From: an uncultured Butyrivibrio sp.
GTDB lineage: Bacteria; Bacillota; Clostridia; Lachnospirales; Lachnospiraceae
Length of the DNA stretch: 33,535 bases
NCBI GenBank assembly: GCA_946623755.1
Contig: CAMORK010000024.1
Span: 1-33,535, forward strand
Reading direction: 5' to 3'
Position numbers and translations under genes: made by a program. The notes beneath the pieces were generated by a model. The model had not been told where the DNA came from, ran no database searches, and saw only the letters and a list, made by a program, of their open reading frames with translations. How positions within the stretch are numbered: the stretch's first letter is position 1; the number at the start of each line of letters is the position of its first letter. Below are positions 1-33,535 of this stretch, piece after piece.

Positions 1-182
1 CCTGCCTGGATAACGCATCCCATAAGTACTTCATCAACCTGCTCAGGCTTAACACCTGCGCGATTAAGTGCCTCCTTGATTACGATTGAACCAAGTTCTG
101 CTGCTGGAGTATTGCTGAGGGCTCCACCCATTTTGCCGATGGCAGTTCTGACTGCACCAGCTATAACTACTTTCTGTGCCAT
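1..182 (-). CDS. Acetyl-CoA C-acetyltransferase (thiolase), N-terminal part only
   Basis: The 5' end of a minus-strand gene that runs off the left edge; about 60 residues are visible. The N-terminus (MAQKVVIAGAVRTAIGKMGG, then a segment with AELGSIVIKEALNRAGV and VDEVLMGCVIQAG) is the classic start of thiolase superfamily enzymes, which condense two acetyl-CoA to acetoacetyl-CoA. The active-site Cys lies beyond the window. A GGAGGT ribosome binding site (191-196) sits 8 bases before the ATG. In butyrate-forming Lachnospiraceae a thiolase often heads the thl-crt-hbd-bcd-etf operon, but no neighbour in that direction is visible, so the pathway is inferred. Other thiolases (fatty acid degradation) start similarly. 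Confidence 0.9.
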   Translation of the reverse strand, partial: MAQKVVIAGAVRTAIGKMGGALSNTPAAELGSIVIKEALNRAGVKPEQVDEVLMGCVIQA

Positions 183-289
183 AACGTATTACCTCCATTT
201 TGGGGACTCTCTGATCCCGGTTTTTATTAAGTTTCTTCTGCAAAAACCTGCGTAAAAATCGATTGACAAATTTTTATCAGAACAGATTT

Positions 290-318
290 ATTGTATCATA
301 GCACTTAGTCAAATGCAA
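290..318 (-). promoter_or_regulatory. Putative promoter of the thiolase gene
   Basis: On the minus strand, TTGCAT (313-318), a 17-base spacer, then TACAAT (290-295), preceded by TGA and so resembling an extended -10. It would give a leader of roughly 100 bases. The match to the -35 consensus is weak; the -10 and spacing are good. Confidence 0.45.
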
Positions 319-320
319 CA

Positions 321-348
321 AAAATAGCTCCCGGGTGGGAGCTATTTT
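321..348 (-). terminator. Intrinsic terminator after hpf
   Basis: Perfect 12-bp inverted repeat (321-332 with 337-348), 4-base loop, arms AAAATAGCTCCC and GGGAGCTATTTT. On the minus strand the stem ends in a T run that continues at 320. It follows the hpf stop by about 50 bases. The A/T-rich arm ends would allow activity in both directions. Confidence 0.9.
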
Positions 349-400
349 ATTAAAAATCTATGAATTGATATTTAATTAACGGAATCCTATGTGCAATATA

Positions 401-931
401 TCAAGCTTCCGGCTCGATAAGGCCATATGTATTTCCTTTTCTCTTGTAAACTACATTAACCTGATCTGTCTCTGCGTTTACAAATACAAAGAAGTTGTGT
501 CCGAGAAGTTCCATCTGTACACAGGCATCCTCAGCATACATTGGCTTGGGATCGAACTTCTTCATACGCTCAATGCGGATATCCTCATCATCCATGTAGT
601 CTGACTCGATATACTCTTTTTTGAAGTTGCTGGCCTCAGCCTGCTGCTTGTCTACCAGTTTGCTCTTATACTTCTTGAGCTGTCTCTCGATTACTTCCTC
701 AACAAGATCAATTGATACGTACATATCATTGCTTACCTGCTCTGCACGGATGATCTTGCCCTTTACAGGAATGGTTACCTCGATCTTATGTCTCTCTTTG
801 TCTACGTTAAGTGTGACATTAGCATTAGTGTCGGGAGTGAAATACTTCTCCAGTTTTCCAATCTTTTCCTCAACTGCTGCCTTTAATCCGGGTGTTACAT
901 CAATGTTCTTTCCAACGATAGTAAATTTCAT
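401..931 (-). CDS. hpf: Long-form ribosome hibernation promoting factor HPF
   Basis: A 176-residue protein with the two-domain layout of long HPF. The N-terminal S30AE/RaiA fold (about residues 1-100, starting MKFTIVGKNIDVTPGLK) binds the 30S decoding region. The C-terminal dimerisation domain (about 118-176, with FDPKPMYAEDACVQMELLGH and the TYGLIEPEA end) joins two 30S subunits into 100S dimers. The length is typical of Firmicute long HPF. The ATG follows an AAGGGG ribosome binding site (942-947). A promoter lies at 982-1011 and a strong terminator follows, so it looks monocistronic. The intergenic region upstream carries a DnaA-box cluster, which might link its expression or that of its neighbour to replication; this is speculation. 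Confidence 0.97.
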   Translation of the reverse strand: MKFTIVGKNIDVTPGLKAAVEEKIGKLEKYFTPDTNANVTLNVDKERHKIEVTIPVKGKIIRAEQVSNDMYVSIDLVEEVIERQLKKYKSKLVDKQQAEASNFKKEYIESDYMDDEDIRIERMKKFDPKPMYAEDACVQMELLGHNFFVFVNAETDQVNVVYKRKGNTYGLIEPEA

Positions 932-981
932 GCAATCATCCCCTTTACTTCGCCCAATCAGGACATATTTGTGTTAAAAAC

Positions 982-1011
982 ATTATAACATTGATATACA
1001 TACAGGTGCAA
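982..1011 (-). promoter_or_regulatory. Putative sigma-A promoter of hpf
   Basis: TTGCAC (1006-1011), an 18-base spacer and a perfect TATAAT (982-987) on the minus strand, ending about 50 bases before the hpf ATG. Confidence 0.55.
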
Positions 1012-1096
1012 ATTGAAGATAGCTCTTTTGTATAAAATGCACAAAAAATAACTTCTGCTTTCTATTGTGCAAAATTAGCTTTTAGATAACGTTTTC

Positions 1097-1166
1097 TGTG
1101 GATAATGTGGATAACTTCGTGTATAAGTCGTAAAAACGCGCTTTTTTTCCTCACGATTGTGGATAA
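1097..1166 (-). promoter_or_regulatory. Cluster of DnaA boxes beside an A/T-rich tract
   Basis: Three perfect copies of TTATCCACA (read on the minus strand) at 1097-1105, 1106-1114 and 1158-1166, the first two directly abutting. A fourth copy with one mismatch (TTATACACG) lies at 1118-1126. All point the same way. Bases about 1169-1202 next to them are almost purely A/T. A DnaA-box array plus an A/T-rich tract is what replication origins and DnaA-titration sites look like. No dnaA, dnaN or plasmid rep gene is in the window, so the role is open. Bases 1203-1310 of this gap hold nothing I can assign. Confidence 0.7.
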
Positions 1167-1312
1167 CTCTTAAAAAAATTATAAAAAAAAAGTAATTAAT
1201 TCATGTTGACTTTTATATTTATGTGCAAAAGAGAGAAATGCAGAATCGAGAAACGCAAACTCAATGCCGCTTCGCTTGTTCCTCGTTTCATGGCGCTCAT
1301 CATATATAAAAA

Positions 1313-1352
1313 AGAGACAGTCATTTATGAGTAAGCTCTAATGACTGTCTCT
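1313..1352 (-). terminator. Intrinsic terminator of the NlpC/P60 gene
   Basis: Perfect 13-bp inverted repeat (1313-1325 with 1340-1352; arms AGAGACAGTCATT and AATGACTGTCTCT) followed on the minus strand by a T run, 22 bases after the stop codon. Confidence 0.9.
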
Positions 1353-1374
1353 TCATTTTTTACAATTCTTTCTT

Positions 1375-2703
1375 TTAGAAGATTCTTCTTACTGCCAGAA
1401 CAGTTCTGTAATCTGCACTTGAGATCTTAATACCTGTCTTGGCTGTTGAAGCATGTACGATCTGACCGTTACCGATGTAGATAGCAACGTGACCTGAGTA
1501 ACATACAATGTCACCGGGCTGTGCATTTGCAAGTCCGTCAACTGCTGCACCAACACTTCTGTCAGCACCGGATGAATGAGGAAGACTTATACCAAAGTTC
1601 TGATATACACTCATTACGAATCCTGAGCAGTCAGCACCGTTTGTAAGTGATGTTCCACCATATACATAAGGGTTACCTACAAACTGCTGAGCGAACTGAG
1701 CAACTGCTGAACCGATGGAACTTGTAGCTGTTGTATATGATCCTGCGGAATTGTAACTCTTAGATCCGCTTGACTCGCTTGAACTCTTTGTGTTTGCCTT
1801 AGCTGCCTTGTTGGCTGCCTCTAAAGCTGCTCTTTCCTTGGCAAGACGTGCTTCCTCTTCTGCCTTGGACTCAGCCTTAACAAACTCTGTGGAAAGTGTT
1901 ACGTAATCCATTGATACGTAACCGTCACCTTCCTCGATACTAACCTTAACCCATCCGTCAAGCTCTTCCTCAACTACGAGCTGATCCTCGATAGGAACAA
2001 GACCAAGCACCTCGGCATCGAGACTTGCGCCGCCTCTAACCTTAAGTGTTGTAGTTGTTACAGTAGCGATCCTGGTTCCGACCTCTTTGGCAAGATCAAC
2101 GGCATCATCGCCTGTTACGCAGTACTCTGCCTTAACATAACCTTCAACTGATCCAGACTTGATCTTGTACCAGCCGTTGTCCTCCTCGATGAAGGTACCA
2201 ACAGACTTGTCATAGAGCTTACCAATAATCTCGCCGTCCTCTTCACTGGGAAGATCACGAACATTGACATAATCGTAAACCTTGGCGATAACGAGGGTCT
2301 TGAAAAGCTCGTCCTCAGACTGCTCTTCTTCTACTGCTTCCTCTGTCTCGGGATTAACGATAATAGCGCCGGTAGCATTCTGAATATCTGAAAGAATACT
2401 GTTAGTCAATGTAGACGCAAGCGGTGTTACATTTGTCACTGTATCGTCAGAATTGACAGCCTCTGTTGTGGCTGCTGACTTGCTGGTACTTGATGAAGCC
2501 TCTTCCTCTGCTTTTTCAGTTTCTACAGTTTCCTGCAGGTTTGAAAGTGATACCTGATTGCTTCCAAGAGCATATGTAATACCTGCCTGTGGCAGTACAC
2601 TTGTTACTTTATTAGATGAAGCGTATGCTGTAATGTCAAAGTTTGTAAATGTCATTGCAGCTACCATAGATAAAGCAGTAAGCTGCACAAATGGCTTTCT
2701 CAA
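1375..2703 (-). CDS. Secreted cell-wall hydrolase, two SH3b domains plus NlpC/P60
   Basis: A 442-residue secreted peptidoglycan hydrolase. A signal peptide is visible (positive N-terminus, hydrophobic core, likely cleavage after AYA, residue 28). A Ser/Thr/Glu-rich stretch follows, then two SH3_3 wall-binding repeats (about 135-200 with VNVRDLP, and 210-275 with LKVRGGAS), an Ala/Lys/Glu linker and a C-terminal NlpC/P60 endopeptidase (about 330-442). The catalytic Cys lies in ADCSGF and the His in SGHVAIYIGNG, and a second His lies in IVHAS. Such enzymes cut the D-iGlu/DAP stem peptide link. The start is TTG (2701-2703), chosen because GGAGG lies 6 bases upstream (2710-2714) and later Met codons would destroy the signal peptide. 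It has its own promoter and terminator. Confidence 0.95.
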   Translation of the reverse strand: MRKPFVQLTALSMVAAMTFTNFDITAYASSNKVTSVLPQAGITYALGSNQVSLSNLQETVETEKAEEEASSSTSKSAATTEAVNSDDTVTNVTPLASTLTNSILSDIQNATGAIIVNPETEEAVEEEQSEDELFKTLVIAKVYDYVNVRDLPSEEDGEIIGKLYDKSVGTFIEEDNGWYKIKSGSVEGYVKAEYCVTGDDAVDLAKEVGTRIATVTTTTLKVRGGASLDAEVLGLVPIEDQLVVEEELDGWVKVSIEEGDGYVSMDYVTLSTEFVKAESKAEEEARLAKERAALEAANKAAKANTKSSSESSGSKSYNSAGSYTTATSSIGSAVAQFAQQFVGNPYVYGGTSLTNGADCSGFVMSVYQNFGISLPHSSGADRSVGAAVDGLANAQPGDIVCYSGHVAIYIGNGQIVHASTAKTGIKISSADYRTVLAVRRIF

Positions 2704-2720
2704 AACTAACCTCCAAATTT

Positions 2721-2737
2721 GTTACGAATTTGTTACA
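2721..2737 (-). promoter_or_regulatory. WalR-like direct repeat in the leader
   Basis: On the minus strand TGTAAC, 5 bases, CGTAAC: one mismatch from the WalR box pattern TGTWAH-N5-TGTWAH known to control wall hydrolases in Firmicutes. It lies downstream of the -10, where binding would more likely repress than activate. It may be chance in A/T-rich DNA. Confidence 0.3.
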
Positions 2738-2746
2738 TCTTTTAAA

Positions 2747-2775
2747 AATATACGCCACATCTTTTAATTTGTCAA
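2747..2775 (-). promoter_or_regulatory. Sigma-A promoter of the NlpC/P60 gene
   Basis: Perfect TTGACA (2770-2775), a 17-base spacer and TATATT (2747-2752) on the minus strand, about 45 bases upstream of the TTG start. It lies in the short gap after trxB, where no terminator is visible, so read-through from trxB is also possible. Confidence 0.75.
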
Positions 2776-2783
2776 GAAAAGCA

Positions 2784-3722
2784 TTACTTTTCCTTGCCAA
2801 CCATAAAATCCTGTACGGATGTTACAGCATTTGCGCCGTCGGCAACTGCAGTAACGATCTGTCTTAAACGCTTCTTTCTGGAATCACCTGCAACAAATAT
2901 GCCGGGTGCTGAAGTTGCACCGTCTTCACCCGCAATTACATATCCCTGCTCGTCGCAGTCTATAACGTTTAAGAACAGGTCTGTGGATGGATGTATACCT
3001 ATTGCCACAAATATTCCATCAATTGTAATATCTGACTCGGAAAGGTCTTTTACGTTCTCTATATGAAGGCCTGTAACAGTTTCTTCACCCTTTATCTCTT
3101 TTACAACGCTGTCCCAGATCACTTCAACATTAGGAAGTGCAAAGAGCTCATCCTGAAGGATCTTGGTTGCTCTGAGTTCATCTCTTCTGTGAATAAGGTA
3201 AACCTTCTTGCAGAATCTTGCCAGGAAGATTGCATCCTCAACAGCTACATCTCCTCCACCGTTTACTGCTGTGATCTTATCCTTGTAGAATGCACCGTCA
3301 CAGGTAGCGCAATATGAAACGCCCTTACCGATGAATTCCTCTTCTCCGGGAATTCCGAGCTTGGAATGGTGTGCACCGGTAGCAAGAATAATTGTGTGTG
3401 TCTCAAATTCTCCGTTATCGGTAACGACCTTATATACAGGAGCCTTGGTATCAGAGCCCTTGTCAATTGTCTCTATTGCAGTAACTGTAGCATCAGCAAA
3501 CTCTGCGCCAAGCTTATCGGCATGCTCTCTGAACTTCATGGCAAGATCAAAACCGTTTACTCCGGGAATTCCCAGATAATTATCTACTTCATAAGTGTCA
3601 ATTATCTGTCCGCCGCTTACAGGGTTTTTCTCGATTATAAGCATGTTAAGCCCTGCTCTCTTGGCGTATACTGCTGCAGAAAGTCCTGCAGGTCCTGAAC
3701 CGATAATTATAAGATCATACAT
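2784..3722 (-). CDS. trxB: Thioredoxin-disulfide reductase
   Basis: A 312-residue flavoenzyme that moves electrons from NADPH through FAD to thioredoxin. The FAD site is GSGPAG (8-13), the redox-active pair is CATC (138-141), and the NADPH-binding region holds GGGDVA (155-160) and HRRDE (178-182). The C-terminal FAD motif is GIFVAGD. The length is standard for the low-Mr type. The usual GGGDSA is GGGDVA here, a mild variation. The ATG follows a GGGAGG site (3732-3737). The promoter overlaps a perfect 20-bp palindrome, suggesting dedicated repression. Related NADPH-dependent flavoproteins lacking CxxC are excluded by the intact CATC. Confidence 0.97.
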   Translation of the reverse strand: MYDLIIIGSGPAGLSAAVYAKRAGLNMLIIEKNPVSGGQIIDTYEVDNYLGIPGVNGFDLAMKFREHADKLGAEFADATVTAIETIDKGSDTKAPVYKVVTDNGEFETHTIILATGAHHSKLGIPGEEEFIGKGVSYCATCDGAFYKDKITAVNGGGDVAVEDAIFLARFCKKVYLIHRRDELRATKILQDELFALPNVEVIWDSVVKEIKGEETVTGLHIENVKDLSESDITIDGIFVAIGIHPSTDLFLNVIDCDEQGYVIAGEDGATSAPGIFVAGDSRKKRLRQIVTAVADGANAVTSVQDFMVGKEK

Positions 3723-3772
3723 AGTGGATTACCTCCCTTGGAAAAGCATAATTTATAGTTTATAGTTTTATT

Positions 3773-3792
3773 TTCGATTGTATACAATCGAA
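3773..3792. promoter_or_regulatory. Perfect 20-bp palindrome, probable trxB operator
   Basis: TTCGATTGTATACAATCGAA reads the same on both strands and touches the last base of the trxB -10 element, so it covers the expected transcription start. The core TTGTATACAA fits the GTNTAC-type operators bound by many GntR-family regulators (family knowledge); the actual protein is unknown and not encoded next to it. Confidence 0.6.
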
Positions 3793-3819
3793 TTGTATCA
3801 CATAATTTTATTTTGTAAA
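3792..3819 (-). promoter_or_regulatory. Putative trxB promoter
   Basis: TTTACA (3814-3819), 16 bases, TACAAT (3792-3797) on the minus strand, directly upstream of the palindrome. Confidence 0.5.
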
Positions 3820-3825
3820 GTATTT

Positions 3826-4548
3826 TTATAACCATCCACCGTCAATTGTTATAACCTGCCCCGTCATATAGACCGGAGCCTGACTCACCATCAGCACGAG
3901 ACTTGCAACTTCCTTCGCTTCTCCCATTCTTCCCATTGGGATCTCCTCGCACAATTCCTCAAGGTCCTCATCGCTTAGATGCTGCCTGTTCATATCCGTG
4001 TCAATAACTCCGCAGGAAACGGCATTCACAGCTATATTGCTTGGTGCAAGCTCTTTTGCCAAAGCTCTGGTGAATGCATTTACACCGCCCTTGCTTGCCG
4101 AATATGCCACTTCGCATGAAGCACCAACAGCTCCCCATACCGATGATATATTGATTATTCTCCCGCTTCCGGCCCTTATCATCCCCGGAACAAAGAGACT
4201 GCTCGTGTAAAAGAGACTGTCAAGATTTGTACCTGTAATGCTCTTCCAATCGGTTACATCCATATCAGTCAAAAGACCTATATAAGCAACCCCTGCGTTG
4301 TTGACAATAACATCCACATCCCCTGTCTTGTCATAAAGCTCATTTACCGAATCAGGATCAGAAACATCACAGGCATAAGCCTCGCACTTGATCCCGTATC
4401 TCTCTGAGAGCTCAACCGAAAGAGCCTTGAGATCATCGATATTATTCTTGCAGCACAGCACCAGGTTGTCTTTGTTCTCAGCAAAAGAGATTGCGATCTC
4501 CCTTCCTATTCCTCTGGATGCACCGGTTATCAAAACCTTTCTGTTCAT
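3826..4548 (-). CDS. SDR-family oxidoreductase (FabG-like)
   Basis: A short-chain dehydrogenase/reductase of about 240 residues. The NAD(P)-binding GASRGIG lies at 9-15 and NNAG at 83-86. The catalytic Ser is near 136 (NISSVWG), with Tyr149 and Lys153 in YSASK, and the C-terminus ends with the usual TGQVITIDGGWL. The substrate cannot be told; 3-oxoacyl-ACP reductase is one option, but no fatty acid genes adjoin. The reading frame stays open to an ATG at 4563, but I choose the ATG at 4548 because AAGGAAGAG lies just upstream of it and nothing like a ribosome binding site precedes the longer form. It is a single gene between the CheY terminator and the trxB promoter. Confidence 0.92.
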   Translation of the reverse strand: MNRKVLITGASRGIGREIAISFAENKDNLVLCCKNNIDDLKALSVELSERYGIKCEAYACDVSDPDSVNELYDKTGDVDVIVNNAGVAYIGLLTDMDVTDWKSITGTNLDSLFYTSSLFVPGMIRAGSGRIINISSVWGAVGASCEVAYSASKGGVNAFTRALAKELAPSNIAVNAVSCGVIDTDMNRQHLSDEDLEELCEEIPMGRMGEAKEVASLVLMVSQAPVYMTGQVITIDGGWL

Positions 4549-4574
4549 AGTCTCTTCCTTCATATTATAAAATT

Positions 4575-4597
4575 AGCCGAGAGCATAGCCCTCGGCT
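4575..4597 (-). terminator. Intrinsic terminator after the CheY-like gene
   Basis: 7-bp stem AGCCGAG (4575-4581) with CTCGGCT (4591-4597), then AATTTT on the minus strand, 22 bases past the stop codon of the receiver gene. Confidence 0.75.
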
Positions 4598-4619
4598 TAT
4601 ATTTACGTAATCTGTCACA

Positions 4620-4979
4620 TCACTTTTCGCAGTGCTCCAAAGCCTCAAGAACCGTTTCCTCTACGAAAGGCTTTGAAACGAACTCTGTTGCCCCAAGTTT
4701 GACTGCTTCCATCATCTTATCCTTCTGTCCTGCTGCCGTGATCATCACAACCTTGGCATCAGGGAAGTCTTCTTTGATGTGCTTCAATGACTCAATACCG
4801 TCCATTTCGGGCATTGTAATGTCCATAGTGACGATGTCGGGCCGGAGTTTAGCGTATTGTGTAAATCCTTCTTTGCCGTTTATAGCTTCACCTACTATAT
4901 TATATCCGGCTCTCTCCAAAATGTCCTTAAGGATTCTTCTTGAAGTTCTTGAATCATCTACAATTAATACGTCCTTCAT
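4620..4979 (-). CDS. CheY-like single-domain response regulator
   Basis: A 119-residue stand-alone receiver domain with no output domain. All phosphorylation residues are present, numbered from the chosen ATG: acidic pair Asp8-Asp9 (VDDSRTSR), phospho-acceptor Asp53 (TMDITMPEMDG), Thr81 (MITAAG) and Lys103 (SKPF). An in-frame TTG lies one codon upstream at 4982, but the ATG at 4979 has the better 7-base spacing to AGGAGG (4987-4992). It is 18 bases downstream of the CheX-like phosphatase gene, so the two form a probable operon. Such proteins usually bind the flagellar switch or act as a phosphate sink. No histidine kinase is adjacent, so its phosphodonor is unknown. Confidence 0.93.
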   Translation of the reverse strand: MKDVLIVDDSRTSRRILKDILERAGYNIVGEAINGKEGFTQYAKLRPDIVTMDITMPEMDGIESLKHIKEDFPDAKVVMITAAGQKDKMMEAVKLGATEFVSKPFVEETVLEALEHCEK

Positions 4980-4997
4980 CAACGTGCCTCCTGTATT

Positions 4998-5885
4998 TCA
5001 TCCAATCAAAATATCTTTAGACACTGCAATTATGTATTTTACCTCTCCGCCCGCGACATATACCGGCATGACGATCATCTCATCGCTGCTGGCCTGTACA
5101 AAGCTCACGGAGAAATTAGGTGGTTCAAGTTCTATTTTGGAATCGTTCCTGCTCTGCTCTGTTGCGTAGAGACCGTTGATACAGTTTATGAGTTCGCAGA
5201 CCGCATCCAAAGCATCTTCTCTGGTCTCGATAAATTCTTCTTTGGTATATGCGACAGCCATCTTTCTGACGTCTTCATACTTGCCGGAAATAGCAACCAC
5301 AGCCTGCTGGTCTCCATGGAACTTCTGATAGCCCAATACCTCATCCTGGAGTACTCTGGAGGTGTACGCCTTTCCCACATAAACGTGGTTGTCAACCAGT
5401 CTGTACATATTCTTGATACCCATTGCGAGCATCCTGCTAAAGACAGGATCGGCATTGTCTATAAATATAGGAACCGCCTTCTCAACGTCTCCGGTCTTAA
5501 GGGCAGCCATGTCGCTCTCGGTAAAGCCGTTTATCTTCTGATAATCAGCTTCAATGCTCTCAAGCTGTGCCATAGTCTGAAAACCCATGTCAACGGCAGA
5601 CTGTAAAAAAGTCAGATAAGTATTGCCCTGAAGTCCCAAAAGCCTCTGTACCTGAGTATCTGTAAGGTATCCCTTCTCAACTGCTATATCGCCAAAGCGC
5701 TTGTCAATTGATGCCTGAAGCATATTGACATGCTCAGCCTGAGCAATAGTAATCATCTTCTCGGCCACAGCAATGACACCCAGCTTGGCACGCTCTGATT
5801 CCTGCTTAGCATAGACCTGTGCCAGCTGATTTTTAGTCAGAATACCCTGTTCAACAAGGTAAGCTCCGATTAACCGATCCAGCAT
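4998..5885 (-). CDS. CheX-like CheY-P phosphatase with N-terminal GspE-N/MshEN-like repeats
   Basis: A 295-residue protein in two parts. The N-terminal third has two similar helical repeats (IGAYLVEQGILTKNQLAQV at about 6-24, and FGDIAVEKGYLTDTQVQRL at about 64-82) that resemble the N-terminal module of type II/IV secretion ATPases (GspE-N/MshEN), some of which bind cyclic di-GMP. The C-terminal part (about 140-295) looks like CheC/CheX: the helix ELINCING carries the Glu231/Asn234 pair expected for dephosphorylating CheY-P. There is no signal peptide or membrane segment. The ATG follows AAGGAG (5895-5901). The gene lies directly upstream of the CheY-like gene, which supports the pairing. The domain names come from pattern recognition, not a database search. 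Confidence 0.75.
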   Translation of the reverse strand: MLDRLIGAYLVEQGILTKNQLAQVYAKQESERAKLGVIAVAEKMITIAQAEHVNMLQASIDKRFGDIAVEKGYLTDTQVQRLLGLQGNTYLTFLQSAVDMGFQTMAQLESIEADYQKINGFTESDMAALKTGDVEKAVPIFIDNADPVFSRMLAMGIKNMYRLVDNHVYVGKAYTSRVLQDEVLGYQKFHGDQQAVVAISGKYEDVRKMAVAYTKEEFIETREDALDAVCELINCINGLYATEQSRNDSKIELEPPNFSVSFVQASSDEMIVMPVYVAGGEVKYIIAVSKDILIG

Positions 5886-5901
5886 GTGTTTCCGCTCCTT
5901 C

Positions 5902-5919
5902 TTGAAATCTGAATTTCAA
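5902..5919. promoter_or_regulatory. Inverted repeat just upstream of the ribosome binding site
   Basis: TTGAAAT-CTGA-ATTTCAA, 7-bp arms, lying between the promoter and the ribosome binding site of the CheX-like gene. It could be an operator or a small leader hairpin; significance is uncertain in A/T-rich DNA. Confidence 0.3.
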
Positions 5920-5943
5920 ATCTACAAACGGGACTATACTTCA

Positions 5944-5972
5944 ATTTTAGACTATTAACCGTATATAAACAA
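5944..5972 (-). promoter_or_regulatory. Putative promoter of the CheX-CheY pair
   Basis: TTGTTT (5967-5972), 17 bases, TAAAAT (5944-5949) on the minus strand. It looks like a sigma-A promoter; I see no sigma-28 (flagellar) consensus. Confidence 0.4.
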
Positions 5973-5978
5973 GCTAAA

Positions 5979-7259
5979 TTATTCCTTGCGCAGTTCGGAC
6001 ATTGCCTGATTAACCGCTGCAGTTACAGCATCGGTTGTGGATGCAGCTGCTGCCTGTCCTGCATTGTTTTTGGCCTTAACCATCTCTGCCTGCTTGCCTG
6101 CAACTTCAAGTGCCATGATCCTGTCCTTGGTAAGCACAAGACTTTGTCCGAGAGGATTGACTACAATACCCTCTCTGTCCTTGATAAAGCGGATGGCATC
6201 CTGATATTTGAACACTCCGGCATTCCAGCCCTTGGTCACGCCCTGCTTGGCAAACTCAAAAGGATCTGTATATACAGGAAGGAACTGCTTGTCTTCCTGA
6301 GTCTTGAGTACCATGAACTTAAGCTTGGTATCCTTGCCAATCCTGATCCTGCCGTTCTCATCTGTTTCCGTGGGTCCCTCATGCTGTGTGGGAACCAGAA
6401 GCTGAGCATTTCTTATTAAAGAAAGCATTCTCATTTCCTTGGCCTTTAATATCTGATCTCTCTTTTCATATTTGACAGGCCATCTGACTTCCTCAAGGAA
6501 ATCGATCATCGCAAAGTTGAGTGCAGAATTGACAGGCTCAGGTCTGTTCTCTGCTCCGCCCCACTCACCGGGAGCAGCAACAATCTCACTTCTCTTGAAT
6601 CTTGCCCGGTATCCGCCGTTATCGATCAAAAGATTCTCTATACCGATGTAATACAGATAATCGAAGAATCCGAACTTGCCACCGCCCTTGTAATTAGGAT
6701 CCTCAACCAAACACTTTCTGGCCGCAACCTTCCTGAACTGTTTGTTATAGATCTCTGCAGCCTTTTCTGCAAGTTCCTGCTCATAATATACATTAGCAAA
6801 GCCCTGATCTATGAAAGGGAAACCTGTTGTCTGATCATAAAGAACGTAGAGATACTCTGCGTCCCTGACTCTGCGAAGGACCTCGTTGTAGATGAGCCTG
6901 TGGTTCTTCTCAAATCCCGGAAGCGGAGCTTTCTTGTTGAACGCTTCAAGAGTTGTCAAAAGAAATATAAGCTCCTGTCCGTTTAACCCTTGTACATATT
7001 CCTGATCTATTTCTTCCTCATAGATCATTGCGCCGATCTCATCCTTCTTATCGGCAGGAACAGTTTCCTCAATCCTGTCGTCCTCGGCGTCCTTGGTATT
7101 TATCGGATTGATTCTGCCGATAACAGGCCACTCCATATCTTCATGAGCCTTTTTTGCCTCTTCTACAGCTCTGGCTTTCTGCTCGCTCTTTATCTGTTCG
7201 AGTTCCTGCTCAGCCGCCTCCTCATTTTTCCTGTTTCCAAAAATACTAAAAATTCCCAT
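5979..7259 (-). CDS. SseB-domain protein with a long N-terminal extension
   Basis: A 426-residue, probably cytoplasmic protein. The start MGIFSIFGNRKNEE is followed by a Glu/Lys/Ala-rich, probably coiled segment (about 10-45). A central region of about 230 residues, which I do not recognise, contains Trp/Tyr-rich stretches. A C-terminal part (about 285-395) resembles the SseB family: LLVPT, DTKLKFMVLKTQEDKQFLPVYTD, then FKYQDAIRFIKDREGIVVNPLG. The tail is Ala/Gln-rich. SseB-type domains are poorly understood; no enzymatic motif is visible. Its start lies 16 bases after the M18 aminopeptidase stop, with GGGGAG (7266-7271) upstream, so it is co-transcribed with that gene. Confidence 0.75.
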   Translation of the reverse strand: MGIFSIFGNRKNEEAAEQELEQIKSEQKARAVEEAKKAHEDMEWPVIGRINPINTKDAEDDRIEETVPADKKDEIGAMIYEEEIDQEYVQGLNGQELIFLLTTLEAFNKKAPLPGFEKNHRLIYNEVLRRVRDAEYLYVLYDQTTGFPFIDQGFANVYYEQELAEKAAEIYNKQFRKVAARKCLVEDPNYKGGGKFGFFDYLYYIGIENLLIDNGGYRARFKRSEIVAAPGEWGGAENRPEPVNSALNFAMIDFLEEVRWPVKYEKRDQILKAKEMRMLSLIRNAQLLVPTQHEGPTETDENGRIRIGKDTKLKFMVLKTQEDKQFLPVYTDPFEFAKQGVTKGWNAGVFKYQDAIRFIKDREGIVVNPLGQSLVLTKDRIMALEVAGKQAEMVKAKNNAGQAAAASTTDAVTAAVNQAMSELRKE

Positions 7260-7275
7260 TTAAAACTCCCCTGAA

Positions 7276-8550
7276 TTACTTGTTATAAAAGACCTTTGAA
7301 ACTGCTGCGAGATATTCCGGATCCCTGCTGCCTGCAGATTCATAAGGTGAATGCATAGCCAGCTGTGCAAGTCCGATGTCTACCGTGTTAACAGATACCT
7401 GCGCTGTAGAGATGTTGCCCAGTGTCGATCCTCCCGGCATATCCGATCTGTTGGTAAAGGTCTGATACGGCACATCTGCCTCCTTACACAGAAGCTTGAA
7501 CTCAGCGGCTGAAACCGCATCTGTTGTGTACTTCTGATTGGCGTTGTACTTAATGACAATACCCTTGTTCATGACAGGTCTGTTTACGGGATCTGCCTTA
7601 TCTGCATAGTTGGGATGAACTGCATGCGCATTGTCTGCAGAGATCATAAAGCTGTTTGCAACTGCCATATGATACTGCTCTCTTGTCTTGCCAAGTCCGT
7701 CACATATCCTCTCGAGTGTATCCTTAAGGAATGTGGAATCCGCTCCCTGCTTGGTTCCGCTGCCAACCTCTTCGTTGTCAAAGACGCAGTGCATAGCCAC
7801 ATAGTCTTTTGCCTTGGAATTTACAAAGCCTTCGTAGCTGCAGAATACACACTCCTGATCATCAAGCCTTGAGCTTGCAATAAACTCCTCGTTAGCACCC
7901 CAGAATACAGGCCTTACTCTGTTATACAAAAACAGGTCATGTCCCAGGATATCCTCTTTTTTCTTAACCCCTGCTTCCATGGCGATCAGGGCAAAAAAGC
8001 TCTCGGCAGCCCCATCATCACCAAAGATTGGCAGCATGTCATTCTGAGCATTGTACTTCATACCGTCGTTGGCTTCCCTGTTCATGTGGATAGCAAGTGC
8101 CGGCAGCATCAAAAGATCCCTGTCTATGTTTACAAGCCTTGTCTCAGCCTTGCCCTTGTTGTTTACAACAACTCTTCCCGCAACGGAAAGCGGCCTGTCG
8201 AACCACTCTGCGCAGAGCATTCCGCCGTATTTCTCGACGTTGAGCTTAATGTATGCTCCGGCCTTCATCTCGGGATTCTCCTTGATCTTGAAGGACGGTG
8301 AATCACTGTGGCTGGCTATCATGTGGAAGCCTTTAAAGTTCTTTTTAGGAATCCTGAAAGAGATTATTGCGGAGTCGTTCCTGCGAACGAAGTAGTCACC
8401 GGCTGTGAGTTTCCAGCTACTGTCCTCCTTAAGCTCCGTGAATCCTCTTTTCAAAAGATCTCCCGCTATGTTGTCCACAACATGATAGGCTGTGGGAGAG
8501 CTGTATATAAAGTCCAGCATTCTCTTTGTCAGGTTATTATTCTTATTCAT
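7276..8550 (-). CDS. M18 family metallo-aminopeptidase
   Basis: A cytoplasmic 424-residue aminopeptidase removing N-terminal residues, typically acidic or hydrophobic, with two active-site metals. Family hallmarks are present in order: IASHSDSPSF (first metal His and substrate Asp region), SRLDDQ, VFDNEEVGSGTKQGA (catalytic/metal Glu pair), MPGGSTLGNI, and the C-terminal metal His in AMHSPYESAG. The open frame continues to a GTG at 8628, but the ATG at 8550 is preceded by AGAGGTAG and starts the conserved part, so the shorter form is chosen. The extended -10 promoter lies at 8588-8596. First gene of an operon with the SseB-domain gene. Confidence 0.95.
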   Translation of the reverse strand: MNKNNNLTKRMLDFIYSSPTAYHVVDNIAGDLLKRGFTELKEDSSWKLTAGDYFVRRNDSAIISFRIPKKNFKGFHMIASHSDSPSFKIKENPEMKAGAYIKLNVEKYGGMLCAEWFDRPLSVAGRVVVNNKGKAETRLVNIDRDLLMLPALAIHMNREANDGMKYNAQNDMLPIFGDDGAAESFFALIAMEAGVKKKEDILGHDLFLYNRVRPVFWGANEEFIASSRLDDQECVFCSYEGFVNSKAKDYVAMHCVFDNEEVGSGTKQGADSTFLKDTLERICDGLGKTREQYHMAVANSFMISADNAHAVHPNYADKADPVNRPVMNKGIVIKYNANQKYTTDAVSAAEFKLLCKEADVPYQTFTNRSDMPGGSTLGNISTAQVSVNTVDIGLAQLAMHSPYESAGSRDPEYLAAVSKVFYNK

Positions 8551-8587
8551 ATGATCTACCTCTGTACCGAATAAAATCGTAGAAAAC

Positions 8588-8596
8588 AGTATATCA
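8588..8596 (-). promoter_or_regulatory. Extended -10 promoter of the aminopeptidase operon
   Basis: TGATATACT on the minus strand: TATACT with the TGN extension, about 38 bases before the ATG. No good -35 is visible, as is usual for extended -10 promoters. Confidence 0.45.
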
Positions 8597-8615
8597 TATT
8601 TTCCCCCGATGTGAT

Positions 8616-8637
8616 AAAATGTAAGCACTTACATTTT
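8616..8637. promoter_or_regulatory. 22-bp palindrome, cre/LacI-type operator candidate
   Basis: Arms AAAATGTAAG (8616-8625) and CTTACATTTT (8628-8637) around a central CA. The core TGTAAGCACTTACA differs from the catabolite-responsive element pattern TGWAARCGYTWNCW only at the central G. It overlaps the expected -35 region of the GH105 gene and lies upstream of the divergent aminopeptidase promoter. CcpA or another LacI-family regulator is likely; which one cannot be told. Confidence 0.6.
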
Positions 8638-8640
8638 GCA

Positions 8641-8646
8641 TATATT
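8641..8646 (+). promoter_or_regulatory. Possible -10 of the GH105 gene
   Basis: TATATT 25 bases upstream of the GH105 ATG. No consensus -35 is present; the palindrome occupies that position, which suggests regulated transcription. Confidence 0.35.
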
Positions 8647-8670
8647 TAATTTAAGAATTGGGAGAAGGTT

Positions 8671-9816
8671 ATGACACGAGAAGAAACTTACGCAATGCTG
8701 AATGAATATGTCGACTATCTGCTTGAGAAGTCAGATGCAGAGCATCCTTTCTGGAATATTGAGAAGGTCCTGGAAGGCAAGCCCAACAAGTGGAACTACA
8801 TCGACGGCTGCATGATCACAGCTGTTCTGTCACTCTATGACATGACAGGAGATAAGAAATACTTAGACTTTGCGGACAACTTCATCGGCTGGTTTGTTCA
8901 GGATGACGGCTCGGTCAAGACCTACAGCACCGAGGAATACAATCTGGACAACATCAATCCCTTCAAGAACCTCTTTAAGCTCTATGACCTTACGGGAAAA
9001 GAGAAATACAGAAAGGCCATGGATATCGCGAGAAGCCAGCTGGACACCATGCCAAGGACAAAGGCCGGCAATTTCTGGCACAAAAATATCTACCCTTATC
9101 AGGTATGGCTTGACGGAATGTACATGGCTCAGCCCTTCTATATGGAGTATGAGAAGCGATACAACAAGATGCAGGGCTGTCTTGATTCCTTCAGACAGTT
9201 TAAGAATGTAGAAGCTCTCATGAAGGATAAAAAGACAGGCCTTTACTACCACGGCTACGACGAGAGCCGCGAGATGTACTGGGCAGACAAAGATACAGGT
9301 CTTAGTCCCAACTTCTGGCTCAGAGCCATCGGCTGGTTCACGGTTGCTCTTGTTGATACCGCAGAGGCCATGGATGAATCCATGTACTATGAGAAGCGCT
9401 ATCTTCAGTCCATGTTAAAAGACCTGGCAGATTCCCTTATCCCTTTCCAGGATGAAAGCGGAATGTTCTACCAGGTTGTTGATAAAAAAGATGATGAAAG
9501 AAACTACCTTGAGACCTCAGGAACAGCACTTATTGCTTACGGTCTGTTAAAGGGTGTTCGCCTCGGATACCTTCCGAAGAGATTTACCGATGTTGCAATG
9601 AAGGCCTTCGATGGCATCACCGACAAGTATCTCTCAAGGAATGAAGACGGCACTCCAAAGCTTGGCGGAATCTGCCTGGTGGCAGGCCTTGGCGGTCCCC
9701 AGCACAGGGACGGATCTCTTGAGTATTACTTCTCAGAGCCCGTTGTGGAGAACGAAGCCAAGGGCGTTGCACCACTCATTCTTCTGTACACTGAGATCTT
9801 AAGACTCAGCAAATAA
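8671..9816 (+). CDS. GH105 unsaturated rhamnogalacturonyl/glucuronyl hydrolase
   Basis: A 381-residue alpha6/alpha6-barrel glycosidase without signal peptide, so cytoplasmic. It matches the GH105/GH88 (YteR/YesR) family: WNYIDGCMITAVLSLYD near 41-57, the catalytic Asp148 in QVWLDGMYMAQPFY, a His/Trp-rich FWHKN segment, FWLRAIGWFTVALVD and a conserved C-terminal GGICLVAGLGGPQHRDGS. These enzymes remove the 4,5-unsaturated uronic acid left at chain ends by polysaccharide lyases. The ATG follows GGGAGAAGG. It is the only plus-strand gene of the sugar locus. Its last 11 bases overlap the 3' end of GH31 in convergent orientation. Substrate (rhamnogalacturonan versus other uronan) is inferred from context. 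Confidence 0.93.
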   Translation: MTREETYAMLNEYVDYLLEKSDAEHPFWNIEKVLEGKPNKWNYIDGCMITAVLSLYDMTGDKKYLDFADNFIGWFVQDDGSVKTYSTEEYNLDNINPFKNLFKLYDLTGKEKYRKAMDIARSQLDTMPRTKAGNFWHKNIYPYQVWLDGMYMAQPFYMEYEKRYNKMQGCLDSFRQFKNVEALMKDKKTGLYYHGYDESREMYWADKDTGLSPNFWLRAIGWFTVALVDTAEAMDESMYYEKRYLQSMLKDLADSLIPFQDESGMFYQVVDKKDDERNYLETSGTALIAYGLLKGVRLGYLPKRFTDVAMKAFDGITDKYLSRNEDGTPKLGGICLVAGLGGPQHRDGSLEYYFSEPVVENEAKGVAPLILLYTEILRLSK

Positions 9817-11791
9817 TGACTTTTTCAAAGACAGGTATTTCTTCTAAAGGAGCATCTGCAATTATCTCCTGACCGCCTTCACAGGTCAGTCCGGTGCTTA
9901 TGTTTTTCCAATTACAGCCCTTAGGAAGGTATACCTGTCTTTTTCTCGCTCCGGCCTCAAAGGCAGGCGCAACAAGATATCTGTCGCCGAACATGTACTC
10001 ATCCTCTGTCTCCCAGGCTCTGCTGTCATCAGGAAATTCATAAAACAGAGTCCTCATTACAGGACTTCCGCAATCGTGTGCTTCCTGCATGATTCCCCTT
10101 ATATAATCTCTCATGGACTCGCGAAGCTTAATGTACTTTTTACAAATCTCAAGGACTTCCTCTCCGTAGCTCCAGATTTCGTTGGGCGCTCCGGATCTGC
10201 AGGTTGCTCCGCCCGTTTCTCCAAACTGCGGCTGTCTGGGTTCTCTGTCACCGTGAAGTCTCATGACAGGCAAAAACGCTCCCCACTCAAACCATCTTGC
10301 AAACAGTTCCCTGAACTTCGGATCGTCGGGATTACCTCCGTGGAAACCACCGATATCAGTTGTCCACCACGGGATTCCTGCGATTCCCATATTAAGCCCC
10401 GCAGCAAGCTGATTTCTCATACAGTCAAAACTCGATGCAATATCTCCTGACCAGACCAGTGCTCCGAATCTCTGGCTGCCTGCCCAGGCGCAGCGAAGAA
10501 GATTCACTATATTCTCCTGTCCCTCAGCCTTCATACCTTCATAGAAGGTTCTCGCATATTCAACAGGATAGATATTGCCTACTTCAAGGTCAGTTCCCAA
10601 AAAATATCTGTAATTGTCAAAATCATAGACGGTGTACTCCGGTTCGGCCTCATCCAGCCAAAAGGTCTTTATCCCCAGCTCATAATAGTTCTTTTTTACC
10701 TTATCCCAGAGATACTTCCTTGCTCCCGGATTTGTGGCATCGTAGTGGATGGTGGCACCCTGGAAATTAAGCCCCGTTCTGAAGCCTCTCTCGGTTCTGA
10801 TAAGGAAGCCCTTCTCCATCATTTCTTCAAAGTTTTCGCTCTCTCTGTCAACTGTTGGCCAGATGGATACCATAAGTTCCGTTCCCATGTCCTTTAGCTC
10901 TTTTACCATTGCACCGGGATCTGGCCAGTAGGTCTTATCAAATTTCCACTCCCCCTGCTTTGGCCAGTGGAAGAAGTCGCAGACGATCATATCAAGAGGA
11001 ATTCCCATCTCATGGTATTTCCTTGCCACGCCTATGAGCTCATCCTGAGTCTGATAGCGCAGCTTACACTGCCAGAAACCAAGACCGTATTCAGGCATAA
11101 CGGGAACTGTACCGGTGACTGAAGCATAGGAATTAATTATCTCTGCAGGAGTTTCTCCCACAACAAACCAGTAATCAATATACTTGGTGGCATAGGCCTC
11201 AAAGCTCATCACATTCTTGCCAAAGACAGCCCTGCCAACAGCCGGGTTATTCCACAAAATTCCGTATCCCAGCGATGATAGAGCAAAGGGCACACTGGCC
11301 TGGGAGTTTCTATGAGCAAGCTCAAGATCACAGCCCTTGAGCTCCAATGTCTTCTGCTGGTACTGTCCCATTCCGTATATCTTCTCATCAGGGTCAAGGG
11401 ATTCAAAGCGCATTGTCACATGGTAGTCCCCCGCCACATTTGGCCTGAATTCTCTTCCTTCAACCTCGATAGCGCTGCACTTTGGATCCGTTATATCCCT
11501 GCGGTTTCTCCAGTATTCTTCGAATACCTTTTTACCGCCTTCCTTACAAATGATTATCTTTCCTGCCTTTGAAACATTAAGTTCAAGTGCCCCATTTTTA
11601 AGGACTGCACCATCCTCTCCTATCTCTATCTCAGCCTCTTCATCATGTGAAATTGTCAGAGCCCAGTCGTCATCCGGCATCTTACTTTGCTTCGTCGCTC
11701 TTACCCTGACTGCGTTCTTCCCCCAGGCTTCTATCCACAACTCTTCAGCATCATAGTGATATGCAAGTCTTTTGCCATCAACCCTAAGCAT
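9806..11791 (-). CDS. GH31 alpha-glycosidase (alpha-xylosidase-like)
   Basis: A cytoplasmic 661-residue GH31 enzyme. An N-terminal beta-sandwich precedes the (beta/alpha)8 barrel. The predicted nucleophile is Asp380 in TFWLDEAEPE and the acid/base Asp450 in ALVWSGDIASSF; further family motifs are GLGFWQCKLRYQ, WPDPGAMVKEL, GIPWWTTDIGGF and MRLHGDREP. The WLD-x-xEPE form of the nucleophile motif recalls alpha-xylosidases more than typical alpha-glucosidases, so alpha-xylosidase is my first guess, alpha-glucosidase or alpha-galactosidase the alternatives. The ATG lies 5 bases beyond the GH127 stop, with AAGGGG in the GH127 3' end, so the two are tightly coupled. The 3' end overlaps GH105 tail to tail. 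Confidence 0.92.
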   Translation of the reverse strand: MLRVDGKRLAYHYDAEELWIEAWGKNAVRVRATKQSKMPDDDWALTISHDEEAEIEIGEDGAVLKNGALELNVSKAGKIIICKEGGKKVFEEYWRNRRDITDPKCSAIEVEGREFRPNVAGDYHVTMRFESLDPDEKIYGMGQYQQKTLELKGCDLELAHRNSQASVPFALSSLGYGILWNNPAVGRAVFGKNVMSFEAYATKYIDYWFVVGETPAEIINSYASVTGTVPVMPEYGLGFWQCKLRYQTQDELIGVARKYHEMGIPLDMIVCDFFHWPKQGEWKFDKTYWPDPGAMVKELKDMGTELMVSIWPTVDRESENFEEMMEKGFLIRTERGFRTGLNFQGATIHYDATNPGARKYLWDKVKKNYYELGIKTFWLDEAEPEYTVYDFDNYRYFLGTDLEVGNIYPVEYARTFYEGMKAEGQENIVNLLRCAWAGSQRFGALVWSGDIASSFDCMRNQLAAGLNMGIAGIPWWTTDIGGFHGGNPDDPKFRELFARWFEWGAFLPVMRLHGDREPRQPQFGETGGATCRSGAPNEIWSYGEEVLEICKKYIKLRESMRDYIRGIMQEAHDCGSPVMRTLFYEFPDDSRAWETEDEYMFGDRYLVAPAFEAGARKRQVYLPKGCNWKNISTGLTCEGGQEIIADAPLEEIPVFEKVIIC

Positions 11792-11796
11792 ATGTT

Positions 11797-13743
11797 TTAC
11801 CCCTTCTCGTATAACCAGACGCGCATCTCATTGCGTCCTCTGTTTGCCCATGCATAATACGGTATCATCCTGATCTTCACAGGTTCAGTAACTGCTTCCC
11901 CGGACTTTCTGTAAAGACCGCCCTGTCCGGAAACCACAGTCCTAAAGCCGTCTGCTTCGATAACTCCGACTCCTTCCAGCAGTTCATCATGCCATTTATA
12001 CTCAAGCTTCGAAGTCCTTGGAAGGCTCAGAAGATGAAGATTGTCGCCGTTATCAACGCCCTCTGCGCAGAACACCTGAGGGCCTCTCATAACGCTCACC
12101 TTGTCCACATCCTCGGATACCAGCGGATTTGCATACCATCTTCCGGGAGTCATGTCCAGATCCAGCGTTACGACAGTTTCGCCGCTCCCTGCTTCAATAT
12201 ACCAGTAACCGTTTTCTGCAGTAATGTCAGCCCCGGCTCCGTTTACTTCTGCATGGGTATTTTCAGACCATCCGGGTATCCTGATGCCTACTTTGGCTGC
12301 TGCCGATCCTGTATTATTTATGGCAAAAGAAATCCTTCCGTCCCTGGGGTAATCGGCATCAATATCAACCGCCAGATTTCCGCCTTCATACTCCTTCTCC
12401 ATATGCGATTTTATAAAGAGGTTTACAAGAACCGTATCTCCCCTGTCTGTGTATATGTAATCTTCAACGGAAGCCAGAAGTCTTGCAAGATTCGGAGGAC
12501 AGCACGCGCATCCCAGCCAGTCGGGGCGGACGATCTTCACATGGCTCTTTGTAGGGTCTTTTTCCGATTTCTCAGGAACCACTTCCAGAGGATTAACATA
12601 GAAGAAGTGCTTGCCATCCAGAGCCATTCCGACAAGAGCCGTGTTGTAGAGAGCCCTCTCCATAACATCTCCGTACTCGCCGTCCGCACTAAGCCTTAGC
12701 ATCTGCCTTGCAAAAAAGATAAGCCCTATGGATGCACAGGTCTCGCAGTACATTGTGTCATTGGGAAGATCGTAGTCCAGAGTAAATGACTCTCCGTTTA
12801 CTGTGGAACCGATTCCTCCTGTGATGTACATTCTCTTATCTACAATATTTCTCCAGATCCTCCTGCAGACAGCTTCAAGCTCCTTATTGCCAGTAGAAGC
12901 CGCAACATCTGCCAGTGCCGTGCACATATAGACAAGTCTTACAGCATGTCCCTCCGCGCTGTCCTGTTCAAGGATAGGTGCATGTATCTGGAAGTATGTC
13001 AGAGGTGCATTGTAAAGACCTCCGATAGCAGGCTTACCTGTATCCTCTCTGAACTGTCTTTTGAAAAAGTCAGGATCCTGGCCCCTTTGCAACAGGAAGT
13101 ACTCAGCCAGTTTCATATAGCGCTCACAACCGGTCAGATGATAGAGTCTCATAAGACCTATCTCAACTTCCTCGTGTCCGTCGCAGCCGTGGATCTTGCC
13201 AGCCTCAGGGCCGAAGACAGAGTCAATATGATCAGCGAGCTTTACAGCTATATCCAGAGCCTTCTTACTTCCTGTCACCTGATTATATGCAACAGCGGCC
13301 TCTATAAAGTGACCTGCGCAGTACAGCTCATGGCTCTCTCCAAGGCGTTTGTACTTGTGGTCAGGCTCCATAATGGTGAAGTATGTATTTAGATACCCGC
13401 TCTTTTCCTGGGCATCGGCTATTAAATCAACCACTTCGTCTGTGATCTTTTTCAGATCCTCATCAGGATGGTCTTTTAATGTATATGCAGCTGCCTCCAG
13501 CCACTTGTAGACATCACTGTCCTGAAAGACCCAGCCGTAGTGTTCTCCCTTCGTTCTTCCGGCAGCTATCTTGAAGTTCTCAATGGCATGGCTCTTCTCA
13601 CTGGGGATAGAGGCATCGTTCCTTTCCTTTTCTATATTTATATCTATGTCGTCATTTAATACCTTCCACTGATATGGAATCATTCTGGTCCTGACAAGCT
13701 CTTTGTACCTGCCAAAAAACGGATCATTAATTACAGTCTTCAT
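11797..13743 (-). CDS. GH127 glycosidase (beta-L-arabinofuranosidase type, DUF1680)
   Basis: A 648-residue cytoplasmic enzyme. It has the features of HypBA1-type GH127: putative acid/base Glu318 (VNGESF), Glu334 and Cys336 in MYCETCAS, and the Cys pair Cys414-Cys415 in CACCPPN that in the family bind zinc and supply the Cys nucleophile (family knowledge from HypBA1). Other landmarks are GEHYGWVFQDSDVYKWLEAA and GHFIEAAVAY. Activities in the family include beta-L-arabinofuranosidase and other furanose side-chain cleavage on pectin. The ATG follows AGGAGAG. It sits 115 bases after the binding-protein gene, with a hairpin between them, and 5 bases before GH31. Confidence 0.93.
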   Translation of the reverse strand: MKTVINDPFFGRYKELVRTRMIPYQWKVLNDDIDINIEKERNDASIPSEKSHAIENFKIAAGRTKGEHYGWVFQDSDVYKWLEAAAYTLKDHPDEDLKKITDEVVDLIADAQEKSGYLNTYFTIMEPDHKYKRLGESHELYCAGHFIEAAVAYNQVTGSKKALDIAVKLADHIDSVFGPEAGKIHGCDGHEEVEIGLMRLYHLTGCERYMKLAEYFLLQRGQDPDFFKRQFREDTGKPAIGGLYNAPLTYFQIHAPILEQDSAEGHAVRLVYMCTALADVAASTGNKELEAVCRRIWRNIVDKRMYITGGIGSTVNGESFTLDYDLPNDTMYCETCASIGLIFFARQMLRLSADGEYGDVMERALYNTALVGMALDGKHFFYVNPLEVVPEKSEKDPTKSHVKIVRPDWLGCACCPPNLARLLASVEDYIYTDRGDTVLVNLFIKSHMEKEYEGGNLAVDIDADYPRDGRISFAINNTGSAAAKVGIRIPGWSENTHAEVNGAGADITAENGYWYIEAGSGETVVTLDLDMTPGRWYANPLVSEDVDKVSVMRGPQVFCAEGVDNGDNLHLLSLPRTSKLEYKWHDELLEGVGVIEADGFRTVVSGQGGLYRKSGEAVTEPVKIRMIPYYAWANRGRNEMRVWLYEKG

Positions 13744-13789
13744 TCCCCACTCTCCTAAGCGTTTTCTTTTGATTTTACTATATTAAGTA

Positions 13790-13813
13790 CGGGCAGAGAT
13801 AGTTCTCTGCCCG
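13790..13813 (-). terminator. Intercistronic stem-loop between binding protein and GH127
   Basis: 10-bp perfect stem (13790-13799 with 13804-13813, arms CGGGCAGAGA and TCTCTGCCCG) and a 4-base loop, 45 bases after the stop of the binding-protein gene. No T run follows on either strand, so it is more likely a weak terminator or an mRNA-stabilising/processing hairpin. It would favour binding-protein message over the hydrolases. Confidence 0.6.
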
Positions 13814-13858
13814 CAAAAATCATTGCATTTTCATCCATTTAAATTCTGTATTGACAGG

Positions 13859-15157
13859 TTAATTTCCAAGTATTGAATCGATTGTCGTCTGAGCCTCTGC
13901 TGCCGCAGCATCAGGAGCGCTCTCTCCTGTGATTACTTTGTTGAACGCAAGTGAAATAGCATCTGAAATGTCAGGCCACTCAGGAAGAGGTCCTCTTGCA
14001 TTTGCGTACTTCATCTCATCAACGAATACCTGATAAACTGCATCGCCCTTGAACTGTGTCTCTGCGATCTTGGAATCTGATGAAATGTAGCCCATGTGAT
14101 CCATCATATAAAGACATGTATCTCCGCTTGTAGCATACTGAAGGAATGCAATTGCTGCCTCCTCATTGCCGCCAGCTATAACTGCGTAGTTCTCTCCTCC
14201 AAGACCTGATGCCTGCTGCTTGTCCTGAGGGATTGGTGCAACGTTCCAGTTAAGATCCGGAACTTCTTCACGCATTGTAGGAATCTGCCATGTTCCGTTG
14301 ATCATCATTGCAAGGTTTCCTGAAATGAACTGGTTCATTGTATCGCCCTGGGTCCAGTTGATTGCTTCCTTAGGGAATGCTCCCGATTCAACAAGGCTCT
14401 TTTCAAACTCAAGCGCCTTGATTCCACCTTCGGAATTGATCTCGTATGAAGTCTGGCCTGTTGACCATACCCAAGGCAGGAAGTTGAAAGTTCCCTCTTC
14501 GTTCTGAAGTGCGCAGTGTGCAAAGCCGTAGACATTGCCCTTAGTAGTCTTCTTAGCTACGTCAAGAAGCTCATCCCAGGTCTTTGGCACTTCGCAGCCT
14601 GCATCCTTAAGCATGTCCTCGTTGTAGAAAAGAACAAGGTCGTTGCTTCCGAAAGGAACCCCGTAAAGTCTTCCGTCCAGTGTGCAGGAATTTACAGGTC
14701 CGGGATAATATGAGCTGACATCGAATCTGTCAGTGATATCTGCAAAAATTCCCATTGCAGCGTATGAAGCATGGTCAGGATTATCAAGTATAACAATGTC
14801 AGGAAGCTCTCCTGCCGATGCTCCGATGGAGAGCTGTTTCTTGAAATCCGCAAAAGGTACGTATTTAGCCTGAACCTTGATGTTACTCTGCTGGTTGTTG
14901 AACTCCTGTATGATGTGATCAAGAGCTTCCTGATGTCCTGCAGTCTCCCAGTAATACCATATTGTTACATCACCTGAAGCATCATCGGATGCCGGAACAG
15001 GATCTGCTTCTTTGGCAGTTGTAGTCTCTGTCTTAGTCTCGCCTTCCCGTGCTGCTCCTTTTACCCCCGAATCAGCTGTGTTTGCTGCTCCGCAGCCTGC
15101 CATCATGGATATTGCCATTACGGCGCTAAGTACTGTAGCCAATAACCTCTTTTTCAT
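13859..15157 (-). CDS. Sugar ABC transporter substrate-binding lipoprotein (CUT1, family 1)
   Basis: A 432-residue lipoprotein: lipobox MAGC with the acylated Cys at residue 22, then a Thr/Glu-rich tether and a MalE-type family 1 binding fold (DVTIWYYWETAGHQEALDHI, FADFKKQLSIGASAGELPDIVILD, GRLYGVPFGSNDLVLFYNED, MINGTWQIP). It captures an oligosaccharide outside the membrane and hands it to the two permeases. An open frame extends upstream to 15217, but the ATG at 15157 has AAGGAGG upstream and opens the lipoprotein signal. A TATAAT lies 25 bases before the ATG, so the gene probably has its own promoter besides read-through from the kinase gene. The hairpin behind it may raise its expression relative to the glycosidases. 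Confidence 0.95.
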   Translation of the reverse strand: MKKRLLATVLSAVMAISMMAGCGAANTADSGVKGAAREGETKTETTTAKEADPVPASDDASGDVTIWYYWETAGHQEALDHIIQEFNNQQSNIKVQAKYVPFADFKKQLSIGASAGELPDIVILDNPDHASYAAMGIFADITDRFDVSSYYPGPVNSCTLDGRLYGVPFGSNDLVLFYNEDMLKDAGCEVPKTWDELLDVAKKTTKGNVYGFAHCALQNEEGTFNFLPWVWSTGQTSYEINSEGGIKALEFEKSLVESGAFPKEAINWTQGDTMNQFISGNLAMMINGTWQIPTMREEVPDLNWNVAPIPQDKQQASGLGGENYAVIAGGNEEAAIAFLQYATSGDTCLYMMDHMGYISSDSKIAETQFKGDAVYQVFVDEMKYANARGPLPEWPDISDAISLAFNKVITGESAPDAAAAEAQTTIDSILGN

Positions 15158-15181
15158 GTGTCCCTCCTTATTGTTCGGTAC

Positions 15182-15187
15182 ATTATA
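15182..15187 (-). promoter_or_regulatory. Possible -10 element before the binding-protein gene
   Basis: Perfect TATAAT on the minus strand, without a good -35 at 17 bases. That pattern suits activation by the AraC-type regulator encoded upstream. Evidence is limited to the hexamer and its position in a 106-base gap. Confidence 0.4.
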
Positions 15188-15263
15188 AGTTTTGCTTACA
15201 ATGGAATTATCTCCCATAAATAAGGAGTAAAAAACTCAACAAAACTTAAAAAGGATGAATTTT

Positions 15264-17039
15264 CTAATCTGTTTTTTTCTTGAGCGGAATATCGATGACA
15301 ATACGGCTTCCTTTATCCATATCGGGAACCGCTCTCATCTTTCCGTCTTTTCCGTAATACATCTCTAGTCTTGTTACCACGTTGCTGATACCTATATTAG
15401 TGTTGCCCTTTAGCGTCTCAAAATCGCGCCTGTTGATCTTCTCAATGATCTCTGGGTCCATGCCCTTACCATTATCTTCTATTACAATCTCCAAAGATCT
15501 GTCATTGCAGCTGACATAAACCTTGAGCTCTGCATTCTCCTGCTCGGGAGTAAATCCATGCTTGATTGCATTTTCTATAAACGGCTGAAGCAGCAGCTTA
15601 TGCACTATGGCATTCTGTGCATCCGGCTCAACAAATGCGTTATAGGAGAAGCTGTTCTTGACCCTGTACTGCTGAAGATAGATATATTTTCTGAGCCACT
15701 CCATCTCATCCCTGATGGTAACTTCTCCGTTGCTGTTTACTATGGCATAGCGCAGGATGTTGGCAAGGGCGCTTATTGCATTGCTTATATCGTACTCATC
15801 CTTGTCTATCGCCATCCAGTTGATGGTATCCAGCGTGTTGTACAGAAAGTGCGGATTTATCTGTGCTTCAAGTGCAGCAATCTGAGCTTCCTGCTGATTT
15901 GTCAGCGCCACATTGAGCTTTTTCATCATGTCGTTAAAAGCATCTGCTATAGTCTCAATCTCCGCCGGCATCGCCTTGTCTTTTTCCGCGCGGACAGACA
16001 GATCGCCGTTTCTTGCCTGCTTCATTCTGCCTGTGACGTAGTTGACGGACTTAACAAGATTTGCCGAAAGTCCTGTGGACATCAGGACAACAACCACCAT
16101 CGCCAGAACTCCGACAACGGCAATAAGAAACAGCTGTCTTCTCTGAAGTCTTGTAAGCTCCGACAGGCTTGTGACATTTACAACATCCCAGGAGAGCTCA
16201 TCGTCATGCATGAGAAATACCGCAGCTTCTTTAGCCAGCTGAGGATAGTTTTTGTGTAAAAAGAGCTCGTAGTCGGAAAGTCTCTTTTCATCTGAGCCGG
16301 ACACATCCGTAACAGGTGTTCCGATGACCCCTGCTTCATCTCCGAAAGTGACTATCTGTCCTTTATCATCAACTAAAAAATTAAAGATTCCCGTATCATC
16401 ACTGGAGCTTAAGCATATATCTTTAAGAAAGTCCTCATCCACGCTTATGATAACGACTCCGCAATCCTTGGCAAGGCTCTTGTAATCGATTATCCTGTGG
16501 GCGATGTGGAAAAGATAGTAATCCTTTTTTGCAAAGTTTGTTCCGAATTCCGTGGGATACACATGCACTCCGTTATCCCTTGAAATATCCATGTAAAGCT
16601 CATCCTCAGTCTTGCTGAAATTATCCATCCAGGAGCTTTTATACGTTGCGGGAGTCATCTGTTCATACGTCACAAACTCTCCCCCCGGTGTGATAACAGA
16701 TACAGCCCTGATATAGTCTTTGGTGTAAAGGAGCGAACTCATAAACCGTCTCATCTGGTTTACAGCCACAGCTTCGTTTGTGCCCTCATCAATCTCAAAC
16801 ACCCACTTTACCATGTTGTCGTCGGTGTAGAGCTGATAGAGGACGTCCTCATATGCATCCAGGGAAATGTTCAGATTATTATCCAGCTGTTTTAAGCTGC
16901 TCTTAGACATCATCTCAGCGTTTCGAGAAAGAGTCGCAGATATGCTCATATATGAAAAGACTCCCAGTATCACGATAGGAAGCATGGAAGTCAGAATAAA
17001 GACCCTGATAAGTCTGTTTCGCAGGCTCGTTTTTTTCAT
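15264..17039 (-). CDS. YesM/LytS-type sensor histidine kinase
   Basis: A 591-residue membrane sensor. TM1 is at about 11-33, an extracellular sensing region of about 270 residues (Cache-like) follows, TM2 is at about 303-325, then HAMP, a His_kinase (LytS-like) domain with phospho-acceptor His397 in QINPHFLYNTLDTINW, and a HATPase_c domain with N-box IENAIKHGF, IEDNGKGMD and GNTNIGISNV. YesM-type kinases sense plant sugars or their binding proteins and phosphorylate YesN-type AraC regulators; the partner is encoded at 18976-20499. The frame is open to a TTG at 17120, but the ATG at 17039 is chosen: GGGGTGGGG precedes it and the extra 27 codons run through a terminator-like hairpin. Confidence 0.94.
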   Translation of the reverse strand: MKKTSLRNRLIRVFILTSMLPIVILGVFSYMSISATLSRNAEMMSKSSLKQLDNNLNISLDAYEDVLYQLYTDDNMVKWVFEIDEGTNEAVAVNQMRRFMSSLLYTKDYIRAVSVITPGGEFVTYEQMTPATYKSSWMDNFSKTEDELYMDISRDNGVHVYPTEFGTNFAKKDYYLFHIAHRIIDYKSLAKDCGVVIISVDEDFLKDICLSSSDDTGIFNFLVDDKGQIVTFGDEAGVIGTPVTDVSGSDEKRLSDYELFLHKNYPQLAKEAAVFLMHDDELSWDVVNVTSLSELTRLQRRQLFLIAVVGVLAMVVVVLMSTGLSANLVKSVNYVTGRMKQARNGDLSVRAEKDKAMPAEIETIADAFNDMMKKLNVALTNQQEAQIAALEAQINPHFLYNTLDTINWMAIDKDEYDISNAISALANILRYAIVNSNGEVTIRDEMEWLRKYIYLQQYRVKNSFSYNAFVEPDAQNAIVHKLLLQPFIENAIKHGFTPEQENAELKVYVSCNDRSLEIVIEDNGKGMDPEIIEKINRRDFETLKGNTNIGISNVVTRLEMYYGKDGKMRAVPDMDKGSRIVIDIPLKKKTD

Positions 17040-17062
17040 ACCAATCCCCACCCCAAAATGAA

Positions 17063-17091
17063 AAATCAGAGGATAATATCTCCTCTGATTT
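17063..17091 (-). terminator. Terminator/attenuator between permease and kinase genes
   Basis: Perfect 11-bp inverted repeat (17063-17073 with 17081-17091, arms AAATCAGAGGA and TCCTCTGATTT), 7-base loop, followed on the minus strand by TTCATTTT. It lies 32 bases after the permease stop and only 24 bases before the kinase ATG, leaving no room for a kinase promoter. Partial read-through would keep kinase levels below transporter levels. Confidence 0.75.
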
Positions 17092-17123
17092 ATCATATAT
17101 TCCACGGCCATTCGTTTCAAGAA

Positions 17124-17969
17124 TTATCCTTTTACTGCTCCGTTTGTCATTCCGCTTATAATATAGTTCTGCATGAAGATAAAGATAAGCGTTACCGGTA
17201 TGATAGCCACGATGGCAAAGGCAGTCAGATAGCTCCACTTGGTTCCGTACTGTCCCATGAAATTAAATATGCCGGCTGTGATAGGTCTTTTCTCCTGATC
17301 CAGGATAAATGTCATGCCGTATGCAAGGTCTCCCCAGGCATAGAGGAATGAAAAGATCGCACACACAATAACTCCCGGCTTTGCCACAGGAACAAGTATT
17401 TTCATAAACGCCATCATCCTTGTGCATCCGTCGATGTAAGCAGCCTCCTCAAGGGCCTTTGGAATCGACGCAAAGTAGTTTTTGAGGATCAGCACGGAAA
17501 ACGGAATTCCGATGGTAGCATCTGCAAGGACAGGTGCCCACCATGTGTTGTAGATCTTCATATTCCTGAACATTATGAACATAGGTGTCAAAAGAACCGA
17601 TACCGGCAGCATCTGTGTTACGAGAAAGCCAAGCAGCATGGCTTTTCTGCCGACAAACTTGTACCTTGCGATGGCATAGGATGCAGGAACAGCAAGTACT
17701 ACCGCGATCAGCATCGCCCCCGTTGAGATCACGAAGCTGTTAAAGAACGACTTGAACATGTTAAAGTCACCGTTCTCTATCTGAGCTGCGTAGGACCTGG
17801 TGTTGAGTTCATGCGGATACCATGTAGGAGGTATTATGAATATTTCTTTTTCCGTCTTAAAAGATGTTATAAGTGTCCAGAACAATGGGAAAAGCAGCAG
17901 TACCAGGATCACCACCGATACGATGCATAAGATCACATTGCTCTTTCCTGTTATTTTCTTCTCGTCCAT
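17124..17969 (-). CDS. CUT1 sugar ABC permease, MalG/YesQ-like
   Basis: A 281-residue membrane protein with about six transmembrane segments and the cytoplasmic EAA loop near the C-terminal half (EEAAYIDGCTRMMAFMKILV), the contact for the ATPase. It is the second half of a heterodimeric oligosaccharide importer. Its ATG overlaps the stop of the upstream permease by one base (TGATG), which couples translation; a GGGGGAGG site lies inside the end of that gene. A terminator-like hairpin follows. No ATPase gene is nearby, so a shared MsmX-type ATPase elsewhere is assumed. Confidence 0.95.
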   Translation of the reverse strand: MDEKKITGKSNVILCIVSVVILVLLLFPLFWTLITSFKTEKEIFIIPPTWYPHELNTRSYAAQIENGDFNMFKSFFNSFVISTGAMLIAVVLAVPASYAIARYKFVGRKAMLLGFLVTQMLPVSVLLTPMFIMFRNMKIYNTWWAPVLADATIGIPFSVLILKNYFASIPKALEEAAYIDGCTRMMAFMKILVPVAKPGVIVCAIFSFLYAWGDLAYGMTFILDQEKRPITAGIFNFMGQYGTKWSYLTAFAIVAIIPVTLIFIFMQNYIISGMTNGAVKG

Positions 17970-18868
17970 CAGTCTTCCTCCCCCTGCATTGTAATCTTCA
18001 GATATAACAGTCCCACAATAAACAGTATCAGAAACAGTACATTCGCAACCGTCGATCCCTTGCTGTACTGGAACAGATCAAAGGAGAGCTTGTAGGAATA
18101 GGTGGAAAGAAGATGCGTTGAATTAACAGGTCCGCCTTCAGTCATTACATAAACAAGATCGTACACCTTGAAGGTGTAGATAAATCCAAGTACCAGCACC
18201 GACTCGATGGTTGGACGAAGGAGCGGCAGCGTTATCTTTATCAGCTGCTGCCATCCGTTTGCACCATCAACCGATGCGCTCTCGTAAAGCTCCTGAGGTA
18301 TGGTGGTAAGGCCTGTCGCCAAAAGTATTGTATTAAAGGGAATTCCTATCCAGACATTGGCTGCAACCACCGCTATCATAGCTGTCCTCGGCGTCGTCAG
18401 CCACTCAACATTATTCTGAATGAGATGCAGGCACTTTAAGATATAATTGATGATTCCGACATCTGTGGAGAACATGAACTTGAACATCAGAGCAGTGACC
18501 GTCATTGGCATCATCCATGGTATCATGGTAAGACCTCTGACTGTCTTTGCAAATGTGAAGTTCTTATTGAACAAAAGAGCCAGTAAAAATCCGATAAGGA
18601 ACTGGAATATCAGACAATAGACAGTAAACTTTAAGGTGTTTCCCATCGCCTTCCTGAACACCTCATCCCCGAATATCTGCAGGTAATTTGTGAATCCGAC
18701 AAAGTGCTTCTGGCCATGCACCAGATTTTTTACCGATACATCCTGAAAACTTAAAATGAGGTTACTGAGTATCGGATACCCGACAAAAACCAGCATATAT
18801 AAAAATGCAGGAAGAATGAACAACAATCCTGCATTTTCATATCTGAAAAAATCTTTTACTTTTTTCAT
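17969..18868 (-). CDS. CUT1 sugar ABC permease, MalF/YesP-like
   Basis: A 299-residue inner-membrane permease with six predicted helices and the EAA motif in ELYESASVDGANGWQQLIKITLP. It has the short MalF/LplB-type architecture common in Gram-positive CUT1 systems. The ATG follows AAGGGG. A 107-base gap separates it from the response regulator gene and contains a possible promoter, so the transporter may be the first regulated unit of the locus. It overlaps the next permease by one base. Confidence 0.95.
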   Translation of the reverse strand: MKKVKDFFRYENAGLLFILPAFLYMLVFVGYPILSNLILSFQDVSVKNLVHGQKHFVGFTNYLQIFGDEVFRKAMGNTLKFTVYCLIFQFLIGFLLALLFNKNFTFAKTVRGLTMIPWMMPMTVTALMFKFMFSTDVGIINYILKCLHLIQNNVEWLTTPRTAMIAVVAANVWIGIPFNTILLATGLTTIPQELYESASVDGANGWQQLIKITLPLLRPTIESVLVLGFIYTFKVYDLVYVMTEGGPVNSTHLLSTYSYKLSFDLFQYSKGSTVANVLFLILFIVGLLYLKITMQGEED

Positions 18869-18900
18869 CTTCTTCCCCTTTTCAATATTTCTTTTTCTAA

Positions 18901-18928
18901 ATAATACCTTGGGAAAAGAGATATCAAA
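18901..18928 (-). promoter_or_regulatory. Putative promoter of the permease genes
   Basis: TTTGAT (18923-18928), 16 bases, TATTAT (18901-18906) on the minus strand, in the gap between regulator and permease. Consensus match is partial. Confidence 0.35.
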
Positions 18929-18975
18929 ACACGAGAAATCTGAAAAAGGTGGAATATTCTAATGTGGTTTTGGCA

Positions 18976-20499
18976 TCACTTCAAAGACTTTCTGTACTCG
19001 GCAGGAAGCATGCCGGTAACATCCCTGAAGACTTTGCTGAAGTACTTGGGATCGGAATACCCGACTCTCTCTGCTATCTCATAGAGCTTCATACCGGTTC
19101 CCACCAAAAGCTCCTTGGCTTTGCCGATGCGGTAATTTCTGATATAGGTGCTGAAGTTTTCTCCGGTTTCCTTGTGGAACTGAGTCCCGAGATACTCAGG
19201 TGTGATCGAGAGCCTCTCTGCGATCTCATCCAGGGTTATTCCGGTGTGATAAAATTCGTGGATCATGCTCTTGGCGCGTTTTACCGTGAGAGTTTCCGCA
19301 TCGGAAGCAACTTCCGTAACAGTCAGCATATCTGTGATATCGCTGCAGACAGCCAAAAGCTCTGATCTTAATTTGGCATTCATAATGCTGTCCAAAAGCT
19401 TTTGCTGCTGAAGCTCAGCCACCCTCTCATTTCCTATGTCCTTGGCTATCTCAATCACCGACCAGATAAATCTGACAAAGCACTCTTTGATCTCCCGGGG
19501 GTCGTAGACCTTTCCGTCGTGGAAGCTCTCCTCAAATTCATCCATGATCTTTTTTTCCAGCACAAAGTCTGATGCACAGACAGCTGTCTTCATTCTGGCT
19601 TCAAGATCCTGCGGATAAACGCACAGTGATGTCTGTACCTGGGTGATCTTTGGATAGGATATCAGGACATCTTTTTCAAAAGAGATATTCCAGTCCATGT
19701 AAGGGTATAGATCGTTTATACCGGTGCTTATACCATCAAGGCCTGCACACTCTGTGAATCCCATTGCCGAGTTTCCCTTCAGCTTATGCAGAAGCTGGAA
19801 CTGGATCCATCTCTCAAAGTCAGTTGCACTGTTATACTTATAAACTATTGCTATCAGGGATTTCCTGTACTCCATATCAAGGATCAGATAGTTTATGTCT
19901 TCATAAAAAGAAAGAGAGTTCGAGAGCTCTTTTTGCTCCCTCTGCCACCGGCTTTCATACTGATTCCCAAGATAGTCGCACAGGATTATGAATTTCTGTG
20001 TTCCGATAATGCCATAGTTCTTCCTTAGATACTTTTCCACTTCATCATCTGCAGTCATGTGGCCGCCGATGATCTCTCGCATCACCTGATCCAGTGTCCC
20101 CACTGCCTGAGGCTTTTTCCTCTTATCCTCTTCCATCTGATGCCTGATGTTCTCAAGAGCTGTTGAAAAATCGGATATATTAAGAGGTTTGAGAAGATAC
20201 TCGGTAACTCCCAACTTCATTGCGGTTCTTGCATATTCAAATTCCGAATAGGCACTGAGCACGATGGCCTTGATGTCAAGCCCCTCGTCGCTAATAGCCT
20301 GAAGCATCTGAAGGCCGTCCATCTCCGGCATCTGAACATCGGTTATTACAAGGTCAGGCTTTTTTTCCCTGCAGACTTCAAGCCCCTGCCTGCCGTTTTC
20401 AGCCTCACCCACTATTTCATACTCATCTCCCAGTTTTCCAAGGAGTTTAAAGAATCCTTCCCTGATTCTGACTTCATCCTCAACAATTACTATACGCAT
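18976..20499 (-). CDS. YesN-type response regulator with AraC DNA-binding domain
   Basis: A 507-residue regulator. The receiver domain (about 1-125) has VEDE, phospho-acceptor Asp54 (VITDVQMPEMDG), SAYSEFEYA and KPL. A central region of about 260 residues has no clear motif. The C-terminal AraC/XylS domain (about 400-505) has two helix-turn-helices (LDEIAERLSITPEYLGTQFH and LYEIAERVGYSDPKYFSKVF). It should be phosphorylated by the YesM-type kinase and activate the transporter and hydrolase genes. An in-frame GTG lies at 20514; the ATG at 20499 is chosen because GGGGG lies 8 bases before it and the receiver starts there. It is the first gene of the sugar array, following the terminator of the chemoreceptor gene. 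Confidence 0.95.
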   Translation of the reverse strand: MRIVIVEDEVRIREGFFKLLGKLGDEYEIVGEAENGRQGLEVCREKKPDLVITDVQMPEMDGLQMLQAISDEGLDIKAIVLSAYSEFEYARTAMKLGVTEYLLKPLNISDFSTALENIRHQMEEDKRKKPQAVGTLDQVMREIIGGHMTADDEVEKYLRKNYGIIGTQKFIILCDYLGNQYESRWQREQKELSNSLSFYEDINYLILDMEYRKSLIAIVYKYNSATDFERWIQFQLLHKLKGNSAMGFTECAGLDGISTGINDLYPYMDWNISFEKDVLISYPKITQVQTSLCVYPQDLEARMKTAVCASDFVLEKKIMDEFEESFHDGKVYDPREIKECFVRFIWSVIEIAKDIGNERVAELQQQKLLDSIMNAKLRSELLAVCSDITDMLTVTEVASDAETLTVKRAKSMIHEFYHTGITLDEIAERLSITPEYLGTQFHKETGENFSTYIRNYRIGKAKELLVGTGMKLYEIAERVGYSDPKYFSKVFRDVTGMLPAEYRKSLK

Positions 20500-20570
20500 A
20501 CTGCCATCCCCCACAGGCCCTTTTATTTATCAGCCTTCTTTTTTCATATTAACATGACTGCAATAAAAAA

Positions 20571-20596
20571 GGAGCAGACAATTATCTGTCTGCCCC
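20571..20596 (-). terminator. Intrinsic terminator of the first chemoreceptor gene
   Basis: 10-bp stem with one G-U pair (20571-20580 with 20587-20596) and a 6-base loop, followed on the minus strand by six T (20565-20570), 17 bases after the stop. Confidence 0.88.
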
Positions 20597-20613
20597 TGTA
20601 ATTACTTTATTGT

Positions 20614-22374
20614 TCATGCCTCTTCTGAAGGAAGTTCAACCTTGAAGTACTTAACGTTTGCTGTGAGCTCTTCTGCAATCTTCTGAAGATCACGAGCCTG
20701 CTCAACAACAGATTCCATGTTTGTATCAAGCTGCATAAGAGATGCCGATGTCTCCTGAGTTGATGCTGCGTTTTCCTCTGAAATACTTGAGAGAGACTCA
20801 ACAGAGTTCATGATATTCTCCTTATCGGAGTTCATGGTGTTAACCAGCTCTACGATCTGCTTGTTGCCTTCCTCAGTCTCCTGAAGGAGTGCGAGCATCT
20901 GATCGAAGGACTCACTCATCTCCTCAAGAGCTACTGTCTCATTGGTTATGGCACCCTTGATAGCCTCTGTGAGCTCTTTATTCTTATTGGAATAATCTGT
21001 AATTGTCGAGAGCATGTTGGTGATCTCACCGGCAAGGTTATTGGTATCTCCTGCCAGATCCTTGATGTTGTCGGCAACTACTGCAAATCCCTTACCAGCT
21101 TCTCCCGCTCTTGCAGCTTCGATCGAAGCATTCAGTGCAAGAAGATTGGTCTGGCTGGCGATGGAGATAATGGATTCAGCTGCTGTGGTGATCTGTGCAA
21201 CTACATTTGCTGTCTCATTAACAGAGTCTGCCACCTGAGTAGCCATCTCATCGTTTTTCTGATCCTGCTGCTTGATCTGCTCAAGCTGATCCTTAACTCT
21301 CGTAGACTCCTCATAAACCTGACGACCCTTGTCCAGATTGGAGTTTGCAGACTCCAGAACATTGTCAACGGAGGATCCCATACTTACGGTTACGGAAGAT
21401 GTGCTCTGTACATCCTCTGCCATTGCAGTTGCACCTGTTGCCAGGTCATTAACAGCAGAGCTGATGTCGGTAGTAGTCTTCTGTGAACTTGAAATGCTGT
21501 CCTTGGCAAGCTCAGCCTTGGTGTTTACGCTGTCTGCGTGGTCAATGACTCTTGCAAGAGCATTCCTGAGCTCATGTCTCATGGACTCCAGTGCCGTCAA
21601 TATATTGTTAAACTCATTGATAAAGCTGTTTGCCTTGATCTTGGTTACAAAATCGCCCTCTGACATTCTCTGTACATCTGCTGTCATGCCCTTTAAGGAC
21701 TTAAGGATGTTCATTATGATAATAACTGTTGCAACAAGAAGGATGATCGCGATTATCATGAATGTGATGAAGATCATCAGGATGCTTCTGCTTGTCTGCT
21801 GGGAATTTATTTCCTTCTCTTCTACAGCCCATGCCTCAACAATATCGGACATATCGCTGATACAGTCTCTTGTTGCATTAAACTCATTAACAAACTGCTC
21901 AACATCACCTGATCCGGTTGATACATCATAAGAAGCAAGCCACTTGTTATACTGAGCAGTAAAATTATTACTCATATCTGAAAAGGAATCGTTGTCGTCA
22001 TTCCTTAACTGATTAAAGAGATAGTCATCATTCCTTGCAAGAGAAGCTGCTTCAGTTACTCCATCAAGAGCCTGCTTGGCATTAGAGTTAAAGTCATCTA
22101 TATATCCCTGCTTGGCAGCATCATCAATGTACTGATCGTATGCCAGTTTTTGAGTTGCAGCAAGCATAGCCTGATACAGATCTCTGTCTGCATTTATAAG
22201 GTCTGAACTGATGGTATAGAGCATATCATAATAAACATGCTCATCCTGAGCCTCAATAGCTCTCATACGGGAACTTCCTATAAGCACACTTGCAAGAAGA
22301 GCAAGGGCCAATGCTGCTGTTGCAAGCATCAGCATCAGTCCCAGTGGGGCGCTAAAGCCATTTTTCTTGTTCAT
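20614..22374 (-). CDS. Methyl-accepting chemotaxis protein, four-helix-bundle-type sensor
   Basis: A 586-residue chemoreceptor: TM1 about 10-33, an extracellular helical ligand domain about 34-195 (four-helix-bundle-like), TM2 about 197-224, HAMP about 222-275, and the cytoplasmic signalling domain about 300-575. The signalling hairpin tip ([23 protein letters not shown] region, about 407-429) binds CheA and CheW. No C-terminal CheR-tethering pentapeptide is evident. The ATG follows AAGGAGGTA. It is monocistronic, with a terminator downstream. The ligand is unknown; its position next to the sugar locus makes a plant sugar possible. Confidence 0.96.
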
Positions 22375-22466
22375 TCAAACTACCTCCTTCTCAATCGAAT
22401 CTACAGAATCATTCTATATCTTTCCGGAAGGAAATACTTATAAATATTCGATATTTAATAATAATT

Positions 22467-25166
22467 TTATATGTTTTCAAGTTTTTCTCTGATGAGACTA
22501 TTGGTGCGTTCTATCTCCTCCAGAAGGTTTCTTGCAGACATTCTGATCGCGCCTGCGCTCATGACTATCACCTGTTCAATGGCATCGGAGGTTGCAACTG
22601 TAACCTTGTATTTTTTTCCGATTTCATGGGCAGCTTTCTCTATATATTGATCTGCGGTCTCTGCTTCTTTTGTATAAATAATCACAAGGCCGCCCCTGTC
22701 CTCCACGTGTTCCCTACCACCGGGAACCTTATACGCATCGAATACCAATAGCACCTTTTCCCTTCTAAAGCCCTGGAAGTTTACCAGTGTGTCGATGAGA
22801 GTATCCCTGGCTGCTTTCAGGTCATCTTTTGCCAGAGCCGCCATTTCAGGAGAGGCATAGATGATGTTGTAGCCATCCACCAAAAGATATTCCTTGTACT
22901 CATCCGGGTTCTGACCTTTTGTATTCTCGTACTTTTCGCGCTTTTTATTCTCGACCTCCAGGTCCCTTCTGGCTTCTTTTTCCTCGGGAGTCATGGCAGT
23001 GTAAGTGGTGGCCGTTTCAACGTATCTCGGCTTGACAGCCCCGTAGGTCCGCTCAAATATTGCCTTTAATTCCTTGTCCTCCATGCGAAGTCTTTCTTCT
23101 ATTTCGTCAAAAGACCTCTCGCCATCATCCTGTTTTCTGAGCCTTGCCTGAAGCTTCTCCAAAGCTTCCATATCAATGCTGTCAGAGAGATCAGTCTTTT
23201 TGCTGATCCCGTCAGGGTTCCATCCGGAATCCACATGCATATAGTTTCTTACTTCGCTCCAGGGTATAACAGTTCCTGCCCCGTGCATGCAAAAGACAGA
23301 GTCTGCTGAGTTGTCGATATCAAACTCCGGATCGTAGTTTTTCAATTCAAGTACCTCTTTAGTATTGTGACAGGGTGCATAGCCGCTGAGGGTTGTGAAT
23401 ATCTTTCCCTCTCCCCTTGTATAGGAAGAGAGGGTTGTGCTGTAATCTCCAAGACATGCTGCCGGAACTGTGCCGGTGATGATAGATTTTCCTCCCTCTA
23501 TATCAGGTGATGATACCGTTCCGTTCATACGCTGCATGTCACTTAAAGCTCTTCCCACAAATTCCTGCGGAAGCTCTATGCGATAATCAAACACAGGTTC
23601 AAGCAGAATACTGTTTGCCTGCATAAGTCCCTGTCTTATCGCACGATAAGTGGCCTGTCTGAAGTCTCCGCCCTCTGTGTGTTTCTCGTGGGCTCTTCCT
23701 GCAAGCAGAGTTATCTTTATATCCGTGATCTCGGATCCTGTCAGGACACCGAGATGTTTTTTCTCCATAATATGTGTCTGAATAAGCCTCTGCCAGTTAA
23801 GAGCAAGATCATCAGTGCTGCAGACGCTGTCTGCTACAATTCCGCTACCCGGCTCACCGGGCTCAAGCAGGAGATGTACCTCAGCGTAGTGCCTAAGAGG
23901 CTCATAGTGTCCGACGCCTTCCACGGGTGCCGCTATTGTCTCCTTATATACGATGTGTCCTGGGCCAAAGCCAACATCCAGATTAAAACGACTCTTTATA
24001 AGGTGCTTAAGGATCTCCTTCTGAACTTCGCCCATGGTCTGAACCACGATCGACTTTGTGGACTCTACGTAATTGAGAAGAAGCATCGGCTCCTCTTCCT
24101 CCAGAGCCTTAAGTTTGCCGTATACCTGTATTGCATCGACTTCCTCAGGAAGAATAAGAGTAGATGAAAGAATGGGCTGAAGAACCTCTGTCACAGTCTC
24201 GCCCTCCAAGATCCCGAGTCCCTCCCCTGCTCTTGTTCCCGATAGACCCGTCACGGCACAGATCATTCCTGCCTCTGCCTCTTTTACAGCAGTATACTTG
24301 TCTCCTGAATAAAGCCTTATCTGATCTATCTTGTCATCGCCTATCTGGTCTCTGACCTTAAGACTTCCGCTGATAATCTTCATATGAGTCAGCCTGTTGT
24401 TATTCTCATCACGGCTGATCTTAAATACACGGGCCCCGAAAGCATCCGACACGCGATTTTCAGAGGTCTCATCTGATGCAGGAATATACTCCGCCACCAG
24501 GTCCAAAAGCTCTTTTACCCCATCCATCTTAAGTGCCGATCCAAACCTGCAGGGAAAGCACTTACGCGCTCTGATCAGACGTACGATGTCATTCTTATTG
24601 ACGGCCCCGCCTTCCAAAAAGCTTTCCAGCAGCTCATCATCGCATACTGCAATCTCCTCCTGGGTCTCAGCATCTGAAACAGAACCGGAAAAATCCACAA
24701 CATGGCTGCTAAGATCGCTCTTAAGAGCAGCCATGATATCATCCTTGCTGATTCCCTGAGCATCAGTCTGGTCCATTTTATTAACAAAGATTATTGTGGG
24801 AACTTTGTAATGAGACAGAAGCTTGAAAAGAAGCTTGGCCTGACTGGTAACCCTGTCCGGGGCACTGATGACAAGAACTGCCACATCAAGGACCTGAAGA
24901 GTTCTCTCCATTTCCGGAGAAAAATCCGCGTGTCCCGGCGTATCAAGAAGGGTAAAATTTATTCCTTCATATTCAAACATAGCCTGCTTGGAAAATATAG
25001 TTATCCCGCGGCTTCTCTCAAGTTCATAGGTATCAAGGAAGGTGTCCCTGTGGTCTACTCTTCCCATATTTCTGATTGCTCCGGAGAGATACAAAAGTCC
25101 CTCTGAAAGCGTTGTTTTACCGGCATCAACATGAGCCAGAATACCGATTGTTAAATTATTTGACAT
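22467..25166 (-). CDS. Tet(M)/EF-G-like translational GTPase fused to a YacP/Rae1-like NYN nuclease
   Basis: An 899-residue two-part protein. Residues 1 to about 650 are a ribosomal-protection-type GTPase: G1 AHVDAGKT (11-18), RGITI (53-57), DTPGH with catalytic His79, NKMD (129-132), then EF-G-like domains II to V. The domain IV loop that in Tet(M) holds the tetracycline-displacing YSPV motif reads AGRAHEKHTEGGDFR here (489-503), so drug resistance is unlikely. A charged linker (about 650-760) leads to a PIN-like NYN domain (about 761-890) with conserved acids Asp764 (LLVDGYNII), Asp810 (LVFDAY), Asp839 (ETADQYIEK) and Asp861 (VATSDAIEQ), as in Bacillus Rae1, which cuts mRNA in the ribosomal A site. 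I infer a factor that delivers a nuclease to ribosomes. It lies 6 bases downstream of a small helical-protein gene. Confidence 0.88.
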   Translation of the reverse strand: MSNNLTIGILAHVDAGKTTLSEGLLYLSGAIRNMGRVDHRDTFLDTYELERSRGITIFSKQAMFEYEGINFTLLDTPGHADFSPEMERTLQVLDVAVLVISAPDRVTSQAKLLFKLLSHYKVPTIIFVNKMDQTDAQGISKDDIMAALKSDLSSHVVDFSGSVSDAETQEEIAVCDDELLESFLEGGAVNKNDIVRLIRARKCFPCRFGSALKMDGVKELLDLVAEYIPASDETSENRVSDAFGARVFKISRDENNNRLTHMKIISGSLKVRDQIGDDKIDQIRLYSGDKYTAVKEAEAGMICAVTGLSGTRAGEGLGILEGETVTEVLQPILSSTLILPEEVDAIQVYGKLKALEEEEPMLLLNYVESTKSIVVQTMGEVQKEILKHLIKSRFNLDVGFGPGHIVYKETIAAPVEGVGHYEPLRHYAEVHLLLEPGEPGSGIVADSVCSTDDLALNWQRLIQTHIMEKKHLGVLTGSEITDIKITLLAGRAHEKHTEGGDFRQATYRAIRQGLMQANSILLEPVFDYRIELPQEFVGRALSDMQRMNGTVSSPDIEGGKSIITGTVPAACLGDYSTTLSSYTRGEGKIFTTLSGYAPCHNTKEVLELKNYDPEFDIDNSADSVFCMHGAGTVIPWSEVRNYMHVDSGWNPDGISKKTDLSDSIDMEALEKLQARLRKQDDGERSFDEIEERLRMEDKELKAIFERTYGAVKPRYVETATTYTAMTPEEKEARRDLEVENKKREKYENTKGQNPDEYKEYLLVDGYNIIYASPEMAALAKDDLKAARDTLIDTLVNFQGFRREKVLLVFDAYKVPGGREHVEDRGGLVIIYTKEAETADQYIEKAAHEIGKKYKVTVATSDAIEQVIVMSAGAIRMSARNLLEEIERTNSLIREKLENI

Positions 25167-25172
25167 ACTCTT

Positions 25173-25622
25173 TTACTCTCTTACAGGTTCTGCTCCAAGC
25201 TCTGCAAGTATCTTGCTTGCGCCCTTAATCTTCTCCTTATACTTTGTCAGAAACGCTCTGTGGAGCACCGTACTCTCTTTTTCAAGCCCAAATCGCTTTG
25301 GGATTTCATAGGTCACTTCCATTATATCCTGTGCAAGTCTGGTGGCTGCCCCAGCTTCACTCATCGACATTATTCCGAACACAGCCGTTGAATAAGCTTT
25401 TGATGACAGACATGAGTCAATAAAGTGATCTGCAAACCCAAGAAGTTTTTCTTCCATATCACCGCTGTTTCCCGGTGACATGAGAACAGAAATGTGCTCT
25501 TGCATTTCTCTTTTAAGCTTCCTTGCATTAAGGAAATTAATGCTGGTTCTTCCGATGACCTGGATCATGAGCCAGGCCTTCATCTCTTCTGCATATTTAT
25601 TTTCAATTTCGTTATTACCCAT
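25173..25622 (-). CDS. Small helical protein of unknown function, operon partner of the GTPase-NYN fusion
   Basis: A 149-residue protein I do not recognise. It is predicted almost all helical, with no signal peptide or clear membrane segment, and no Cys/His metal cluster. Visible stretches include MKAWLMIQVIGRTSINFLNARKLK, a Met/Ser-rich SVLMSPGN turn, FIDSCLSSKAYSTAVFGIMSMSE, and a Lys-rich C-terminal end. The ATG follows AGAGGT. It is the first gene of a two-gene unit, only 6 bases ahead of the fusion gene, and has a good promoter at 25658-25686. Tight linkage suggests a partner or regulator of the fusion protein; nothing in its sequence proves this. Confidence 0.85.
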   Translation of the reverse strand: MGNNEIENKYAEEMKAWLMIQVIGRTSINFLNARKLKREMQEHISVLMSPGNSGDMEEKLLGFADHFIDSCLSSKAYSTAVFGIMSMSEAGAATRLAQDIMEVTYEIPKRFGLEKESTVLHRAFLTKYKEKIKGASKILAELGAEPVRE

Positions 25623-25657
25623 AATTACCTCTGCTAGATATAGTTGCTTTGCAATCT

Positions 25658-25686
25658 ATTATACAATATCTGTCACCGATTCTTAA
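25658..25686 (-). promoter_or_regulatory. Promoter of the helical protein / GTPase-NYN operon
   Basis: TTAAGA (25681-25686), 17 bases, perfect TATAAT (25658-25663) on the minus strand, about 35 bases from the ATG. Confidence 0.55.
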
Positions 25687-25732
25687 AAGAATATAAATTG
25701 TAACGGTATTTGGTATATAATTATTCGCTCAA

Positions 25733-25741
25733 TGCTATAAT
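25733..25741 (+). promoter_or_regulatory. Extended -10 promoter of the second chemoreceptor gene
   Basis: TGCTATAAT: perfect TATAAT with TGN extension, 57 bases before the ATG. No sigma-28 flagellar consensus is evident. Confidence 0.5.
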
Positions 25742-25798
25742 TGTCTTTACTAGCTTTATTTATTTTCCAATTTATCTTTTTGAACAGGAGATGAAAAA

Positions 25799-27817
25799 AT
25801 GAGTGCTAATGAGGCAAAAACATCTGCAAAAACTTCTGTGAAGAAAAAGAACAAGAAGATCAGTACCAAGCTCCTTACGTACATACTTCCTGTTGTTATC
25901 ATCACAGTAATGGCACTGGTTAACATTGCAGCATCTGTTTCCAAAAACAGAATGACTGAGATGGCCACAGAAACACTTGAGTCCTCTATTTCAAACCAGG
26001 CGGACAATATCAACGCATGGTTGAGCGAGAACCTCCAGTATTTCACAACGGTAAAACATACAATAGAAAGTCAGAATCCTTCTGAAGCGGAGCTTGTTCC
26101 CGTTCTGGATACTTATTATGGCTATAACGACAACGCTCCTAATGGCTTCTATGTCGGAACAAGTGACGGCAAGTTTTACAAAGCTAACGAGTCCGATATG
26201 GTTGCCGGAGATGTAACGGGCTCTACCTGGTTCAAGCAGGGGCTTAGCAGGATTAGAATGGCATACGGTACAGCCTACACAAATGAAGCCGGAGAGACAG
26301 TTATCAGTGCTACAGGTATCTTAAACGATGGCTCTGATAATATCAAAGTCATCGGCGCTGACGTTACCCTTAACAAAATAATGATCATTGTTAACTCCGG
26401 TGTAAAGATGGAGGACGCAAGTTCCTTCCTTGTAGATACCAACGACTACAAGATACTTGCACACAGAGATAACACCATAATGGGCACGACACTTGCTGAG
26501 ACAAACTCAAATCCTCTTCTTGCAGGAGCTGCTAAATCCATCATAGGCGGAGATCTCACAAGTAAAGAGATTGCAGATAACATGGTTGCCTTCAAAGAAA
26601 TCCCCGGAACAGACTGGGTGCTTGTATCCTACATTCCCACAAGCATAATCCTTAAGTCTGTATCACAGATGGGCTTTATTCTGTTTGTAGTTGGTGCCAT
26701 TGCCATCGTTCTCATTGTAATACTTATTCTTTTCGTAGTAAGGAAAGTTATCGCACCACTTGGAAATATTTCCAACAACATCGCTTCAATGTCAGAGGGT
26801 GACTTTACAATTGATATCGATCACTCCAGTAACGATGAGATTGGTCTTATGGGAAGCAAGGTTTCAGAGTTTGTCGCTTCCATGAGAAACATGCTCTCCA
26901 GTATCAGCCAGGAATCTGACAAGCTGCAGGAAGAGTCAGACAACTCTGACAGAGTTTCAAAGACCATGTACGAAGCATCGCAGTCGCAGGCTGAAGCAAT
27001 GCAACAGCTCAATGAAACAGTTGACCAGCTGGCTACTGCCGTTAATGATATAGCTCAGAATGCCACAACTCTTGCGCAGGTTGTCGCAGACACAAGAGAA
27101 AACAGTGATAAAGCTAATGAGAGTATGAAAGAGACAGTCGGTATCTCCCAAAAGGGACGCGAAGATATGGAAAAACTCAGCGTTGCCATGGAAGGTATTT
27201 CAGATGCCAACGAAAGGCTTGTTGAGTCCATCAATAAGGTTGGCTCTGCATCTGAAGAGATCACCAATATTGTAGGCATGATCAGTGAAATTGCTGAAGA
27301 AACAAACCTCCTTTCACTGAATGCTTCAATCGAAGCAGCAAGAGCCGGCGAAGCAGGAAAGGGATTCGCAGTTGTTGCAACGCAGATTGCGAAGCTTGCT
27401 CAGACTTCTGCTGAGAGTGCAAACAATATTTCAAATCTTATCGACGAGGTTCACAAGCTTATCGGAGATGCAGTAGGCCAGGCACATGCCAGTGCTGACA
27501 GCATCGAAGAAAATTCCGAACTCATACATATCGCAGTTGGAACCTTCGATCAGATCTATACAAATATTCAGGAATCCAACGGCCTTATCGAAGCCATGAT
27601 TGAAGACATTGAGAAGGTTGATGACGTAGCAACCAATGTAGCTGCCATCTCCGAAGAGCAGGCAGCCAGTGCTGATGAGATTCTTGCAACCAGTGAAAAC
27701 ATGGTTGAGATGGCTAACAATATCACAAAGAGCAGCCAGGATGTTGCAGATAATTCACATGAGCTTGCTTCCACATCGCAAACTCTTACATCCTATGTTC
27801 AGAAGTTTAAGATTTAA
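25799..27817 (+). CDS. Methyl-accepting chemotaxis protein with Cache-type sensor
   Basis: A 672-residue chemoreceptor: a Lys-rich cytoplasmic start, TM1 about 25-46, a large extracellular double-Cache-like domain about 50-285 ([42 protein letters not shown]), TM2 about 291-314, HAMP about 315-365 and a long signalling domain to 672. The hairpin tip is at about 497-527 ([20 protein letters not shown]). The ATG follows AGGAG by about 10 bases; an earlier ATG at 25791 ends after three codons and is not used. The stop codon overlaps the ribosome binding site of the following binding-protein gene, so the two are one transcript and probably one sensory unit. Confidence 0.96.
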
Positions 27818-27833
27818 GGAGGCATGGAATATA

Positions 27834-28835
27834 ATGAAAAATACAAAATTTAAAAAATTATTTGCATGTCTTTTGACAAGTATTGTTTTTGCAGTTTCTG
27901 TTATGGGCTGCGGAAGCTCATCATCAGGCGGAGGCGGCTCAACCAATGGTTCCGGGATAAAGGTTTATTTCTCAACCATTACTCTTGATAACTTCAAAAC
28001 ACTGGTTATGAACGGCGTAATTGATGCCGGAGCCAAAACCGGAGTTACAGTCGATTGCGGAGAACCCTGTGATACAGTTGACGCCCAGGTTGCACAGATC
28101 TCACAGGCAGCCAAATCCGGCTACGACTGTATCATCTGTAATCCCGTAAATGCTGATACAGCTCTTCAGCTGGAAGTTGCAGCAGGCGGCATTCCTATCC
28201 TGTTCACAAATACCGAGCCCGATGCAGCATATCTGAAGGCCGATAAATACATGTATGTTGGAAGTTATGAAGTTGATGCCGGAATGATGCAGGCTGAATA
28301 TGTCTGGAACAAGCTTGGTAAACCTTCAAGCATTAACATCTGTCTCTTCTCTGGTCAGCCCGGACATCCGGCAGCACTCGGAAGAACCAAAGCCGTTAAA
28401 AAGTACTTCAAACAGCAGGGTGTAAATGTGAACTTTGCATTTAATGATACAGCTTACTGGAATACTCAGAAAGCTTGTGATGAGTTTAAGCTCTTCTTAA
28501 AGACAAATCAGCCTTATGACTGCGTTATCTGCAATAATGACGATATGGCACTTGGCGTAGTTCAGGCAATGCAGGAGCTCGGCATGGATCCTCAGGCCGT
28601 TCCTGTTGTCGGAGTAGATGCTACAGTTGCCGGCTGTGAGTCCATCCTTGCAGACGGAATGCAGTTCACAGTACTTCAGGATGCAGGCGCTCAGGGCGCT
28701 GCCTGTGTAGAAACAGCCATCGCCATCGCCAAGAAAGGCACAGCTGCCGATGTTACAGGCGTTACCGAAGACGGCCTCTATGTATGGGTTCCATTCTCAC
28801 CTGTAGATAAGTCCAACGCAGCACAGTACAAGTAA
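27834..28835 (+). CDS. Periplasmic-binding-protein-type sugar-binding lipoprotein, no transporter partner
   Basis: A 333-residue lipoprotein: lipobox VMGC with Cys26, a Gly/Ser tether, then a Peripla_BP_4/ribose-binding-type fold (IKVYFSTITLDNFKTLVMNG, AQISQAAKSGYDCIICNPVNADT, ILFTNTEPD, QPYDCVICNNDDMALGVVQAMQELG, VPVVGVDAT). The frame is open further upstream inside the chemoreceptor gene, but the ATG at 27834 is chosen: AAGGAGG (27817-27823) lies 10 bases before it and it opens the signal peptide. No permease or ATPase follows; instead a strong terminator does. It may serve as the ligand-binding subunit for the chemoreceptor upstream, or work with a transporter elsewhere. Confidence 0.94.
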   Translation: MKNTKFKKLFACLLTSIVFAVSVMGCGSSSSGGGGSTNGSGIKVYFSTITLDNFKTLVMNGVIDAGAKTGVTVDCGEPCDTVDAQVAQISQAAKSGYDCIICNPVNADTALQLEVAAGGIPILFTNTEPDAAYLKADKYMYVGSYEVDAGMMQAEYVWNKLGKPSSINICLFSGQPGHPAALGRTKAVKKYFKQQGVNVNFAFNDTAYWNTQKACDEFKLFLKTNQPYDCVICNNDDMALGVVQAMQELGMDPQAVPVVGVDATVAGCESILADGMQFTVLQDAGAQGAACVETAIAIAKKGTAADVTGVTEDGLYVWVPFSPVDKSNAAQYK

Positions 28836-28871
28836 TCTATATGACTGTCATAATATTCATTTGATCCCCTT

Positions 28872-28920
28872 GTGGCGTCTTTTCATATATTGCGGAACGT
28901 AATATATGGAGAGGCGCCAC
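28872..28920 (+). terminator. Strong intrinsic terminator of the chemoreceptor/binding-protein unit
   Basis: A 20-bp stem with three G-U pairs (28872-28891 with 28901-28920), 9-base loop, then TTTTTG on the plus strand, 36 bases after the stop. Confidence 0.9.
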
Positions 28921-28941
28921 TTTTTGTATAAGCGGCGCCTC
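28911..28941 (-). terminator. Hairpin downstream of the spermidine-synthase-like gene
   Basis: Perfect 8-bp arms GAGGCGCC (28911-28918) and GGCGCCTC (28934-28941). It shares one arm with the plus-strand terminator, so the two structures are alternatives. On the minus strand the hairpin is followed by TCCATATATT, a poor T run, so it may be only a weak terminator for the minus-strand gene. Confidence 0.45.
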
Positions 28942-28966
28942 TGTCATCTTCATCTCTTCACAGGTA

Positions 28967-30631
28967 TCACAGCAGCTCTATAAGCCCCCTGATTCCCTTC
29001 TGCTCATATATCTTTCTGTAATATGAAACCTCATCTTTTATGATGAGATCGATCTGCTTCATTCCAAGAAGCTCTACGGGAGCCTTATCGTCAGTCATTA
29101 TGTGACCCTTTCCCGCATAGTTCTGAGCTGTGCTCATGACTTTCTGCATCATAGCTGTGAGGTCAACATTTTCCTCCATATTTGCGTTTGTTCCCAGTCT
29201 TACCATGAAATCATCCGCGTCTGTTGCAAAGAGTTCCTTGTTTGTTGCATTCGGAACATCTACAACCGTAACATTATTAAATACATGACTTATAGTATCC
29301 GCGAGATAAGTATTGATGCTTGCTTCCCCTGCATCTGCCTCACCGTCAAACCCTTCATCACTGTACATGTTCATGTTTACGACCATAACTCCGCCGGGAG
29401 CAAGGTGCTCCTTGACCATGGTAAAGAACTCAACCGATGACATCTGGAAAGGAATTGTGATGTCCTGATAAGCATCAACCATGATGACATCGTACAGTTC
29501 CTTATCTGCAGCAAGATATGCTCTTCCATCATAGGTTGTAACTTTGGCATCCTCAGGAAGCTGGAAATACTCATGAGCCAGATCAGTGATCTTGTCATCA
29601 ATCTCAACTCCCTCTACATTTACATTGTCAAAATATCTTGAAAGCTGAGTCGCATAGGTTCCGGAGCCCATGCCCAGGATAAGTACGTTGCAATCCTCTC
29701 CCGCTGCCTCTTTTTCCTTGACTCCTGCCATATACGGAGCAGCCAATGCATAATCATAATACATTCCGGTAAGAGCACCGTCTTTGATAAGTATGGACTG
29801 AACACCAAATAATACATTTGTAGAAAGGATTACTGTCCTGTCTGTCTCTTTGACCTGAAGATAATTGTAAACCGACTCACCTTCGTAAGTAAGTCCACTC
29901 TCCCAGAATGCAAAGCTGGTATTGTGGCCAAAAGCGATGCAAAGCACAAAAACCAGGATACCAGCTATGATCCTTGTCATATCACTTTTGGCCAGAGATT
30001 TTTTTCCTTCAGCCGGGCTTAAAAAATACACAACAACAAGCGCAAGTAAAACGCCTGCAAATATCAGGAATGTCACTGCAGTTCCTACCGCAGGAATGGT
30101 AACAAATGTGGGAACGAAAGTACCTATGATACTTCCTACCGTATTTGACGCACCAAGTGTTCCGATTATCTTACCGTTATCGTCAAGTGAGTCTGTGGTG
30201 TACTTGGCAAGAGACGGTGTAACTGTTCCCAAGAGGAAAAGCGGAAATACAAACACCACCATACATGCTGCAAAAGCTGCTATAACCAGGAAGTTGCTGT
30301 TGACTGTAAAAATGATCAGAGCGGAAATTCCTATAATAATGTACTTACCAACCACCGGTATCAGACCGATCCAGATGGCTGCAATAAGAATTCTGCGATA
30401 GAGCTTATCGGGATTTGGATCCTTGTCCGCTTTCCTGCCGCCGTAGATATTACCCAGAGCCATGGCGATCATGATAGTCCCGATAATAATAGTCCACACA
30501 ATCTGTGAAGAACTAAAATACGGCGCCAGGAGCCTCGATGCTCCCAGTTCCACTGCCATAACGGACATTCCCGCAAAGAATTCCGTCAGGTACAAAAACA
30601 ATTTGTTCTTTAAAATACTTCTGTTGTTCAA
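28967..30631 (-). CDS. Membrane protein fused to a spermidine synthase-like domain
   Basis: A 554-residue fusion. Residues 1 to about 235 hold seven or eight hydrophobic helices (VELGASRLLAPYFSSSQIVW, FPLFLLGTVTPSLAKY, GTLGASNTVGSIIGTF), as in the fused MFS/SpeE family. Residues about 245-500 are a Rossmann spermidine/spermine-synthase-like domain: LILGMGSGTYATQLSRYF (317-334, nucleotide loop), VEGVEIDD, TYDGRAYL, and VDAYQD (385-390) at the position of the catalytic Asp region. Whether it makes polyamines is unproven; no ornithine or SAM decarboxylase adjoins. The start codon is TTG, supported by GGGGAGG (30640-30646) 8 bases upstream; no ATG fits. An extended -10 (TGGTATAAA) lies upstream on the minus strand. 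Confidence 0.9.
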   Translation of the reverse strand: MNNRSILKNKLFLYLTEFFAGMSVMAVELGASRLLAPYFSSSQIVWTIIIGTIMIAMALGNIYGGRKADKDPNPDKLYRRILIAAIWIGLIPVVGKYIIIGISALIIFTVNSNFLVIAAFAACMVVFVFPLFLLGTVTPSLAKYTTDSLDDNGKIIGTLGASNTVGSIIGTFVPTFVTIPAVGTAVTFLIFAGVLLALVVVYFLSPAEGKKSLAKSDMTRIIAGILVFVLCIAFGHNTSFAFWESGLTYEGESVYNYLQVKETDRTVILSTNVLFGVQSILIKDGALTGMYYDYALAAPYMAGVKEKEAAGEDCNVLILGMGSGTYATQLSRYFDNVNVEGVEIDDKITDLAHEYFQLPEDAKVTTYDGRAYLAADKELYDVIMVDAYQDITIPFQMSSVEFFTMVKEHLAPGGVMVVNMNMYSDEGFDGEADAGEASINTYLADTISHVFNNVTVVDVPNATNKELFATDADDFMVRLGTNANMEENVDLTAMMQKVMSTAQNYAGKGHIMTDDKAPVELLGMKQIDLIIKDEVSYYRKIYEQKGIRGLIELL

Positions 30632-30696
30632 AACAATAACCTCCCCTGATTTGGGCTAATCTTTCCTCGAATATTTATACCATATTTGAACTCTAA

Positions 30697-30725
30697 TTAA
30701 AACCTGCGATTCCAAGTATTATAAT
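30697..30725 (+). promoter_or_regulatory. Putative promoter of the MFS transporter gene
   Basis: TTAAAA (30697-30702), 17 bases, perfect TATAAT (30720-30725), followed by a GGGGGG ribosome binding site and the ATG at 30756. Confidence 0.5.
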
Positions 30726-30755
30726 AGAATTAACAGCATTCAAAGGGGGGCAAAT

Positions 30756-31819
30756 ATGAAAACAGGTTCAAAGACAAATCCCGTATCATTCTGGATTCTG
30801 GTATGGCTTCTGGGTCTTGCCGGACAGCTGTGCTGGAACATTGAAAATCAGTGGTTTAACACCTTCGTGTACGCCAAGATTGCCAAGGATCCCACCATAA
30901 TATCCTGGATGCTTGCAATATCCGCTCTTGCCACCACTGTCTCAACATTCCTCTTCGGTTGTATCTCTGACAGAAGGGGCAATCGTAAGACCCTTATTTC
31001 CCTGGGCTATATTCTCTGGGGCGTCTTCACTATTCTCTTCGGAACAACTGAGTTTTTGGGCAAAAGAAATAGCGACACAGCAGCTTTTGTCGGAATCGCT
31101 TTTGCTGTTATCGCTGCCGATGCCATAATGAGTTTCTTTGGTTCCATGGGCAATGATATCGGATTTAATGCCTGGATAAACGAAAAGAATATTTAAAGCA
31201 CCGCGAGCTTGTTTTCGTAAACCTTATGCTGGCTGTCTACTTTATTTCATTTAATGTATACTTCTCGCACCTTGGAAACTTCATGATCTACTATCTCGGT
31301 TTCACAGCAGATACCATGGGTCTTATTGAAGGCGTGGGACTTTTACTTGCCATGTTCACATCAATTCCTGCCATCAGATTCATACGTAATGACAAGTCCT
31401 CTTTGATCATTCTGTTTGCTGTTGTGATAAACGCTATAGGCCTTCTTGTTATAGGTCTTCTGGTTTCTCCTGAAAACGTAAATCCTTCTACCATCTGGAA
31501 TCCCATGCTCCTTATCGGAGTCCTCCTTGTGGGCATCGGCTACATTCTCTTTCTGCAGACAATTACTGTCTGGTCAAAGAGGCTTTATCCCGAGGACGCC
31601 AGAGGCCAGTTTGAGGGCATCCGCATCATCTTCTACGTGCTGATTCCCATGGTGGTTGCACCTCTTATCTCAAACCCGATCATCAAGAACAATGGTGAGA
31701 TCATCGATGAAAACGGCTTTACTGCTTATCTTCCCACGAATACGCTGTTCCTGGCAGGCGTTGTCATCGTGCTCCTCACCCTAATCCCTCTCTGGGCTGC
31801 AAATAAAGCACATAAGTAA
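30756..31819 (+). pseudogene. MFS transporter broken by internal deletion and frameshift
   Basis: Two consecutive pieces of one major facilitator transporter. Frame 1 (30756-31196, 146 residues) starts with a good ribosome binding site and gives about four helices with the MFS loop FGCISDRRGNRKTLIS, ending after GSMGNDIGFNAWINE. A second frame is open from 31169 to 31819. It reads KEYLKHRELVFVNLMLAVYF, a typical start of the second half, then about six helices, ending KAHK. The total is about 100 residues short of a usual 430-470 residue protein: the segment for helices 5-6 and the central loop is missing. The join lies within 31169-31196. Loss of function is likely; an assembly collapse cannot be excluded. 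Confidence 0.8.
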
Positions 31820-31891
31820 TTTTTTATCCTTCTTTAAGTTTGGATTTAGGTTACCATGCCATAATGAGTCCAGAAAGAGAGGAAAACAAAA

Positions 31892-33367
31892 ATGATTAAA
31901 AAAGGAAAAATCACCACAGCCCTGATGACTGTATTCTTCGTAGCAGCACTTACACTTACAGCATGTTCTTCATCAAATGTAAGCGACATGCTTTCATCAA
32001 CAACCGCAACTGAATCCACATCCGACACAACAGAGCCTTCTTCAGAAAAAGAGCTCTCGGAGTCCGTAACAAATACACAGGATGAAAATCTTTCTTCCTC
32101 ATCTGCTTCAGCCCGTTCAGATACACTGCTGGATACTTCGGATCTCTTTTCCGAAAGAGACCTTGAACAGGAAGCTGATCTGACAGATGCTTACTATATG
32201 ACACTTGAAAGCGGCGAAAACATCAGCATCACACAGGAAGGTGTATATGTGATCAGCGGAACAGCAACTGATGTTACCATAACTGTTGAAGCTGCGGATA
32301 CGGATAAAGTGCAGATTGTACTTGATGGTGCAAGCATCACAAACACAACTTCACCTGCAATCTATGTAAAGAGCGCAGACAAAGTATTTGTAACAACTGA
32401 TGGTACCAGCACTCTCAAGGTTACAGGAACATTCACAGCAGACGGTACAACAAGCCTTGATGCAGTTATCTACTCAAAGTCAGACCTTGTCCTCAACGGA
32501 ACAGGAACCCTTAACATTGAATCATCAGCCAACGGTATCTCAGCCAAGGACGATCTCAAGGTCACAGGCGGAACCTACAATATCACAGCAACAGAAGATG
32601 CTGTTGAAGCAAATGACTCCATAAGGATCTACGACGGAACATTTGACATAACAAGTAAAAAAGATGCTTTCCACAGCGAGAATTCAGATGACAACACTCT
32701 TGGCTATGTATATATCCAAGGCGGAACATTCAAGATAAATGCCACGGACGATGGTATTCAGGCCACAACAGTCCTCATGATAGACGGCGGAACTTTCGAT
32801 ATCACTGCAGCTGAAGGTCTTGAAGCAACCTACGTGCAGATCAACGACGGAACTATAACCATCGAAGCTTCTGATGACGGAATCAACGCAACCCAGAAGA
32901 GCACAGCTTACGATGTTGTGATCGAAGTAAACGGCGGAGACATCACTGTCAACATGGGTGCCGGAGACACAGACGGTTTTGATGCCAACGGAAATATCTA
33001 CATCAACGGCGGAACAATCTCAGTTACCGGAAACTCAGCCTTTGACTGGGACGGCGAAGCTCAGTTAAATGGCGGAACAGTTACAGTAAACGGCGAAGAA
33101 ATAACAGAGCTCACCAACCAGATGATGGGCGGCATGGGCGGATTCGGCGGAGGCCGTGGCGGAATGGGTGGTCAGATGCCTAATGGCGAGATGCCTGAAG
33201 GCTTTGATGGCCAGATGCCTCAGGATGGTCAGATGCCCGAAGGCGGACAAATGCCAAACGGTCAGAACGGTCAGTTCCCCGGAGGCGGAAAAGGCGGCAG
33301 AATGAACGGCCAGATGCCAAATAACCAGAACACAACAGAAAGCAGCTCCGAAAGCAGTCAGGGTTAA
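31892..33367 (+). CDS. DUF4353/Cthe_2159-like beta-helix carbohydrate-binding lipoprotein
   Basis: A 491-residue lipoprotein. Lipobox LTAC with Cys25 is followed by a Ser/Thr/Glu-rich spacer (about 28-95) and then a right-handed beta-helix-type repeat region (about 100-415) with recurring units such as GGTYNITATEDAVEAND, GGTFKINATDDGIQAT, DGTITIEASDDGINAT, GGTISVTG. This matches the Cthe_2159 family, described as cellulose/pectin-binding and calcium-dependent (family knowledge). The tail (about 415-491) is low complexity: repeats of GQMP, MPNG and MPEG among Gly, Met, Gln and Asn, then a Ser/Glu-rich end. The ATG follows GAGAGGA. No membrane anchor other than the lipid is seen. It probably stays on the cell surface and binds plant wall polymer. 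Confidence 0.88.
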   Translation: MIKKGKITTALMTVFFVAALTLTACSSSNVSDMLSSTTATESTSDTTEPSSEKELSESVTNTQDENLSSSSASARSDTLLDTSDLFSERDLEQEADLTDAYYMTLESGENISITQEGVYVISGTATDVTITVEAADTDKVQIVLDGASITNTTSPAIYVKSADKVFVTTDGTSTLKVTGTFTADGTTSLDAVIYSKSDLVLNGTGTLNIESSANGISAKDDLKVTGGTYNITATEDAVEANDSIRIYDGTFDITSKKDAFHSENSDDNTLGYVYIQGGTFKINATDDGIQATTVLMIDGGTFDITAAEGLEATYVQINDGTITIEASDDGINATQKSTAYDVVIEVNGGDITVNMGAGDTDGFDANGNIYINGGTISVTGNSAFDWDGEAQLNGGTVTVNGEEITELTNQMMGGMGGFGGGRGGMGGQMPNGEMPEGFDGQMPQDGQMPEGGQMPNGQNGQFPGGGKGGRMNGQMPNNQNTTESSSESSQG

Positions 33368-33384
33368 TTTCACAATCACACTAA

Positions 33385-33418
33385 AAAGGTGCCTGCCCTC
33401 TTTTGGGCAAGCACCTTT
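33385..33418. terminator. Bidirectional terminator
   Basis: Stem of 8 plus 5 bp with one mismatch (33385-33392 with 33411-33418, and 33394-33398 with 33405-33409), arms AAAGGTGC and GCACCTTT, 6-base loop. The T run is longer on the minus strand (five T), serving the gene entering from the right; on the plus strand it lies 17 bases after the lipoprotein stop. Confidence 0.85.
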
Positions 33419-33446
33419 CTGATAATTCACATATTGTTTTAATTTA

Positions 33447-33535
33447 TCAATTACCTTCAGCAGTCATTCCGAACTTATTGCCAAGGTACATGAATCCTGC
33501 AAAGCCACTCTCATCAAAAAGTGGTGTCAGGTCTG
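33447..33535 (-). CDS. 3' end of an unidentified minus-strand gene
   Basis: The last 28 codons of a gene entering from the right edge, ending LFDESGFAGFMYLGNKFGMTAEGN and TGA. It stays open to the window end, its stop is followed by a good minus-strand terminator (33385-33418), and the composition suits the end of a membrane or metabolic protein. Too little is visible to name a family. Confidence 0.6.
   Translation of the reverse strand, partial: DLTPLFDESGFAGFMYLGNKFGMTAEGN

Follow-up and report, generated by a model that had tools for sequence, protein, structure and literature searches.

An open reading frame in an uncultured Butyrivibrio species joins a translational GTPase of the Tet(M) type to a nuclease of the Rae1 (YacP) type, which raises the question of whether its product protects the ribosome from an antibiotic or cuts mRNA there. 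The gene is found in a window of 33,535 nucleotides (the whole stretch of DNA that was analysed), where it sits between chemotaxis-receptor genes. It runs on the minus strand, a detail not given in the initial annotation. The coordinates of its parts are collected in the table below.

Features of the fusion gene and its upstream neighbour, in window coordinates
Feature	Coordinates	Strand	Basis
Whole fusion gene, 899 aa (GTPase, C-terminal extension, linker, NYN)	22467..25166	-	ORF, ATG start
G domain, residues 4-229 (AHVDAGKT, RGITI, DTPGH, NKMD)	24480..25157	-	Pfam GTP_EFTU, 3.4e-49
Domain II, residues 244-315	24222..24437	-	Pfam EF-G_D2
Domain III, residues 341-401	23964..24146	-	Pfam EFG_III
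Domain IV, residues 404-518	23613..23957	-	Pfam EFG_IV
Domain IV tip loop GRAHEKHTEGGDFR, residues 490-503, replacing the Tet(M) loop YYSPVSTPADFR	23658..23699	-	Alignment to Tet(M)/Tet(O)
Domain V, residues 521-602	23361..23606	-	Pfam EFG_C
C-terminal extension, residues 603-646, common to unfused GTPases	23229..23360	-	Alignment
Variable charged linker, residues 647-757	22896..23228	-	Alignment; low-confidence, partly helical structure model
Linker motif DKELKAIFERTYGAVKPR, residues 697-714, conserved and confined to fused proteins	23025..23078	-	E699 and T707 in 57/57
NYN_YacP (Rae1) nuclease domain, residues 761-897, with Asp764/810/839/861	22476..22886	-	Pfam, 9.6e-46
DUF6553 gene, 6 bp upstream of the fusion	25173..25622	-	Possibly co-transcribed

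The GTPase signatures that had been read from the sequence alone are complete, with AHVDAGKT at residues 11-18, RGITI at 53-57, DTPGH at 75-79 and NKMD at 129-132. Profile searches place both halves of the protein above their cut-offs, the first as a series of EF-G-type Pfam domains and the second as NYN_YacP, which scores 156 bits against a cut-off of 24.6. The NYN domain has the Rae1 fold and aligns with Bacillus subtilis Rae1 (5mq8/5mq9) at an E-value of 9e-24, with the four predicted aspartates matched. These four positions are aspartate in every row of an alignment of 57 fused relatives, no two of them identical in sequence. The alignment omits duplicate loci and one broken frame (L154), and 32 of its rows are named-genome scan loci together with the first fusion paralog, almost all of them from Butyrivibrio. 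Asp7 of Rae1 is presumably the catalytic residue. Gly16-Lys17-Thr18 and Asp75-Thr-Pro-Gly-His79 of the GTPase are likewise unvarying in all 57 rows. The 'charged linker' proposed between the two halves required partial revision, because its first 44 residues are a C-terminal extension common to unfused GTPases and only the remainder is a variable stretch, in which one motif is conserved. Neither the linker nor the extension has a Pfam match over the cut-off.

A chimera or a chance joining is ruled out by the full-length relatives present in named genomes (39-95% identity) together with low dN/dS values. These relatives occupy 39 loci, mostly in Butyrivibrio, at 64-95% identity, and a full-length fusion in an Erysipelotrichaceae bacterium is 39% identical to the window protein. 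Relative to its nearest relative, dN/dS is 0.021 for the NYN domain and 0.021-0.075 for the GTPase domains. The fusion is a real gene under purifying selection. In addition, the window genome, whose assembly is 60% complete, carries a second fusion on contig C95 that is 61% identical to the first and could be either a true paralog or a binning error. This copy (L003:1039-4011) has inserts in its GTPase part, is truncated by the contig end, and has an ArsR-type HTH gene immediately upstream on its strand. A DUF6553 match lies directly upstream of the fusion in 8 of 40 loci (L003-L042). Elsewhere in the window, a single transporter gene may have been broken into two adjacent MFS-type ORFs (30756-31196 and 31226-31819). 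Full-length fusions also occur in two records filed as phage (L199, L200), but these are unverified gut scaffolds with other ORFs of bacterial appearance on visual inspection, and the idea of a phage gene was rejected.

In Lachnospiraceae, Rae1 usually takes the form of a fusion-length frame. NYN_YacP was found in 179 of 200 genomes of this family (199 genera), with frames that are fusion-length (at least 806 aa) in 162 genomes, intermediate (445-690 aa) in four, and short (174-271 aa) in 13, three of which are not taken as true free NYNs because they lie at contig edges (G078, G190) or consist of split, overlapping frames (G033). The GTPase part was matched (E ≤1e-100, among the best six candidates scored per genome) in 172 of the 200 genomes, once in each except the window genome. 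These matches cover 160 of the 162 fusion-length genomes, the other two (G055, G149) being missed at this threshold. A sample of 147 genomes from the class comprises 53 with fusion-length frames (at least 734 aa), 46 with free NYNs, one intermediate, and 47 with none. In a sample of 299 genomes from the phylum, NYN was detected in 163; most are free among the matches listed, and fusion-length frames also occur in families f61, f65, f105, f108 and f119. One locus (L138:5513-8198) encodes the GTPase and the NYN as two same-strand frames with a 23-nt overlap, an arrangement that could be a genuine split of the gene, could mark a frameshift signal or could stem from misassembly. In Fournierella massiliensis (L036:5941-10354), a fusion-type GTPase stops just past domain V with no NYN in the stretch examined, and a 639-aa Tet-type gene is located 640 bp from it.

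The initial annotation had raised the possibility that stand-alone Rae1 is absent where the fusion is present, and this proved to be the case. No genome in the family (200) or class (147) samples has both a fusion and an intact free rae1 over the cut-off, with one ambiguous genome (G030) in which a second, partial NYN match lies at a contig edge beside the fusion. Another genome (G317) has a second NYN match below the cut-off.

The genomic context of the free genes indicates what became of rae1 in the carriers. Among the free NYNs whose neighbours were read, 7 of 10 in Lachnospiraceae and 6 of 8 elsewhere are located directly after members of a single gene family, with another of the eight found three genes further along. 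Profiles identify this neighbour as rlmB and its companions as cysS, sigH and an RNase III-domain gene, for which we take mrnC to be the name, and the usual order of the rae1 operon is cysS-mrnC-rlmB-rae1-sigH. We searched for rlmB in 52 genomes and read about 1.5 kb on either side. Among the free-NYN genomes, rae1 lies directly after rlmB in 13 of 16, and in the other three it is about 1.9 kb further along (G270), about 13 kb away (G246) or on another contig (G048). By contrast, none of 35 fusion carriers has an intact rae1 after rlmB within the ~1.5 kb read on each side, its absence elsewhere in these genomes resting on the whole-genome NYN searches, and sigH is the next identified gene after rlmB in 26 of the 35. 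The rlmB gene of the window genome was not found in its incomplete assembly. Since the compared genomes are related, Fisher and hypergeometric values overstate their independence.

Traces of the lost gene are found in some carriers. A broken rae1 lies between rlmB and sigH in G221, where tblastn recovers it in two pieces that lie in different frames (4e-17 and 4.5e-14), and a weak match of 31 residues (1.4e-4) occupies the same spot in G294. A single genus includes G221 and G317, both with fusions, as well as G249, which has an intact rae1 and no fusion. Contrasts between fusion and free rae1 also occur within families f20, f21 and f105. The loss of rae1 at rlmB in carriers, its retention in free-NYN genomes, and its decay in G221 together indicate that the fusion displaced Rae1. 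In many Clostridia, then, the fusion appears to have supplanted the ordinary Rae1 gene, and the simplest reading is that its arrival made rae1 redundant, more than once. A displacement of this kind demonstrates that the fusion is able to substitute for Rae1, but not that the GTPase helps the nuclease. Our literature searches returned no published report of this displacement and no experiments on the fusion; Condon 2018, which concerns Rae1 distribution, may mention the fusion.

Phylogenetic trees were built for both halves of the protein. In the NYN tree, which leaves out 7 of 67 rows (two edge or split, two long-branch and three duplicates), 17 rows of classical free Rae1 are set apart from the fused NYNs and the native Lachnospiraceae Rae1 (bootstrap 99, SH-aLRT 94). 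Native and fused NYNs of Lachnospiraceae are not cleanly separated in this tree, and a single fused-NYN clade is not rejected (p-AU 0.196). In the GTPase tree, made by a quick method, the fused rows form one clade (SH-aLRT 99) that also includes one NYN-less GTPase, three contig-edge rows and one split gene, and the unfused GTPases of ~650 aa fall outside. The fusions of families f8, f20, f21, f25, f48 and f57 group with that of one Lachnospiraceae genome (G109). This branching pattern fits a single putative event, within Lachnospiraceae or close to it, in which a free GTPase became linked to a Rae1, followed by transfer. We considered whether the ten free Lachnospiraceae NYNs inside the fused clade might be gene fissions. 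This idea was dropped because seven of the ten are located directly after rlmB, which points to native rae1 genes rather than fissions.

Given these features, the fusion is most likely a ribosome-targeted mRNA endonuclease, with the GTPase predicted to provide targeting or clearance of the A site, and it probably serves as a housekeeping enzyme of mRNA quality control. We consider it probable, by a clear but not a wide measure, that fused Rae1 replaced free Rae1 in much of Clostridia and that the GTPase clears a stalled A site while the tethered NYN cuts the mRNA. Rae1 is described as an A-site mRNA endonuclease (PMC6613710, PMC12320835), and Tet and EF-G proteins bind the A site too (PMC8161019, PMC7456112). 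By the geometry of EF-G and Tet(M), domain IV would fill the A site and could not occupy it together with the NYN, such that a relay would be needed. Presumably, the EF-G/Tet-type GTPase would bind ribosomes with an empty A site on which translation is stalled or paused, and domain IV, with its EF-G-like histidine tip, would probe or clear the decoding centre. GTP hydrolysis would then release domain IV, whereupon the NYN, tethered by the C-terminal extension and the linker of ~110 residues, could enter and cut the mRNA. The cut message would decay and the ribosome could be rescued. We infer the activity of the nuclease on the ribosome, the order of these events and the contribution of the GTPase; what the data themselves support is that Rae1 was replaced.

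Several conserved elements bear on this proposal. At the tip of domain IV, Lys495, His496, Thr497, Asp501 and Phe502 are invariant in all 57 fused rows and in all 14 unfused rows, which argues that the tip has a conserved use. His493, which we take to be at the position of the EF-G tip histidine, is present in 55 of the 57 fused rows. The 44-residue extension after domain V is the same in unfused GTPases, and C599, C626, W636 and H644 are conserved just before or within it. The conservation of Cys599, Cys626 and His644 in fused and unfused proteins suggests that these residues could form a metal site (23229-23372). The C-terminal extension of TetM is said, in work attributed to Arenz in 2015, to contact the decoding centre. 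Fusions show strong conservation of the linker motif ELKxIFERTYG, possibly a docking peptide; the unfused GTPases stop before it.

The C-terminal tail of Rae1 (about residues 145-170 in B. subtilis) is absent from the window fusion, which ends before it, and 17 of 34 fused NYNs show a gap where it would align. An arginine of this tail, which aligns with B. subtilis Arg165, is retained in 6 of 34 fused rows versus 27 of 28 free rows, in a comparison that leaves out L003, L137 and L138 and counts G325 twice among the free rows. A substitution adjoining this residue, R166P, was among the efp suppressors and was read by the authors as lost Rae1 function (PMC6613710). Loss of the tail in fusions suggests that the GTPase took over docking.

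An alternative that we regard as rather unlikely is that the two halves have separate jobs. The GTPase would be a general translation-stress or auxiliary translocation factor, the nuclease would do the job of Rae1, and the single chain would only fix their ratio. The partnership is indeed not obligatory, since the GTPase (E 1e-100) is missing from 42 of the 46 class genomes with a free NYN and present in 3 of 20 tested class genomes that have no NYN (G223, G252, G226). Unfused GTPases that share this tip loop and extension occur both with and without an NYN in the genome, and their presence on Ligilactobacillus salivarius plasmids also counts against an obligatory partnership. In Lachnospiraceae, the association of unfused GTPase with free NYN (8 of 10 versus 0 of 20) falls within one NYN clade. 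The joining of GTPase and NYN may therefore be a convenience. However, independent functions sit poorly with the prevalence of fusion-length frames, both in Lachnospiraceae (162 of 179 NYN-bearing genomes) and in other families, with the invariance of E699 and T707 in the linker motif of the fusions, and with the gap at the Rae1 tail position in half of the fused NYNs compared.

Intrinsic antibiotic protection, in which the protein would release tetracycline or another A-site drug, or would destroy the message on drug-stalled ribosomes, appears improbable to us. Although the nearest solved structures of the GTPase are Tet(O) and Tet(M), the fusion scores 431.5 bits against a cut-off of 775 with the model for tetracycline ribosomal protection (NF012153); it also falls below the cut-off of the NCBIfam EF-G equivalog (TIGR00484; 283 bits versus 659.4). 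Pro509 and Val510 of the TetM loop clash or overlap with tetracyclines (PMC7456112). A domain IV loop of this kind is absent from the fusion in the alignment to Tet(M) and Tet(O), where GRAHEKHTEGGDFR, with its conserved tip KHTEGGDFR, stands in place of YYSPVSTPADFR, just as the initial annotation had recognized. The fusion has spread horizontally between families and is carried by two large plasmids, from Monoglobus and Agathobacter; yet the GTPase occurs in 172 of 200 Lachnospiraceae genomes, as a single match in each save the window genome when the best six candidates were scored, and any one neighbouring gene is shared by at most 7 of 31 fused loci. The Agathobacter rectalis copy is annotated as 'TetM/TetW/TetO/TetS family tetracycline resistance ribosomal protection protein', which is the mislabelling that had been anticipated. 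A guess at possible resistance is also in print (Atkinson 2015, PMC4342817). Finally, a role in rRNA or tRNA maturation, the function originally proposed for YacP-like NYN proteins (quoted in PMC4342817), is very improbable given that the closest solved relative is Rae1, described as an A-site mRNA endonuclease (PMC6613710, PMC12320835).

Returning to the reading of the fusion as a ribosome-targeted endonuclease, a broader version of it can be offered more tentatively, at somewhat less than an even chance. In much of Clostridia, mRNA-cutting rescue would be performed by a GTPase that senses or clears the stalled A site and delivers its own nuclease, in a protein that arose probably once, spread between families and ousted rae1 more than once. 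Eukaryotic no-go decay has a GTPase-plus-endonuclease logic, and the fusion would be its one-chain bacterial counterpart. If so, many gut and rumen bacteria have a ribosome quality-control enzyme that differs from those of Bacillus and E. coli, and a GTPase joins A-site mRNA cutting by Rae1, a reaction without a known need of one. In addition, a core housekeeping gene would leave the tetracycline-resistance counts of gut metagenomes.

Compared with known systems, the protein combines features of two families. Rae1/YacP of B. subtilis (5mq8, 5mq9; PF05991) is a free protein of ~170 aa with a conserved C-terminal tail, encoded mostly after rlmB, whereas the fusion carries an extra GTPase of 600 aa and often lacks this tail. 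The five EF-G-type domains of Tet(M) and Tet(O) (3j9y, 4v6v) align end to end with residues 5-599 of the fusion; the alignment to Tet proteins is one continuous stretch, and that to EF-G is in two. Nevertheless, the fusion differs from Tet-type proteins in its identity of only ~31%, its other loop, its own C-terminal extension and its added nuclease. Unfused GTPases of ~650 aa are found in Lachnospiraceae with free NYN, in family f36, and on megaplasmids of L. salivarius, whose GTPase (L198:3995-5914) is annotated as tetracycline resistance. The tip loop and the C-terminal extension of the fusion recur in all 14 unfused rows aligned, the L. salivarius copy not being among them, and the unfused proteins stop right after the extension, with no linker motif and no NYN. 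Tet proteins with a YacP-like NYN domain were reported from ten Clostridiales by Atkinson 2015 (PMC4342817), and going by that description, which takes up two sentences, they are the same fusion. The fusion itself has therefore been known since 2015, and the evidence on its role is the new part.
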